From contig CALSRS010000001.1 of assembly GCA_943788815.1 (NCBI GenBank), forward strand, positions 1,239,501-1,303,500: a DNA stretch of 64,000 nucleotides. Direction: 5' to 3'. Of this stretch, positions 1 through 64,000 are shown one piece after another; positions within the stretch are counted from its first letter, which is position 1; every line of letters starts with the position of its first letter. The position numbers were made by a program, and so were the translations under genes. The notes below the pieces were generated by a model, which had not been told where the DNA came from, searched no databases, and saw only the letters and a program-made list of their open reading frames with translations. The DNA is from an uncultured Gammaproteobacteria bacterium (GTDB lineage: Bacteria > Pseudomonadota > Gammaproteobacteria > Eutrophobiales > Eutrophobiaceae).

Positions 1-1215
1 CTAACGGCAATAATTCTAACTGTCGGGGCATTTTTATTAATCAGGATATTAAACCACTTTCGAGCGAGGGTCGGTTTTGCATTTCGGTTCGGTCTTGCAA
101 ATGTAGTGAGAAGGGCAAATTTGAGTATTGCTCAGATTCTGGGGATAGGACTGGGGATTATGGTCATGCTGTTATTAACCCTGGTGAGAACAGACCTTCT
201 GGACTCCTGGCGAGACCGAATTCCAGATGGCACGCCAAATTATTTTCTGATAAATATTCAAGATACCGATGTTCCACAGGTTCAGGCATTTCTGGGTAAT
301 GAAAATCAAACAAGCACCGCCCTGTATCCAATGATAAGAGGAAGATTATCTGCTATTAATAATGAGAAAATAGTGGAAGAAAACTTCACTACGGCTGAAG
401 CCAGGAGGTGGGCCAGACGAGCGTATAATCTTTCTTTTTCACAAGATTTACCAAGCGCCAATACCCTAACAGCAGGGGAATGGTGGGACATCGAAAACAC
501 AGACACAAATCAGTGGTCCCTGGAAGAAGAATTTGCCAATGAATTAGGTGTAACACTCAATGATACACTTACGTTTATGGTCGCGGGTAAGGAAGTGAGC
601 GGCAGGATTTCCAGCCTGCGAAAGGTAGACTGGGACTCATTTAACGTAAATTTCTTTGTCCTCGCCAGCCCGAGTTTGTTGGATGCTTATCCAGCCAGTT
701 ATGTAACCAGTTTTTATCTTCCTGCTGAAAAGAAAAATATTATAATTGATCTGGTTAAACGTTTTCCCAGTGTTACAGTTTTTGATGTAGATGCTCTGAT
801 TCGCGAAGTTAGAAAAATCATGGACCAGGTGGTATCAACAGTTGAATTTGTGTTTGGGTTTACTATCCTTGCAGGGATAGTTGTCTTAATTTCTGCGCTA
901 CAGACTACGCACTCAGAGCGTAGTTATGAGTCTGCACTTCTTAGCAGTATAGGTGCATCAAGAAGGCAAATCAGATTGGGTTTAATTATGGAGTTTTTAT
1001 GCATCGGGCTCATCGCAGGATTTCTCGCGGCCTTATCAGCCTCTTTCGTTGAACTACTACTGGCAAAATTTGTGTTTAATCTGGATGTGACTATCGATTA
1101 CCGTTTGTGGATTATCGCGCCTGTCATTTGTACAGCTATCATTATTACTGTAGGTCTGGCGGGTACCCGACGTGTATTATATACGCCACCTATACAGGCT
1201 CTTAAAGAATTCTAA
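1..1215 (+). CDS. ABC transporter permease, FtsX-like (YbbP type), 5' end outside window
   Basis: This is the C-terminal 404 codons of an inner-membrane permease. The frame is open from base 1, so the GTG at 106 is only an internal codon and the true start lies left of the window. A membrane segment near IAQILGIGLGIMVMLLLTLV is followed by a periplasmic region of about 200 residues. Three closing membrane helices follow, with the FtsX/MacB signature SYESALLSSIGASRRQI just before the second of them. This arrangement and the PPIQALKEF tail resemble YbbP-type permeases, which are predicted to work with a separate ATPase on lipids or lipoproteins. The partner is not visible here, so the substrate is unknown. 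A small unknown gene follows after 4 bp. Confidence 0.8.
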   Translation, partial: LTAIILTVGAFLLIRILNHFRARVGFAFRFGLANVVRRANLSIAQILGIGLGIMVMLLLTLVRTDLLDSWRDRIPDGTPNYFLINIQDTDVPQVQAFLGNENQTSTALYPMIRGRLSAINNEKIVEENFTTAEARRWARRAYNLSFSQDLPSANTLTAGEWWDIENTDTNQWSLEEEFANELGVTLNDTLTFMVAGKEVSGRISSLRKVDWDSFNVNFFVLASPSLLDAYPASYVTSFYLPAEKKNIIIDLVKRFPSVTVFDVDALIREVRKIMDQVVSTVEFVFGFTILAGIVVLISALQTTHSERSYESALLSSIGASRRQIRLGLIMEFLCIGLIAGFLAALSASFVELLLAKFVFNLDVTIDYRLWIIAPVICTAIIITVGLAGTRRVLYTPPIQALKEF

Positions 1216-1219
1216 TGTA

Positions 1220-1519
1220 ATGCAAAACGTACATTTTGACAGTCTAAGGGTTATGGTGACCGGATATATCAAAACCATCGATAAAAATGATCCAGAATCC
1301 CATTCAACAGCGTGGTTTTTATTAAAGTATTTAAAACGAATTCAAAAAAAAACTGAACCACCGGCCAGCACAGGACAGGTTGAGGGCACTATGCGTTCTA
1401 TGGTCCGGTTTTATGTAGATAATATAGATGAAAAATCAGAATTAGGTGATATCTGTATTAAAATTTACAACGAATACCGTAAGGTACTGAGAGAACATCA
1501 GTCAAAGAATTCAAACTGA
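1220..1519 (+). CDS. Hypothetical small cytosolic protein (99 aa)
   Basis: I do not recognise this protein. The frame extends upstream into the permease gene, but the ATG at 1220 (MQNVHFDSLRV) is the sensible start because it follows the permease stop by 4 bp. No signal peptide or membrane segment is visible. The sequence is charged and probably mostly helical (WFLLKYLKRIQKK and IYNEYRKVLREHQ). It sits in the same direction between the permease and ferrochelatase, so it may share their transcript. No strong Shine-Dalgarno is visible, so it may be translated by coupling to the permease stop. Confidence 0.55.
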   Translation: MQNVHFDSLRVMVTGYIKTIDKNDPESHSTAWFLLKYLKRIQKKTEPPASTGQVEGTMRSMVRFYVDNIDEKSELGDICIKIYNEYRKVLREHQSKNSN

Positions 1520-1580
1520 AATTAAATTCTTCAGGGAAAAATAATTACAAACAGATATTATGTAATAAAAAAGGACAATA

Positions 1581-2666
1581 ATGCCTCAATTTAAAAACAG
1601 CTCAAAAATACCACATGATTCAAAACCACTAACGGGCATACTCCTCACAAACCTGGGCTCCCCCGATTCACCAACGACCGGGAGTATCAGGCGATACCTT
1701 GCTGAATTTTTAAATGATATTCGTGTGATAGAAACACCTCGTATAATCTGGTGGCCAATTCTGTATGGAATCATACTCACGTTAAGACCCAGACGTTTGG
1801 CACATGCTTATGCAAAAATCTGGACAAACGAAGGGTCTCCATTAACAGTTAATCTGCAAAAACAAGCCGAGGCTATTGAAAAGAATCTCTCTGAGTCACT
1901 GAATTATCCTTTTAAAATTGAAATTGCTATGCGGTATGGTAATCCGTCCATCAAGTCGGCGTTACAGAAGCTACGTGAAGCAAACGTACAAAGATTATTA
2001 GTTTTCCCACTATATCCTCACTATTCGGCTACCACCACAGCCTCAACATTTGATGCTGTCAGTAAAGAGCTTCAATCCTGGCGATGGATCCCGGAAGTCA
2101 GGTTTATAAATCATTATCACGACAACGCTGGTTTTATCTCAGCATTAGCACAAAGCATCAAATCAGAATGGGACAAAAATGGCCAACCGGAAAAATTATT
2201 ATTTTCGTTCCATGGCCTACCAAAAAAATATTTTGAATCAGGGGATCCTTATTTTTGCGAATGTCAAAAAACTGCACGCCTGGTAGCGGAAAAGCTGGCA
2301 CTGGATGATTCACTCTGGTCTGTCGCCTTTCAATCCAGATTTGGACCTATGGAATGGTTGCAACCATATACTGATGTCGTGTTGGAAGATTGGGCCAATA
2401 ATGGGATAACAAATGTTAATGTTATCTGCCCCGGATTTTCTGCCGACTGTCTTGAGACCCTCGAAGAGATACAGATACAGTATCGAACTCGTTATCTGAA
2501 CGCAGGAGGCAAAAAATTCACCTATATTCCTGCCCTCAATGACAGTAAAAGTCACATTGATGCCTTAAGCTCTATAATTATCCAACATTGTAGTGGGTGG
2601 GAAGAATTGGTATGGAACAATAAGCAGATTAAAGACAGGGTGGAATTGCTTAACCGCATTGAATAA
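1581..2666 (+). CDS. hemH: Ferrochelatase (protoheme ferro-lyase)
   Basis: This enzyme inserts ferrous iron into protoporphyrin IX, the last step of heme synthesis, at the cytoplasmic face of the inner membrane. The 361-residue length and the motifs GILLTNLGSPDSP, FSFHGLPKKYFESGDPY and CPGFSADCLETLEEI are typical of the family. H211 and E292 correspond to the catalytic histidine and glutamate. The ATG at 1581 follows an AAGGA ribosome-binding site. The gene is convergent with the CULT-domain gene, whose stop lies 1 bp away. Heme demand in this organism is supported by the ccm operon and the cytochrome domain elsewhere in the window. Confidence 0.96.
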   Translation: MPQFKNSSKIPHDSKPLTGILLTNLGSPDSPTTGSIRRYLAEFLNDIRVIETPRIIWWPILYGIILTLRPRRLAHAYAKIWTNEGSPLTVNLQKQAEAIEKNLSESLNYPFKIEIAMRYGNPSIKSALQKLREANVQRLLVFPLYPHYSATTTASTFDAVSKELQSWRWIPEVRFINHYHDNAGFISALAQSIKSEWDKNGQPEKLLFSFHGLPKKYFESGDPYFCECQKTARLVAEKLALDDSLWSVAFQSRFGPMEWLQPYTDVVLEDWANNGITNVNVICPGFSADCLETLEEIQIQYRTRYLNAGGKKFTYIPALNDSKSHIDALSSIIIQHCSGWEELVWNNKQIKDRVELLNRIE

Positions 2667-2667
2667 A

Positions 2668-3102
2668 TTATTCGAACAGCTGTTCAATAATATGTCCCTT
2701 TATTAATCCATAGAATCGAGTATCACCTTTGAAAAACCAACCAAGGTGTTCAGAACATTTTTCACAAAATGCCATCTGCCAAAGATAGCCACTAAACCAA
2801 CTATATTCTGCGCTTGGTTCACCGGTAACTACGCATCCCGGAGCCCTGGAATAGCATTCGAATTGATAGGCAAAACCAGCTGGATTGATCTTGCTGTGGA
2901 TATTGCTACCTAGCACAAAAACCAGGTCATTACGGGACGTAATAATTGATTGGCACTGGCGGCATATCATTTTTTTTCCTGTGCCTGGTACGGCTGACTC
3001 ATCTTCATGTTTATTGACGATCTTAAAATCACTAAAAGATTTGTCCAGACATAGTGAGGGCAAGTCTCTGTTTTCTATAAATTTATCTTGTATCAGTACC
3101 AT
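2668..3102 (-). CDS. Cereblon-like CULT-domain protein (single domain, 144 aa)
   Basis: The C-terminal two thirds match the CULT domain, the thalidomide- and uracil-binding fold of human cereblon, which is also known from small bacterial proteins such as the Magnetospirillum one. C47-x2-C50 and C113-x2-C116 form the zinc site. Three aromatic-cage tryptophans are at W102, W108 and W122, with the same 6 and 14 residue spacings as W380, W386 and W400 of human cereblon. The segment SAEYSWFSGYLWQMAFCEKC carries the hallmark. The first 45 residues are unrelated to a LON domain, so this is the stand-alone bacterial form and presumably cytosolic. Its natural ligand is unknown. It is convergent with hemH and divergent from slt. 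Confidence 0.88.
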   Translation of the reverse strand: MVLIQDKFIENRDLPSLCLDKSFSDFKIVNKHEDESAVPGTGKKMICRQCQSIITSRNDLVFVLGSNIHSKINPAGFAYQFECYSRAPGCVVTGEPSAEYSWFSGYLWQMAFCEKCSEHLGWFFKGDTRFYGLIKGHIIEQLFE

Positions 3103-3224
3103 AAACTACCGGGCAGTTCTTCAAGGGTGTAAGTGTGATGTAAATATACTTATCTTTGCTAAATTCATTAAGTAGAATAGGTGAAATATGAAATGGTTGC
3201 GCTGGAATTTGGGGTAGGACTCAC

Positions 3225-5234
3225 TTGAACATAAAAACGACTGAAAACTCTTTAATTATTCGTCTAAGCATTCGTATTTTAATGCTGGTGTTGTTATGGA
3301 CATCCTATCTCCTGCCTGTCTACGCCCAACAGGACATTGAGCAGCAACGCAATCAATATCTACAGGCACAAAAAGCATTGAATGCTGGTGAGATTTCAAG
3401 CTTTAAAAAACTAACCGGTGGTTTAATTGAATATCCCTTATATCCTTACCTTATCTATAATTACATCAGCCCTCGCATCTCCAGCATTGATAAAGAGGAC
3501 ATTATTCAGTTCCTGGATAAATACAGCGACCTGCCAGTTGCTAATGATTTAAGAAAACGCTGGTTACGCTATCTAGCACGTAGTGCTCAATGGCAAATTT
3601 TTATTGAAAACTACTTACCTCTAAATGACACTGAACTTCAGTGTTACCAATTACTCGCAAGAATAAAGACTGATAATCAGGCATATCTATTAGAAGATGC
3701 CCGCTCTGTCTGGCTTGCAGGAAAATCACAACCTGAAATTTGCGATCCGGCATTCGCACTCTTATACAATAGTGATCTGATGACTCCCGAGTTAATCTGG
3801 GAGCGCATCAGGCTTTCAATGAAAAATAATGAAACAAGTCTTGCTAAATATTTATCCGGGAAATTAAGTGAGCCTGATCAGACATGGGTTAATAGATGGA
3901 TATCCACCTATCGTAACCCTGCAAGCGGCACAAGGAATCCACAATACGAAGATATACCTATCGCACGAGATATTCTTGCCCATGGAATGAGGCGACTTGC
4001 TTCATCAAATATTGATACGGCAATCAATCGGTGGGATAGCCTGAAATCAAATTACGCATTTAACGATAAACAGATAGTAGAAATTGAGCGCACATTAGCG
4101 ATACGATCTGTAATAGGAAAACATCCCAGGTCCCAGGAACTGCTGGATGCCATTGATAACCAGCATGTAGACGAGACCATATTTCACTGGCGACTTAAAG
4201 ATGCACTCCAAAATAAAGATTGGCAGGCATTAATCAAATGGACAGAGGGAGAAGCTCCCGATGAGGCTATCAAGCTGAGATGGCAGTACTGGCGTGCTCG
4301 TGCATTAGAGCAGACAGGCGATAAGACTGAATCTGAAATTATCTACCAAAAGCTTGCCGGCGAAAGAGATTATTATGGTTTCCTTTCAGCAGACAGAATC
4401 ATGGCAGACTATACGATGGATCACCGTTCTCTTCCTGAAGACCTGGAAACCTGGAATGAGGTCTCTGCCCAACCTGGCGTTAAAAGAGCACGTGAATTGT
4501 TCTATATAGGAAATAAATATTTCGCAAGACGAGAATGGAATACAGTTGTTAGCAAGCAGTCAAAATATGAACTTCAGGTAGCAGCAATGATTGCATCAAA
4601 CTGGGGCTGGCATGACAGAACCATTCTTACATTGGGAAAAGCACAATCATATGATGATTTGATTCTAAGATTTCCTGTTGTATTTCAAGATCAGATGAAA
4701 AAATATTCTGAAATGCGTGGTCTGGATCTTGGATGGATATATGCATTAACCAGGGCAGAAAGTGCGTTCATGTCTGATGCAAGATCACCTTCAGGTGCTC
4801 TTGGATTGATGCAGATTATGCCTGCAACCGGAAGAGAAACAGCAAAGGCAATTAAATTTAGAACATATGAAAACCGATATCTATTGGAACCAGACAAAAA
4901 TATTACGATTGGCACAGCTTATTTAAAGAAGGTATATGATCGTTTCAATAGCGTAATACTGGCGACTGCCTCTTATAATGCTGGTCCTAACGCGGTTGCG
5001 AGATGGTTGCCTGTGGACGGATGTGTAGAACCGGATATATGGGTTGAACAAATACCTTATAATGAAACCAGGAAGTACGTCGCCAGAATATTGTTTTTTG
5101 CCACAATTTATGACTGGCGATTAAATAATCAAATTACTAGAATTAACCAGCGCATGACAACTGTATCGCCAAAGGCGCAATTAGCGTCTTCGGGATTATC
5201 GTGTCTCGCATCTGAAAATATTTCAGGACTATAA
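3225..5234 (+). CDS. slt: Soluble lytic murein transglycosylase
   Basis: This is a periplasmic exo-lytic transglycosylase that cleaves peptidoglycan between MurNAc and GlcNAc to give 1,6-anhydro ends. A signal peptide (residues about 12-35, ending PVYAQQ) is followed by a long helical superhelix typical of Slt70, then the SLT catalytic domain. The catalytic glutamate is E512 in RAESAF, followed by SPSGALGLMQIMPATG and later ATASYNAGPNAV. Length (669 aa) is near that of Slt70. The start is TTG at 3225, since no ATG or GTG upstream is in frame, and a GGGG run lies about 10 bp before it. An in-frame ATG within the signal peptide is an alternative. The next gene begins 4 bp after the stop. Confidence 0.94.
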   Translation: MNIKTTENSLIIRLSIRILMLVLLWTSYLLPVYAQQDIEQQRNQYLQAQKALNAGEISSFKKLTGGLIEYPLYPYLIYNYISPRISSIDKEDIIQFLDKYSDLPVANDLRKRWLRYLARSAQWQIFIENYLPLNDTELQCYQLLARIKTDNQAYLLEDARSVWLAGKSQPEICDPAFALLYNSDLMTPELIWERIRLSMKNNETSLAKYLSGKLSEPDQTWVNRWISTYRNPASGTRNPQYEDIPIARDILAHGMRRLASSNIDTAINRWDSLKSNYAFNDKQIVEIERTLAIRSVIGKHPRSQELLDAIDNQHVDETIFHWRLKDALQNKDWQALIKWTEGEAPDEAIKLRWQYWRARALEQTGDKTESEIIYQKLAGERDYYGFLSADRIMADYTMDHRSLPEDLETWNEVSAQPGVKRARELFYIGNKYFARREWNTVVSKQSKYELQVAAMIASNWGWHDRTILTLGKAQSYDDLILRFPVVFQDQMKKYSEMRGLDLGWIYALTRAESAFMSDARSPSGALGLMQIMPATGRETAKAIKFRTYENRYLLEPDKNITIGTAYLKKVYDRFNSVILATASYNAGPNAVARWLPVDGCVEPDIWVEQIPYNETRKYVARILFFATIYDWRLNNQITRINQRMTTVSPKAQLASSGLSCLASENISGL

Positions 5235-5238
5235 TCTA

Positions 5239-6225
5239 ATGATAATTAAGACTATTGGAATCTTGGGTGGAACGGGCTTCGTGGGTCGTCGACTAGCCAA
5301 CAGGCTTGCCGGGCAAGGATATCACCTCAAGATACTTACTCGTGATCGAGAGGCACATAAAGAAAATCTAATCCTATTGCCAAACCTGGATTTAATTGAA
5401 ACCAATGTATATGACGAATCGCATCTCACAGAACATTTAACAGGATGTGATGCAGTGATTAATCTGGTTGGTATTCTCAATGAAAAGGGCACAAATGGAG
5501 AAGGATTTAAAAAGGCACATGTTGATTTAACCAGATCTGTCATAAGTGCGTGTCAATCGCTGGGTATTAAAAGATTATTACACATGAGTGCTTTGAATGC
5601 GGACACAAGTGGAGCCAGTCATTATCTTAGAACTAAAGGTGAGGCGGAAAATCTGGTCCACGAAGCAGATGGTATATTGACTACCAGTTTCAGACCATCA
5701 GTCATTTTTGGTCCTGAAGATAGTTTTTTTAACCGTTTTGCCACACTATTAAAACTAATTCCCGGAGTATTCCCATTAGCATGTCCTGATGCCAGATTTG
5801 CACCGGTATATATCGACGACCTGACGAGTGCCATGGCACAAACTCTGAAAGACAATAACTATTACGGTAAACGACTGGATATCTGTGGAAATGAAGAATA
5901 TACATTATATGAACTATTGAAATTTACTGTTGACTGCCTGGGCTTAAAACGCATGATAATTCCCTTGCCTGATTTTTTTTCAAGGCTACAAGCTATCGAA
6001 TTTGATATGGCTGGATTTATATTCAATCTACTAAAATTCGAAAAACCTTTTTCAATGGACAATTATCATTCACTTTCTTGTGACAGTGTTTCGACCCAAA
6101 ATACCCTTGGGCAATTTGTGGATACACCCGTATCAATTAAAACTGTGGTGCCACAATATCTAAAAGACAAGTCATTCAGATCCAGCTATACGCATTTCCG
6201 GCGATCCTCAAGAAGAAGTCATTAG
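5239..6225 (+). CDS. NDUFA9-like atypical short-chain dehydrogenase (NAD(P)-binding)
   Basis: This is an atypical extended SDR protein related to the complex I accessory subunit NDUFA9. The nucleotide-binding loop GGTGFVG lies at residues 10-16, followed by AVINLVGI, the HMSALNAD segment and the SFRPSVIFGPEDSF motif common in this family. The canonical YxxxK pair is not obvious; a tyrosine-lysine pair occurs in HYLRTKGEAE. Family members are annotated as complex I NDUFA9-type proteins or nucleoside-diphosphate-sugar epimerases, and the bacterial role is not well established. The stop of slt is 4 bp upstream, so the two genes are probably cotranscribed. Confidence 0.85.
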   Translation: MIIKTIGILGGTGFVGRRLANRLAGQGYHLKILTRDREAHKENLILLPNLDLIETNVYDESHLTEHLTGCDAVINLVGILNEKGTNGEGFKKAHVDLTRSVISACQSLGIKRLLHMSALNADTSGASHYLRTKGEAENLVHEADGILTTSFRPSVIFGPEDSFFNRFATLLKLIPGVFPLACPDARFAPVYIDDLTSAMAQTLKDNNYYGKRLDICGNEEYTLYELLKFTVDCLGLKRMIIPLPDFFSRLQAIEFDMAGFIFNLLKFEKPFSMDNYHSLSCDSVSTQNTLGQFVDTPVSIKTVVPQYLKDKSFRSSYTHFRRSSRRSH

Positions 6226-6347
6226 TCGATCTGCATCTCAAACTCTACACTTCCGTTCTACCGAGTAAGTAATAGTAATGATCGACGTTGCTGTAACTGC
6301 ATAGTCGTGTTGAAATAAGCAATAATTTAATATTTCCTGGATAGCTT

Positions 6348-7571
6348 ATGGATATTTATCAGGTAGGTGGTTCAATTAGAGACAAACTTCTGGGTCTAAA
6401 AATCAAGGACCGAGATTGGGTGATTGTGGGCAGTACACCAGAAGAAATGACATCTTTGGGCTACAAACCTGTGGGCAAGGATTTTCCTGTATTTCTGCAC
6501 CCTGATACACACGAAGAATATGCCATGGCCCGAACAGAGCGAAAATCTGGTCCAGGATATAAAGGATTTAGCTTTAATACCTCACCCGATGTCAGTCTGG
6601 AACAGGACCTCTCACGGCGCGACCTGACCATTAATGCCATAGCTGAAGATAACGCAGGCAATATTATTGACCCTTTTAACGGACGTGAAGACTTGAAGCT
6701 AGGGATACTGCGTCATATCTCACCTGCTTTTTCTGAAGACCCCTTGCGCGTGTTAAGAACGGCTCGTTTTGCTTCACGATTTAACTTCAAAATTGCCCCG
6801 GAAACATTAGACCTGATGCAAGATATATCTGATTCGGGTGAATTGAAGACATTGGTACCAGAACGGGTCTGGACTGAACTCGAAAAGTCCCTGACTTATA
6901 ATTACGCCCACCGTTTTTTTGAAGTCCTTAAAGAATGCAATGCCCTGGAACAACTCTTCCCTGAAATTCAGGCACTGTATGGTGTTCCACAACCCGAAAT
7001 TCATCACCCTGAAATTGATACTGGTATCCATACCATGATGGTCCTGCAACAGGCAGTTAAATTTACAGATGATACTCAAATCAGGTTTGCTGCCCTGGTT
7101 CATGATCTGGGAAAAGCAACGACATCCAAAGACATCCTGCCAAAACACAAGGGTCATGAAGAACGTGGGGCAAAGATAGTAAAAAAACTTTGTAATCGAT
7201 TAAAAATTCCAAATAAATACCGAGACCTTGCCATCCTGGTTTGCCGGTATCATTTTATATGTCACACAGTCGATGAACTCAGACCCGATACCGTGATTAA
7301 CAAACTCGAAGCAATGGATGCCTTTCGGCGTCCCGAAAGGTTTCAGCAATTCCTGATCGCCTGTGAAGCTGACGCCAGAGGCAGGACCGGATTTGAAGAA
7401 AAAAGTTACCCCCAGGCCAGCAAATTCATGAAGTATTTTGAGCTTGCCAGAGACATTGATACGAGCCACCTGGAGACAAGTAATATAAAGGGTAAAGAAA
7501 TAGCCGTGGAAATCCATCAATTAAGAGTGAATTCAATTGCTAAATACCGGGCAAGTATTCAGCAGGTTTAA
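6348..7571 (+). CDS. cca: Multifunctional CCA tRNA nucleotidyltransferase with HD domain
   Basis: This protein adds or repairs the 3' CCA of tRNAs. The class II nucleotidyltransferase head shows GGSIRDKLLG, the catalytic pair in KDRDWVIVG and RRDLTINAIA. A neck domain follows, then an HD phosphohydrolase domain from about residue 220, with AALVHDLGKATT as its core. This gives the gammaproteobacterial-type enzyme with additional phosphatase and phosphodiesterase activity. Length (407 aa) is near that of E. coli Cca (412). The start ATG at 6348 directly precedes the conserved DIYQVGGSIRD segment. The tRNA gene at 22430 already encodes its CCA, so this enzyme may serve mainly in repair. Confidence 0.95.
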   Translation: MDIYQVGGSIRDKLLGLKIKDRDWVIVGSTPEEMTSLGYKPVGKDFPVFLHPDTHEEYAMARTERKSGPGYKGFSFNTSPDVSLEQDLSRRDLTINAIAEDNAGNIIDPFNGREDLKLGILRHISPAFSEDPLRVLRTARFASRFNFKIAPETLDLMQDISDSGELKTLVPERVWTELEKSLTYNYAHRFFEVLKECNALEQLFPEIQALYGVPQPEIHHPEIDTGIHTMMVLQQAVKFTDDTQIRFAALVHDLGKATTSKDILPKHKGHEERGAKIVKKLCNRLKIPNKYRDLAILVCRYHFICHTVDELRPDTVINKLEAMDAFRRPERFQQFLIACEADARGRTGFEEKSYPQASKFMKYFELARDIDTSHLETSNIKGKEIAVEIHQLRVNSIAKYRASIQQV

Positions 7572-7615
7572 ATACAGGTAATATCAGCGAATAAATAACT
7601 ATTCTTTGGGAATTC

Positions 7616-8947
7616 ATGTCAGAACAAAACAATATACTTAAACGCGCAGTCAAGATACTTGCGGATATTGAGCCGAATGAAGTAAAGGCAACGGTCTGGT
7701 CATTTATGTTTGTATTCATGCTGATGACGGCCTATTACCCACTAAGAAATGTACGTGATGCCATGCCTAGTGACTGGACCGATGCAGAACTCAGCTGGTT
7801 GTGGACCTTGAATTTTTTCATCAGTATCGTTGTGATTGCACTGTATGGTTATGTTGTATCCAAGGTGAAATTTAAGAACCTGGTTCCCGGAATATACGGT
7901 TTTTTTGCAATAAGCTTCGTGTGTTTAACATTCGGTGCTGATCTCGCATCTGACCGCACACTTATAGACAAATCTTTTTATGCCTGGGTGAGTATCTTCG
8001 CCTTGTTTCACCTTTCAGTTTTCTGGAGTTACATGTCTGATCTGTTTAATCGTGAACAGGCGAAACGATTATTTGCCATCATTGCCGCAGGTGCCAGTGC
8101 TGGAGGTCTAGCAGGACCCGCTATTTCGACTTTTTTTTCACAGATCTTAGGTAATGAAGGATTAACACTGATTTCTGCTTTTTTTATATTAACCACCATA
8201 CCCATCATTTACTATCTTTCCAAATTAAAAGTAACAGATCTCCAGAATGAAGACTTACAGGTTGATCCTGACACACTAAAAATTGGAGGTAATCCCATTG
8301 CCGGATACAAATTATTTTTTCAGGATCCGTATTTATTAGGTATAGGCTTATTCATACTGCTGTATACCATGATCAGTACTTTTATTTATTATGAACAAAA
8401 AAATCTGCTAGCTATATACGACAGCAATACACGAACCCAAATCCTGGGCAGCATAGATTTACTCGTTAACTTATTAACATTTGGCGTTGCATTTTTTATT
8501 ACTGGAAGAGTCGTCAAGCGATTTGGTATGGGCTTTACCCTGGCATCCATGCCGGTACTAGTTGTAGCTGGCATGTTAATACTCGCTTTCTCACCCATCA
8601 TAACTATCCTCCTCGCATTACAAGTTGTAAGACGAGCAGGAAATTACGCCATCACCAAACCCGCACGAGAGATGTTGTTTACCGAAGTAGACAAGGAGTC
8701 TCGCTACAAGGCCAAACCTGTAATTGATGTCGTCGTTTACCGTGGTGGGGATATGTTTACAGGATGGTTCTTTACCGGTCTGACTGAGGGTCTTGGGTTA
8801 GGATTTACTGCTGTCGGAATTGTTGGTGCAGGAATCGCTGTGATTTGGGCGGGAGTTGGAGTGTTTTTAGGTAAGCTTTACAACAGGAAAAAAAATGATT
8901 CACCTCATTCAAATAGTACTAGTCAGAATCACAAATCACCCGCCTGA
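7616..8947 (+). CDS. NTP/NDP exchange transporter family protein (Npt1/Npt2 type)
   Basis: This is a polytopic inner-membrane protein of 443 residues with about 11-12 predicted helices. The N-terminal segment MTAYYPLRNVRDAMPS and the later RRAGNYAITKPAREMLFTEV are typical of the ATP/ADP translocase-like (Npt1/Npt2) family, which is distantly related to MFS carriers. Characterised members in intracellular bacteria exchange host ATP for ADP. Homologues in free-living bacteria have unknown substrates, and nothing here proves nucleotide transport. It follows cca by 44 bp on the same strand. The hydrophilic C-terminus is Asn/Ser-rich. Confidence 0.8.
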   Translation: MSEQNNILKRAVKILADIEPNEVKATVWSFMFVFMLMTAYYPLRNVRDAMPSDWTDAELSWLWTLNFFISIVVIALYGYVVSKVKFKNLVPGIYGFFAISFVCLTFGADLASDRTLIDKSFYAWVSIFALFHLSVFWSYMSDLFNREQAKRLFAIIAAGASAGGLAGPAISTFFSQILGNEGLTLISAFFILTTIPIIYYLSKLKVTDLQNEDLQVDPDTLKIGGNPIAGYKLFFQDPYLLGIGLFILLYTMISTFIYYEQKNLLAIYDSNTRTQILGSIDLLVNLLTFGVAFFITGRVVKRFGMGFTLASMPVLVVAGMLILAFSPIITILLALQVVRRAGNYAITKPAREMLFTEVDKESRYKAKPVIDVVVYRGGDMFTGWFFTGLTEGLGLGFTAVGIVGAGIAVIWAGVGVFLGKLYNRKKNDSPHSNSTSQNHKSPA

Positions 8948-9048
8948 TTATTGCATTCATACCAGGTAATATTTCCATCTGTGAGTTAAATCATGCATAT
9001 CTCAGTCATGATTGAACTATCAACTTTATATTTACAACTCTCGTTAAG

Positions 9049-10956
9049 ATGAATATAAAATACAGACCAGAAATAGACGGATTAAGGGCGATTGCTGTCT
9101 TATCTGTCGTCATTTATCACGCCAATATAGTATTTAATCAATCTCGCCTGATTAGTGGTGGTTACCTCGGTGTCGATATATTTTTTGTCATATCTGGTTA
9201 TCTGATCACTTCCATCATTCTCAAAGGATTAGCACAGGGAAATTTCAGTTTTGCTGAATTTTATGAACGCAGGGCAAGGAGAATATTCCCTGCCCTGTTT
9301 ACTGTAAGCGTGGCCATGGTTCCGTTAGCTTATATACTGCTTATACCCTGGCAATTAATCGATTTTGCAAAAAGCATCTTCTCAACTATTTTTTTCGTTT
9401 CAAATATTTATTTCTGGAAAAATTCGGGATATTTCGCCACGGATGCAGACCAAATACCCATGTTGCATACCTGGAGCTTATCGATTGAGGAGCAGTTTTA
9501 CATCTTGTTTCCTCTATTTTTATTTCTACTCTGGCGGCATCTTCGTAGATTCATAATTCCTGTATTTATAATCGGCATCGTCCTGTCATTGCATCTTGCG
9601 AATACTGTTTCAAGTTATCAACCAGATTCATCCTTTTATCTTTTACCTACACGTATGTGGGAACTCCTTTGTGGGGCCGTGCTTGCGAATGCAGAGACTG
9701 TATATGGTCGCAGAACTTTGAAGACCATAACTAATACAATAATCACTGCAGTGTGCATGATAATGATAATTTCATGTTTTTTTCTTTTTAATGAAAACAC
9801 ACTGCATCCAGGATATCTGACCTTGTTTACTGTTGCAGGCACAATGGGGCTCATCTGGTTTTTGGAACCCGAAGGGAACATTACAAAATGGCTTTCATTT
9901 AGACCCATAGTTTTTACTGGTCTTATCTCCTATTCACTTTATCTATGGCATTACCCACTGTTTGCTTTTTTAGAAATCAGCGCGCCAGGAACCGGCGCAA
10001 CCATGAAGATATTAATTATTGCTATCTCGATAGTACTAGCAGTTTTTAGTTATTACTTCATCGAACAACCATTTCGAACAAAACGCCTCAATATGAAATA
10101 TTTTCTGTCATATTGCTCGACCCTGGCAATGGCACTTTTAGTAGTTACCGGAGTGGTATTGAAAACAGATGGCGGTTTGGGGAGATATAACCCAATGAAC
10201 CTAGAGATGTTAAGTAAAGGACCTAATGAACTTGGAATCTATGTAAGAGCCAGGTTCAATGAATATCATGATCGAGATTTTGAAGATAACGGCAAGATCA
10301 AATTGTTGATAATTGGAGACAGCTATGGGCAGGACCTGGTAAATGCAATTTTTGAGAGTGAGGTAATTACAAAATTCACACTATCGACTTACAGGATTTC
10401 CGCTAGATGTGGAAATCTCTATCTACATTATGATTTTTCGGAAAAAATTGCCGCTAATGATCAAACGCTATGTGCAAATTATCGTGATTATAGCAATGAA
10501 AGGATTCAATATCTGATGAAACAGGCAGATACCATATGGATAGTCTCATCCTGGAGACCCTGGCAAGTAGAATTGTTACCAGAAAGCATTGAAAATATTC
10601 AAGCTGTCACAAATGCCAGGGTATTAGTTTTTGGTAGGAAAAATTTTGGTGATATTTCGATAAACCAACTTATATCTATACCAGAGAATAAAAGAGCAGA
10701 TTACAGGCATAGGGTCACTAATAGCCACTGGCAGACGAATGAATTAATGAAAAATAGTATTGAAGATGATTACCTGATTGATTTACAGGAATTGCTATGT
10801 GATGGACTCATGACATGTCCTGTATTTGATAATAACAACAACATTATCTCTTATGATGGCTATCACCTGACAACAATGGGGGCGAAATTTCTTGGTGAAA
10901 AATTAAAATCGCACCCTTTAATGATCGATCTTTTGTCAGATGTAAATGTAGACTAA
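9049..10956 (+). CDS. Acyltransferase-3 / SGNH fusion, OafA-type O-acetyltransferase
   Basis: An N-terminal integral-membrane acyltransferase-3 domain (residues 1 to about 370) begins YRPEIDGLRAIAVLSVVIYH and contains HTWSLSIEEQFY and the RRIFPALF region. It is followed by a periplasmic SGNH hydrolase-like domain with IGDSYGQDL near residue 420 and a DGYHLTTMGA Asp-His motif close to the C-terminus. Such proteins transfer acetyl groups from the cytoplasm to periplasmic glycans such as O-antigen, exopolysaccharide or peptidoglycan. The acceptor cannot be read from sequence. Its last 21 bp overlap the convergent uppP gene, so the two 3' ends cannot share a conventional terminator between them. 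Confidence 0.9.
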   Translation: MNIKYRPEIDGLRAIAVLSVVIYHANIVFNQSRLISGGYLGVDIFFVISGYLITSIILKGLAQGNFSFAEFYERRARRIFPALFTVSVAMVPLAYILLIPWQLIDFAKSIFSTIFFVSNIYFWKNSGYFATDADQIPMLHTWSLSIEEQFYILFPLFLFLLWRHLRRFIIPVFIIGIVLSLHLANTVSSYQPDSSFYLLPTRMWELLCGAVLANAETVYGRRTLKTITNTIITAVCMIMIISCFFLFNENTLHPGYLTLFTVAGTMGLIWFLEPEGNITKWLSFRPIVFTGLISYSLYLWHYPLFAFLEISAPGTGATMKILIIAISIVLAVFSYYFIEQPFRTKRLNMKYFLSYCSTLAMALLVVTGVVLKTDGGLGRYNPMNLEMLSKGPNELGIYVRARFNEYHDRDFEDNGKIKLLIIGDSYGQDLVNAIFESEVITKFTLSTYRISARCGNLYLHYDFSEKIAANDQTLCANYRDYSNERIQYLMKQADTIWIVSSWRPWQVELLPESIENIQAVTNARVLVFGRKNFGDISINQLISIPENKRADYRHRVTNSHWQTNELMKNSIEDDYLIDLQELLCDGLMTCPVFDNNNNIISYDGYHLTTMGAKFLGEKLKSHPLMIDLLSDVNVD

Positions 10957-11736
10957 AAGACTACCCAGTAATACTCTGTAAATTACATAGGGAAGCAAAC
11001 CTGTACGATCTAATAGTTTAATAAAGAAATGAATCGTAATCACAGCCATACCAAAAGACACCAATGTGACTATGAACATACCACTCCAATCAACAACCTC
11101 TTGACTCATAGCCAGTTTGAAACCTTCATAGCCACCAGCCAGAAGAATCGTTGGTATCGATAACAAAAATGCAAATCTCGCGGCTGATTCCCGATTCATT
11201 CCAAGTAATAATCCCGCAGTAATAGTGATCCCCGATCGTGAGGTACCAGGGATGAGCGCAAGAACCTGAAAGGCACCGATAATCAACACATCCTTAATTG
11301 TCAGTGATGATACGGTTCTGGTTTTTTTTCCGAAATGATCAGCGAGATAAATCATAAAACCAAAAAAAAGTGTCGCACCTGCAATCACCAGAGGATCACG
11401 CAAATAATTCTCGATAATTTCACTAGATAATAAACCTGCAATGGCGATAGGAAGGGTGGCAAAAATTAAATACCATAACGACCTTGAATGTTCCTCATCA
11501 AAACTGAATCGACTAGTCACCCAGCTACCAAGCATAAGCTTGAGGTCATTTCGAAAATAGAAAATGACGGCGCACAATGTCCCAACATGAGCAGCCACAT
11601 CCATAGCCAGCCCCTGGTCCTGCCATCCGAATAAGTGTGGCAACAAGATGAGATGAGCAGAACTTGAGATGGGTAAAAATTCCGTTAATCCCTGTACGAA
11701 ACCCAGGATGAGGTAATGTAGTATGCCGTCTTCCAT
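10936..11736 (-). CDS. uppP: Undecaprenyl-diphosphatase (bacitracin resistance protein BacA family)
   Basis: This integral-membrane enzyme dephosphorylates undecaprenyl diphosphate to recycle the lipid carrier of peptidoglycan and surface polysaccharide synthesis. The two family signatures are present: GLTEFLPISSSAHLIL near the N-terminus and PGTSRSGITITAGLLLGM in the middle. The 266-residue length is normal. The upstream lipoprotein gene ends 2 bp before the start codon, and the methyltransferase gene lies 2 bp before that, giving a three-gene minus-strand operon. The 3' end overlaps the convergent acyltransferase gene by 21 bp. Confidence 0.95.
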   Translation of the reverse strand: MEDGILHYLILGFVQGLTEFLPISSSAHLILLPHLFGWQDQGLAMDVAAHVGTLCAVIFYFRNDLKLMLGSWVTSRFSFDEEHSRSLWYLIFATLPIAIAGLLSSEIIENYLRDPLVIAGATLFFGFMIYLADHFGKKTRTVSSLTIKDVLIIGAFQVLALIPGTSRSGITITAGLLLGMNRESAARFAFLLSIPTILLAGGYEGFKLAMSQEVVDWSGMFIVTLVSFGMAVITIHFFIKLLDRTGLLPYVIYRVLLGSLLVYIYI

Positions 11737-11738
11737 TA

Positions 11739-12461
11739 TTACAATATGGGCAGAAAAATAGCTGATGCCATTTGTTGAATAACTTTGGTAATAGTCCGAT
11801 TAGTCCTTCCGGAAATTATTAGTGCCATGGTGTCTTGTAGCCCAATTAATTTTCCAAATAACCTCTCATAACTCAGATAGGTTTCTTCAAGGCCTATAGA
11901 ATTACTGTACAGGTATAGTTCACCTTTTTCATCGTAAGAGTTTCCCAGTTTCCAAACTGCAATTTCTATGTTTCTTGCCAGATTGTATAAATTTTGAGGA
12001 TCCGGCGCCTGGAAAAAATAAAAATTTCTCTTGTTATTGTATGCTTCCATTAACATAAATAATAAGCCTGCTGTCAGGCCAAATACCCTGTCTCCTTTAT
12101 AATCAGGGGAAAATGTAATTAAAATAACATCACTACCATACATGCCGGGAAATTCATCAAATTCCCAGTTATGGTCAAGGTCAAATAACCTGATAACATT
12201 TTCATCTATGGTTTTTGCATAAGACGACTTTCCAAGTTCCCTTGGGTTTCGCTTATATAATTTGGTCATCATTTCACGTAAATGAGTTCTGGATTCTTCC
12301 ACATGGACTTCGATAACTTCACCCATGTCCGTTTTTACCAGTGAACCGACCTGGTAACTTTCATGGGGAAGACCATCAGGACGGGTACTATTATGAAAAC
12401 ATCCTGAAATAATGAGCGATATCACACTAGCCAGTAGCAATACGGGAAATCGATTAAACAT
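11739..12461 (-). CDS. Hypothetical lipoprotein (240 aa)
   Basis: A signal peptide ends in the lipobox LISGC (cysteine near residue 21), so this should be an acylated envelope protein. The remainder has no family I recognise. Notable stretches are a DLDHNWEFDEFPGMYGSD segment, a hydrophobic patch FGLTAGLLFMLMEA and a C-terminus ending in MASAIFLPIL. The gene lies between a MidA-type methyltransferase and uppP with 2-bp gaps on both sides, so it is translated in the same operon. Function is unknown; an envelope role is only inferred from the lipobox. Confidence 0.8.
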   Translation of the reverse strand: MFNRFPVLLLASVISLIISGCFHNSTRPDGLPHESYQVGSLVKTDMGEVIEVHVEESRTHLREMMTKLYKRNPRELGKSSYAKTIDENVIRLFDLDHNWEFDEFPGMYGSDVILITFSPDYKGDRVFGLTAGLLFMLMEAYNNKRNFYFFQAPDPQNLYNLARNIEIAVWKLGNSYDEKGELYLYSNSIGLEETYLSYERLFGKLIGLQDTMALIISGRTNRTITKVIQQMASAIFLPIL

Positions 12462-12463
12462 TG

Positions 12464-13690
12464 TTATAACCTGTGTACGCTATTTCCACCTAGAAAACCT
12501 TTTAATGGGACTGTAATATTCCGAGTCAAACCCATCACCTTGAATTTTTCTCCCATCTCGCCTGGAAGCATTAATTTCCCGGCCTGTTGTGCAATCTGCA
12601 GATTTAATTTTTCATCATCAGATCGGCATGAATTTATAATATCTTCAATACCACAAGAGATTAAAAAGCCTGTCTGAGATATATAACCATGAACATCCAT
12701 GCCAACTTCATGGGCTGACTCTGCGACACTAGTAAAATCAACGAATGCAGATATGTCCTGGCATCCAACCAGAATTAACGGGTTATCATGACTGCGATGC
12801 CTGTAGTGACAAACTAATGTCCCCATACTACGTTGAGGATGATAATACTCTTTTCGTGAATAACCATAATCGACAAAAAGTACGGCCCCTGTTGATAATA
12901 TTTCTGACAAAGATCGCAAAAATGGCTTAATTAAAAGATTAACCTCCGTTATATAAGCATCATCTAAAGTATCAAGGCAGGCTTCTAAACGGGAATATGA
13001 CTCAGAAATTAATATTCCATCTACATCCTTGTCAACTTCCCACCCAAAACAGTCATTCTCATTGGTGACTTTTAATTCATTAATCTTCTTATCTGAAACA
13101 CTAATTTTGTGTACGGGGAAAGCATCCAGGACCTCATTTGCCAAAATAATTCCACTGAACCTTTCTTCAGGGAGGGTATCGAGCCACTTAACTCTTTCGA
13201 GGATTTCAGGTTGTCGTTCCTTTAGAGTCTGGTACTGTCTTTGTTTCAGATCAGCGCTGGTTTCCAGAATGAGATATTCAGCGGGCAAGGCATTGAACCG
13301 CTTCAACTCAGAAAGTAAATCACACGCCATAGCGCCACTTCCTGCCCCCAATTCCAGTATCCGATCTGCCCCCGTGATTTCAAATACCTCCAGGCACTGC
13401 CTGGCAATACAGTATGAAAACACGGGTGAAATCTCAGGCGCCGTTGTGAAATCACCATCAATACCAAATTTGCGGGCGCCAGCACTATAATAACCCAGTC
13501 CAGGTTCATAAAGAGCCATATCCATAAAACGATCAAACCCTATAATTCCATCATTTTCATGAATTTCTGTGTTGATTACTTCAACCAGCTTTTTGCTATA
13601 TTCCTTCGCCGTGCTATCTGGCTCGGGCAAATCCAGCTGATTTTTTGGATGATTTAAAGCTTGGTTTTTCACTGAGTCATTGTTTCTCAA
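12464..13690 (-). CDS. SAM-dependent methyltransferase, MidA/NDUFAF7 family
   Basis: The protein is a class I methyltransferase of the MidA (DUF185) family. The SAM-binding loop ILELGAGSGAMACDLL is visible, preceded by the family-typical EPGLGYYSAGARKFG and TTAPEISPVF segments, with ANEVLDAFPV and VLFVDYGYSRKEYYHP after it. The mitochondrial homologue NDUFAF7 methylates an arginine of complex I subunit NDUFS2, but the bacterial substrate is not settled. Length (408 aa) fits. The gene is divergent from the pteridine reductase gene, with start codons within about 60 bp. It heads the operon with the lipoprotein and uppP. Confidence 0.9.
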   Translation of the reverse strand: MRNNDSVKNQALNHPKNQLDLPEPDSTAKEYSKKLVEVINTEIHENDGIIGFDRFMDMALYEPGLGYYSAGARKFGIDGDFTTAPEISPVFSYCIARQCLEVFEITGADRILELGAGSGAMACDLLSELKRFNALPAEYLILETSADLKQRQYQTLKERQPEILERVKWLDTLPEERFSGIILANEVLDAFPVHKISVSDKKINELKVTNENDCFGWEVDKDVDGILISESYSRLEACLDTLDDAYITEVNLLIKPFLRSLSEILSTGAVLFVDYGYSRKEYYHPQRSMGTLVCHYRHRSHDNPLILVGCQDISAFVDFTSVAESAHEVGMDVHGYISQTGFLISCGIEDIINSCRSDDEKLNLQIAQQAGKLMLPGEMGEKFKVMGLTRNITVPLKGFLGGNSVHRL

Positions 13691-13747
13691 TCAAACATTT
13701 TATAGGGAGTATGTTTATAATTGACAGTTAAACATCATACCCAAGCC

Positions 13748-14470
13748 ATGACCATGAAAACAGTATTAATCACAGGAGCCGCAAAACGGATTGGGGCGAA
13801 CATCGCCAAAGGATTACATGCAAACGGCATGAACGTAATAATCCACTATCATTCTTCAGAAAAAGAAGCGAGATGCCTCACAGATGAATTAAATAGTATT
13901 CGTCTTAACAGTGCGTATTTAGTGCGAGCTGACCTGAGAAAAATAGAATCAATCAATGGACTACTTGAATCCGTTCTGAATTTTACGGACAGCCTGGATG
14001 TACTAATCAATAATGCATCTGTGTTTTACCCAACAACTGTGGGTAAGACTACTGCAGACCAATGGATGGACCTGGTCGGGACAAATTTAAAGGCCCCCTA
14101 TTTTTTAGCACAGACCTTTCAAGCTATGCTTAAAACTGCCAGGGGATGCATTATAAATGTCACCGACGTGTATGGGGATTTTCCATTAAAAAACCACGCA
14201 GTTTATTCAGCATCGAAGGCAGGCTTGATAATGTTAACCAAATCACTCGCACAGGAATTGGCACCTGAGGTAAGAGTCAATGCCGTTTCGCCAGGGGCAA
14301 TCTTATGGCCAGATAGTATTGAAGAAAATCATCAATCAGAAGTGATGGCCAAAACCCTGCTAGGTAGAGCGGGTTCTGTCGAAGACATTACTCGTGCAAT
14401 CCGTTTTCTTATTGAGTCTGATTTTATTACTGCACAGATAGTAAATGTAGATGGTGGGCGTCTGAATTAA
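13748..14470 (+). CDS. Pteridine reductase (FolM/PTR1-type SDR)
   Basis: This is a short-chain dehydrogenase with the arginine-type cofactor loop TGAAKRIG that marks pteridine reductases and FolM. It also has LINNASVFYP, the YSASKAGL catalytic YxxxK and SPGAILWPD. These enzymes reduce dihydrofolate or pterins with NADPH, and the neighbouring folK and folB support a folate role. The frame is open back to a TTG at 13721, which a TAGGGAG stands 11 bp before. I prefer the ATG at 13748 (or 13754) because the conserved fold starts at KTVLITGAAKR. The gene is divergent from the MidA-family methyltransferase and convergent with a lipoprotein gene. Confidence 0.85.
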   Translation: MTMKTVLITGAAKRIGANIAKGLHANGMNVIIHYHSSEKEARCLTDELNSIRLNSAYLVRADLRKIESINGLLESVLNFTDSLDVLINNASVFYPTTVGKTTADQWMDLVGTNLKAPYFLAQTFQAMLKTARGCIINVTDVYGDFPLKNHAVYSASKAGLIMLTKSLAQELAPEVRVNAVSPGAILWPDSIEENHQSEVMAKTLLGRAGSVEDITRAIRFLIESDFITAQIVNVDGGRLN

Positions 14471-14484
14471 AAAAGATTAAAAAA

Positions 14485-14889
14485 TTAGAATTCTGGAAAG
14501 GCACTATCCAATAGCCATTTCCCTGTATTGTCTTCATACCACCAGCGTTGATTAAATTCGAGAGTCCTAATCGTCGCACTATTATTCTTATAATAATTCA
14601 GCTTCCCTTCAACAGTGGCCTCCGTTTGCTCTGGGTTGACGGTCCTGTCTGTAATCTCAAATCCTGTCACCCTGATACTATCCATAATAGATGAGTCAAT
14701 TTCAGGCTTTTCGCCATCTTCATTAAAATGATAAGAAACTGCATCTTCCGTGCGACTCCATCGAAGTGCATAAGCATAATTATCGATAGCCTCATTTAGC
14801 GTTTCCAGTTTTTTGCGTTCTGCTGTTCCACTGCACGACAGGAGTATTAACAGCGGAATAATTGCGATGAGTCTAATCAATTTATTCAT
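14485..14889 (-). CDS. Hypothetical small lipoprotein (134 aa)
   Basis: A signal peptide ends in the lipobox-like LLILLSCSG, so a lipid-anchored envelope protein is likely. The mature part starts with a helix, then an NTF2-like alternation of strands (VTGFEITDRTV, ATVEGKLNYY and FNQRWWYEDNTGKWLLDS). The family is unknown to me, although small lipoproteins with a conserved WWYEDNTGKWLL-type ending recur in gammaproteobacteria. It is 29 bp downstream of folK on the same strand and may be the last gene of the folB-folK transcript. Confidence 0.75.
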   Translation of the reverse strand: MNKLIRLIAIIPLLILLSCSGTAERKKLETLNEAIDNYAYALRWSRTEDAVSYHFNEDGEKPEIDSSIMDSIRVTGFEITDRTVNPEQTEATVEGKLNYYKNNSATIRTLEFNQRWWYEDNTGKWLLDSAFPEF

Positions 14890-14918
14890 AGTATTGTCCA
14901 GTTTTAGCTTATAGCGAA

Positions 14919-15431
14919 TTAGGTATGCAAGTCTTCCTGTATTGACAGATCGACTTCTACTTTCCAGATTTTCTGTTCTGTCTTATCAAATTCTGCCCAT
15001 ATTTTACTAATTTTCAATCCTTTTTCGGGATGTAATGTATCTGCAGCAATTTCTGCCAATGGACATAATACAAATGCATAAGATTCAATATCTGATCTTG
15101 GCAAATCCAGGGAATCTTCATGTATCACTAGATCGTCATACAACAAGAGGTCCAGATCCAACGTACGAGAAGAAAAACGCGGAACATTTCTTAATCTACC
15201 AAGGCCATCTTCTATCTGACCTAATTTTACGGATAAATCCTGCGGTGAGAATGACGTTTCAAATCCTGTCACCAAATTATAAAAATTATCACCTGCAAAT
15301 CCATAGGCAGGGCTTTCATAAACAGAGGATATCCTCAGATTAGACCCCAGTGTGGACAATGCAGTAAGAGCAGACCTTATATTTTGCTCCCTCTCGACAT
15401 TACTGCCTATCCCAATATATGCGAGTCCCAT
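14919..15431 (-). CDS. folK: 2-amino-4-hydroxy-6-hydroxymethyldihydropteridine pyrophosphokinase
   Basis: This enzyme transfers pyrophosphate from ATP to 6-hydroxymethyl-dihydropterin in folate synthesis. Motifs include IGIGSNVEREQNI at the start, ESPAYGF and the RFSSRTLDLDLLLYDD Mg-ATP region. Two starts are possible. A TTG at 15455 has AGGAG 6-7 bp upstream and would overlap folB by 23 bp. The ATG at 15431 has AGGA 6 bp upstream and begins one base after the folB stop, right before the conserved GLAYIGIGSN. I chose the latter. Close packing implies translational coupling with folB. Confidence 0.93.
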   Translation of the reverse strand: MGLAYIGIGSNVEREQNIRSALTALSTLGSNLRISSVYESPAYGFAGDNFYNLVTGFETSFSPQDLSVKLGQIEDGLGRLRNVPRFSSRTLDLDLLLYDDLVIHEDSLDLPRSDIESYAFVLCPLAEIAADTLHPEKGLKISKIWAEFDKTEQKIWKVEVDLSIQEDLHT

Positions 15432-15432
15432 A

Positions 15433-15789
15433 TTAGGTCCTGGAACCTCGCTCAATAATGACTCCTACATCCCTGACACCCCGAACCGCACCTTTTTTGT
15501 TCAATTTGATACGACACCAGGCAACACCAAATTCATCAATAATAATACCAGCAACCCTTTCTGCTAAGGTTTCTACCAGATTAAACTCGCTTTCACCGAT
15601 ATATGCGAATAACCTTTTCGCAACTGCCTTATAATCCAGCGTATCCTCGATACTATCTGTTTGAGCGGCATTTTTAATGTCCGTCCCCATCTCTATGTCC
15701 AGAATGAGGGTCTGCCGGGTCCTTCTTTCCCAATCATAGACGCCAATAATGGCGTCAACTCGAAGATCATTTAAATATACGATATCCAT
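15433..15789 (-). CDS. folB: Dihydroneopterin aldolase
   Basis: This 118-residue enzyme converts dihydroneopterin to 6-hydroxymethyl-dihydropterin and glycolaldehyde, immediately before the FolK step. Family features are the start DIVYLNDLRVDAIIGVYDWE, the TLDYKAVAKR segment, the catalytic-region FNLVETLAERVAGII and the KLNKKGAVRGVRDVGV end. It is transcribed divergently from plsY, about 100 bp away, and is followed by folK with essentially no gap. Together with the pteridine reductase it makes a small folate-biosynthesis neighbourhood. Confidence 0.94.
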   Translation of the reverse strand: MDIVYLNDLRVDAIIGVYDWERRTRQTLILDIEMGTDIKNAAQTDSIEDTLDYKAVAKRLFAYIGESEFNLVETLAERVAGIIIDEFGVAWCRIKLNKKGAVRGVRDVGVIIERGSRT

Positions 15790-15889
15790 TACTTCACTAT
15801 TAGATTATTAATCATGCCTTCTGATATTACATTATTCATCAGGTCATGAATAACTTGAATTTTATCGAAATTCAACGTCCAATAATGTC

Positions 15890-16486
15890 ATGCTTGTAAA
15901 CATCACATACATTTTAAGTGCGTACCTAATAGGTTCCTTGTCAGCTGCGATTATCGTTTGCAAACTGATGGGTCTTAAAGACCCCCGCGAAGGCGGTTCA
16001 AAAAACCCAGGGGCAACGAATGTGCTCAGACTGCATGGTAAAACAGCTGGCATATTGTCTCTTATGGGGGATTTATTTAAGGGCGTCATTCCAGTTCTGA
16101 TTGCTCGGTATTCAGATACTCCCGACTGGGTGGTCGCCTTATCTGGGCTTGCTGTTTTTCTAGGGCACTTGTTTCCCGTATTTTTCAATTTCAAGGGCGG
16201 CAAAGGGGTAGCAACCTCACTTGGTGTACTACTCGCCACATCCTGGTTACTCGGTTTGTCATTTATGTTGACCTGGGTCACGGTCGCCAGTATCTCTCGT
16301 TATTCATCTCTTGCAGGAATGACAGCAGCCTTATGCTTACCGATATTTGCCTTGTGGTTAACATCAAACATTGCTTACCCCTTTGTCTTTTTGATCATGG
16401 CAATTTTTCTTATTACAAGACATCAGCAAAACATAAAACGACTACTCGCGGGAACAGAGTCTAAAATAGGTCAGAAGAAAGTATAG
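15890..16486 (+). CDS. plsY: Glycerol-3-phosphate acyltransferase (acyl-phosphate dependent)
   Basis: This inner-membrane enzyme acylates glycerol-3-phosphate with acyl-phosphate, the first step of phospholipid synthesis. The family motifs are GSKNPGATNVLRLHGK near residues 36-51 and FNFKGGKGVATSLGV in the middle, with about five to seven membrane helices. The 198-residue length is typical. The ATG at 15890 is used because an earlier ATG at 15885 meets a stop within a few codons. The gene is divergent from folB and convergent with tsaD. A partial inverted repeat between the last two genes may end both transcripts. Confidence 0.95.
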   Translation: MLVNITYILSAYLIGSLSAAIIVCKLMGLKDPREGGSKNPGATNVLRLHGKTAGILSLMGDLFKGVIPVLIARYSDTPDWVVALSGLAVFLGHLFPVFFNFKGGKGVATSLGVLLATSWLLGLSFMLTWVTVASISRYSSLAGMTAALCLPIFALWLTSNIAYPFVFLIMAIFLITRHQQNIKRLLAGTESKIGQKKV

Positions 16487-16495
16487 AGAGGGTTA

Positions 16496-16525
16496 ACAGG
16501 ATGTGAAAAATTCTGTCAATCCTGT
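16496..16525. terminator. Possible bidirectional hairpin between plsY and tsaD
   Basis: ACAGGAT at 16496-16502 is complementary to ATCCTGT at 16519-16525, with a 16-base AT-rich loop. It sits in the 67-bp gap between the convergent plsY and tsaD genes. No clear T-tract follows on either strand, so it is at best a weak or factor-assisted terminator. Confidence 0.3.
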
Positions 16526-16553
16526 CTATTCCAGAATCAAAACCAAGAACTAC

Positions 16554-17585
16554 TTACTTTTCACTTTTACTTGTTACATTTTTTTCCTGTGCCAAGGTCC
16601 ATCTTGGATACGCAGCGAAAGACAGCGGTTCAGCTCTGCCCTCTTTTAAATGCAGGTATCCTGCATAAGCAATCATAGCGCCATTATCTGTACAGAATTC
16701 CATACGTGGATAATAAACTTTAGCATCAACTTGATGAACCATCGAACCAAGACTTTCTCTTAATTGTGTGTTTGCACTTACACCACCGGCAGCAACCAGG
16801 GAACGGATACCGGTTTGTTCAATGGCTCGGCGACATTTTATAGTTAATGTATCGACCACTGCATCGACAAATCCTCTGGCAATATCAGCTCGTGCCTGCT
16901 CATTATCTTCTGACCGTTGGATGACAAGCATGGTATGAGTTTTTAAACCACTGAAGCTGAAATCAAGTCCCGGTCGGTCAGTCATGGGCCGAGGAAAATG
17001 ATAGCGGTCAGGATTACCCGCATTAGCTAATTTGGATATTGCTGGTCCTCCAGGATAACCCAGGCCTAGCAATTTTGCCGTTTTGTCAAAGGCCTCACCC
17101 GCTGCATCATCAAGTGACTCACCAAGCAAATGGTATTGCCCTGGTTTGTCTACCTGAATTAACTGAGTATGTCCGCCAGAAACAAGCAAGGCCAAAAAGG
17201 GATATTCGGGTGGATCTTCTTCCAACATCGGTGCCAATAGATGCGCTTCCATATGATGGATACCAACCGAGGGAACATCCCAGCCGTAGGCCAGACTTCT
17301 TCCAACAGCCGCCCCAACCAGTAAGGCACCAATGAGCCCAGGTCCTGATGTGTAGGCAACACCATTTATTTCTTCGTGTTTAATACCTGCTTTTTCAAAT
17401 AACTGATCAAGCAAAGGTACAATTCGCCTGATATGATCACGAGATGCCAACTCTGGGACAACCCCACCATAAGCTTGATGAATGTCTACCTGGCTATGGA
17501 CAATATCAGCAATAATTCCCTTTTCTGGGTTAAATATGGCCAGTCCAGTCTCATCGCAGGAGGTTTCTATACCTAAAATATTCAT
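16554..17585 (-). CDS. tsaD: tRNA N6-adenosine threonylcarbamoyltransferase
   Basis: TsaD transfers the threonylcarbamoyl group to A37 of ANN-decoding tRNAs, acting with TsaB and TsaE. The metal-binding histidines H111 and H115 are in [10 protein letters not shown], and [12 protein letters not shown] and [14 protein letters not shown] give the ASKHA nucleotide fold. The 343-residue length is normal, and the start [13 protein letters not shown] is the standard family N-terminus. It is divergent from rpsU, the classic gammaproteobacterial arrangement beside the macromolecular synthesis genes. Confidence 0.97.
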
Positions 17586-17697
17586 AATTTGACCTATTTT
17601 AAGCTATTTTCTCTAAATCATCTTGCAATTAACATTATTCCAACTAGAATTCTCTCTCTTTTTTAGAATAAACAGGACAATAAGGAACAACGAGCTA

Positions 17698-17913
17698 ATG
17701 CCATCAGTTAGAGTAAGAGATAACGAACCATTTGATATTGCGCTTAGACGCTTTAAGCGCGCATGTGAAAAAGCAGGTACATTAGCCGAAGTTCACAGAA
17801 GAGAGTTTTACGAAAAACCCACCCAGGTTAGAAAGCGTAAAGCCGCTGCCGCTGTAAAACGAAATCAGAAACGTATGTTTAAAGAAACCGCCCGCCACAC
17901 CCGTCAATATTAA
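17698..17913 (+). CDS. rpsU: 30S ribosomal protein S21
   Basis: This is a small-subunit ribosomal protein that helps initiation complexes pair with the Shine-Dalgarno. The 71-residue product [20 protein letters not shown] and its lysine/arginine-rich tail ending ARHTRQY match S21 over its whole length. The frame is open upstream to 17623, but the ATG at 17698 is the conserved start, and AAGGAACAACGAGCTA supplies a plausible binding site. It leads the rpsU-yqeY-dnaG-rpoD cluster and is divergent from tsaD. Confidence 0.98.
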
Positions 17914-17936
17914 TATCTAACAGGATCTGACTCAGC

Positions 17937-18386
17937 ATGAGTAGCCTGAAACAAAAAATTAACGAAGACGTCAAGGACGCAATGCGTAATAAGGACAAGG
18001 ATTGCCTGACTACGCTACGTTTAATCACAGCCGCTATTAAACAAAAGGAAGTTGATGACAGAATTGAACTGGATGATACTCAGATCATTGCCATCATTGA
18101 TAAAATGGCCCGTCAACACAAAGATTCAATTGAGCAATATCAAAATGCCGGGCGAGTTGATCTGGTAGAAAAAGAACAGTCAGAACTGGCTATCGTTGAA
18201 AGCTACCTCCCCACACAGTTACCTGAAGATGAAGTGAAATTGCTTGTACAACAGGCTATTAATTCAACTAATGCTGAATCCATCAAAGACATGGGGAAAG
18301 TGATGGGTGTACTCAAACCTCAATTACAAGGACGTGCGGATATGGGGAATGTCAGTAATCAGGTGAAATCACTGCTGTCCACGTAA
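17937..18386 (+). CDS. yqeY: GatB/YqeY domain-containing protein
   Basis: This 149-residue cytosolic protein has the YqeY fold that resembles the tail domain of GatB and is thought to bind tRNA. Family signatures are LKQKINEDVKDAMRNKDK at the start, LPTQLPEDEVKLLV in the middle and DMGKVMGVLKPQLQGRADM near the end. Its biochemical role is not firmly known. It sits 23 bp after rpsU and about 210 bp before dnaG, the standard place in this operon type. Confidence 0.93.
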   Translation: MSSLKQKINEDVKDAMRNKDKDCLTTLRLITAAIKQKEVDDRIELDDTQIIAIIDKMARQHKDSIEQYQNAGRVDLVEKEQSELAIVESYLPTQLPEDEVKLLVQQAINSTNAESIKDMGKVMGVLKPQLQGRADMGNVSNQVKSLLST

Positions 18387-18463
18387 TACAGATACTCGCT
18401 ATAAACAGCTGTTTTCGTTATTCCGGGGTGATATTTTAAATAGAAATCATTATTAAGTTTGTC

Positions 18464-18489
18464 GACTGGTCACCCTAAAACCGGTCTTT
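18464..18489 (+). terminator. Stem-loop between yqeY and dnaG
   Basis: GACTGGT (18464-18470) pairs with ACCGGTC (18480-18486), with one G-U and a nine-base loop, and TTT follows. It may be a weak terminator or attenuator separating rpsU-yqeY from dnaG-rpoD. The first 15 bases recur with one change after rpoD at 22391. Confidence 0.4.
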
Positions 18490-18594
18490 AATGCTTGTTG
18501 GTTAGGCTATGTCCCTGTTTTTGTAAGCCGCTGAAAAAAATATCACTGTTCTGGATGCCAGCAAGCGAACAGCTGGCTATACTCTTACATCCTT

Positions 18595-20352
18595 ATGCCC
18601 GGAAGAATACCACAAACCTTTATAGATGATTTATTGGCACGCACGGATATCGTCGATGTCATAGATAACTATGTATCCCTGAAAAAAGGTGGAAAAAACT
18701 ATTCAGGATTATGTCCTTTTCATGATGAAAAGACGGCATCGTTTACCGTGAGTCAGGACAAACAGTTTTACCACTGCTTTGGTTGTGGTGCGAATGGTAC
18801 TGCCATTGGGTTTCTCATGGAATATAACAGGATGGAATTTCCAGAAGTCGTGGAAGAACTCGCCTCAAAAGCAGGTCTGGAAGTACCCAGAGAAGGGGGT
18901 AGTGTTGCAGCAACAGACGGTACCGCTGAATTTTATGAAGTCATGGAGATGATCGTAAAGTATTACCGGGAGCAGTTAAAGGAACATCAAGATTCAGAGC
19001 AAGCAGTTTCATATTTAAAAAACCGGGGAATCAGTGGAGAGATAGCGGCAAGATTTGAACTGGGATATGCACCTTCGGGTTGGGACAATTTAATTAACAA
19101 ATTTGGTAGCTCGGCTGATTCTCAGAAGCGTCTTGAAAAACTAGGAATGATTATTAATCGAGATTCAGGCGGACATTATGATCGCTTTAGAAGCCGAATT
19201 ATGTATCCCATACGAGATTACCGGGGGCGTGTAGCTGGATTTGGTGGACGAACTTTAGGGGATGAAAATCCGAAATATCTAAACTCACCGGAAACACCTA
19301 TATTCCATAAAGGTCGAGAGCTATATGGTTTATACCAGGGGAGACAACAGCTCAAAGAATCCAACAGGGTATTCGTAGTTGAAGGCTATATGGATGTCAT
19401 CGCATTGGCACAATTTGGGATTACCAATGTTGTGGCAACCTTGGGAATTGCAGCTACAGAAGACCACATGCAACGCATCTATCGAAACGTTAATCAGGTT
19501 GTTTTCTGTTTCGATGGAGATGAAGCAGGCCGTACGGCCGCATGGCGTGCTATGAATATCGCATTAGGATTCTTAAGAGAAGGTAACCAGGCCTTCTTTA
19601 TTTTCATGCCCGATGGCATAGATCCAGATGATTTTATCCGCGAACATGGAAGTGACTTTTTTCAAAACCAGGACAACTTCATGCCACTGTCCGATTATCT
19701 ATTTAGTACACTGACGGCGAAAGTTGATCTCAAGACCCGTGAAGGCCGATCACAATTAATAGACCTTAGCACTCCACTTATTTCAAAAATACCGCAAGGA
19801 GGATTCAAGCAATTATTGATGTCTGACCTTGCAAAGCTTACTGGAACGTCCGTTGAAAATATTGATACCCTGGTTCCACATTCCCGCCCCGTCAACAGAC
19901 AATCTCGCCCCGTATACAAATCTGTCAGGGGTACTCGGACCCCGATAACGGCAATAATCGAATTACTGTTGTCACGACCTGATCTGGCAAAACTGATAAA
20001 GGATCCATCTGAGCTGGACAATATCCCAGATGCTGGCGCCGGTTTTCTCAAGAAACTCATAGAATTATTACATTCTCGACCAGGGCTTAATTGTGCAGGA
20101 ATTATTGAAAATTGGCGTGGAACCAAATATGAATCTCGTTTGCGTGATATTGCAGCACAAAGTGATGAACGCATCTCGGCCCTCACAGAGCCGGATATGG
20201 AGATGCTGGATGCACTGGATAAGCTCAGAAAACAGAAAAATCGACTATTTAGGCAGAAACTGTCCAATATCGAACGAATCAGCGACCTCTCAGATGAGGA
20301 CAAAGCACACCTGAGACAGGCCGGGAAAGACCCCACCCCCTCATCAGAATAG
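18595..20352 (+). CDS. dnaG: DNA primase
   Basis: DnaG makes RNA primers at the replication fork. The N-terminal zinc-binding domain has C40, H43, C61 and C64 in CPFHDEK and HCFGCGANG. The catalytic core holds FGGRTLGDENPKYLNSPET and the TOPRIM segment VEGYMDVIALAQFGI with FCFDGDEAGR. A C-terminal helical region for DnaB binding follows. Length (585 aa) matches the family. The ATG at 18595 begins with MPGRIPQTFIDDLLAR, the conserved start, although no strong ribosome-binding site is seen. rpoD follows after 94 bp. Confidence 0.97.
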   Translation: MPGRIPQTFIDDLLARTDIVDVIDNYVSLKKGGKNYSGLCPFHDEKTASFTVSQDKQFYHCFGCGANGTAIGFLMEYNRMEFPEVVEELASKAGLEVPREGGSVAATDGTAEFYEVMEMIVKYYREQLKEHQDSEQAVSYLKNRGISGEIAARFELGYAPSGWDNLINKFGSSADSQKRLEKLGMIINRDSGGHYDRFRSRIMYPIRDYRGRVAGFGGRTLGDENPKYLNSPETPIFHKGRELYGLYQGRQQLKESNRVFVVEGYMDVIALAQFGITNVVATLGIAATEDHMQRIYRNVNQVVFCFDGDEAGRTAAWRAMNIALGFLREGNQAFFIFMPDGIDPDDFIREHGSDFFQNQDNFMPLSDYLFSTLTAKVDLKTREGRSQLIDLSTPLISKIPQGGFKQLLMSDLAKLTGTSVENIDTLVPHSRPVNRQSRPVYKSVRGTRTPITAIIELLLSRPDLAKLIKDPSELDNIPDAGAGFLKKLIELLHSRPGLNCAGIIENWRGTKYESRLRDIAAQSDERISALTEPDMEMLDALDKLRKQKNRLFRQKLSNIERISDLSDEDKAHLRQAGKDPTPSSE

Positions 20353-20446
20353 CGATTCAATCTGGCGAAGACTCTGAGAATATGCTATAATGACCGATTA
20401 AATTTTTTCCATTTTTTTATTCTAATCAAGGGCTTATTACAACATT

Positions 20447-22318
20447 ATGTCAAGGTTACCATCTTCACTAACAGAAACCTCAGACGACGCTATTGATCCT
20501 AATCTAGCAACAGACGATATCGATGAAGAATCTCAATTAAAAGTTCTCATCGCAAAAGGAAAGGAACAGGGTTTTCTTACCTATCACGAAGTTAATGAAT
20601 CCTTACCGGACGGCATAGTCGATCCCGAACAAATAGAAGATATCGTCAACATGATTAATGACATGGGCATAGAAGTCCATGAATCTCCTCCAGACCTTGA
20701 TGTCATGATGGCGAGTAATGATGCAACCCGAAGTAATGATGCTACTACACCATTAATAGGTATTGAAAATGAATTTGGACGGACTACCGATCCTGTCCGT
20801 ATGTATATGAGAGAAATGGGCACTGTAGATCTTCTGACCCGGGAAGGTGAAATTAAAATTGCCAAGCGGATTGAAGAAGGCATATGTGAAATACTGACTT
20901 CATTATCAACCTATCCAGCCACAATTCAAACGCTAGTTGATTGTTATGAAGCAGTGCAAAAAGAAGAGCTGAAATTATCCGATATTATCGTCGGTTTTAC
21001 AGACCAGGAAGAATACCCCGATAGTGGGATTGTAGTTGAGAATACAGCAAATAGTAACAATGCAGATAATGATGACTCAGACGATGATGAAGATGAGCCT
21101 GAAGCAACAATAGATTTAGAGTTAGTTCTGGAAACTATGACGGAAATTAAAACTCTGCATACCAAATTACTAAAATCTATCAAGCGAAATGGTCGAGACC
21201 ACAAACGATCAATTGCTCTAAATAAAGACCTGACTGAAAAATTTCTGGAATTACGACTCTCCCCTAAATTTATAGAAAAATTAACCCAAGCCGTACGAGA
21301 GCTTATTGATTACATCAGGGGTGTTGAACGAGAAATAATGAAACTATGCGTTAGAACCGCCAAAATGCCTCGTAAAGATTTCATTTCCCTATTTCCAGGG
21401 AATGAAATGAATCTAAAATGGGCAAGCAATGTAGGCCGCACCAAGAAAGCCTATGCGGATACCATCAAGACTCTTCAGCCTGAAATTCTTAAATCACAGG
21501 AAAAACTGGCTCTCATTTTTGAAGGCAGCTTGCTTACTCTGGACGAAGTTAAAGACATTAACCGGAAAATTTCTATTGGCGAAGCCAAGGCAAGACGTGC
21601 TAAAAAGGAAATGGTTGAAGCTAACCTGCGACTAGTGATCTCGATTGCTAAAAAATATACTAACCGTGGTTTGTTATTTCTGGACCTAATCCAAGAAGGA
21701 AATATTGGGCTGATGAAAGCGGTAGATAAATTTGAATATCGCAGGGGATACAAGTTTTCAACCTATGCTACCTGGTGGATACGCCAGGCCATTACCCGTT
21801 CCATAGCTGATCAGGCCAGGACCATTCGTATACCCGTACACATGATAGAGACTATCAACAAACTAAACCGCATATCACGCCAGATATTGCAGGAGAAAGG
21901 CCGGGAACCTACGCCGGAAGAGCTTGCTGAAAAAATGGAAATGCCGGAAGACAAGATAAGAAAGGTTCTTAAGATAGCCAAGGAACCTATATCCATGGAG
22001 ACGCCGATTGGAGATGATGATGATTCGCATCTTGGTGATTTTATCGAAGACCTAAATACCCTGGCACCCAATGACTTCGCCAGTTTTGAAGGTCTCCGTG
22101 GTGCGACCAAGTCTGCTCTTGAAGGTCTGACAGCTCGGGAAGCCAAGGTATTAAGAATGCGTTTTGGGATCAATATGAATACTGATCACACTCTGGAAGA
22201 GGTCGGGAAACAGTTTGATGTCACCAGGGAGCGTATTCGCCAGATTGAAGCAAAGGCATTACGTAAATTGCGACATCCTAGCCGCTCTGAAGAACTCAAA
22301 ACATTTCTTGATCAGTAA
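20447..22318 (+). CDS. rpoD: RNA polymerase primary sigma factor (sigma-70)
   Basis: This is the housekeeping sigma factor directing RNA polymerase to -10/-35 promoters. Region 1.1 is at the N-terminus, then region 1.2 ([20 protein letters not shown]) and a long acidic non-conserved insertion including [13 protein letters not shown]. Regions 2.1-2.4 follow ([16 protein letters not shown] and [15 protein letters not shown]), then region 3. Region 4 contains [20 protein letters not shown] near the C-terminus. Length is 623 aa. It closes the cluster after dnaG and is followed by a stem-loop and a CAU tRNA, as in several other gammaproteobacteria. Confidence 0.98.
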
Positions 22319-22390
22319 TATAATATAATTAGAATAAGGCAGGCCCAGCAATCTGGTGAAACTGTATAATCTTTGATTTTTTTCAAACTT

Positions 22391-22416
22391 GACTGGTTAC
22401 CCTAAGCTAGTAACCA
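22391..22416 (+). terminator. Stem-loop after rpoD
   Basis: TGGTTAC at 22394-22400 pairs perfectly with GTAACCA at 22410-22416 around a nine-base loop, 75 bp after the rpoD stop and 14 bp before the tRNA. The following ATCTCTTTC is only moderately T-rich, so termination is uncertain. It may also serve as a processing signal ahead of the tRNA. Confidence 0.4.
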
Positions 22417-22429
22417 ATCTCTTTCATAA

Positions 22430-22506
22430 GGGCCTGTAGCTCAGTTGGTTAGAGCAGTGGACTCATAATCCATTGGTCGAAGGTTCGAGTCCTTCCGGGC
22501 CCACCA
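22430..22506 (+). tRNA. tRNA with CAU anticodon, probably tRNA-Ile2 (lysidine-modified)
   Basis: A full cloverleaf can be drawn. The acceptor stem is GGGCCTG/CGGGCCC, the D-arm has GCTC and GAGC, the anticodon loop is CTCATAA with CAT at 22464-22466, and the T-arm is GAAGG-TTCGAGT-CCTTC. ACCA is encoded at the 3' end. A CAU anticodon may be initiator Met, elongator Met or Ile2. The TTGGTC variable loop and the position next to rpoD, as for E. coli ileX, favour Ile2, but I cannot exclude elongator Met. It marks the left edge of an accessory region. Confidence 0.92.
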
Positions 22507-22691
22507 ATTAAATCAAGTAGTTACAGTATTTTTACTTTCTACTTCCCTCAAATAACCTGATTTGCTGTCAGTACTGCTGTCAGTTAATCCTCGGGTATAT
22601 CAGTGTATCCCGTCAAAGCATATGAGACAGAATTGAGCTGATTTCTAAGAGAGACTTCTGATAAGTTAAACTTATAAATAGGAGTCTCATT

Positions 22692-23051
22692 ATGAGCAAT
22701 AATAGCGAGAAATTAGTTAAAGATATACGTCGTCGTACCCATAAGAAGTATTCCTCTGAAGAAAAGATCCGAATTGTACTGGAAGGGATGCGTGGAGAAG
22801 AAAGCATTGCCGAGCTGTGTCGCCGTGAAGGATTGAATCAAAACGTGTATTACCGCTGGAGTAAGGAGTTCCTGGAAGCGGGTAAACAGCGTCTGGCGGG
22901 CGATATAAAACGGGAAGCAAACTCCACTGAAGTGACCGACCTGAAGAAAGAAAATGACCAGCTCAAACGCCTGGTGGCTGACATCATGCTGAAGAACGAG
23001 GTACTTAAAAAAAGTGTGCTTGGCTTGGAGTCGACCTGGGAAGACGAATGA
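22692..23051 (+). CDS. IS3-family transposase OrfA (copy 1)
   Basis: This 119-residue protein has a helix-turn-helix typical of OrfA (RIVLEGMRGEESIAELCRREGLNQNVYYRW), split here as the recognition core ESIAELCRREGLNQ. A leucine-zipper-like helix LKKENDQLKRLVADIMLKN follows. OrfA binds the inverted repeats. The stop TGA overlaps the orfB ATG. It differs from copy 2 by one residue that I noticed (His versus Arg in the RRRT-x-KK segment, base 22741). AGGAGTCTCATT upstream is a good ribosome-binding site. Confidence 0.95.
   Translation: MSNNSEKLVKDIRRRTHKKYSSEEKIRIVLEGMRGEESIAELCRREGLNQNVYYRWSKEFLEAGKQRLAGDIKREANSTEVTDLKKENDQLKRLVADIMLKNEVLKKSVLGLESTWEDE
23007..23014 (+). promoter_or_regulatory. 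Candidate -1 frameshift window A7G in IS copy 1
   Basis: A run of seven A followed by G lies near the end of orfA. The -1 frame is closed by TAA at 23006-23008 and open from 23009 through orfB, so this tract is the first place where an OrfA-OrfB fusion could form. Many IS3 elements make the active transposase this way. The codon phase (AAA AAA AGT) is not the optimal A-AAA-AAG setting. Confidence 0.45.
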
Positions 23052-24034
23052 GTCTTTCAGCAGCTGAAAAGCTGGAAGTGATCCGCTTGGTAGAGGCGTC
23101 GGAATTACCCGTGAAACGCACTCTGGCCGAGTTAGGTGTGAGCCGCAGCAGTTTCTATCGTTGGTATCGGCAATACCTGGATGATGGTCCAGAGGGCCTG
23201 GAGCCAGATAATCGGTCCCCGAGACAGTTCTGGAATAAGATACCTGAGATGGTGAAGGAGCAGTGTCTGGAGCTCGCGTTACAGTACCCTGACAAATCGC
23301 CTCGGGAACTTGCCTGGACCATCACCGATGAGCACAACTACTTCATCTCGGAATCCAGCGTTTATCGACTGTTAAAGCAGTACGATCTCATTACCAGTCC
23401 TGCTTATATCCTGATGCAAGCGGGTGATTCGTTTCAGAATCCAACACGACGAGTCAACGAGCTTTGGCAGACTGACTTCACCTACTTTCGTATTGTTGGT
23501 TGGGGGTGGTATTACCTGTCCACTGTTCTAGATGATTACTCCCGCTACATCATTGCCTGGAAGTTAACAACCAGCATGGCAGCTGATGACGTGAAGCAGA
23601 CGCTGGATGCGGCGATTGAGACCACGGGAGTCAACGAGATAACGGTCAAACACCGACCTCGCTTACTGAGTGATAACGGGCCTTGTTATATCTCCTCGGA
23701 ATTGAAGGATTATCTGAGTAAATATCAGATACAACACACCCGTGGCGCACCGTACCATCCCATGACACAAGGCAAGATAGAGCGATATCACCGCTCCATG
23801 AAGAACGTCGTGAAGCTGGAGCACTATTATTATCCGTGGGAACTCGAACATGCTATCCGGCAATTTGTACAATACTACAATCATGAACGTTACCATGAGT
23901 CACTTGATAATATTACGCCGGCAGATATGTATTTTGGCCGCTATCATGAAATTATGGATAGAAGAACCATTATCAAATACGAAACATTACAACAGAGGAG
24001 AAAGGAAAATTTAAGAATATATATAAATCAGTGA
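23048..24034 (+). CDS. IS3-family transposase OrfB, DDE integrase domain (copy 1)
   Basis: This 328-residue protein has an N-terminal helix-turn-helix segment (TLAELGVSRSSFYRWYRQY) and the retroviral-type integrase core. The DDE residues are seen in LWQTDFTYF, RLLSDNGPCY and QGKIERYHRSMK, and the family ending YNHERYHESLDNITPAD is present. It overlaps the orfA stop by 4 bp (ATGA) in the -1 frame, allowing either translational coupling or a frameshift fusion. The frame is intact, so the element is potentially active. It has one residue difference from copy 2 (Ile versus Met in KYQ-x-QHTRG). Confidence 0.96.
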   Translation: MSLSAAEKLEVIRLVEASELPVKRTLAELGVSRSSFYRWYRQYLDDGPEGLEPDNRSPRQFWNKIPEMVKEQCLELALQYPDKSPRELAWTITDEHNYFISESSVYRLLKQYDLITSPAYILMQAGDSFQNPTRRVNELWQTDFTYFRIVGWGWYYLSTVLDDYSRYIIAWKLTTSMAADDVKQTLDAAIETTGVNEITVKHRPRLLSDNGPCYISSELKDYLSKYQIQHTRGAPYHPMTQGKIERYHRSMKNVVKLEHYYYPWELEHAIRQFVQYYNHERYHESLDNITPADMYFGRYHEIMDRRTIIKYETLQQRRKENLRIYINQ

Positions 24035-24120
24035 AACAAGACTATAATAGTTAAAAGTCTCTCTTAACATTTACGCTATTTTGTCCCAAATCTTTTGACG
24101 ACTTACAATTATTATAAACT

Positions 24121-24999
24121 ATGTCAACAACTAACTCGACTCTAGTATCTGTAATTATACCTACCTACAATCATTGGCCTAATATAAAAAAAGCTATTGC
24201 CTCATGCTTAGACCAAACACATAAGAATGTTGAAGTGGTAGTAGTTGATGATGGATCTACAGACAATACAGTGGGTGAATTGAAAGCATTAAATTATTCC
24301 CGGGTACGTATTATCGAAAATCACCATACAGGGAAACTTGGTCTTTTAAAAAACATTGGCTTAAAAAAATCAACTGGAGATTGGATTGCATTCTTAGATT
24401 CGGACGATATTTGGAAACCTGAAAAATTAACAAAACAATTGCAGGCGCTTCAAACAAAAAATCTATTAACTTGGTGTATTACAAATTATATAATTCGATA
24501 TGATGAAGGAACCTCTTTTAAAAATGATAAAGCTCCAGGGTTAAGCTTAAGCCCAGATAATATGTTCGAAAAATTACTCTCTTATAACCACGCGGCCATG
24601 CTTCATTGCACGCTATTATCGCGAGTACTACAAAAAAAAGTAGGCTGGTTTAATGAATCTCTATATCTTACAGATGATTACGACTATCTGATGCGTCTTG
24701 CATATCATGCCCCAGCTGTGTTGGTGGACGAACCACTATCAGTATATAACAAGTCGAGCAACCGCCCATGGTCTGCGAAACAATCACTAAACCATAATAG
24801 AGATATGCTAAAAGTCAACAAATTCGTAGTACCTTTAGCGCGTAAGCGTGGCTTATTAAAGCTAGCATATGCTAACCAAGAGTTGCATCGAAAAAGTAAT
24901 CTCAATGCTGCGAAGCGAACTCGCAATCCTTTTTCAATCATCCCTGCGTATATTGATTTTTATTTCAGTAAATTTATACGACGAATAAGCCTATTATAA
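24121..24999 (+). CDS. Family 2 glycosyltransferase
   Basis: This 292-residue cytosolic or membrane-associated GT-A enzyme transfers sugar from a nucleotide donor, probably in surface polysaccharide synthesis. VSVIIPTYNHWPNIKKAI and VVVDDGSTDNT begin the fold, and FLDSDDIWKPEKL carries the DxD-like metal site. LYLTDDYDYLMRLAYHAP contains a likely catalytic acidic pair. Donor and acceptor are unknown. The start lies 13 bp after the IS copy 1 end, so the native promoter is probably lost. The gene is visibly more AT-rich than its chromosomal neighbours, consistent with acquisition. It is bracketed by the two IS copies. Confidence 0.92.
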   Translation: MSTTNSTLVSVIIPTYNHWPNIKKAIASCLDQTHKNVEVVVVDDGSTDNTVGELKALNYSRVRIIENHHTGKLGLLKNIGLKKSTGDWIAFLDSDDIWKPEKLTKQLQALQTKNLLTWCITNYIIRYDEGTSFKNDKAPGLSLSPDNMFEKLLSYNHAAMLHCTLLSRVLQKKVGWFNESLYLTDDYDYLMRLAYHAPAVLVDEPLSVYNKSSNRPWSAKQSLNHNRDMLKVNKFVVPLARKRGLLKLAYANQELHRKSNLNAAKRTRNPFSIIPAYIDFYFSKFIRRISLL

Positions 25000-25033
25000 A
25001 ATTAACAAACTTGTCTTAATTTAATAATTTTCA

Positions 25034-25062
25034 ATGTCAGCTTTCGGGGGTAAAGCAGACAT
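25034..25062. repeat. Short intergenic palindrome ATGTCnGCTTT-loop-AAAGCnGACAT
   Basis: ATGTCAGCTTT (25034-25044) and AAAGCAGACAT (25052-25062) form an 11-bp inverted repeat with one mismatch around CGGGGGT. It lies 35 bp after the glycosyltransferase stop. The pattern resembles a short palindrome that recurs between genes in many proteobacteria. It could act as a 3' end structure for the glycosyltransferase mRNA. Confidence 0.55.
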
Positions 25063-25102
25063 AAAACCCCCATTTCTGAGGGCGGTCACATCTGTCTGGG
25101 TA

Positions 25103-25321
25103 TTAGCTAAGCCACCCTTGCTTCCACTGTTTGATGTCCTTTAGTTCTCGCCAGTCAATGTATTCTTTTCGTTTTGAGAATACAGATTCAAATTCACATG
25201 CGCAAACTTCTCCGTCTTCGTCATATTCAACCTCGGTAACGATAAAGTGTTTTTCCTTATTCCGAGGAATTTTCGCCGTCCATTTGCTATTTAGCAACTT
25301 TTTAGGATTTAGTTTATTCAT
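25103..25321 (-). CDS. TIGR02450-type Trp-rich small protein (72 aa)
   Basis: This small basic cytosolic protein matches the conserved tryptophan-rich family TIGR02450. It begins MNKLNPKKLLNSKWTA, has the KEKHFIVTEV core, and ends with WRELKDIKQWKQGWLS. Function is unknown. Homologues are common in marine gammaproteobacteria. It is located between the two IS copies, on the strand opposite to the glycosyltransferase, so it belongs to the IS-bracketed segment. Confidence 0.85.
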   Translation of the reverse strand: MNKLNPKKLLNSKWTAKIPRNKEKHFIVTEVEYDEDGEVCACEFESVFSKRKEYIDWRELKDIKQWKQGWLS

Positions 25322-25534
25322 TACAAACCATTATATCTAAGGATCATCTTGGCCATACCTTGTTATCAGATATTAACAGGGTAATCATAGCCATTAATTA
25401 ACGGCATGAAATCACTCGTTTGGGGTATGTGCCATTAAATTTGCGCTGTATCCCGTCAAAGCATATGAGACAGAATTGAGCTGATTTCTAAGAGAGACTT
25501 CTGATAAGTTAAACTTATAAATAGGAGTCTCATT

Positions 25535-25894
25535 ATGAGCAATAATAGCGAGAAATTAGTTAAAGATATACGTCGTCGTACCCGTAAGAAGTATTCCTCT
25601 GAAGAAAAGATCCGAATTGTACTGGAAGGGATGCGTGGAGAAGAAAGCATTGCCGAGCTGTGTCGCCGTGAAGGATTGAATCAAAACGTGTATTACCGCT
25701 GGAGTAAGGAGTTCCTGGAAGCGGGTAAACAGCGTCTGGCGGGCGATATAAAACGGGAAGCAAACTCCACTGAAGTGACCGACCTGAAGAAAGAAAATGA
25801 CCAGCTCAAACGCCTGGTGGCTGACATCATGCTGAAGAACGAGGTACTTAAAAAAAGTGTGCTTGGCTTGGAGTCGACCTGGGAAGACGAATGA
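25535..25894 (+). CDS. IS3-family transposase OrfA (copy 2)
   Basis: Identical to the copy 1 OrfA except Arg in place of His in the RRRT-x-KK segment (base 25584 G). Helix-turn-helix plus leucine-zipper organisation is intact. It overlaps orfB by ATGA. Confidence 0.95.
   Translation: MSNNSEKLVKDIRRRTRKKYSSEEKIRIVLEGMRGEESIAELCRREGLNQNVYYRWSKEFLEAGKQRLAGDIKREANSTEVTDLKKENDQLKRLVADIMLKNEVLKKSVLGLESTWEDE
25850..25857 (+). promoter_or_regulatory. Candidate -1 frameshift window A7G in IS copy 2
   Basis: Same A7G tract and reading-frame geometry as in copy 1: the -1 frame opens right after an upstream TAA and runs into orfB, permitting a fused transposase. Recoding is inferred, not shown. Confidence 0.45.
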
Positions 25895-26877
25895 GTCTTT
25901 CAGCAGCTGAAAAGCTGGAAGTGATCCGCTTGGTAGAGGCGTCGGAATTACCCGTGAAACGCACTCTGGCCGAGTTAGGTGTGAGCCGCAGCAGTTTCTA
26001 TCGTTGGTATCGGCAATACCTGGATGATGGTCCAGAGGGCCTGGAGCCAGATAATCGGTCCCCGAGACAGTTCTGGAATAAGATACCTGAGATGGTGAAG
26101 GAGCAGTGTCTGGAGCTCGCGTTACAGTACCCTGACAAATCGCCTCGGGAACTTGCCTGGACCATCACCGATGAGCACAACTACTTCATCTCGGAATCCA
26201 GCGTTTATCGACTGTTAAAGCAGTACGATCTCATTACCAGTCCTGCTTATATCCTGATGCAAGCGGGTGATTCGTTTCAGAATCCAACACGACGAGTCAA
26301 CGAGCTTTGGCAGACTGACTTCACCTACTTTCGTATTGTTGGTTGGGGGTGGTATTACCTGTCCACTGTTCTAGATGATTACTCCCGCTACATCATTGCC
26401 TGGAAGTTAACAACCAGCATGGCAGCTGATGACGTGAAGCAGACGCTGGATGCGGCGATTGAGACCACGGGAGTCAACGAGATAACGGTCAAACACCGAC
26501 CTCGCTTACTGAGTGATAACGGGCCTTGTTATATCTCCTCGGAATTGAAGGATTATCTGAGTAAATATCAGATGCAACACACCCGTGGCGCACCGTACCA
26601 TCCCATGACACAAGGCAAGATAGAGCGATATCACCGCTCCATGAAGAACGTCGTGAAGCTGGAGCACTATTATTATCCGTGGGAACTCGAACATGCTATC
26701 CGGCAATTTGTACAATACTACAATCATGAACGTTACCATGAGTCACTTGATAATATTACGCCGGCAGATATGTATTTTGGCCGCTATCATGAAATTATGG
26801 ATAGAAGAACCATTATCAAATACGAAACATTACAACAGAGGAGAAAGGAAAATTTAAGAATATATATAAATCAGTGA
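25891..26877 (+). CDS. IS3-family transposase OrfB (copy 2)
   Basis: 328-residue DDE transposase, identical to copy 1 apart from Met in place of Ile in KYQ-x-QHTRG. The integrase-core acidic residues are intact, so copy 2 also appears functional. Confidence 0.96.
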   Translation: MSLSAAEKLEVIRLVEASELPVKRTLAELGVSRSSFYRWYRQYLDDGPEGLEPDNRSPRQFWNKIPEMVKEQCLELALQYPDKSPRELAWTITDEHNYFISESSVYRLLKQYDLITSPAYILMQAGDSFQNPTRRVNELWQTDFTYFRIVGWGWYYLSTVLDDYSRYIIAWKLTTSMAADDVKQTLDAAIETTGVNEITVKHRPRLLSDNGPCYISSELKDYLSKYQMQHTRGAPYHPMTQGKIERYHRSMKNVVKLEHYYYPWELEHAIRQFVQYYNHERYHESLDNITPADMYFGRYHEIMDRRTIIKYETLQQRRKENLRIYINQ

Positions 26878-26950
26878 AACAAGACTATAATAGTTAAAAG
26901 TCTCTCTTAACATTTACGCTATTTTGTCCCAAATCTTTTGACGACTTACA

Positions 26951-27590
26951 ATGGGTTCCACCCCTGGTACCGCTAACCTTGGAAATGAAGCACCTCCTAC
27001 TGACGGTGGATTTGGACTTCCATATACCATTGCCTCAGATGGCAAGATGTTCGTGGATAATGGTTCTGGGCTAGATGGCTGGGTCAATGAGGATGGTTCC
27101 ATTTTTGGTCTGCTGGATATTCAGGAACAGGTCGATGGCCCTGTATTATTCGGTGTTAACCAGGAAATCATGATAGGTGTCAGGTTACCAAGCTCGGCCC
27201 CCAAGTCTGGGTGATACGGTTTACCGTCTGTATCCGATGCTCTTCGGTGCAGGTGATAATGGCTACATGGAGATCTCCACCCTATCGAGAAACAACAGTC
27301 TGACGTTTAATGCAGCCGCTAGTACTGCTGTAGTAACTGGTAAAATCCGTGGTTTTGAGCTTGGTTCTGAAACCGGAAATCTAACTTCGATAGCCGAAGA
27401 TGATTCTGTTAGCCTGCTGGTTCAACCTGCAACTGCCAATGGTGCCATTAGCATGACGTTTGAAGAGCCTGGAAGTACCACCTATATAGATGGATATGTC
27501 TCTGAAGATAGCTCGGTGATCATTCTTAGACTTTATGAAGAAGGGACTAATGATCGTCTGGTAGGCATCATCGTGGGTGTAAAGCAGTAA
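26951..27590 (+). pseudogene. 3' remnant of a secreted-protein-like gene, truncated by IS and frameshifted
   Basis: The host sequence starting at the IS copy 2 boundary encodes a beta-rich, Gly/Ser/Asp-rich polypeptide (TDGGFGLPYTIASDGKMFV, later TTYIDGYVSEDSSVIILRLY) typical of secreted or surface proteins. Reading is open from 26951 to a TGA ending at 27214, and the natural continuation resumes one frame over and runs to TAA at 27590. Removing one C from the C5 run at about 27198-27202 would join them as ...SAPSLGDTVYRLY. The 5' end is missing and I find no matching sequence left of copy 1. The family is unknown. A strong terminator follows. Confidence 0.7.
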
Positions 27591-27613
27591 TCTTTTTTAA
27601 TTATTACCTGAGA

Positions 27614-27641
27614 AAGCCGGGCATTACCCGGCTTTTTTTTC
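27614..27641 (+). terminator. Rho-independent terminator
   Basis: The perfect stem AAAGCCGGG/CCCGGCTTT with loop CATTA runs into eight T residues, 23 bp after the remnant gene's stop. It is a textbook intrinsic terminator for rightward transcription. The A-run before the stem (GAAA) is too short to be an efficient leftward terminator for the opposing gene at 27645. Confidence 0.9.
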
Positions 27642-27644
27642 GAC

Positions 27645-27902
27645 TTATAAACACTGCCCAAAACAGTAATGCACGCTTGCATCGGGGTGATAGCTAATAG
27701 ATGAAATGTACCCTGGGTCATTGACAAGGTTTGATGCCCTCTGCTCAGTCGAAATAACGCCATTAACATAGATTAGACCTTCGCTATCTACATAGACTTC
27801 CAGATTCTGACGATTATCCTTAATAAAAAGATAGTAAGACATGGTCGAGGCGACAATCACCACCAGTATGATCGATAGAACAATTGATATAAGCATTCTC
27901 AT
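27645..27902 (-). CDS. Hypothetical small membrane-anchored protein (85 aa)
   Basis: A single N-terminal hydrophobic helix (LISIVLSIILVVIVASTMSYY) would anchor the protein in the inner membrane with a short periplasmic domain. This domain contains VDSEGLIYVNGVISTEQRA and two cysteines in HYCFGQCL at the C-terminus, which might form a disulfide. No family is recognised. It is convergent with the IS-truncated remnant and shares the intervening terminator region. Confidence 0.55.
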   Translation of the reverse strand: MRMLISIVLSIILVVIVASTMSYYLFIKDNRQNLEVYVDSEGLIYVNGVISTEQRASNLVNDPGYISSISYHPDASVHYCFGQCL

Positions 27903-28109
27903 CAGTAGATAGATAGTTTTAGTTAATAATCATTACAATTCAGTTATGAATGCTTAACTTGCAAGCCATTTTGACCAAAGTTCTCAACACAAATACAAAA
28001 AGATGATCTGTGTCATTTAATCGATATATATAATTTATAGAATAATGAATTTACAGGATTTAGGTGTACATTTGTAATTATAACAATAGGGTAAGCACGG
28101 AGGTGAAAT

Positions 28110-29588
28110 ATGTTTGAAGCTGCTGAACTGGGGAGAAAACTGTCAAAAGCGGAATTCGAGAAGATTGAACCTGAACTTCATACCGCATTACTGGCAATCC
28201 AAAGAGACCTCCTAAACACTAATATTCCAGTTATTCTCATTGTATCCGGTGTGGAAGGCGCAGGAAAAGGTGAGGTAGTCAATCGGCTAAATAAATGGCT
28301 GGATACACGGGGAATAGGGACTACGGCTTTCTGGGATGAAAGTGATGAAGAAAGAGAACGGCCCTCTTATTGGCGATTCTGGCGAAGACTACCCCCAAAA
28401 GGAAGTATCGGGATTATGTTTGGCTCATGGTATACACGCCCTATTATCGATTTTGTATTTAATCGTATTGATGAAGCAGAGTATGAAAAACAACTACAGA
28501 GAATAAGAACTTTTGAACATATGCTATCTGAAGATGGCGCACTAATTATAAAATTCTGGTTTCACATGTCTGAAAAGGACCAAAGAAAAAAGCTGGAAAA
28601 AGAAAACAAGGACCATAAATTTACCCCTTTACTCAAAAAATTTTCAAAGCGCTATAAGACATTCTCAAGTGCATCAGAGCATGCTATCCGAACTACAGAT
28701 CAAGGCGTCAGTCCATGGCATATCGTTGAAGCGGTAGATAAACGCTACCGTGACATTACTGTGGGAAAGATTTTGCATGACGCCTTGTTAGTAAAAATCA
28801 AAAAAATTGAAGATAATTCAGCAAGCACTGCAGATTCTAATATCGAAATTATCCCAACTATTGGCAATGATTTAACTGTGTTAAATGGTGTTGATACCAG
28901 TAAAACTATTACTGACAATGTTTATGACAAACAAATTAAAAAATACCAGAAAAAATTAAATGAACTCACCTGGCTGGCTAAAAAACGGGGCCGTTCAACA
29001 ATCGCTATGTTTGAAGGTTGGGATGCCGCTGGCAAGGGCGGTGCAATCCGAAGATTAACTTCTGCGATCGATGCCAGGTTATATAAGACAATTTCCGTCG
29101 CAGCCCCAACCGATGAAGAGAAAGCCCAGCATTATTTATGGCGATTTTGGCGGCATATACCAAGATCTGGTTATTTTACTATTTATGACCGCTCATGGTA
29201 TGGACGGGTACTGGTAGAACGTGTTGAAGAATTTGCGCAAAGCCATGAATGGGAACGAGCATTCCAGGAAATTAATGAATTTGAGGAACAACTTGTATAG
29301 CATGGCATTATCCTTTGCAAATTCTGGATACACATTACAAAGGATGAGCAGCTCAAGCGATTTAAGGAAAGGGAAATCACGCCCTGGAAGGTGCATAAAA
29401 TTACTGATGAAGACTGGCGAAATCGGGAAAAGTGGGAAGATTATGAACTTGCCATTAATGATATGGTGACACATACCAGCACTGAATATGCACCATGGTC
29501 ATTAATTTCTGGAAATGACAAACGAGTATCCCGGATAGAGGTATTAAAAACTATCTGCAAAACACTAGAGGAGGCACTAAAAAAATAA
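28110..29588 (+). pseudogene. Polyphosphate:AMP phosphotransferase, interrupted by one in-frame TAG
   Basis: The reading frame encodes a two-domain PPK2 class II enzyme that makes ADP from AMP and polyphosphate. Walker A-like loops occur in both domains: GVEGAGKGEVVNRL near residue 49 and EGWDAAGKGGAIRRL near residue 309. Lid residues are in YDRSWYGRVLVERV. After ...INEFEEQLV the frame meets TAG at 29298-29300, then continues without any further stop as HGIILCKFWIHITKDEQLKR to 29588. In homologues this codon is normally Glu in QLVEHG. The total of 492 codons matches the family length. A strong GGAGGT site precedes the ATG at 28110. The truncated product would lack the end of the catalytic domain. 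Confidence 0.85.
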
Positions 29589-29594
29589 TTCTAT

Positions 29595-30506
29595 CTATTT
29601 TTTAATACATCTGAAACTAACGGATGCACCTGGATCCTCTTCAGGCAGTCCTCCAAAGCAAATGACACCTTCTCCATTTAAAAATAACTCTTCGCGACGT
29701 AATTTTTCAACCCTGCCATCTGCATAAACAATCGCAGACCCGTTTGTACTGGCATCTTTAAGGTGAAAACTCCCGTGTTTATATGTAATCTCGGCATGTA
29801 CCCGAGAAGTAAATTTCCCATCAACTCTGAGATCATTTTCATGACTTCTTCCGATGGTGCAATGTGTATTTTCAGAATCAAGCCGAACGTTCTGATCGTG
29901 GTAACTTAATATTAAGACACTAATTGTAGATACAACTTTCTTCTCATTATTAGCAGGCCCGAATTTTGTTACCTCATCACTTTCTTCCCAGGGTATGGTA
30001 TAAATATTTAATTTACCTGTATATGCTTCTGCTTCCTGGCTATCTACAAAATGAGCATTTTCCTGCATATCCTCTGGTAATACCTTGATACTTTGCTCAC
30101 TGGTAAGAATTTCGTCGGCTTTGGCCAGATTGATTATTTGCTGTGCTGTGACAGGCGCATTCCCTACGATCTCTGATCCGCGATAATATATCTCACCAAA
30201 ATGCCAACCAATTTTTACATGCATTTCACCAATTTCAAATCGCCCCTGTTCACTTGCTTCCTGTAGAGTTTCGTGAATTTCTGTAGCCGTAATTGCAGCC
30301 ATAACAGGATTAGCAAATGAACACATGGCTTCATCACCTATTGTCTTAATCAACTTTCCATCATGTTGATTAACAATATCAATTATGATGTCGATGCAGG
30401 CTTTGATATCACGCCTGGCAATGGTGTCGCCATATTTTTCATAGATACGGGTACTGCCTGAGACATCAGCGTATAAAATAGCCAGTTTTTCTACAGTTTC
30501 TTCCAT
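29595..30506 (-). CDS. Class III cyclase-homology domain plus FHA domain, probably catalytically degenerate
   Basis: Residues 1 to about 165 form a class III adenylate/guanylate cyclase homology domain: the metal aspartates are in LYADVSGSTRIYEKYGD and KTIGDEAMCSF. The stretch that normally reads GDAVNVAAR, holding the transition-state Asn and Arg, is here GNAPVTAQQ, so both are replaced. Residues about 205-300 are an FHA domain (IGRSHENDLRV, SRVHAEI and DASTNGS) that binds phosphothreonine peptides. The domain pair suggests a signalling adaptor rather than an active cyclase, which is an inference from the missing residues. No membrane segment is seen. It is convergent with the phosphotransferase gene. 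Confidence 0.85.
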   Translation of the reverse strand: MEETVEKLAILYADVSGSTRIYEKYGDTIARRDIKACIDIIIDIVNQHDGKLIKTIGDEAMCSFANPVMAAITATEIHETLQEASEQGRFEIGEMHVKIGWHFGEIYYRGSEIVGNAPVTAQQIINLAKADEILTSEQSIKVLPEDMQENAHFVDSQEAEAYTGKLNIYTIPWEESDEVTKFGPANNEKKVVSTISVLILSYHDQNVRLDSENTHCTIGRSHENDLRVDGKFTSRVHAEITYKHGSFHLKDASTNGSAIVYADGRVEKLRREELFLNGEGVICFGGLPEEDPGASVSFRCIKK

Positions 30507-30635
30507 TATGATGATATTTAAGGATAGTCTATTTTTTTAATAATTAAATTTTTATACCAGATGATTTTGCTGGCATTGTCACTTTATATATTTTTGAAAT
30601 CTTCTGGATATGATTACCTAGACAGCAAAATTTTA

Positions 30636-31229
30636 TTAATCTTCATCATCACGACTTAGAATTTTAATCGTGTTTATGATTACGGGTACAACAGGGACAT
30701 CTTCATACCCATCAATCTCTGCTGTTTCAACTTCACCAATTGCATCAGCTATATCAATTCCACTAATGATTTTACCAAAGACGGTATAGCCATAATCTGA
30801 AAATGTCCGTGCCCTATGATTTAATGTCGAATTATTATTTAGATTAATAAAAAATTGTGAATCTGCCGAGTGCGGATCTGCCATACGGGCCATGGCGATT
30901 GTGCCCTTGGTGTTTTCAAGGCCATTCGTTGCCTCACTCCTAACAGGCGACATAGTATCCTTAATCATGAAATTTGCATCATAGCTACCAGATTGAATAA
31001 TAAAGTTATCTATAACTCGGTGAAATATCATACCGTCATAGTATCCGATTTCGAGATAATTCAGAAAATTTGCAACAGTCTTGGGTGCTTTTTCAGGATT
31101 CAATTCAATCTGTATATCACCCATAGTTGTATTGATTTCAATAATAGTATCCGCCTGTAGACATGCCAGGTTTAAATAAAATAATAAAATAATTGAAATA
31201 ATATTTTTCATACTAAAATTTTCTGACAT
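30636..31229 (-). CDS. Periplasmic peptidyl-prolyl cis-trans isomerase, cyclophilin type
   Basis: This cyclophilin domain catalyses proline isomerisation during protein folding. Family motifs are GDIQIELNPEKAPKTVANFL, YYDGMIFHRVIDNFIIQSG, SADSQFFINL and TVFGKIISGIDIADAIG. A hydrophobic leader (KNIISIILLFYLNLACLQA) indicates export. The preferred start may be the Met at residue 7 (31211) rather than the first. The C-terminus is short and acidic. A small helical protein gene lies 7 bp upstream on the same strand, so the pair is probably cotranscribed. Confidence 0.92.
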   Translation of the reverse strand: MSENFSMKNIISIILLFYLNLACLQADTIIEINTTMGDIQIELNPEKAPKTVANFLNYLEIGYYDGMIFHRVIDNFIIQSGSYDANFMIKDTMSPVRSEATNGLENTKGTIAMARMADPHSADSQFFINLNNNSTLNHRARTFSDYGYTVFGKIISGIDIADAIGEVETAEIDGYEDVPVVPVIINTIKILSRDDED

Positions 31230-31236
31230 AAGCTTA

Positions 31237-31470
31237 TTATGAAATCTGCATCAAGCCACGGACTCGGGTTGATGCTAATTTATCAACCTTCTTTTCTACT
31301 TTCTCACATATCTCATTTGGCTTGAATCCTTTTTCCCTAACTTCCCTCAATACATCTTTAATAGCATCATCGGGCTTGTTTGCTTTTAAAGATTGGTAAA
31401 GTACTTCAAGTATAGTTTCAGTCCATAAAGTTTTAGCTGTAGTTAAAGAGGTATTGTCTTCGTCTTCCAT
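31237..31470 (-). CDS. Hypothetical small acidic helical protein (77 aa)
   Basis: The protein has no signal peptide or membrane segment and appears all-helical, with alternating charges (IKDVLREVREKGFKPNEICE, then KVEKKVDKLASTRVRG). I do not recognise a family. It is 7 bp upstream of the cyclophilin gene. It is divergent from a 52-residue ORF across a 143-bp AT-rich gap, which presumably holds promoters for both. Confidence 0.6.
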   Translation of the reverse strand: MEDEDNTSLTTAKTLWTETILEVLYQSLKANKPDDAIKDVLREVREKGFKPNEICEKVEKKVDKLASTRVRGLMQIS

Positions 31471-31613
31471 TTTTACACTCCATAATATAACTATCGATTT
31501 GAAATACGATATAAATGATTGTATGCATTGATAAAACTATGATGCATTAAAATTTTGAATAAATTCGTTTAAACTATTAACTGTAATTTTAACATTGAAT
31601 ATAGGAGAAAAAA

Positions 31614-31772
31614 ATGAATGAAGACCATATAATTGCGGCCATTCTTGCTGCGGGTATGATTGCAGCAAATAAAGATGGTGAAGTTAAGCCAAATGAAGCG
31701 GTTTCGCTTTATAACACCACATTAACTGATTTGATTGCTTCAATGCGTCCACCAAGAGATAGCAACTCATAA
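31614..31772 (+). CDS. Small ORF, 52 aa, with EF-hand-like loop
   Basis: This is a very short gene supported by a good AGGAGA ribosome-binding site 6-7 bp before the ATG and by a protein-like composition. The N-terminal stretch IIAAILAAGMIAANKDGEVK is small-residue rich. The loop AANKDGEVKPNE aligns with an EF-hand loop at Asn3, Asp5, Gly6, Val8 and Glu12 but lacks the position 1 acidic ligand. No family is recognised and calcium binding is speculative. It is divergent from the 77-residue gene and convergent with pdxH. Confidence 0.5.
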   Translation: MNEDHIIAAILAAGMIAANKDGEVKPNEAVSLYNTTLTDLIASMRPPRDSNS

Positions 31773-31792
31773 TATTTCAATATTATGCAAGG

Positions 31793-32437
31793 TTAAGGTG
31801 CTAACCTGTATATTTCCCATTTGTTAGCATCTTGTTTTTGGTAGATTAATCTATCGTGCAAACGGTTTTCCTGCCCTTGCCAAAATTCATATAGTTGGGG
31901 CTCTAGTTGATAACCAAGCCAGGCTTTTGGTTTTTGAACCTCAATGCCTTCGAACTCGACATTTAAATCTTCTACTCGCTGCTGCATAAATTCTTTATTG
32001 GGGATGACTACGCCCTGGTCAGCGACACATGTACTTATTTGGCTTCCTCTAGGCCTGGACTTAAAATAAATATCCGCCATCTCAGAATCTAGTACACGAA
32101 CATTTCCTTCTATACGTATCTGCCTATTTAGCTCTTTCCAATAAAATAATAATGCAGCAGTGGATCGCTCTTTAAGCTCAGTTCCTTTCCTGCTAAGACT
32201 ATTCGTATAAAAAACATAACCACTCTCATTATAGTCTTTTAATAAAACATACCTTGCACTTGGTTTGCCGTCGCTATCAGCTGTCGCCAGAACCATTGCA
32301 TTTGCCAAATCAATTTTCAAATCAATTACTTCGGAAAACCATTTTTTAAACTGGTCAAGCGGATTTACGCACAGATCTGATTCTATCAGTCCCTCTGACA
32401 TGTATTCTCGTCTTAAGTCATCTAAAGAATTACTCAT
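31793..32437 (-). CDS. pdxH: Pyridoxamine 5'-phosphate oxidase
   Basis: This FMN enzyme oxidises pyridoxine or pyridoxamine 5'-phosphate to pyridoxal phosphate. The 214-residue length and motifs are standard: MVLATADSDGKPSARYVLLK, GYVFYTNSLSRKGTEL and the C-terminal FWQGQENRLHDRLIYQ with WEIYRLAP. The start codon overlaps the stop of ccmI by 4 bp, so it is translated as the last gene of the ccm operon. It is the first gene I would expect to see with its own promoter elsewhere, and that coupling is unusual. Confidence 0.96.
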   Translation of the reverse strand: MSNSLDDLRREYMSEGLIESDLCVNPLDQFKKWFSEVIDLKIDLANAMVLATADSDGKPSARYVLLKDYNESGYVFYTNSLSRKGTELKERSTAALLFYWKELNRQIRIEGNVRVLDSEMADIYFKSRPRGSQISTCVADQGVVIPNKEFMQQRVEDLNVEFEGIEVQKPKAWLGYQLEPQLYEFWQGQENRLHDRLIYQKQDANKWEIYRLAP

Positions 32438-33681
32438 GGAACCTTAGAATTAATTATTAATGACAGGACTTCTGTTCCCGGCACCTGAACATTTTCAAGC
32501 AGTCCTATAAGATCACCACTACTGACTTCTGCATTTCCTGATTTTGATATTCTTGCCTGAACTTTCACTTCGTCAAAATTTGATATCTTGTGAGTGGGCA
32601 TCATCGACAGGGAATCATCCAGAGTTATTTCTATTGGCAATTCACTTACCTGTGTCCGGTATACGGCCAGGGGCATCGCATTGCCACTAATTGATTGCGC
32701 ATATATAAAGACAGTATCACTCTGTTCTACTTCATCATTTAATTCACTAGCGATTGATACTGAAAGCATAACTGACATATTTTCATTTTCAGCTTGTACA
32801 GAATTTTCAATGGTGCCATCTTCACTCATTTGCATTTCTGTATTCGCAATCAGCATATTAATTGTATTTAATAGCTGCGGATTACCCTCGAGTACTGGTA
32901 ATAAACGTTTGTAGTATCCGTTGGCTTTTTGGTAACTTCCGGATTCTTCTGCTGCCAGTCCGGCAAATAACAATGCAGAATAATTATCTGGTGCAATCAT
33001 TACCGCGCGTTCTATCAATTCGGTTGCACGACCTGCAAAACTTCCGTTATTTAAGCGTACTAATACGTCAATATAACTAACTAGTACCTGGGGATTATCA
33101 CCGGTAAGCTGATATAAGCGTTCCAGGGCATTTGCAGCATTTTCATAATCTGATAAACCGATATAATTACTGGCAAGAAAGTACAAACCATTTACATCTT
33201 CAGGGTTCTTTCCCAGATGTTGCTCCATTAATGCGGTCATTTGAGTTGAAGGTTGATATTCCCCTGGTTCTTCTGAATATACTTCAGTACCACCCAAATC
33301 TGACATTTCTATTATTTGTGGATTTCCCAGGTAAAAATATAGAAATACCGAGAGACAAACCAGTAAGGTCGTTAGTATAAGCAAGGATTTATGCGAAGCT
33401 TCTTGATTATTTTCAGAAGCCAACTGCAGTTCTTTTGTTCCTGAATTTACCTCCTGGAGTAATGATAATTCCAATTCTGCGCGAACATTATCTAACTGTT
33501 TTGAATCCAGGTCGCCTGTATTTAATTCTGATTGCAATTCTTGAATATTTTCACGATAAACCGATAACTTGAGTTTTTCATTGTCCTCAATATTCAAATT
33601 TTGATGGCGTGACGCTACTCTAAAGACTAGCCATGCAGTAATAACTGCTATGAAAAAAACTAATGTCCAGAAAATGGTCAT
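32434..33681 (-). CDS. ccmI: Cytochrome c maturation protein CcmI (TPR protein)
   Basis: CcmI holds apocytochrome c for heme attachment. Two N-terminal membrane helices (FWTLVFFIAVITAWLVFRV and SLLILTTLLVCLSVFLYFYL) flank a cytoplasmic coiled-coil loop. A periplasmic TPR region follows (NPEDVNGLYFLASNYIGL and DYENAANALERLY). A C-terminal beta domain begins around residue 305 with VMLSVSIASELNDEV. The length (415 aa) suits the full CcmI/CycH type. The gap to ccmH is 2 bp. Confidence 0.93.
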   Translation of the reverse strand: MTIFWTLVFFIAVITAWLVFRVASRHQNLNIEDNEKLKLSVYRENIQELQSELNTGDLDSKQLDNVRAELELSLLQEVNSGTKELQLASENNQEASHKSLLILTTLLVCLSVFLYFYLGNPQIIEMSDLGGTEVYSEEPGEYQPSTQMTALMEQHLGKNPEDVNGLYFLASNYIGLSDYENAANALERLYQLTGDNPQVLVSYIDVLVRLNNGSFAGRATELIERAVMIAPDNYSALLFAGLAAEESGSYQKANGYYKRLLPVLEGNPQLLNTINMLIANTEMQMSEDGTIENSVQAENENMSVMLSVSIASELNDEVEQSDTVFIYAQSISGNAMPLAVYRTQVSELPIEITLDDSLSMMPTHKISNFDEVKVQARISKSGNAEVSSGDLIGLLENVQVPGTEVLSLIINSKVP

Positions 33682-33683
33682 AG

Positions 33684-34151
33684 CTATGTATTATTTTCCT
33701 GGTTATTTGTGTTCTTTAATATTTCAACAGCCCTGGCACGATCTTCCTGTGTAATAGAGACGTCCTCAACTTTTGATCGATTGATAAGGCGATATGCCAT
33801 AAATAGAGAAAATATTAAAAGCAAGAAAGGGCCAAACCACAATAATACTGTCACAGGGTTCAGCCTGGGATTATAAAGTACAAAATCTCCATACCTTGCG
33901 ACAAGATAATCAATTATCACCTCTTTCTCCTGCCCCTCTTCCACCATGTTAAAAACCTGGATACGTAGATCTTGCGCAAGGTCAGCGTTTGAATCTGCTA
34001 ATGACTGATTCTGACATACCAAACAACGCAATTCTTCTAGCAGTATCTGGTATTGTTCCTGCTTCTCAGGTTCCTCAAATTCCATTGGAATATCGACTGC
34101 GTAAACCGATGACAGAAATATGAATGAAAATAGTAAGGCAATCAATTTCAT
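33684..34151 (-). CDS. ccmH: Cytochrome c maturation thiol oxidoreductase CcmH
   Basis: This periplasmic, membrane-anchored protein reduces the apocytochrome CxxCH cysteines. A signal peptide (to about residue 18, SSVYA) is followed by the signature LRCLVCQNQSLADSNADLA with C43 and C46. A membrane helix is at VTVLLWFGPFLLLIFSLFMA. At 155 aa it is the short, CcmL-like form, with the TPR part in the separate ccmI. It is 2 bp from ccmI and 1 bp from ccmG. Confidence 0.96.
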   Translation of the reverse strand: MKLIALLFSFIFLSSVYAVDIPMEFEEPEKQEQYQILLEELRCLVCQNQSLADSNADLAQDLRIQVFNMVEEGQEKEVIIDYLVARYGDFVLYNPRLNPVTVLLWFGPFLLLIFSLFMAYRLINRSKVEDVSITQEDRARAVEILKNTNNQENNT

Positions 34152-34152
34152 T

Positions 34153-34680
34153 TTATATTTGATTTAACTCCTCAACTATAGGCAGGATAATGTCATTAAT
34201 AATTTCTTCTGTGAGTGGTCCCACATGCTTGTATTTAACAATCCCATTTTTGTCCAGTACAAATGTTTCTGGAACGCCATATACTCCCAGGTCAATTCCA
34301 GTAGTACCTTTGACATCTGACAGCACCAAATCATATGGATTACCCAGATCATCAAGCCATTTAAGAGCTTCAATCTCATTATCCTTATAGTTAAGGCCAA
34401 CAATATTTATGTCTTTATTATTCGCTAAATTAACAAGCAATGGATGTTCCTGTCTGCAAGGGATACACCATGTTGCCCAAATATTTAGTAATGAAACTTC
34501 GCCTTTAAAGTCTTCCACTCCAGCTATTGCTTCTGGTTGTCCCAGCACAGGAAGCGCAAATTGGGGTAGGGGTTTATCGATAAATGGGGAGGGAACTAAT
34601 CTTGGATCATTATTCAGGCCGAATATGAATAATATTACGAGTCCAAAAAATACAATTAAAGGTATCAGATATTTAAACAT
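34153..34680 (-). CDS. ccmG: Thiol:disulfide interchange protein CcmG (DsbE)
   Basis: This is a membrane-tethered periplasmic thioredoxin that keeps apocytochrome c reduced. After an N-terminal helix (LIPLIVFFGLVILFIFGLN) comes the thioredoxin fold with active site C72-I-P-C75 in WATWCIPCRQEHP. The family's GVYGVPETFVLDKNGIV segment, with the cis-proline, is also present. Length (175 aa) is typical. It lies between ccmF and ccmH in the operon. Confidence 0.96.
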   Translation of the reverse strand: MFKYLIPLIVFFGLVILFIFGLNNDPRLVPSPFIDKPLPQFALPVLGQPEAIAGVEDFKGEVSLLNIWATWCIPCRQEHPLLVNLANNKDINIVGLNYKDNEIEALKWLDDLGNPYDLVLSDVKGTTGIDLGVYGVPETFVLDKNGIVKYKHVGPLTEEIINDIILPIVEELNQI

Positions 34681-34686
34681 ACTAAA

Positions 34687-36684
34687 TTAAACTCTGGCAG
34701 CAGATGCTAAAGTTGACGACGTGGTTTCACTTTTTTCTTTTTCAGATTGTTTAATTTTATATCGATAACGCTTATCACTAGCTGCGACAAAGCCACCGAT
34801 TGCCATACACAACGCACCCATCCAGATCCATATAATGAATGGCCTGAAATAAAGTCGTATACTCCAGTCTCCACCTTCTAATTCTTCGCCCAACGAGACA
34901 TAAAGATCTCTGAATAAATTTCCTCCAATACCAGCTTCAGTCATGGAAGAACCTGTGACGGGATAAAATCGTTTTTGACTTCTTAATGTCGTCAAATATT
35001 CTTCATTTCTAGTAACTTCAATCACAGCTTCTGTTGCAAAATAATTTGGCCCATCAACCTCGCCTACTGATGATAATTCAAATTCGTAACCGGACAACTC
35101 AACTTTGTCCCCTACTCCCATTCGTTTATGAGCTTCTGTACTGTATTGAGTAGTTATAGAGACACCAATGATACAAAATGCAAAACCAATATGTGCAATA
35201 CTCATGCCCATATAGGACAAGGGTAAGTTAACTATATTTTTCAACCAGTTTTGATTTGAATTCTGTGATCTTTGAAAAATACCAATAATAGTTGAAATAA
35301 TCACCCATATAGCAAGCATGATGCCGGCCATAGTCATAAATACTGTTTGTGGTGCCAACATAATGATAAGCGATGCACCTAGAAAAATACTTGCAAAAAA
35401 TGCAATTTTCAACACACCACATATTCGTTGTAGCTCGTCTGAACGCCACCTGGAAACCATTCCTAATGAAACTGTCAGCGCGACAGGCACCATTAATGGA
35501 ATAAATACGGCATTAAAGTAGGGCATACCCACAGAGAGTTTACCCATACCCAGCGCTTCTACTATCAATGGATAAATAGTGCCCAATAAAACTGCAGCTG
35601 TCGTAACTGATAATAGGACACTGTTAATAAGTAAAAAAGTCTCACGGGATACCAAAGCAAAGGAATTACTGGATTGGAATTTTGAAACCCTGAAGGCATA
35701 CAGGGTTAGTGACCCACCAATTACTATTCCCAATAGTGCCAGGATAAAGATACCCCGGGTGGGATCAGTGGCAAACGCATGGACAGAAGTAATAACCCCC
35801 GATCTTACAAGGAAGGTCCCCAGTAGACTCAAGGAGAATGCACAGATAGATAACAATACTGTCCAATTCTTAAATACATTTCTTTTTTCAGTAGCTGCTA
35901 ATGAGTGTATCAGCGCTGTACCTACCAACCAGGGCATAAATGAGGCATTTTCAACTGGATCCCAGAACCACCAGCCGCCCCAACCCAATTCATAATATGC
36001 CCACCAGCTACCCAGACCGATTCCAATCGTGAGAAACGACCAGGCAACGATGGTCCAGGGTCTGGACCACCTTGCCCAAACAATATCAAGATTTCCTCCC
36101 AAAAGTGCAGCAATGGCAAAACCGAATGCCACAGAAAATCCGACATACCCTATGTAAAGCATAGGTGGGTGAATTATCAACCCCGGATCTTGTAATAAAG
36201 GATTTAAGTCAGCTCCATCCTGGGGACCAGGGAAAAGCCGGTCAAACGGGTTAGAGGTAAACAACATAAATAACAAAAATCCAATGCTGATCATCCCCAG
36301 TACACCAATAACCCTTGCGATAAATTGATCTGGTAAGTGTCTTGAATACCTTGATACAGCAACAGTCCATAAACAAAGTATCAATGCCCAAAGTAACAAG
36401 GAACCTTCATGCGCACCCCAAACTGCTGATATACGGTACATCATGGGCAATAATGAATTGGAATTGTTTGCTACATAGGCAACGGTGAAATCATTTTGAA
36501 TAAATGACCAGACCAGGCAAGAAAATGCGATAAGCACAAGGCCAGCCTGTGTCCATGCTGCAGGTCGGGCGACAGACATCCAGGTATGATTATTTTTTGC
36601 TGCCCCATAGATGGGCGCAACCGTCTGAAGTATCGCAATACATAAGGCGAGAATAAGACAAAAATGACCTAACTCAGGAATCAT
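34687..36684 (-). CDS. ccmF: Heme lyase subunit CcmF
   Basis: CcmF is the large polytopic subunit that attaches heme to apocytochrome c. The WWD domain is seen in WGGWWFWDPVENASFMPWL near residues 233-251, along with several periplasmic histidines and about 14-15 helices. The 665-residue length matches the family. The C-terminal periplasmic loop (EAGIGGNLFRDLYVSLGEE) and a last helix followed by a charged tail complete it. The start overlaps the ccmE stop by 4 bp. Confidence 0.97.
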   Translation of the reverse strand: MIPELGHFCLILALCIAILQTVAPIYGAAKNNHTWMSVARPAAWTQAGLVLIAFSCLVWSFIQNDFTVAYVANNSNSLLPMMYRISAVWGAHEGSLLLWALILCLWTVAVSRYSRHLPDQFIARVIGVLGMISIGFLLFMLFTSNPFDRLFPGPQDGADLNPLLQDPGLIIHPPMLYIGYVGFSVAFGFAIAALLGGNLDIVWARWSRPWTIVAWSFLTIGIGLGSWWAYYELGWGGWWFWDPVENASFMPWLVGTALIHSLAATEKRNVFKNWTVLLSICAFSLSLLGTFLVRSGVITSVHAFATDPTRGIFILALLGIVIGGSLTLYAFRVSKFQSSNSFALVSRETFLLINSVLLSVTTAAVLLGTIYPLIVEALGMGKLSVGMPYFNAVFIPLMVPVALTVSLGMVSRWRSDELQRICGVLKIAFFASIFLGASLIIMLAPQTVFMTMAGIMLAIWVIISTIIGIFQRSQNSNQNWLKNIVNLPLSYMGMSIAHIGFAFCIIGVSITTQYSTEAHKRMGVGDKVELSGYEFELSSVGEVDGPNYFATEAVIEVTRNEEYLTTLRSQKRFYPVTGSSMTEAGIGGNLFRDLYVSLGEELEGGDWSIRLYFRPFIIWIWMGALCMAIGGFVAASDKRYRYKIKQSEKEKSETTSSTLASAARV

Positions 36685-37142
36685 GGAAACACCTGACTTT
36701 TGCTGCTTTTGTGTTCCACACCAGCCCGTTCCAGTGCCTCTGCGACTTCTGGAGGCATATAGTTTTCATCGTGTTTTGCGAGCACTTCATTTGCAATAAA
36801 AACACCCTCATTATTTGTAGCACCATTTGCTACTATACCCTGCCCTTCCCTGAAAAGATCAGGCAAAATACCATCATATATCACTTCGACGGTATTCATG
36901 GTGTCGGTCAGGGTAAATGACACATTTAAATTATTGGAATTTCTGACCACACTACCAGCGAGCACCAGGCCACCAACGCGAAAGTTTCTATTTGAGGGTG
37001 CCTCTCCATCGCTTATTTGGGTTGGACTATAAAAATATAGTAAATTTTCCTGAAAGGCCTTCAATGCAAGACCTGTGGCGATTCCCACACCAATCACAGT
37101 AAAGACTATCGTAAACAATATTTTTTTTCTTTTCGGATTCAT
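36681..37142 (-). CDS. ccmE: Heme chaperone CcmE
   Basis: This periplasmic heme chaperone is tethered by one N-terminal helix (ILFTIVFTVIGVGIATGLAL). H124, in ANEVLAKHDENYMPPEV, is the covalent heme ligand, and Y128 completes the HxxxY motif. The OB-fold segment FRVGGLVLAGSVVR is present. Length is 153 aa. The start overlaps the ccmD stop as ATGA. Confidence 0.97.
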   Translation of the reverse strand: MNPKRKKILFTIVFTVIGVGIATGLALKAFQENLLYFYSPTQISDGEAPSNRNFRVGGLVLAGSVVRNSNNLNVSFTLTDTMNTVEVIYDGILPDLFREGQGIVANGATNNEGVFIANEVLAKHDENYMPPEVAEALERAGVEHKSSKSQVFP

Positions 37143-37315
37143 TTTATATCTGTTTTTTTCAATTTAGAACGTTTGACCAGCTCGGCAATGAGTTTCTTTT
37201 CGCTGAATTTTGGAGAGAGATAATTTATAAGCAACACAATCAATGTCAGACCATAAGAAGACCAGACGTAAAATGCATAACCGCCCATTTGGAAAAAATT
37301 ACCTGACTGTTCCAT
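37139..37315 (-). CDS. ccmD: Heme exporter protein CcmD (58 aa)
   Basis: This short gene fits exactly between ccmC and ccmE, overlapping the ccmC stop by one base (TAATG) and ccmE by four (ATGA). The product begins MEQSGNFFQMGGYAFYVWSS, has one membrane helix (YGLTLIVLLINYL), and a basic cytoplasmic tail with KKLIAELVKR. The GGYAFYVW signature is characteristic of CcmD, which is needed to release holo-CcmE from the CcmABC complex. Confidence 0.93.
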   Translation of the reverse strand: MEQSGNFFQMGGYAFYVWSSYGLTLIVLLINYLSPKFSEKKLIAELVKRSKLKKTDIK

Positions 37316-38061
37316 TAAACTGCCACCTTATCAATTATCAGATCCTGCACCCATTTACTGTTTTTTTCCTGCTCAATAATTTCATGACGCGCCCTGATTA
37401 ATACCATCGCTGCATAATATAAATTGAAAGCAAGCGCCATGATTAACAATGGTATTAACATGTCTATATGTATCGAAGGGGTATCCAGTTTAGTAATGGT
37501 CGGTCCCTGGTGTAATGTATTCCACCACTCTACCGAGTAATGAATAATCGGGATATTGACTACCCCGACTAATGCCAGGATTGCGCCCGCACGTGCTGCC
37601 GTTCTTTTGTCATCAATAGCAGACTGCAATGCAATATACCCAAGGTAAAGAAATAGCAGAATTAATTCCGATGTTAACCTTGCGTCCCAAACCCACCAGG
37701 TACCCCACATAGGCTTGCCCCATAAGGACCCTGTCGCCAGAGCAAGAAATGTAAATGAAGCCCCTAGAGGGGCGCTGCTGCGTGCAATAGCATCGGATAC
37801 CTTGGTTTTCCAGATTAGCCCGGCACCGCCTGCAGCTGCCATCACCATGTATATAAACATCGACATCCATGCACTGGGCACGTGCACATAAATAATTCGA
37901 AAGCTCTCTCCTTGTTGGTAGTCCGCAGGTGCGTAAAACAATGCGCCGTAAACACCTGCCACAAATAGAATTGCTGCACCCCAGCCTAACCAGGGTGTTA
38001 ATCTGTTAACCAACAGATAAAAATGCATAGGTGATGCAAACTTTGTTATCCATTTCCACAT
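37315..38061 (-). CDS. ccmC: Heme exporter / heme handling protein CcmC
   Basis: CcmC is a six-helix membrane protein that loads heme onto CcmE. The WWD-type motif is WGTWWVWDARLTSELIL near the middle. The helix YVHVPSAWMSMFIYMV carries a conserved periplasmic histidine, and HYSVEWWNTLHQG holds another. Length is 248 aa. It is 2 bp downstream of ccmB. Confidence 0.97.
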   Translation of the reverse strand: MWKWITKFASPMHFYLLVNRLTPWLGWGAAILFVAGVYGALFYAPADYQQGESFRIIYVHVPSAWMSMFIYMVMAAAGGAGLIWKTKVSDAIARSSAPLGASFTFLALATGSLWGKPMWGTWWVWDARLTSELILLFLYLGYIALQSAIDDKRTAARAGAILALVGVVNIPIIHYSVEWWNTLHQGPTITKLDTPSIHIDMLIPLLIMALAFNLYYAAMVLIRARHEIIEQEKNSKWVQDLIIDKVAV

Positions 38062-38063
38062 AA

Positions 38064-38747
38064 TTATTCGCCCAATCTTATTTTTAGTGCTGAATAAACA
38101 GCTATAGGTGCCAGCGTTAAGGCCAGCACCAGTATGGCGCCAAGAAAATATAGCTCTCCATCTACTGACAGTCCTTTCATTGCATTGTTCACAGCCGAAA
38201 CTGAAAAGATCAACAATGGCATAATCAGAGGCAATATTAACAAGGCTTGCAACATACCACTACTCCTGACCCCCATAGTGAGCGCCCCTGCTATTGCGCC
38301 AATTAATGACAATATGGGCGTCCCTAATATTAATGTAAAAAACAAAGTTTTTAACGCATGTTCAGGCAAATATAGCAATGGCCCAGCCAGCAACACCATG
38401 ATCACCAGTGGAACTCCGGAAAGTATCCAGTGGGCCAATATCTTTGCGCCAACTAATAAATACCCAAAATGAGGAGATAATATCATTTGTTCAAGAGAGC
38501 CGTCTTCGTAATCCGATCGAAAAATTCCATCTATAGTCAGACTAGATGCCAATACAGCTGCAACCCACACAATTGCTGCGGATATTTGCATCAAGGCAGC
38601 CTGTTCGGGGCCTATAGCAAGGGGAAACATAGTGATAACCATGATAAAAAATACCAACGGATTGACAAGTTCGCTCTGGCTTCTCATGCCAAGGAATATA
38701 TCCCTGAATAAAATAGTTGAGAATAATTTTAATGGTGTGACGCTCAT
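38064..38747 (-). CDS. ccmB: Heme exporter membrane subunit CcmB
   Basis: This is the membrane subunit of the CcmAB ABC complex that uses ATP to free holo-CcmE. Six helices are seen, along with the family segments RDIFLGMRSQSELVNPLVFF and FRSDYEDGSLEQMILSP. The open frame reaches up to 38789 inside ccmA, but the Met at 38747 (MSVTPLKLF) gives a normal 227-residue protein starting 5 bp after the ccmA stop, with AAGGA upstream. I therefore prefer it to the longer version. Confidence 0.94.
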   Translation of the reverse strand: MSVTPLKLFSTILFRDIFLGMRSQSELVNPLVFFIMVITMFPLAIGPEQAALMQISAAIVWVAAVLASSLTIDGIFRSDYEDGSLEQMILSPHFGYLLVGAKILAHWILSGVPLVIMVLLAGPLLYLPEHALKTLFFTLILGTPILSLIGAIAGALTMGVRSSGMLQALLILPLIMPLLIFSVSAVNNAMKGLSVDGELYFLGAILVLALTLAPIAVYSALKIRLGE

Positions 38748-38752
38748 TGCTT

Positions 38753-39385
38753 TTACAAACGAATCCTTAAAATATCGATATCGCGCCATTGAATATTATC
38801 GTGAGAAGTTAACAAAATAATTCCACCTGTTTGGAGGTGCCCTTGAAAAATCTTCTTCATGTCATTTTTCCCCTGTTCATCAAGAGAGGTAAAAGGTTCA
38901 TCAAGAATCCAAAGACGTGCCTTGTTGATAGACAACCTGGCGAGTGAAAGTCGGCGTTTCTGTCCAGCAGACAGGGTATATGCATAGGTGTCTTCATAGC
39001 CTTTTAGACCATACGCTTCGAGAACTTCAGAATAATCTGTTGTGTTTACTCGATTGCCTAATGCGGATAATACTTTTAGATTTTCATTACAGGTCAATCC
39101 TGCTTTTATACCGTTTTTATGGCCCAGATAATGTAAATCACCACGGTATTCTTGCATTACAGAGTAAATATCATTCCCTCCCCATAATATTTCCCCCTCA
39201 TCTGCTTCAATCAATCCACACAGTATTTTTAATAGCGTAGTCTTGCCACTGCCATTTTCACCTTCTATCTGTAACAGCTTCCCAGGAGCCGCACATAGAT
39301 TCAGGCCATTAAAAAAAGCTTTATCGTACCTGTAACTATGTAGTCCGGTGACCTGTAAAGACGGTTGTTCATTAAGAGTAGACAT
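38753..39385 (-). CDS. ccmA: Cytochrome c biogenesis ATP-binding protein CcmA
   Basis: This is the ATPase of the CcmABCD complex. Walker A is GENGSGKTTLLKIL, the signature is YTLSAGQKRRLSLARL, and Walker B is LWILDEPFTSLD. Length is 210 aa, typical for CcmA. It is the first gene of the ccmABCDEFGHI-pdxH minus-strand operon. The 155-bp gap to the divergent DUF4404 gene presumably holds the operon promoter. Confidence 0.96.
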   Translation of the reverse strand: MSTLNEQPSLQVTGLHSYRYDKAFFNGLNLCAAPGKLLQIEGENGSGKTTLLKILCGLIEADEGEILWGGNDIYSVMQEYRGDLHYLGHKNGIKAGLTCNENLKVLSALGNRVNTTDYSEVLEAYGLKGYEDTYAYTLSAGQKRRLSLARLSINKARLWILDEPFTSLDEQGKNDMKKIFQGHLQTGGIILLTSHDNIQWRDIDILRIRL

Positions 39386-39540
39386 TTTTAGCAGATATTA
39401 CTTTATTTCAGCAAAACCCCTGTTTTATTCGTATTGATCTTATCATATTGAAGTTAATGGTTATATTTATCTCCTGCCTAATCATGCTATATTTAACCAA
39501 ATTCAATACATTATTTTGATAGAGATAATTAATAAAACAC

Positions 39541-39804
39541 ATGAGTAAAGAGACCCTACGTAAGGACCTGGAGCGACTTAGAACTGAAGTTAATCAACTC
39601 TCAAGTTCACAACCCCAATCCCAGGAGAATTTAAACTCCCTGATAACGAACCTGGAAAGTCGGATCGAAAATGAAATAAATGACGATGATGGTAATTTAG
39701 TTGATGAAATACGTGATTACATATCAAGATTTGAAGCAGAACATCCTCGTGCTACAGTCATACTCAACGATATTATGGTAACGCTAAGTAATATGGGAAT
39801 CTGA
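39541..39804 (+). CDS. DUF4404 family protein (87 aa)
   Basis: This small acidic helical protein of family DUF4404 begins KETLRKDLERLRTEVNQL and ends EAEHPRATVILNDIMVTLSNMGI. The ending is the family's most conserved part. Function is unknown. There is no signal peptide. It is divergent from ccmA and convergent with a small secreted protein gene. Confidence 0.85.
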   Translation: MSKETLRKDLERLRTEVNQLSSSQPQSQENLNSLITNLESRIENEINDDDGNLVDEIRDYISRFEAEHPRATVILNDIMVTLSNMGI

Positions 39805-39826
39805 ATAAGATTTGTATCTAATATTC

Positions 39827-40309
39827 TTACTCTTCAGAATTTGAAGACCCTGAGCCGAGCAACAAGCCTATACCCAAGCCTGCACCTATCCAGACACCTA
39901 TAGGCGCAATGTTAGACATATCTGATATCGTCCCCTTAATTTCATCCATGACACTGACCTGGTCTTCATAATCAAATTCTTCTTCATCTTCATTCTGCTT
40001 ATAGACTTTGTACATCTGGTAATAGTTGATACCTGATATATAAATTCCTTCGATACCTTCAGGCGCAAGCTTGAAATCAAAAACAGCGGGTCTATCGAGT
40101 TGTTGAATGTAGGAGATCCTGTCATATCTTGAATATGCATGGCTATCAAACCGAAAGCCATAGTTAGATTTATGCTCTGAGAAACTCGGACCGTCAAATG
40201 GAATAGATATATAAAACATTCCCTGAGGGTTAATAGCAAGATCATCTGCCATTGAGTTTGCAGATACTGTAGTTAGTATCAACATCACAACCATGTTTAA
40301 TAATCGCAT
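39827..40309 (-). CDS. Hypothetical exported protein with C-terminal glycine-rich helix (160 aa)
   Basis: I chose the ATG at 40309 because AGGGGC lies 5-6 bp before it. The longer frame to 40333 would add eight residues. A signal peptide (LLNMVVMLILTTVSANSMA) is followed by a beta-rich domain with MFYISIPFDGPS and YGFRFDSHAYSRYD. Then come an acidic linker (NEDEEEFDYED) and a Gly-rich hydrophobic helix (GVWIGAGLGIGLLLGSGSS), probably an inner-membrane or outer-membrane anchor. The family is not recognised. The gene lies directly downstream of the copper ATPase gene on the same strand. Confidence 0.65.
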   Translation of the reverse strand: MRLLNMVVMLILTTVSANSMADDLAINPQGMFYISIPFDGPSFSEHKSNYGFRFDSHAYSRYDRISYIQQLDRPAVFDFKLAPEGIEGIYISGINYYQMYKVYKQNEDEEEFDYEDQVSVMDEIKGTISDMSNIAPIGVWIGAGLGIGLLLGSGSSNSEE

Positions 40310-40359
40310 AATATGCCCCTTGAGGTGAATCACGTCTTTTATTTTATAATAAACGGTGA

Positions 40360-42822
40360 TTATAGTTCGACTTTTCTTAATCTTAAAGCATTAGCGATAA
40401 CTGAGACTGAACTGAGGCTCATCGCAGCAGCGGCAATCATTGGCGATAATAAAATGCCAAAAAAAGGAAATAATATACCTGCCGCCACAGGCACCCCCAG
40501 AGAATTATAGATAAAGGCAAAAAACAGATTCTGTCGAATATTTTTCATAGTTACTTTGCTTAATCGCAATGCGCGGACTATACCTCTTAAATCACCCTTT
40601 ATCAGGGTGACACTGGCGCTTTCTATTGCGATATCGGCGCCAGTCCCCATTGCTATACCGACATTGGCTTGTGCCAGAGCTGGAGCATCATTAATACCGT
40701 CTCCGGCCATCGCGACAATCTTGCCTGTGGATTGAAGTTGTCTAATAATTTCGGCTTTGTGTTCTGGCAAAACTTCTGAATAAACTTCATCAATATTCAA
40801 TATGGAAGCAACTCTTTGAGCAGTCCTTTTTTGATCACCTGTCAACATCACGATGTTCAAACCCTGTTTATGCAACATTTTTACTGCCTCGATTGCAGTC
40901 TCTTTCACTGGATCGGTAACACCCAGTATCCCCGAGAGCTCATTATCAATGGCCACATACATTATTGCCTTACCTGCATTTGAAAGTTCATCTACCTGGT
41001 CAGTTATACTCTCAATATTTAATGTTAAATCATCCATCAATATTTTATTGCCAATTGCAATTTTATGTCCGTCTACATTACCTGCAATCCCCTTTCCGGG
41101 TTCATAATTAAAATCAGAAACTGGAGATAATTCCAATCCCATTTCATTCGCGGCATTGACAATTGCATAACTCAAGGGATGCTCACTATTTACTTCCAGG
41201 CTTGCTGCATATTGCAACAGTGTGTTTTCATTCATATCACCCAGCGTGATGATTTTTTCCATCACTGGTTTACCTTCAGTCAAGGTCCCTGTCTTGTCTA
41301 CGACTATGGTGTCAACTTTTTCCATAATTTCCAGAGACTCTGCATTTTTTATTAATACCCCGCTGATAGCCCCTCGACCCGTCCCCACCATGATGGAAAT
41401 GGGTGTTGCCAAACCCAGTGCACATGGACATGCAATAATTAACACGGCAACAGAGTTCACCAGAGCATAGGCAAGCTTTGGCTCCGGACCCCATAGCATC
41501 CAGCATATCATTGTCAATATTGATATCGTGATGACGATGGGTACGAACCAGGCTGCGATACTATCTGCGAGACGTTGTATTGGTGCACGGCTGCGTTGCG
41601 CCTGTGATACCATCATAACTATTCTGGATAGTAAGGTATCCCTTCCCACCCGGGTTGCCTTGAATACAAAACTACCATTACCATTTATTGTTCCCCCGAT
41701 GACCGAGTCTCCAATGTGCTTACGTACTGGCACAGGTTCACCAGACATCATTGACTCATCAACACTACTGGCACCGTTTATAAGCTCACCATCTACCGGG
41801 ATCTTCTCGCCAGGCCTTACCCTTATATCATCATCGACCTGTATATCAGCAATGGGTACGTCTTTCTCAACCCCATCAGACACTACCAGTCTCGCTGTGT
41901 CTGGAGACAGGTTCAAAAGTAACTTAATCGCCTCATTCGTCCGGCTTCTTGCCTTAAGTTCTAGTACCTGACCAAGCAACACAAGAACGGTAATAATGGC
42001 AGCAGACTCAAAATACACATGGACAATTCCATCTTCCATTCGCATAGCATCTGGAAATACAGTAGGGAAAAATAAGGCTATCACGCTATATATCCATGCA
42101 ATACCTACCCCCAGAGAAATCAGGCTGAACATGTTCAGTCTTAATGTTAGAAATGACTTCCAGCCTCGCAGAAAAAATGGCCACGCACCCCAAAGTACAA
42201 CAGGGGTGGCCAGCAGAAATTGAATCAACAATAAATTGAATTGGGAAGTGACACCGCTGAATAAATCAGTCATGTCGTTGGTCATTGCAATGACCAAGAC
42301 TGGCAATGCTAATGCGATACATACCCAAAAACGGAGCATCATCTCTTTGAGTTCAGAATTATCTTCTTCCACGGGGACCGACACAGACTCCAGAGCCATT
42401 CCACAGATTGGACAATCACCGGGTTCATCCTGAATAATCTCTGGATGCATTGGACAGGTATACTCTGTCCTGTTTGCAAGGCCTTCAGGCACCACGGACT
42501 CTAGAGACATTCCACAAACGGGACAATCATCTGGCACTTCACTATGGACCTCTGGACACATTGGACAGAAATACCCGGACGAATGCGATGAAGAGATGTT
42601 TATTGATGTAGCAGCTGGAGGCTCTTTATCATTAAGATATTTTTCTGGGTTTGCAGAAAATTTGTTCAAACAACCAGCGCAACAAAAAAAATAAGATATA
42701 TCATTGTGCATATATGTATGAGGAGAGTCTTGCTTGACCTGCATCCCACAAACGGGATCTTTATTTGGGATGTCACTACTGTGGTGACAATGATGGTTTG
42801 ATGAACTACCCGCTTTTGACAC
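40360..42822 (-). CDS. copA: Copper-translocating P-type ATPase with YHS and two heavy-metal-binding domains
   Basis: This is a P1B-type ATPase exporting copper across the inner membrane. The N-terminus is a His-rich start, a YHS domain (KDPVCGMQV and [11 protein letters not shown]), and two heavy-metal-binding repeats ([20 protein letters not shown] and [20 protein letters not shown]). Eight membrane helices follow, with the CPC motif in [13 protein letters not shown], the phosphorylation site [17 protein letters not shown] and [10 protein letters not shown]. No classical HMA domain is seen. The frame starts at GTG 42831, but GTG at 42822 has GGAG 8 bp upstream and is preferred. Upstream is a 362-bp non-coding stretch. 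Confidence 0.93.
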
Positions 42823-42831
42823 CCTTTTCAC

Positions 42832-43532
<701 letters not shown>

Positions 43533-43557
43533 CATTTAAACTAATAAAGATAAAATT

Positions 43558-44619
43558 ATGTTACACAATACTGACGATCTTCGAATCGAAAATATCAAAG
43601 CTGTTGCTACACCTATTGAAATTTGTGAAGAAATTGCAATTACAGACCTGGCGACAGAAACAATTCTTAATACGCGCAAAGCAATACAATCATTACTGAC
43701 GGATGTTGATGACAGATTACTTGTAATAGTTGGTCCCTGCTCTATACATGATACGAAAGCAGCCAAGGAATACGCCGCTAGATTAAAAAAATTAATTGAT
43801 AAGCATCAAGATAATTTATTAATTGTTATGCGAGTCTATTTTGAAAAGCCTCGCACCACAGTCGGTTGGAAAGGATTGATCAATGATCCTGACCTTGATG
43901 AAAGTTTTAAAATCAATAAAGGACTTAGGCTGGCAAGACAGTTACTTCTGGATTTAAATAATGATGGTATACCTGCAGGCGTGGAATTCCTGGATGTTAT
44001 TACGCCGCAATACGTAGCCGACCTGGTCAGTTGGGGGGCAATTGGCGCAAGAACAACGGAAAGCCAGGTTCACCGTGAACTTGCCTCAGGATTGTCGTGC
44101 CCGGTTGGATTTAAAAATGGCACAGATGGCACCATACAGATAGCAGTTGATGCCATTGGGGCAGCATCTGCCAGACATCACTTCTTGTCATTGAGAAAAG
44201 AAGGCAGCTCTGCAATTTTCACCACCCGAGGCAATAAAGATTGTCACATCATATTGCGCGGTGGGAAAGAACCAAATTATGACAGTAAACATATTAATCT
44301 CGCATGTGAACAACTTGATAAAGCGGGATTAGCGCAGAGAATAATGGTAGATCTCAGTCATGCAAACAGTAGCAAGCAACACAAAAACCAGATTACTGTT
44401 TCAGAGGATATTGCAAATCAATTAAGTAATGGAGAATCCAGAATTTTTGGTGTCATGATAGAAAGCCACCTCAATGAAGGACGACAGAATAATATTCCAG
44501 GGGAAGACTTACAATATGGCGTAAGTATTACCGATGCCTGCATAGGATGGGAAGATACAGAATCTGTTATAGAAAAACTTTCTACAGCAGTTAAAAACAG
44601 ACGAGACAGATCTGCCTGA
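43558..44619 (+). CDS. aroG: 3-deoxy-7-phosphoheptulonate synthase (class I DAHP synthase)
   Basis: This enzyme condenses phosphoenolpyruvate and erythrose-4-phosphate, the first step of the shikimate pathway. Motifs of the AroFGH type are LLVIVGPCSIHD, VYFEKPRTTVGWKGLINDP, WGAIGARTTESQVHRELASG and CHIILRGG. The final metal-site region is HANSSKQ with GVMIESHL. The 353-residue length is normal. Which of the feedback-sensitive forms it is (AroF, AroG or AroH) cannot be determined by eye. Confidence 0.94.
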   Translation: MLHNTDDLRIENIKAVATPIEICEEIAITDLATETILNTRKAIQSLLTDVDDRLLVIVGPCSIHDTKAAKEYAARLKKLIDKHQDNLLIVMRVYFEKPRTTVGWKGLINDPDLDESFKINKGLRLARQLLLDLNNDGIPAGVEFLDVITPQYVADLVSWGAIGARTTESQVHRELASGLSCPVGFKNGTDGTIQIAVDAIGAASARHHFLSLRKEGSSAIFTTRGNKDCHIILRGGKEPNYDSKHINLACEQLDKAGLAQRIMVDLSHANSSKQHKNQITVSEDIANQLSNGESRIFGVMIESHLNEGRQNNIPGEDLQYGVSITDACIGWEDTESVIEKLSTAVKNRRDRSA

Positions 44620-44667
44620 GTCTGGTCTATTTGACCATTTAAACTTACATTTCTCCGGGGGTGACAA

Positions 44668-45261
44668 ATGTCTGTACCTGTGAACTTGCTACACCTGGTA
44701 AGATTCAAACTCTATAAATACATTCATATTTTCACCTTCCTTTCGTGTCTTGGTCTTTGCAATCTAAGCTATGCCCAGATACCAGGTATTGATTTAGATC
44801 AGGAATCATTTGAACAACTAAAACCAAAACCGCTGAATTATTCATTGGACATCACAAATGCGACGGTAGTATATAACCAAAACGGTGAATCTGAACCTGT
44901 GATTACGGGAATAAATATTCAAAAACATGACGTAATATTTAAGACACAGACAATTGAAACCCTGATTGCACCTCAACAACAAATTGAATACATGATAAAC
45001 ATGGATGAAGGTGACGTATTACTATATTCCTGGCATATTGATGGTCAGGTATATTTTGATTTGCATGGGCATCAAGATAACGTAGATACCGAACTATGGA
45101 CACGCTATGAAGAAGGTGCAGAAAACTCAAGGCATGGCAGTATCACTGCCCCTTATACCGGAGAACATGGGTGGTTCTGGGCCAATATAGATAGCAAACC
45201 CGTTAAGCTAACCCTAAGGGTGACTGGTTATTATAAAAATATCTACCGCATCGATCTTTAA
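44668..45261 (+). CDS. Secreted protein resembling periplasmic part of metal-associated 'transmembrane anchor' proteins
   Basis: An N-terminal hydrophobic leader (YIHIFTFLSCLGLCNLSYAQ) directs export. The C-terminal domain has YMINMDEGDVLLYSWHIDGQ, VYFDLHGH and TAPYTGEHGWFWANID, ending in TLRVTGYYKNIYRIDL. This pattern (YxWxxDG, FDxHG and HGWFWxN) is what I recall from proteins annotated as transmembrane anchor proteins near metal-transport genes. The recollection is not verified here. The histidines could bind metal. The gene is convergent with znuB with no gap between stop codons, and lies 48 bp after the DAHP synthase gene. Confidence 0.6.
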   Translation: MSVPVNLLHLVRFKLYKYIHIFTFLSCLGLCNLSYAQIPGIDLDQESFEQLKPKPLNYSLDITNATVVYNQNGESEPVITGINIQKHDVIFKTQTIETLIAPQQQIEYMINMDEGDVLLYSWHIDGQVYFDLHGHQDNVDTELWTRYEEGAENSRHGSITAPYTGEHGWFWANIDSKPVKLTLRVTGYYKNIYRIDL

Positions 45262-46089
45262 TCAACGCAACTTTCCTTTTTGCCTGGAATATATCAATAA
45301 GGACAGGGAATATACAATACCAGCAACCAGTATAATCATGGCGCCTGAAGGTAAGTCCGGCTGGAAAGACAAGGCCAGTCCAGATATCGTCACAAGGGCA
45401 CACAATATTACTGAATAAAACATAATCTTTGGTAGAGAGCCCACAAAAAGCGATACTGATGCAGTTGGCAATACCAATAGGGCGATTACCATGATCAAGC
45501 CTACGATTTGAATCAGCAATACCACGGTCAATGCCACCATAGATAACATCAAAATATAGTAGGTTTCAACATTAACACCCCTGACACGCGCATATTCTTC
45601 ATCAAATGCAGCCGCGAGCAACTGTCGATAAAACACTTTTACGACTATCAATACCATTACATCAAGCACTAGCATATGGACCAGGTCATTACCTGACACC
45701 ATCAAAATATTTCCAAACAGGTAACTCATTAAATTAACGTTGTAACCGGGAGTTTTGGAAATAAACAAAACACCAATAGCCATCCCCACAGACCAAAATG
45801 CCGCAACAAGTATGTCTTCATTCTGTTTTAACCGGAGATTAATCATTCCTATTAAGACAGCTGAGACCAGTGACATTATCGTGGCCCCCAATAATGGTGA
45901 TTGACCAAAAAAATAAGCTATCCCCATGCCTGCCAGCACCGCATGTGCAATCCCACCGGCAAGAGACCCTAGTTTTTTAATCACGACATAACTTCCAATC
46001 ACACCGCAACCTATACTCGCAAGTAGACATCCTAATACGGCATACTGTAGAAATTGATATTCAAAAACTGCATTAAAAAAATCAATCAT
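45262..46089 (-). CDS. znuB: Zinc ABC transporter permease ZnuB
   Basis: This is the integral-membrane permease of a zinc/manganese-type ABC importer, 275 aa with about eight helices. It shows the family start FLQYAVLGCLLASIGCGVIG, LAGGIAHAVLAGMGIAYFFG and DEEYARVRGVNVE. It is the last gene of the zur-znuA-znuC-znuB operon, 34 bp after znuC. Zinc rather than manganese is inferred from the linked Zur-type regulator. Confidence 0.94.
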   Translation of the reverse strand: MIDFFNAVFEYQFLQYAVLGCLLASIGCGVIGSYVVIKKLGSLAGGIAHAVLAGMGIAYFFGQSPLLGATIMSLVSAVLIGMINLRLKQNEDILVAAFWSVGMAIGVLFISKTPGYNVNLMSYLFGNILMVSGNDLVHMLVLDVMVLIVVKVFYRQLLAAAFDEEYARVRGVNVETYYILMLSMVALTVVLLIQIVGLIMVIALLVLPTASVSLFVGSLPKIMFYSVILCALVTISGLALSFQPDLPSGAMIILVAGIVYSLSLLIYSRQKGKLR

Positions 46090-46123
46090 TTAATATTTTT
46101 CTCACCCCTTATACCTCATTACC

Positions 46124-46837
46124 TTAATGGTGATGATCTATCATTTTCATGGAGGCGCCATACAGATCCTCAATGGTCTTACCACTAATATCCTCGGTAT
46201 GATGACAAACTAATCTTTGATTCAGACATGCGACCCTGTCAACGTATCCTGATATAAAAGCGATATCATGTGACACCACAATTATTGTCATCTGCTCATT
46301 GTATTTTTTCAATAATCCAAAAATATTTTCCTCGGTGGGTATATCAATGTTTGCCGTGGGTTCATCGAGGATCAGAATCTCCGGCGCACAGGCCAGCGCC
46401 CTACCTATCATTACACGTTGAAGTTGACCACCTGAGAGGGTGGAAATTTGCCTATTCGCGATTTCATCCAGGCTGACTGCATTCATTGCCGATTTAAAGT
46501 GTATTGCTGATTGTTTCGATGACATGGTCATTCCCAGCTGTCCGAGGAGTACTACATCATTTACATTTATTGGAAAATCCCTTTTAAATCCCGGATGCTG
46601 TGGCACATAGCCTATTCTACCTCTTACCTTCTCTGGATCATTTCCGAATACCTTCACAGTACCTGAATTAGGCTTATACAGACCCAGGATTAATTTAAGC
46701 AGCGTACTCTTACCACCCGCATTGGGACCTATAATCCCAAAAAATTCTTCTTCTTCGACCATGAAAGAAATATCTTCCAGTGCCGGAGAATGATTGTAGG
46801 AAAAACTCACGTTTTGAATATCGATCACCGGTTTCAC
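46124..46837 (-). CDS. znuC: Zinc ABC transporter ATP-binding protein ZnuC
   Basis: This is the ATPase driving zinc import. Walker A is GPNAGGKSTLLKLI, the signature is ISTLSGGQLQRVMIGRAL, and Walker B is ILILDEPTANID, followed by the H-loop SHDIAF. The length (237 aa) and His-rich end are typical. The start overlaps the znuA stop by 4 bp. Confidence 0.95.
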   Translation of the reverse strand: MKPVIDIQNVSFSYNHSPALEDISFMVEEEEFFGIIGPNAGGKSTLLKLILGLYKPNSGTVKVFGNDPEKVRGRIGYVPQHPGFKRDFPINVNDVVLLGQLGMTMSSKQSAIHFKSAMNAVSLDEIANRQISTLSGGQLQRVMIGRALACAPEILILDEPTANIDIPTEENIFGLLKKYNEQMTIIVVSHDIAFISGYVDRVACLNQRLVCHHTEDISGKTIEDLYGASMKMIDHHH

Positions 46838-47676
46838 TGTTCTCCCCCCAGAGCTTTGGTAAGTTTTTCAGTGATCACTAACATGTTAGCAATATAGTCC
46901 TCTGCCATAGGGTCAATCATGACAATGTCAGCACCAAGCTGAACCGCAAGATTATTCACCGCGCGAGTATGATATTGCTCAATGATAAAAAGGGTTTTTA
47001 TGTCCTGTCGCTTTGCTGTCTCAACAATACTAAGAAGTTTTCTTGGTCCGGACTCTCTACCGCTTTGCTCTAATGATAATTGAAGCAATCCATAGCGGTC
47101 TGAATACGCATCTAGTGCAGAATGGGAAATAATAAATTGGTCAATTCTTCTATGTTTTAATTTTTCAATAATTATTCTATCTAGCTGTTTGATAGAGTTT
47201 GTATAGTCAATAAAATTAGATTTGAAAATTTCCTTATTTTCAGGTTGCAGTTCAATCAGGGTATCCGTAATTAATGCCAGATAATGCTGAACAAAAACCG
47301 GATCTGTCCAGTAATGCATATCTTCTTGACGGACATTTTTCAAAATACCGGAAAACTGCTGACAGCATTTCACAATCTTCATGTCTGGATTTAATTTTTC
47401 CAGTGACTCCGACCAATGACGTTCAAATGGCACACCCATCTGAATATAAAGACTTGCATTAGATAACTTGGACAGCTGTCTTGGGGACGGGGAATATGTC
47501 TCGGGAGATTCACCAGGAGTCAGAATTACCTCTACGGATAGTCGGTTTGCAGCTATCTGATCTACGAATTGCTTTTGAGGAGGAATACTGACTATCACCT
47601 GTGATATACCAAATCGAGGTAGACATAGAGATACTATGATCACAAGCAAGAGACCGGATGTTCTGTACATCATCAT
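46834..47676 (-). CDS. znuA: Zinc ABC transporter substrate-binding protein ZnuA
   Basis: This is a periplasmic cluster A-I metal-binding protein. A signal peptide (LLVIIVSLCLPRFGISQ) is followed by the fold with likely ligands His in DMHYWTDP, His in IISHSALDAYSDRYG, and the acidic ligand region around MIDPMAEDYI. The His-rich loop of E. coli ZnuA is absent, and a CC pair (KCCQQ) lies where the loop region begins. Length is 280 aa. The gap to the regulator gene is 9 bp. Confidence 0.9.
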   Translation of the reverse strand: MMMYRTSGLLLVIIVSLCLPRFGISQVIVSIPPQKQFVDQIAANRLSVEVILTPGESPETYSPSPRQLSKLSNASLYIQMGVPFERHWSESLEKLNPDMKIVKCCQQFSGILKNVRQEDMHYWTDPVFVQHYLALITDTLIELQPENKEIFKSNFIDYTNSIKQLDRIIIEKLKHRRIDQFIISHSALDAYSDRYGLLQLSLEQSGRESGPRKLLSIVETAKRQDIKTLFIIEQYHTRAVNNLAVQLGADIVMIDPMAEDYIANMLVITEKLTKALGGEQ

Positions 47677-47685
47677 TACCTTTTT

Positions 47686-48177
47686 TCAGTCTGCCTGGCA
47701 GGAACTGCACAGACCTTTAATTTCAATAGTGAGGTGGGTTGCCTTAAACCCAAGTGAATCGGCTTTGTTCCCTATGAGCTCGCCAATCTCGATATCATCC
47801 AATTCAGCAACTACACCACATGTATGACAGATAAGAAACTGCGTCGTATGATGATGTCCTGGTGCACCGCAGCCAACATAAGCATTCATCGATTCCAGCT
47901 TATGGACAAATCCTTCTGCCTGCAGAAAATCCAGTGCCCGATATACCGTTGGCGGTGCAGCCCTTTTCTTTTCAGCCTGCAGCGTCTCAAGAATATCATA
48001 GGCCTTGACGGGTTCATGATTCTTCCAGACTAACTCCAGAACACGTCTTCTTATCGGCGTTAACCTTAGTCCTCGTTGCCGGCAACAATCCTCTGCCGTT
48101 GATAATACAGACTTAAGACAGGAAGAATGTTGATGATCCGCGGGACTGAATGGCGTAACTATTTGTTTATCTTGCAT
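47686..48177 (-). CDS. zur: Fur-family zinc uptake regulator Zur
   Basis: This is a Fur-family repressor. The winged-helix part reads RGLRLTPIRRRVLELVW and PPTVYRALDFLQAEGFVHKL. The metal part has CGAPGHHHTTQFLICHTCG and a final GLCSSCQAD with paired cysteines for structural zinc. The Cys-rich N-terminus (CLKSVLSTAEDCCRQRG) matches Zur-type proteins. A TTG at 48192 could add five residues, but the ATG at 48177 is preferred. It heads the znu operon and should repress it with zinc through the palindrome at 48204. Confidence 0.93.
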   Translation of the reverse strand: MQDKQIVTPFSPADHQHSSCLKSVLSTAEDCCRQRGLRLTPIRRRVLELVWKNHEPVKAYDILETLQAEKKRAAPPTVYRALDFLQAEGFVHKLESMNAYVGCGAPGHHHTTQFLICHTCGVVAELDDIEIGELIGNKADSLGFKATHLTIEIKGLCSSCQAD

Positions 48178-48203
48178 TATTTTTAAATACAATATTATGT
48201 TAC

Positions 48204-48216
48204 GTTATAATATAAC
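48204..48216. promoter_or_regulatory. Zur box (GTTATA-A-TATAAC)
   Basis: GTTATAATATAAC is a perfect 6-1-6 palindrome and matches the core of the enterobacterial Zur consensus GTTATAnTATAAC, with CATT continuing on one side. It lies 27-39 bp upstream of the zur ATG, where it would cover the promoter of zur-znuACB. It also lies about 65 bp downstream of the last receptor gene's stop. Confidence 0.88.
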
Positions 48217-48281
48217 ATTAATATGTCAATTGAAATACCTGTATGTTGAATGGACTAAAAAAGGAATTTACAGAATAGTGA

Positions 48282-50408
48282 TTAAAACGTCCCGCTCACG
48301 GACAGGACTAACCTTCGCCCGTTGTGCCGACCGTTCACTAGCCTGGTATCGACAGCTGACAGGCTTCGTCTACCAGTATATTTTATTCGTTCACGTACTG
48401 ATGCATCATCAGAAATATTTTGTGCATCAAACCTAACCTTTAATCCAAACCAGCGAGTTGTTTCTATAAATGCGTCAACAGCAATATCTTCATTCAATGC
48501 CTCAAATTCATTTACCTTGTAGAGTGGCCTTTCTGCCCGTTCTGCGACGCTCCAGCCCCAGGCGACCCTTGCCTCTTCAAAGTCCTGCCGATAATCCAGG
48601 CCAATAAAATACTGGTTATTTTTATTTCTATTAGTCAATGTTCGATATGCATTTTGTCCCCCTTGCCCAGAGAGAATTCGAGTTTCTCCTGTAACAGGAT
48701 CGGTAACAGAGGAATCTTGCCATCGTAAAGTTAATGCCAGCTTGGAACCTGTTAACCCTGTCCATTCAAGGGGAATGGTCCCCTGAAACTCAACTCCCCA
48801 GCGTTTACCATTTCCAATATTCCCGGGTGCTTCAAAATCATCACTTAATGGCAGTAGGTCAAGGACGTCCGATATCCAGTGATGAAAGGCCGTCAATTTA
48901 ATTACACTGATTTCATCAAACCGTCTTTCATGGCTGAGTTCTGTTATCCAGCTAGTCTCAGGTTTGATATCGGGATTACCCAAAGCCAGGTCATCATCTT
49001 CAAATACCGTGGCACTGACAAAATCATTGAGATCCAGTTGGGATATTTCCCTGATGACGTGAAGGCGTGTTTGTTGATTACTGGTCGGCGAATAGGTCAA
49101 TGTGGCCAATGGCTTGAAAAAAGTAAAGTTACGATTTTGTTCTGCATCGCCGGTCTGGTCTACTGATGAAATTTCCACCCCTAAGCCATAATCCAGTTCA
49201 TATTCACCTAATGACCAGGTATCAATAATCTGAAAATCTCCCCGATTTTCCTCGACCCTTGAATTTCCTCCTGGGACATCAATATTCACTGGCCCCGCAC
49301 CCCTGTCATCTGACTGGATAAGGCTACGATCGATTACATTAAATGCACCCTCCAGGTTTGCCTGAATCAGATGATTACTCAATGGCTCCCAGTCTAGTTC
49401 CAGTCTCACAATTTTTTCTGAAGAATCTGTTTTTGTATCCGCCTGCCGAAATAATGTCTGCCCATCAACAGTATTTTCATTAGTCCTGGAGCTAATTGAA
49501 TCCACCGATCTGTCCGTCATAAGAAATATAAATTTTCCGGTCAACTCTGGCATCAGCTTACGTTCGGCATCCAGACCTAATTCATACTGTGTGGTTATCC
49601 TGTCTTCAATAAGAAATTCATCAAATACGGTCCCGCTAATCAGCTGGGTTGCTAAAGATGGGCGTTCATAATGGGAATCAGCTTTATTAAATTTGGCGTT
49701 TAAGTGTGTTGCCGTTTCTCCCAGCATAGTTGAGGTATTTAAAAATATGCCATTTAGCTGGTAACCGTCTTCTGTACTGGATTCTGAACCCTCTTGTAGC
49801 AAAGTATCATCACCATCAAATTCCAGCTCATTGCCGTAATAACCACTGGTATTTCTTTCTATATCAATACCAGTATTAAACTCTATTTCATTCCATGTGC
49901 TGGACAGGGAAATACTCCCAGCGGGTTTAATGGATGCGGTATTATTCTGCTCGATATAGGCATCCCAACGAACCGCTGCTTCAAATTCTTTTTTCAGAAA
50001 AACATTAGCAATTACTGCCTGCCCCTGAAGGTCTATACCTCCACCCTGCCCTCGCACCAGTTCAATTCTTTCAACCTGACTTGCTGGTATCCGCGATAGT
50101 GTGGCAGAAGGTATATCCTGCTTGACACTCAATCGTCGATTATTAATTAGTATGTTTCCAACAGCTGAGGCAAATCCCCTGTTATCAGCACCATCATCTA
50201 ACTGAAATCCTGGCAACTGCCTTACCATATCTAACGCGGTATTGGGACGGTAACGATCGAAAAATGTTGCGGGGTAGTTTACAACTTGAGTATCTTCAAT
50301 ACCCTCCTCATTTCCATTATGATCTGCAGCAAAACTGATAGATGAAAATAGAAACAGGAATATTACATATATACGATACCTGGAAATTGTTATTTTCAGG
50401 TATTTCAT
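48282..50408 (-). CDS. TonB-dependent receptor, array member 7 (last)
   Basis: Outer-membrane receptor of 708 aa. The signal peptide ends near SISFA|AD (residue 27). A TonB-box-like TQVVNYPA lies at about residues 40-47, followed by FFDRYRPNTALDMVRQLPGF and the plug end RIPASQVERIELVRGQ. The barrel contains ALGNPDIKPETSWITEL, AFHHWISDVLDLLPL and WQDSSVTDPVTGETR, and the chain ends SVSGTF with the terminal Phe expected for BAM recognition. Ligand unknown. Stop codon is about 90 bp from the zur start, on the same strand, with no obvious terminator between. It starts 20 bp after member 6. Confidence 0.93.
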   Translation of the reverse strand: MKYLKITISRYRIYVIFLFLFSSISFAADHNGNEEGIEDTQVVNYPATFFDRYRPNTALDMVRQLPGFQLDDGADNRGFASAVGNILINNRRLSVKQDIPSATLSRIPASQVERIELVRGQGGGIDLQGQAVIANVFLKKEFEAAVRWDAYIEQNNTASIKPAGSISLSSTWNEIEFNTGIDIERNTSGYYGNELEFDGDDTLLQEGSESSTEDGYQLNGIFLNTSTMLGETATHLNAKFNKADSHYERPSLATQLISGTVFDEFLIEDRITTQYELGLDAERKLMPELTGKFIFLMTDRSVDSISSRTNENTVDGQTLFRQADTKTDSSEKIVRLELDWEPLSNHLIQANLEGAFNVIDRSLIQSDDRGAGPVNIDVPGGNSRVEENRGDFQIIDTWSLGEYELDYGLGVEISSVDQTGDAEQNRNFTFFKPLATLTYSPTSNQQTRLHVIREISQLDLNDFVSATVFEDDDLALGNPDIKPETSWITELSHERRFDEISVIKLTAFHHWISDVLDLLPLSDDFEAPGNIGNGKRWGVEFQGTIPLEWTGLTGSKLALTLRWQDSSVTDPVTGETRILSGQGGQNAYRTLTNRNKNNQYFIGLDYRQDFEEARVAWGWSVAERAERPLYKVNEFEALNEDIAVDAFIETTRWFGLKVRFDAQNISDDASVRERIKYTGRRSLSAVDTRLVNGRHNGRRLVLSVSGTF

Positions 50409-50428
50409 ATCAGAACCTCTTATGAGTA

Positions 50429-52567
50429 TTAGAAACTGCCTGTGAGAGTAAGCTCGAACTGTCGACCACGAGTAACGTCAGTAATTTCACTTCGTCTTAT
50501 GGTGGATAGCTCACGCTGACCGTTATATATGGTTCTGGTCCTGACCTTTTGTTCATCTAAAATATCCTTAATGCCAAAAGTCATCTTCAATCCAAACCAC
50601 CGTGTGGTCTCAATAAAGGCATTGATTATTACACCTTCGTCAAAGACGTCCAGTTCGTCGACTTTAAATAACGGTCTTTCGTCTCGTGCAACCACATCCC
50701 AACCCCAGGCAAACTTCTGTGCCTCAAAATCCTGGCGAAACTCCACCGATGTAATATATTTCACATCGATATCGTTATAAGGTATGCGTGATGACAGTCT
50801 GCCTTGTGAGGATAGAACGCGTGTTTCACCTGTAACAGGATCAGTAACTGAAGAATCCTGCCAACGAGCCTTGATATCCAGTCGCGCTGAAGCCAGAGAC
50901 AACCAATCCAGGGGAATTGTTGACTCCATTTCCACTCCCCATCGACGGCCACTACCAATATTTCCCGGCGCTTCTTCTGTTGTTGTCAGGGGAAGTAAGT
51001 CTTCTACATCAGATATCCAATGGTGATAGCCTCTTAACTTAAGCACACTGATATCACCAAAACGCATTTCGTGCGTCAGGTCTGCTATCCAGGTAGTTTG
51101 AGGTTTCAGATTTGGATTTCCCAGTGCCAGCTCATCGTCTTCAAAAACAGAAGCACTGACAAAATCATCAAAATCCAGTTGAGATACATCACGTGCTATT
51201 CTCAAACGCGTCTGTCTATTCTGTTCCGGTGAATATAATATCAGGGCATGAGGCTTAATAAAGAAAAAATCCCTTTCAAGCTCAGCATCACCCGATTGCT
51301 TTATATTAGAAACTTCAGCACCTATGCCATAATTAAAATCAATATCACCCAGTGACCAGGTATCTGCCAGAACAATATCGGCCCTTAGCTCTACTACTTT
51401 TGTGTTGGCGCCAGGAATGATTTCCTCGATGGGACCGGCGCCTGTATCTTCTGTCTGAAACAAAGTGCCCTCTAGCTCATTGTAGGCACCTTCTATATTG
51501 AACTGTAATGTATGATTAGGAATTGCTGTGTAGTCAAATTCTGATCTTAATATGGCTTCGCGGGTATCTGTACCTGTATCGGCAATCCTTAAAGAAGTTT
51601 GTGTATTGGTATCATCAATAACAGTCTCAGTTGATAATTCGGAAAAATTTCTTTGATTATAAATAAAAATTCCCTTACCTAGTAAAAACTCACTTAATGC
51701 TTGCTCAGCTGTTATACCGATCTCGAAATCATTACTTTCTCGATTTTCAACGACTTCATTCGTAAGCGTTATACTTCCCGGAGCCTGAGGTATTCTTATT
51801 TCATCAATGGTTTCATCAATCTTGTCATAACCCACCTCGGTTTGAAGCTGCCACAATGTATCACCATAGGTTGTTGACGCACTGAGGTTTCCGCGAACTA
51901 ATCCATGTGTATTAATAACATCCTGAGATCTAATTTCTAACAGATCGCCATCAGCTTCAAAAGAATCACGGCTGCCTATAGTGGTATGGGCATGACGATT
52001 TCCCTCAATACCAACATTGAAATCAATATCATTCCACTGGTCCGATAATGAGATACTGCCTCCAGGCATAATGATATCGCTGTCGGATAGTTTCCAGAGA
52101 AAGCCTTCCCACCTTACCGCCGTTTCAGACTCATTACGTAATATCACATTAACCACGACCGCCTGGCCCTGCAGATCTACCCCGGACACCTGACCTCGAA
52201 TCAGATCTACTCTTATTACGCTACTGGCAGGTATTCTGCTCAAAATACTTGATGGCGTATCCTGTTTTACATTGGGTCGGTTATTATTTATAAGTACATT
52301 ACCTGAGGCATTGGCAAAACCGCGAGTATTCTCACCATTGTCCAACTGAAATCCCGGAACCTGGTTAACCATATCCAGTGCATTATTGGGTTGATATCGT
52401 TGAAAAAACGAGGCGGGAAATTCAACGACCTGGGACTCGGATTCTGATTGAGTATGTTCAACTTCATCACCTGGGTGATCAGCGTATGCTTGCTGGCAAC
52501 TGAATATTGCAAAAAATAGTGCCAGCAATCTAAAATTTTTAATTGTATTTAATAAACTCGTTTTCAT
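50429..52567 (-). CDS. TonB-dependent receptor, array member 6
   Basis: Receptor of 712 aa. The signal peptide ends AYA|DH (residue 29), then an acidic stretch with SQVVEFPA as TonB-box candidate (about residues 45-52). FFQRYQPNNALDMVNQVPGF and RIPASSVIRVDLIRGQ define the plug. The barrel has the shared ALGNPNLKPQTTWIADL, YHHWISDVEDLLPL and WQDSSVTDPVTGETR motifs and ends TLTGSF. By eye it is closest to member 7 in the plug. Unlike its relatives the plug reads VIRVDL instead of V-x-x-IEL. Gap to member 7 is 20 bp. Confidence 0.93.
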   Translation of the reverse strand: MKTSLLNTIKNFRLLALFFAIFSCQQAYADHPGDEVEHTQSESESQVVEFPASFFQRYQPNNALDMVNQVPGFQLDNGENTRGFANASGNVLINNNRPNVKQDTPSSILSRIPASSVIRVDLIRGQVSGVDLQGQAVVVNVILRNESETAVRWEGFLWKLSDSDIIMPGGSISLSDQWNDIDFNVGIEGNRHAHTTIGSRDSFEADGDLLEIRSQDVINTHGLVRGNLSASTTYGDTLWQLQTEVGYDKIDETIDEIRIPQAPGSITLTNEVVENRESNDFEIGITAEQALSEFLLGKGIFIYNQRNFSELSTETVIDDTNTQTSLRIADTGTDTREAILRSEFDYTAIPNHTLQFNIEGAYNELEGTLFQTEDTGAGPIEEIIPGANTKVVELRADIVLADTWSLGDIDFNYGIGAEVSNIKQSGDAELERDFFFIKPHALILYSPEQNRQTRLRIARDVSQLDFDDFVSASVFEDDELALGNPNLKPQTTWIADLTHEMRFGDISVLKLRGYHHWISDVEDLLPLTTTEEAPGNIGSGRRWGVEMESTIPLDWLSLASARLDIKARWQDSSVTDPVTGETRVLSSQGRLSSRIPYNDIDVKYITSVEFRQDFEAQKFAWGWDVVARDERPLFKVDELDVFDEGVIINAFIETTRWFGLKMTFGIKDILDEQKVRTRTIYNGQRELSTIRRSEITDVTRGRQFELTLTGSF

Positions 52568-52595
52568 CGTTATCTTTCTATTCTTCGTTATAATT

Positions 52596-54728
52596 CTAAA
52601 AGCTACCGCTAATAGAGAGTAAGGCCCTACTACCGGGTGTTCGCTTTCGTAAAATTTGGGACGAGATTATACTTAATCCTCGCCTACCTTGATATAAGGT
52701 GCGATCACGTTTCTCGTTATAATTCAGTAAATTTCTACCCTCGAGCCGCACTTTAACACCGAACCATCGGGTTGACTCTATGAAGACGTTAAATTCGAGA
52801 CCTTCCTCAAAGATTTCTAATTCATTGACTTTGAATCGTGGACGCTCGGCCTGTGCCGCCATATCCCAGCCCCAGGCGATTCTTGCACTATCGAGATCCT
52901 GACGAAAGGCTATATCAAAGACATATTCAGTTCCATTGTCTTGAAACCTGATAGCAGGAGGCCCTCCAAATCCGATCTGGCTTGCTGATAGTACCCGACT
53001 CTGCCCAGTAACCGGGTCAACTACGGATGAATCCTGCCAGCGGGCTTTAACATCCAGTCGTGATCCTGTCAGGCCTAACCAATCAACAGGCAAGGTTGCT
53101 TCCATAATTATTCCCCATTTTCTGCCCTTACCAATATTCCCAGGGGCTTCAAAGTCATCACTAAGAGGCAGCAGATCAAGTACATCACTAATCCGGTGAT
53201 GAAATGTTGTGAGTTTGACTACACCCAGGTCTCCAAAGCGTCGCTCTTGACTCAATTCTGTCACCCATGTCTTATCAGGACGTAAATCTGGATTTCCCAA
53301 TGCCAGATCATCATCTTCAAAAACGGCGACACTGATAAAATCATTAAAATCAAGTTGTGCAACTTCCCTTGAAACCAGCAATCGAGTCAATACTTTATTA
53401 GTCGCTGAATAAGTTGCTACCAAACGGGGTTTAACAAAAAAGAAATCTTGCTTTTGATTAGTATCACCACTTTGAGAAATTTCTGATATTTCTGCGCTCA
53501 ATCCATATTCAATCTCCCACCTGCTTAGGTCCCAGGTATCTTTAAATTCGAAGTCACCTCTTAATTCCTCAACCTTTGAATTGGCTCCGGGCACTATGAT
53601 TACCACGGGCCCTGCACCGGTATCGTTGGTTTGAATTAAGGATTGATTAACAGAATTTTTTGCACCTTCGATGTTGAACTGGATGTTGTGCTTACTAAAC
53701 CCGTCCCAGCTAAACTCCAGCCGACCTATGCCTTCCTGGGTCAGGGTATCTGAATCTGAAATTCGCTGTCGCTCCTGAATGCCAGCAGGATTACTAACAC
53801 TTTGAAAATTTCTGAGATTGAGGTCGTGGTAGGTATAAAGCAATATTGATTTTGCTTTTAAGTTTTGGCCAAGATGCCTCTCGGCATCAAATCCCAGTTC
53901 AAATGTAGGTCGGTTTCGGCTGTCCTTAAAGTATACCTGATGTTCTATACCAGAAATTTCATCAGTTACTTTCCTGTATTGATTATCCGGCCCATTATTA
54001 TTTCCTGCTTTACCATTAAAATTGACCTGTGTTTTTCCAATCAAAGTTGAGGCATTCAGTGATAATCCAAACTTTCTGATACCGAATTGTCTCTCCCGGT
54101 CATAACGGGTCTCGATTAATTCTCCATCACTGTCGAATACGAACTCTGGACCTCTCTCACCATTAGCCTCACGTTCAATTTCAAAACCAAGTGTATAGTC
54201 AATTTGACCAAGCTGGTGGATTAAAGAAATATTGCCTCCAGGCTTATAAGGTCCTGTTGTACTTTTCTGCAAAAAGCTTATCCACCTGAATGAAGCCTCT
54301 GTGTTTTCTATTAAAATAATATTAGCAACGATTTGTCTACCTTGTAGATCTATCCCTCTCACTTGTCCGCGTATTATTTCAATCTTCTCCACCTGGTTTG
54401 CTGGTATCCGACTGAGAATAGAGGAAGGTGTATCCTGTTTTATGCTGGGATAACTATCATTAATAAGTATGTTTCCTACTGCGCCTATAAACCCGCGCTC
54501 AGATGTACCATCATTTAACTGAAATCCCGGCAATTGAAGCACCATGTCCAGTGCATTATCGGGTTGGTAGCGAGAAAAAAAACTGACAGGGTAGACTACA
54601 AGCTCATCAGATGTTTCTATCTGGATATCAGAACTTGTTTCAAGCATATGATCTGACGCCTGAACATTCATAAAAAATACTGATAATAAAATGAATAGAT
54701 AACTCATTTTATTTGAGCAGTTATGCAT
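52596..54728 (-). CDS. TonB-dependent receptor, array member 5
   Basis: Receptor of 710 aa, with the signal peptide ending NVQA|SD (residue 24). A second Met at residue 8 is an alternative start. TonB-box candidate DELVVYPV is at about residues 41-48, then FFSRYQPDNALDMVLQLPGF and RIPANQVEKIEIIRGQ. The barrel has ALGNPDLRPDKTWVTEL, FHHRISDVLDLLPL (Arg where others have Trp) and WQDSSVVDPVTGQSR, and the chain ends SISGSF. It most resembles member 4, sharing ANGERGPEFVFD with that protein's GSGERGSDLVFD. The 55-bp gap from member 4 is the widest in the array. Confidence 0.93.
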   Translation of the reverse strand: MHNCSNKMSYLFILLSVFFMNVQASDHMLETSSDIQIETSDELVVYPVSFFSRYQPDNALDMVLQLPGFQLNDGTSERGFIGAVGNILINDSYPSIKQDTPSSILSRIPANQVEKIEIIRGQVRGIDLQGRQIVANIILIENTEASFRWISFLQKSTTGPYKPGGNISLIHQLGQIDYTLGFEIEREANGERGPEFVFDSDGELIETRYDRERQFGIRKFGLSLNASTLIGKTQVNFNGKAGNNNGPDNQYRKVTDEISGIEHQVYFKDSRNRPTFELGFDAERHLGQNLKAKSILLYTYHDLNLRNFQSVSNPAGIQERQRISDSDTLTQEGIGRLEFSWDGFSKHNIQFNIEGAKNSVNQSLIQTNDTGAGPVVIIVPGANSKVEELRGDFEFKDTWDLSRWEIEYGLSAEISEISQSGDTNQKQDFFFVKPRLVATYSATNKVLTRLLVSREVAQLDFNDFISVAVFEDDDLALGNPDLRPDKTWVTELSQERRFGDLGVVKLTTFHHRISDVLDLLPLSDDFEAPGNIGKGRKWGIIMEATLPVDWLGLTGSRLDVKARWQDSSVVDPVTGQSRVLSASQIGFGGPPAIRFQDNGTEYVFDIAFRQDLDSARIAWGWDMAAQAERPRFKVNELEIFEEGLEFNVFIESTRWFGVKVRLEGRNLLNYNEKRDRTLYQGRRGLSIISSQILRKRTPGSRALLSISGSF

Positions 54729-54783
54729 TAGTTTAGTGTTGATTTCAATTACACATTCATCCGCTATAAAATGTTAATTTTCA

Positions 54784-56910
54784 TTAAAAGCTACTGCTTA
54801 GTGTCAAGGTAAACCGCGTACCAACCGTTCTATCGCGAATAATTCTGGACTCAACAGGCGTTTGTCCACGTTCACCAATGTAGATAGTTCGATTTCGAGA
54901 CTCATCGTAATTGAACAGGTTTCTAGCATCTAATCTTATTTTGACTCCATACCAACGGGTGGTCTCGACAAAGACATTTGCTTCGAGCCCTTCATTAAAT
55001 ACCTCTAATTCGTTGACCTTAAATCTGGGTCGTTTTGCCTGTTCAGCAAAGTCCCAACCCCACGAAATTTTACTTTGCTGAAAATCTTGTCTGAAAGCCA
55101 GATCAAATACATATTCATTTTCATTATTGAATCGTATGTTTGTCGGGCCTGAAAAAAATCCTCTAGCCGTTAACTGCCGCCCTCTACCAGTTACTGGATC
55201 AGTGACTGATGAATCCTGCCATCGCACCTTGAAATCCAGTTTTGCATTTTCCAGACCCAGCCAGTCAAGAGGGGTAGTGCTTTCAAATCGTACTCCAAGG
55301 CGATAACCATTACCTATGTTTCCCGGCACCTCAAAATCTGGTGTAAGTGGGAGTAGATCATCAACATCATTAATTTTGTGATAATAAAATGATAATTTAT
55401 AAACACTGTCTTGTCCCCAGCGCCACTCATTGATGAATTCGGACACCCAGGTCTTTTCCGGTTTTAGATCCGGATTCCCCAGAGCAAGATCATCATCTTC
55501 AAATACAGAGGCACTGACAAAATCATTAAAATCCAACTGTGAAACATCCCGAATAAATAATAATGTGGCCTGATGTCTATCACTTTTAGAATACGTCGCC
55601 ACCAATTGAGGTTTTAAAAAAACAAAATCACGCTCCTGATCAACATCGCCGGTCTGGGAAATATTGGATACTTCAGCACCGAGTCCATAATCAAGCTCTA
55701 TGTTTCCTATGGACCAGGTATCCTTTAATAAAAAGTCCCCCCTGAGCTCCTCTACTCTTGAATTCGCACCCGGCACTATGATTGGCAATGGTCCTGCGCC
55801 GGTATCCATAATCTGGACCAGGTCACCATCGAGTGTATTTAATGCCCCTTCCATATTTAATTGAATATTGTGGTTTGAAAATCTGTCCCAGTTAAATTCC
55901 AGCCTTACGATAGATTCCTTTTCTAACCGACCGGAATCTGATCGTCTGAACAGGCTTTGAGTATCTGGTAAATCAACATTGGTCTGACGAGTAATAAATT
56001 CAGTATTATTACGAGTAAATAAAAAAATCGCCTTAGCTGACAAGTCATCCCGTAAATTTCGTTCTATGTCCATCCCTAATTCAAATGTTGGATGGTATTC
56101 ACTGAATTTTAGTGATTGCAGTTCAACCGGTGGGACGAAAGGGACCGACTTTCGTGCCGATGTCAGGTACTCAGCACCACGGGTCACGCCGGTTTTAGCA
56201 TTAATTTGAATAAAAGACTCACCTATCCACGTTGCTGCATTAAGAAAAACACCAACTAACCTAAGGCCATACTCCCTGAGTTCTTCTTTTCGTATTTCAT
56301 TTAAATTATCATTACCGTCAAATACCAGATCCGAACCGCGCTCGCCACTGCCCTGCCGTTCCACATCCACTCCAATGCTGTAATCAATTGCTTTGAAGCT
56401 GTCAGATAAAGATACATTCAGGCCGGTTCTAAAAGGAGCCCGGCTACTTTGTGTGCCAAACCATTCCCACTGGACCGCAACTGGCGTGTCATCCAAAAGC
56501 AGAATATTTGCGAGCACCGGGTGTCCACGCATATCGATACCACGCACCTGACTACGAATTATTTCTATCTTCTCAACCCGACTTGCAGGTATTCGCGACA
56601 AAATTGCTGTTGGCGAGTCCTGTTTTGCGCTGGGATAATTATCATTTATTAATACATTACCGACTGATTCACCAAAACCCCGTATAGACTCACCATCATC
56701 TAAAATAAATCCTGGTAACTGTCTAACCATCTCCAATGCCGTTGATGGGTTATAACGACTAAAAAATGTGGCTGGGTATGTGACCATTTCGTCTTGCTGT
56801 TCATTGAGCTCTTGAGTTTCTGTGCTATCTGTCTGATGCTCAGTTGCACCTATAGACAAGGGTGATAGGTAGCTAACAAGAAAAAAAAGAACTAAGAGTA
56901 AAATTTTCAT
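54784..56910 (-). CDS. TonB-dependent receptor, array member 4
   Basis: Receptor of 708 aa. The signal peptide ends near LSIGA|TE (residue 22), followed by a Gln/Glu-rich linker and TonB-box candidate DEMVTYPA (about residues 40-47). Plug motifs are FFSRYNPSTALEMVRQLPGF and RIPASRVEKIEIIRSQ, with Ser replacing the usual Gly. The barrel has ALGNPDLKPEKTWVSEF and WQDSSVTDPVTGRGR. The HHWISDV motif is changed to YHKINDVDDLLPL. It ends LSSSF. It starts 3 bp after member 3. Confidence 0.93.
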   Translation of the reverse strand: MKILLLVLFFLVSYLSPLSIGATEHQTDSTETQELNEQQDEMVTYPATFFSRYNPSTALEMVRQLPGFILDDGESIRGFGESVGNVLINDNYPSAKQDSPTAILSRIPASRVEKIEIIRSQVRGIDMRGHPVLANILLLDDTPVAVQWEWFGTQSSRAPFRTGLNVSLSDSFKAIDYSIGVDVERQGSGERGSDLVFDGNDNLNEIRKEELREYGLRLVGVFLNAATWIGESFIQINAKTGVTRGAEYLTSARKSVPFVPPVELQSLKFSEYHPTFELGMDIERNLRDDLSAKAIFLFTRNNTEFITRQTNVDLPDTQSLFRRSDSGRLEKESIVRLEFNWDRFSNHNIQLNMEGALNTLDGDLVQIMDTGAGPLPIIVPGANSRVEELRGDFLLKDTWSIGNIELDYGLGAEVSNISQTGDVDQERDFVFLKPQLVATYSKSDRHQATLLFIRDVSQLDFNDFVSASVFEDDDLALGNPDLKPEKTWVSEFINEWRWGQDSVYKLSFYYHKINDVDDLLPLTPDFEVPGNIGNGYRLGVRFESTTPLDWLGLENAKLDFKVRWQDSSVTDPVTGRGRQLTARGFFSGPTNIRFNNENEYVFDLAFRQDFQQSKISWGWDFAEQAKRPRFKVNELEVFNEGLEANVFVETTRWYGVKIRLDARNLFNYDESRNRTIYIGERGQTPVESRIIRDRTVGTRFTLTLSSSF

Positions 56911-56913
56911 GGC

Positions 56914-59028
56914 TTAAAAGTTTCCGCTCAACACATAGGAAATACGGAATCCACGGATCCGTCTTCGAAGTTCATTAATGTCAACAGGAGTCAAACTGCG
57001 GCGTCCAGTAAAGCGAGTGCGATCTCGTATATCAGAGGTATCAAACACATTCTCGGCATTGAAACGCATTTTGACATTAAACCAGCGTGTGGTCTCTATG
57101 AAGAAATTCAATTCCATACCTTCATTGAGGATATCCAGTTCATTCACCCTGAAAGTTGGTCGCTCTGCTCTCTCGTTAATGTTCCACCCCCAGGAATATC
57201 CAAGATTCTGAAAATCCTGGCGATAATCTATTGAAATTGCATATTTATTCTCATTGCGAAAACCCAGCGGAAACATTCTGCCCGAGGGTGTCCTGTCGGA
57301 CAATACTCGATTCTCTCGAGTCACAGGATCCACCACGGTTGAATCTTGCCAACGAGCATTGAGATCAATACGGGCACCAATGAGACCCAACCATTCAAGG
57401 GGAATTGAAGCCTCGATGTCAGCCCCCCAACGACGACCTTTCCCAATATTACCGGTAGCTTCAAAGGTATCAGTAATTGGTATTAGATCAATAACATCTG
57501 ATATCCAGTGATGGAAGATACTAACTTTAAATACGGCCTCTTCTCCTAAGCGCCTTTCATGTAAAAGTTGTGCAATCCAGGTGGTGTCTGGTTTTAGATC
57601 AGGATTACCCAGAGCAATGTCATCATCTTCGAATTCTGCATTACTAACAAAATCACTAAAATTCAACTGGGCAACGTCACGAAAAATACTCAGCCTGGTC
57701 TGGTTTCCCTGATCACCAGTGTAGGTCATCACACCTTGTGGTTTAAAAAACGTAAAAGATCGTTCTGCAACTGCATCACCACTTTGCGAAATTTTTGACA
57801 CTTCCACACCCAATCCATAATCCAGTTCAAACTTGCCCAGGGCCCAGGTATCCTTTAATAAAAAATCACCTCTGGTCTCCTCAATCCTGGAATTTGCGCC
57901 GGGGATATTAATTTCAATTGGCCCTGCACCTGTATCATCAATCTGGGTTAATGTGCCGTTGAGTGAATTGAATGCGCCTTCAGTGTTCAGCTGAAATGTA
58001 TGGTTAGCAATACCTGTCCAGTCCATTTCAAAGCGGACTATCGTTTCTTTTGATAATTCACCCGTATCGTTTTCACGGAACAGAGTTTGATTGCCTAAAA
58101 AATCTGTCCTACGGGAAGTTGAAAAGGTCTCCAGGTCAGTAAGAATAAAAAGCAGGATTGCATTAGCTTGCAAATTCGGATTCAAGTTTCTCTCTAACTC
58201 TGTGCCGATTTCAAAACTACGCCTATCAAAACTTTCGCCTAATAATTCATCTCTAAAACCATTGCCCGATGGTTGAGGGGTACGCCGGATATCTCTGGTG
58301 CCGTCCCGAGAATCTCCACTCAATGTGGAATTAAATTTTAATAATGTATTTCCAAGAAACGTTTCTGCGTTAAGGTTAGCATTGCCTCTATATCCTTCAA
58401 AAAAGGCAACATCTCGCTGAATCTCTACCAAGTCCCCGATATCATTAATATCCTGTTCGAATGTATCATCACCACGAGTGTAGTTTCTTAATCTGAACCC
58501 TGCGTTATAATCAATTCCTCCCCATCTGTCTGAAATGGATATGCCTCCTTCGAAGGTATCACTGATATCTAGATTATGTCGCCATAATGCCTCCCAACTT
58601 ATCGCTGCATCAGAATCGTCAACTAATATGATATTCGCCAGCACTGATTCACCTTGAAGATCGATGTCTCTGATCTGACCCCGGATCAACTCAATCCGTT
58701 CGACCTGACTGGCGGGGATGCGAGACAGGATTAAAGACGACAGATCCTGTTTTGCACTGGGACGGCGATCATTTATCAGGACATTTCCGGCTGCAGCACC
58801 CAGACCTCGTAAAGCACTACCATCGTCCAGTATGAATCCGGGGACCTGCTGAATCATGTCCAGTGCTGTATTGGGTGAGTAACGCTCAAAAAAAGAGGCC
58901 GTATAAACAACAGTTTCCTCTTCATCTGTATTCGCTATCTCAGTTGATTGAGCCAATAATGGTTCGTTAATGAGTGCTACGAAAATGAGCAATAAAATAA
59001 ACAAGTATCTATTGGATTTAAATTTCAC
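56914..59028 (-). CDS. TonB-dependent receptor, array member 3
   Basis: Receptor of 704 aa. The signal peptide ends PLLA|QS (residue 26). TonB-box candidate EETVVYTA at about residues 37-44 is the closest of the seven to classical boxes such as DTLVVTA. FFERYSPNTALDMIQQVPGF and RIPASQVERIELIRGQ follow, then ALGNPDLKPDTTWIAQL, FHHWISDVIDLIPI and WQDSTVVDPVTRENR. It ends VLSGNF. It is strongly similar to member 2 in plug and first strands (SEGGISISD-type segment and IDYNAGF), indicating a recent duplication. Gaps are 4 bp upstream and 3 bp downstream. Confidence 0.93.
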   Translation of the reverse strand: MKFKSNRYLFILLLIFVALINEPLLAQSTEIANTDEEETVVYTASFFERYSPNTALDMIQQVPGFILDDGSALRGLGAAAGNVLINDRRPSAKQDLSSLILSRIPASQVERIELIRGQIRDIDLQGESVLANIILVDDSDAAISWEALWRHNLDISDTFEGGISISDRWGGIDYNAGFRLRNYTRGDDTFEQDINDIGDLVEIQRDVAFFEGYRGNANLNAETFLGNTLLKFNSTLSGDSRDGTRDIRRTPQPSGNGFRDELLGESFDRRSFEIGTELERNLNPNLQANAILLFILTDLETFSTSRRTDFLGNQTLFRENDTGELSKETIVRFEMDWTGIANHTFQLNTEGAFNSLNGTLTQIDDTGAGPIEINIPGANSRIEETRGDFLLKDTWALGKFELDYGLGVEVSKISQSGDAVAERSFTFFKPQGVMTYTGDQGNQTRLSIFRDVAQLNFSDFVSNAEFEDDDIALGNPDLKPDTTWIAQLLHERRLGEEAVFKVSIFHHWISDVIDLIPITDTFEATGNIGKGRRWGADIEASIPLEWLGLIGARIDLNARWQDSTVVDPVTRENRVLSDRTPSGRMFPLGFRNENKYAISIDYRQDFQNLGYSWGWNINERAERPTFRVNELDILNEGMELNFFIETTRWFNVKMRFNAENVFDTSDIRDRTRFTGRRSLTPVDINELRRRIRGFRISYVLSGNF

Positions 59029-59032
59029 TTCC

Positions 59033-61150
59033 CTAGAAACTCCCGCTGACGGAAAATGCTAACCGAAATGAGCGCTTACGTATCTGCTCCTCGCGAAACC
59101 TGACGGAGGTGAGATCCCGGGCACCGGTATATCTTATTCGGTCTCGGGTGCTCGTAAGGTCCAATATATTCTCTGCATCGAATCTGAGCTTTAAACCAAA
59201 CCATCGGGTCGTTTCAATAAAACTATTGATCTCTATATCTTCATTTAGAATATCCAGCTCATTGGCGCGAAATCGGGGATGCTTACCTCGTTCACGTATG
59301 TCCCAACCCCATGAGACCTTCTGCTCCTGAAAATCCTGACGATAATCGATTGAAAATGCATATTTATTTTCGGTACTAAACATCAGGGGCATAACCCGTG
59401 CTGGTGGTGTCCTGTCCGACAAGACTCGTTTCTCCCCAGTCACAGGGTCCGTTACTGAGGAATCCTGCCAACGACCAAAGATATCCAGCCTGGCACCGGT
59501 AAGTCCAAGCCATTCCAGGGGGATCGTTGTTTCAATGGTGGCACCCCAACGTCTTCCATCACCTATATTTCCTGTTGCCTCGAACGTTTCAGACAAGGGT
59601 AACAAATCAATAGCATCCGAGATCCAGTGATGAAATACAGTTATTTTCAGGATGCTTTCCGGTCCAAAACGCCTTTCGTGACTCACCTGTGTCACCCATG
59701 TTGTATCGGGTTTGAGGTTTGGATTTCCCAATGCCACGTCATCATCTTCAAAAACATTACCACTGATAAAATCTCCAAAGTCCAACTGGGCAACGTCTCT
59801 GAAGACACTTAAGCGGGTCTGTTGTCCCTGACCTGAATTATGGGAAAGTACAGCTTGTGGTTTTAAAAACGTAAAGGAACGTTCAAGCACGGCATCACCC
59901 GATTGTGAGATAGTTGATACCTCTGCTCCCATACCATAATCCAGTTCAATACTCCCCAGTGTCCAGGTGTCTTTAAGGAGAAAATCTCCGCGGGTCTCTT
60001 TAACCCTTGAATTGGCCCCCGGAACAGAGACTACTTCATCTCCCGCGCCTGTGTCCTCAGTCTGGAACAAGCCACCATCGAGGACATTGATTGCCCCTTC
60101 CAGATTGGCCTGTATGGTATGGCTAGAAATACCGGTCCAGTCAAACTCCAATCTGACTATGCCTTCTGTAGATTTTAAATCTTCATCGGCCTGTCTTAAA
60201 AAAGTTGTTGGTCCGATATTTAAAGCCCTACGCAGGGATCCAAAGTTATCTTCCCTGGAACGAATAAACAGGCCAATCAATGTTGCCTGTAAATCCGGAA
60301 GTAGATAGCGCTCGATATCGGTCCCCACCTCAATACTACGTAATTTCTCGTCCCCACCGATGAATTCCCGGCGAAAGGCACCTGAGGGCGGTTGATCAAT
60401 TTCCTGTTTCTGCCTGAGTGCATCCTGGTCTTGCCAACTAATTGTGGTATTGAACTTCACCAGATTTTCACCCATAGCTGTTGAAAGATTTAGATTCGCT
60501 GCCCCTCTAATTCCATTCAGGAAATATTCTTCGATACGCTTTTCTTCCAGGACGTCATCACCATCGAAGGTATCCTGCAAGGTAATGTCACCGCGGGTAA
60601 AATATCGCATCTCCAGACCCGCGTTATAATCAATACCATTCCAGTTATCTGAGATGGATATACCGCCTTCGTAGGTAGATTTAAAATCTAGATTATATCG
60701 CCAGGTTACATCCCAACTGATTGCGGCTTCTGAATCTTCCTTTAATATGATGTTTGCCACCACCGATTGACCTTGAAGATCAATATCTCGAACTTGTCCC
60801 CTGATAAGTTCAATTTTATCCACAAGACTGGCAGGTATTCTGGTCAATATGACGGACGGCAGGTCCTGCTTGGCACTGGGTCTTCTGTCATTAATCAGTA
60901 CATTTCCGGCAGAGGCCCCTAATCCTCTTTGATCACCACCATCATCCAACTGAAAACCTGGGGTCTGTAAAATCATGTCATAGGCGGTGTTGGGGGAATA
61001 ACGACTGTAAAAAGATGAGCTGTATTCGACGATTTCTTCTTCAGCTCCATCAGAAGACGCACCAGATTGTGGTGACTGTGCCAATACCAGTCCTGAATAC
61101 CATAGACATGGAAGCAGATATAAAAAGTTTCGTAATGTTTTACTTTGCAT
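59033..61150 (-). CDS. TonB-dependent receptor, array member 2
   Basis: Receptor of 705 aa. The signal peptide ends LVLA|QS (residue 24). TonB-box candidate EEIVEYSS is at about residues 38-45, then FYSRYSPNTAYDMILQTPGF (Tyr in place of the usual FF and AL) and RIPASLVDKIELIRGQ. The barrel has ALGNPNLKPDTTWVTQV, FHHWISDAIDLLPL and WQDSSVTDPVTGEKR and ends SVSGSF. It is the closest relative of member 3. It starts 3 bp after the stop of member 1, so translational coupling along the array is likely. Confidence 0.93.
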   Translation of the reverse strand: MQSKTLRNFLYLLPCLWYSGLVLAQSPQSGASSDGAEEEIVEYSSSFYSRYSPNTAYDMILQTPGFQLDDGGDQRGLGASAGNVLINDRRPSAKQDLPSVILTRIPASLVDKIELIRGQVRDIDLQGQSVVANIILKEDSEAAISWDVTWRYNLDFKSTYEGGISISDNWNGIDYNAGLEMRYFTRGDITLQDTFDGDDVLEEKRIEEYFLNGIRGAANLNLSTAMGENLVKFNTTISWQDQDALRQKQEIDQPPSGAFRREFIGGDEKLRSIEVGTDIERYLLPDLQATLIGLFIRSREDNFGSLRRALNIGPTTFLRQADEDLKSTEGIVRLEFDWTGISSHTIQANLEGAINVLDGGLFQTEDTGAGDEVVSVPGANSRVKETRGDFLLKDTWTLGSIELDYGMGAEVSTISQSGDAVLERSFTFLKPQAVLSHNSGQGQQTRLSVFRDVAQLDFGDFISGNVFEDDDVALGNPNLKPDTTWVTQVSHERRFGPESILKITVFHHWISDAIDLLPLSETFEATGNIGDGRRWGATIETTIPLEWLGLTGARLDIFGRWQDSSVTDPVTGEKRVLSDRTPPARVMPLMFSTENKYAFSIDYRQDFQEQKVSWGWDIRERGKHPRFRANELDILNEDIEINSFIETTRWFGLKLRFDAENILDLTSTRDRIRYTGARDLTSVRFREEQIRKRSFRLAFSVSGSF

Positions 61151-61153
61151 TTC

Positions 61154-63289
61154 CTAAAAGCTCCCACTCATTGCCAAAGTCACACGGATACCCTCAAATT
61201 CCTGAGAGACCTCTGTTATATCAACCGGTGATAAATTTCGTTCGCCTGTATAAATAGTTCGTTCTCTTACCTGAGACAGGTCAGTCAAGTTCTCACCTAT
61301 TAACTGCATTTTTAACCCCAACCAGCGGGTTGTTTCAATAAAAGTATTTAGAGCAATTCCCTCATCATAGATATCTGTCTCATTCACATTAAATACCGTT
61401 CGCTTTGACCGCGTGCCTATGTTCATTCCCCAGGCTACCTTGGCCTCTTGAAAATCCTGACGATAATCCAGGATCACGGCATACTTGTTTTCACCATTAA
61501 ATGAAATATAAGGGTTACCACCAAATCCTTTACGGCCTGATAGTCTCCTGTTACTACCGGTAATGGGATCAACCACTGTAGAATCCTGCCAACGTGCCTT
61601 TATATTTAATTTTGCACCACTTAAGCCAGCCCATTCAAGCGGCAAGGTACTTTCCAGTATGACTCCCCACCGTCTGCCATCACCTATGTTCCCCGGGGCT
61701 TCAAAAGTTGTAGTAATGGGCAATAGATCAAGCACATCAGATATCCAATGATGAAATGCTGTCAGCTTTATAACACTGTTCTGATTGAATCTTCTCTCAT
61801 GACTAGCCTCAAGTATCCAGGTTGTGTCAGGACGCAGATTTGGGTTACCCAGGGCAAGATCATTGTCCTGAAAATTCGATGCACTGACGAAGTCTTCAAA
61901 ATTCAGTTGTGAAACCTCACGAGCCAGACGTGCTTGAAACTGCAAGTCCTGTTTAGGCGTCCAGGTAGCCAGACCATGAGGTTTAAGAAAAAAGAAATTC
62001 CTGTCGAGGTTCTCATCACCCGTCTGTTTTATAGTCGAGACTTCTGCACCAATCCCATAATCCAGTTCCAGTTGATCAAAGGCCCAGCTATCTCTTAATA
62101 AAAAATCACCTCTGTACTCTTCAACCCGGGTATTGGCGCCCGGTACAATTACTTCTACGGACCCTGAACCATCATCTTCAGTTTGAAATAACTCACTGTC
62201 CAGAGAGTTATATGCCCCTTCTACATTTACTTGTATCGTATGTGAATCCAATCCTGTCCAACTCAGTTCAATTCTGCCTATGGCTTCCTGTTCCCTACTG
62301 TCACTATTACCAATCCGAAAAAATGTCTGCTCATCCAGGACATTAAATCGAGTCTGAGATGAGACTTCAGAATCATCTTCGATACCATATAAAAATATGG
62401 TCTTACCAAGTAATTTGGGCGTTATTAATCGCTCAGCATTAATTCCTATTTCAAATTCGGTGTCTTTTCTATCATCAAAAAACTTCTCTGTTCTAGGATC
62501 AATTCCAATAACTAATGGCGTTCTAACAGAATCTTTAGGTTCTTTTTCGGTATTAATACTTAGCCTGGAATTTAACTGCAGCAGCGTTATCCCAAACAAA
62601 CTGGATGCATTTAGATTAAAATTACTCTTTATTCCACGTTCGGTGGAATCATCCAGTCGTCTCTCAATTAGCTGATTGGCACCATTGAATACGTTTTCTG
62701 GACTATGCTCTCCAGTAGAACTACGGTCACCACTAGCACCCAGGTTAAATTCAATCCCATTCCAGGTGTCAGATAATGAGACATTGCCTCTAAACAATAG
62801 TCTGTCGACTATCGTGTTACGCCGCATGCCTGCTTCCCATCTGACCGTAGCAGGAGAGTTATTAACTAAAACAATATTTGCAACGATCGTATGCCCCCTG
62901 AGATCAACACCACTAACCTGCCCTCTGATCAATTCGATACGATCAACCTGACTTGCCGGAATCCTGCCAAGTAGCGCCGCAAGCGAATCTTCTTTGGAAC
63001 CCGGGCGCCTGCCATCTATTAGTACATTACCAGCCGAAGCACTATATCCCCGGTTGTTATTGACATCATCCAGAACAAAACCAGGAACTTGTTCCAACAT
63101 ATCCAGCGCATTATTGGGTTGGAATTTATTAAAATATCCCGCCGTATAATCAACCACATGGTCTGATGCATATTCAGAATCAATTACCTCGTCAGATATT
63201 GTCTGGGCATAAGTATCTATTGAATAAAATACAGAAAATACTGCAACAAATAGATTTGATATTAAAATATGAGCTAGAAGAATTTTCAT
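61154..63289 (-). CDS. TonB-dependent receptor, array member 1 (first of the operon)
   Basis: Receptor of 711 aa. The signal peptide ends DTYA|QT (residue 28). TonB-box candidate DHVVDYTA is at about residues 43-50, then YFNKFQPNNALDMLEQVPGF. The plug diverges from the others at RRPGSKEDSLAALLGRIPA where relatives have RPSxKQD, and continues VDRIELIRGQ. The barrel has ALGNPNLRPDTTWILEA, FHHWISDVLDLLPI and WQDSTVVDPITGSNR, and ends AMSGSF. About 285 bp of non-coding DNA precedes the ATG, so the operon promoter should lie there. Confidence 0.93.
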   Translation of the reverse strand: MKILLAHILISNLFVAVFSVFYSIDTYAQTISDEVIDSEYASDHVVDYTAGYFNKFQPNNALDMLEQVPGFVLDDVNNNRGYSASAGNVLIDGRRPGSKEDSLAALLGRIPASQVDRIELIRGQVSGVDLRGHTIVANIVLVNNSPATVRWEAGMRRNTIVDRLLFRGNVSLSDTWNGIEFNLGASGDRSSTGEHSPENVFNGANQLIERRLDDSTERGIKSNFNLNASSLFGITLLQLNSRLSINTEKEPKDSVRTPLVIGIDPRTEKFFDDRKDTEFEIGINAERLITPKLLGKTIFLYGIEDDSEVSSQTRFNVLDEQTFFRIGNSDSREQEAIGRIELSWTGLDSHTIQVNVEGAYNSLDSELFQTEDDGSGSVEVIVPGANTRVEEYRGDFLLRDSWAFDQLELDYGIGAEVSTIKQTGDENLDRNFFFLKPHGLATWTPKQDLQFQARLAREVSQLNFEDFVSASNFQDNDLALGNPNLRPDTTWILEASHERRFNQNSVIKLTAFHHWISDVLDLLPITTTFEAPGNIGDGRRWGVILESTLPLEWAGLSGAKLNIKARWQDSTVVDPITGSNRRLSGRKGFGGNPYISFNGENKYAVILDYRQDFQEAKVAWGMNIGTRSKRTVFNVNETDIYDEGIALNTFIETTRWLGLKMQLIGENLTDLSQVRERTIYTGERNLSPVDITEVSQEFEGIRVTLAMSGSF

Positions 63290-63574
63290 GTTGAATAATA
63301 ATGGTACCTACTATGGCGACGAATGTGCTTACTTAAAATTGGGAAAGCCTGAGTTCAAAATGACAGCGCAAGTCTAACATTTAAGATACGGTTCATATAC
63401 GTTTTGAGCTTTAAAATTGACTGTTTTAAAGGATATGTTGTCAGACATAAGCAAGAATTGAACATCAAATGTCATTGCTGATGTCAATTGTGAAAATATT
63501 TAGAAAACTGAGTGCAGTTTGACTCAAAGACAGGGTGTTTTGTTATGTCCAGTATATATAGTCACTACCGTAAA
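63290..63574 (-). other. Upstream region of the receptor array
   Basis: No gene is seen in these 285 bp, which separate the cytochrome gene from array member 1 on the same strand. I looked for a Zur-type GTTATAnTATAAC and a Fur-type GATAATGATAATCATTATC and found neither. A leftward promoter is expected but I could not identify one with confidence. Confidence 0.5.
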
Positions 63575-64000
63575 CTATGGAACACCGTATCTGAAACTTC
63601 TTATGTAGTTAATAATATTCCACCTGTCTACTTCTTGTATTTCATTACCAAGCGGAGGCATGTCCAATGAAGGTATTCCCTGCGTAATCCACCAGTATAT
63701 TTCTCCATCAGTATGAACGTCCATATGAGATGATCCGAGATCAGGAATCCTCCCTCGGTTTTGTAGTGCCCATGTACCATCTCCCCTTCCTGTATCACCA
63801 TGACACTCCCCACAATGTTCAACAAAATTGTTTTTTCCCTGATTAATAGATGATGATGTATATAATGCTGGATTCTTCCAGTAAGTAGATGGATAAGTCT
63901 TCACTAATACCACTGACATCACCATATATATGCCCAGCGAAAGACCAGCTAACCCAGTAATTGCAAGACGTGACGAAATTTTTTTCGTGTACGAATGTCT
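63575..64000 (-). CDS. Membrane-anchored c-type cytochrome domain, 5' end outside window
   Basis: The frame is open to the right edge, so the Met codon at 63925 lies inside a membrane helix (ITGLAGLSLGIYMVMSVVLV) and is not the true start. After KTYPSTYWKNPALY comes a monoheme cytochrome c with CGECH as heme site, GRGDGTWALQNRGRIPDLG, and a probable Met ligand in SLDMPPLG. It ends INYIRSFRYGVP. The helix-then-cytochrome layout resembles proteins in which a CopD-like copper membrane domain carries a C-terminal cytochrome c. That reading is an inference until the upstream sequence is seen. Confidence 0.8.
   Translation of the reverse strand, partial: RHSYTKKISSRLAITGLAGLSLGIYMVMSVVLVKTYPSTYWKNPALYTSSSINQGKNNFVEHCGECHGDTGRGDGTWALQNRGRIPDLGSSHMDVHTDGEIYWWITQGIPSLDMPPLGNEIQEVDRWNIINYIRSFRYGVP

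Follow-up and report, generated by a model that had tools for sequence, protein, structure and literature searches.

A stand-alone bacterial CULT protein related to cereblon, and its inherited gene neighbourhood in an uncultured gammaproteobacterium

What does a cereblon-type CULT domain do when it stands alone in a bacterium, and does the copy considered here depart from its family? The question is raised by a gene in a 64,000-nucleotide stretch of DNA from an uncultured gammaproteobacterium (the whole stretch is referred to below as the window), for which an initial annotation had described a stand-alone CULT protein with a complete tryptophan cage and zinc site, located beside hemH and slt. 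The features of the locus are as follows.

1581..2666, plus strand: hemH (ferrochelatase; PF00762, E 1.5e-118), converging with the CULT gene
2668..3102, minus strand: CULT protein gene (P0001), 144 aa, ATG start at 3102, stop codon at 2668-2670
2971..3102, minus strand: N-terminal tail, residues 1-44, of low model confidence
2683..2973, minus strand: CULT domain, about residues 44-140, from structure match and model
2953..2964, minus strand: first zinc motif C47-x2-C50, predicted from sequence and alignment
2833..2856, minus strand: C83-x6-C90, flanking the tip (APG) of the inserted hairpin, kept in most bacterial CULT proteins
2755..2766, minus strand: second zinc motif C113-x2-C116, predicted from sequence and alignment
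2737..2799, minus strand: aromatic cage stretch W102...W108...W122, from sequence and alignment
3225..5234, plus strand: slt (soluble lytic transglycosylase), diverging from the CULT gene, a conserved CULT neighbour in the order

Domain architecture and relation to known cereblons

The window protein has Trp at positions 102, 108 and 122 and nowhere else, and its Cys residues are confined to positions 18, 47, 50, 83, 90, 113 and 116. The three Trp residues had been matched to W380, W386 and W400 of human cereblon (CRBN), which is correct at a constant offset (window residue = human number - 278), and the zinc site formed by C47, C50, C113 and C116 likewise has the Trp-to-Cys and Cys-to-Trp distances ascribed to it, giving W-x5-W-x4-C-x2-C-x5-W. 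A phmmer search against the PDB returned as top match MsCI4 (Magnetospirillum gryphiswaldense cereblon isoform 4, MGR_0879; E 2.5e-23), with human cereblon next (E about 6e-14). MsCI4, a standard surrogate in drug design, is likewise a single-domain bacterial CULT protein. No second Pfam domain was found in the window protein, NCBIfam gave no match, PHROGs gave weak matches only (best E 0.063), and no relatives were found in viral contigs, phages or plasmids.

Structure prediction from the single sequence was useless (pLDDT 33) and was replaced by an AlphaFold2 model built with A2, an alignment of 64 natural CULT homologues, which reached a mean pLDDT of 94-99 per ten-residue block across residues 41-140 and about 50-65 in residues 1-40, the N-terminal extension being modelled as disordered. 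In the comparison with the Magnetospirillum CULT structure that the initial annotation had proposed, the model superposed on MsCI4-thalidomide (4v2y, 4v32) at 1.2 Å over 101 residues (Z 19.4), reproducing the beta-tent fold with its inserted hairpin and keeping the cage register; the values were 1.4 Å over 102 residues for human cereblon and 1.6 Å over 102 residues for 9nr3, in which cereblon is combined with the substrate GLUL-cN. The MsCI4 cage is made of W79, W85 and W99 (PMC8900816), and its cage and zinc residues are in register with those of the window protein (window residue = MsCI4 number + 23; 39-42% identity in the structural alignment), which, together with the low rmsd of the model, implies that W102, W108 and W122 would form an equivalent cage; the model thus does not show the cage-less arrangement that had been named as counter-evidence.

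There are also differences from the two reference proteins. At the base of the cage the window protein has F124, as human cereblon has F402, whereas MsCI4 has Y101, which adds a hydrogen bond and of which a Y101F mutant still binds (PMC8900816); among the 64 homologues this position is Phe in 51 and Tyr in 13. There are 46 residues ahead of the first zinc Cys in the window protein versus 23 in MsCI4, and C90 is replaced by Leu in the latter. Human cereblon has in common with the window protein the fold, the cage Trp and zinc Cys residues and the N351/P352 pair (N73/P74), but an indel places the first CxxC of the window protein two residues closer to the cage, and H353, H357 and H378 are changed to A75, Y79 and Y100, respectively. 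The window protein further differs from cereblon proper, in which a LON domain and a DDB1-binding region lie N-terminal of CULT: the LON search gave no match, only the 46 residues noted above precede the first zinc Cys, and the protein is without either part, so that no ubiquitin-ligase role is attributed to it. Its N-terminus, MVLIQDKFIENRD, is not hydrophobic as judged by eye and no secretion signal is evident on inspection; with the CULT domain alone, the protein fits the bacterial single-domain group (group I of Lupas et al. 2015).

Conservation and distribution of the CULT family

A CULT gene was found in 30 of the 53 genomes of the order and gave no match in the other 23, and the gene is therefore dispensable. 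For the class, profile searches recovered CULT in 29 of the 369 genomes sampled, and for the phylum sample in 21 of 398, the window's own genome being counted both times. That genome (3.23 Mb) gave this CULT match only. The alignment excludes eight other copies, as broken (L139, in genome G148), interrupted by runs of N (L040, L056), cut (L060), placed with too early a start (L048) or near-copies (L049, L054, L067). Ten columns are invariant across the 64 homologues (C47, C50, N73, W102, F103, W108, C113, C116, G121 and W122), and the cage and zinc spacing is kept in all 64. Homologues devoid of the Trp cage, which had been named as evidence that would speak against the assignment, are thus absent from this set, and a fully conserved cage and zinc site characterizes the family and is not a peculiarity of the window protein. 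The dN/dS ratio was 0.07-0.34 in nine of ten CULT pairs, those for which it was computable; the pair formed by the window gene and L032 was saturated. In the CULT gene tree the deep forks are mostly unresolved, and the tree neither establishes nor excludes that the copies within the order share one origin.

The N-terminal extension pointed out by the initial annotation is present, but it is nothing out of the ordinary: the stretch ahead of the first zinc Cys has a family median of 38 residues and a range of 9-54, and the extension of the window protein is typical in length. Together, the sequence search, the confident model and the 64 homologues agree on a single-domain bacterial CULT protein, as first annotated, and the window gene is an ordinary member of the known stand-alone family to which Magnetospirillum MsCI4 belongs. 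This assignment is practically certain given the homology, the fold, the kept Trp cage and zinc Cys residues, the single-domain layout and the purifying selection acting on the family.

Several observations were made alongside. A scan for promoters and terminators gave no signal clearly above that of shuffled sequences. C83 is found in 62 and C90 in 57 of the 64 homologues, with both in 56, and the pair flanks the tip of the inserted hairpin; human cereblon is without equivalents of both and MsCI4 without the second. A disulfide or redox role for this pair is possible. The L139 copy, situated beside TauE, was considered as a zinc-less CULT and rejected, since its CxxC is encoded in a different frame and its second motif is deleted; with its frameshift before the hairpin, it is a decaying gene or an assembly error. 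A CULT match in two overlapping pieces at G137:C135:3448-3767 suggests another frameshifted copy, and the one match from a contig scan with the single protein, in Lysinibacillus (L031), spans 38 codons, lacks a start codon and was taken as chance.

Gene neighbourhood and loss of a permease partner

The position of the gene beside hemH and slt was correctly described, but the setting is inherited and not the oddity it had been implied to be: counting the window, 28 of the order's 30 loci have slt near CULT. Among the other 29 loci the usual layout is slt, encoded on the opposite strand, and then the gene for a TauE/SafE permease, a membrane transporter of the sulfite-exporter type, CULT, sometimes DUF1499, then YjbQ (UPF0047) and DUF427; the genes from TauE through DUF427 are oriented like CULT, and hemH faces them. 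The survey of neighbouring genes proposed at the outset revealed the permease directly upstream of CULT in 21 of the 29 order relatives, with a typical distance of 3-78 nt to the CULT start; in L051 and L057 the two genes overlap by 4 nt. The TauE proteins of these operons are 45-94% identical, and TauE also directly precedes CULT elsewhere in the class, in five genomes (L066, L067, L069, L076 and L088) belonging to four other families. Outside these groups the contexts differ and most CULT genes have other neighbours; L145, L148, L152 and L157, four genomes from the phylum sample, have a rhodanese gene directly after CULT. No description of a TauE-CULT operon was found in the open-access literature searched.

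Nine loci of the order, including that of the window, have CULT without an adjacent TauE. Neither an orthologue of the TauE encoded in the operons (best match 30% over 95 aa) nor any UPF0047 (YjbQ) protein was found in the window's genome, and its DUF427 proteins are encoded away from the CULT locus. Most simply, the permease and YjbQ were lost in the window lineage while CULT was retained, and this would argue against a strict dependence of CULT on the permease. The window gene being ordinary in itself, what it adds is this conserved TauE-CULT operon together with the loss of the permease in its own lineage. The TauE/SafE partner may offer a clue to what stand-alone cereblon-like proteins naturally do in bacteria, and since lineages with and without the partner occur in one order, the question of role is testable by gene removal. 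A plus-strand gene at window positions 1172-1519, adjoining hemH and a gene for an FtsX-type permease, encodes a conserved protein of roughly 100 aa that occurs in nine loci of the order and has no Pfam match.

Candidate roles of the bacterial CULT protein

C-terminal cyclic imides, the natural degron of human cereblon, arise from Asn or Gln at protein ends (PMC11974815; PMC13001092, with reference to Ichikawa 2022 and Heim 2022). Since human cereblon reads such ends, and MsCI4 binds thalidomide (Kd about 6.7 uM; PMC8900816) and has been crystallized with deoxyuridine (4v31), the bacterial protein may be a reader of cyclic-imide ends. By this analogy, the function tentatively favoured for the window protein is to capture, without catalysis, the cyclic-imide ends of damaged proteins. 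It would act as a cytoplasmic, zinc-stabilized binding protein, the cage of which would take a planar six- or five-membered ring presenting imide N-H and C=O, of the glutarimide, aspartimide, dihydrouracil or uracil type. The natural ligand would be, as for human cereblon, a C-terminal cyclic imide generated by Asn/Gln cyclization and chain breakage in ageing proteins, and, there being no ubiquitin ligase part, the bacterial CULT might label these ends, protect them or pass them on. In many relatives the gene appears placed for co-expression with the TauE/SafE permease, a partner that CULT would have outlived in the window lineage. Against this function, no physiological ligand or effector of a bacterial CULT protein was found here or in the literature searched, no protease or protein-repair gene was recognized among the annotated CULT neighbours, and the gene is dispensable within the order.

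The operon suggests that CULT could instead be a small-molecule sensor or accessory of the TauE/SafE (TSUP) permease, its cage binding the transported solute or a linked cyclic metabolite. The recurrence of TauE directly upstream of CULT within the order and in four other families fits this proposal, as does the rhodanese gene, a sulfur-transfer function, found after CULT elsewhere. However, the TauE-CULT pair lies within one ancestral neighbourhood (slt, NAD epimerase, DUF1499, YjbQ) and is thus not independently repeated, and the loci without adjacent TauE, the missing orthologue in the window's genome and the different neighbours of most other CULT genes make a dedicated permease accessory unlikely. 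It would be a longer shot to propose that CULT works with TauE/SafE, in other lineages also with a rhodanese, in a system that handles sulfur or imides and in which CULT receives the cyclic ligand, the cereblon cage having arisen within a bacterial metabolite- or damage-clearance pathway.

Binding of a nucleoside (uridine, deoxyuridine or dihydrouracil) in pyrimidine salvage or signalling is also rather improbable: the MsCI4 complex with deoxyuridine, the humanized MsCI4 with a dihydrouracil compound (9gjq) and the title of Hartmann et al. 2014, as cited in PMC4287342, speak for it, but no pyrimidine gene is present among the annotated neighbours. The kinship of the CULT fold with MsrB and formaldehyde-activating enzyme (PMC4287342) and the frequent occurrence of C83 and C90 might indicate an enzyme, yet these Cys residues flank the hairpin insert, C90 is missing from MsCI4 and seven homologues, and catalysis by CULT was not found in the literature searched, so that an enzymatic role is very improbable. 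A Yippee/Mis18-type zinc protein devoid of cage function is barely conceivable: PF03226 (Yippee-Mis18), of the same superfamily and the only Pfam label of the protein, speaks for it with 27.6 bits, just above its cut-off of 26.6, but CULT structures match far more strongly and the cage residues are invariant.

As regards capture of cyclic-imide ends, the imide is generated in humans by PIMT, a member of the PCMT family. Genes for PCMT-family methyltransferases are present in 52 of the order's 53 genomes, irrespective of whether CULT is there, and the co-occurrence of the two is therefore uninformative. The window's genome carries three such genes (PF01135; G000:C1:19367-19924, 313173-313781 and 324903-325469), two of which are about 11 kb apart.
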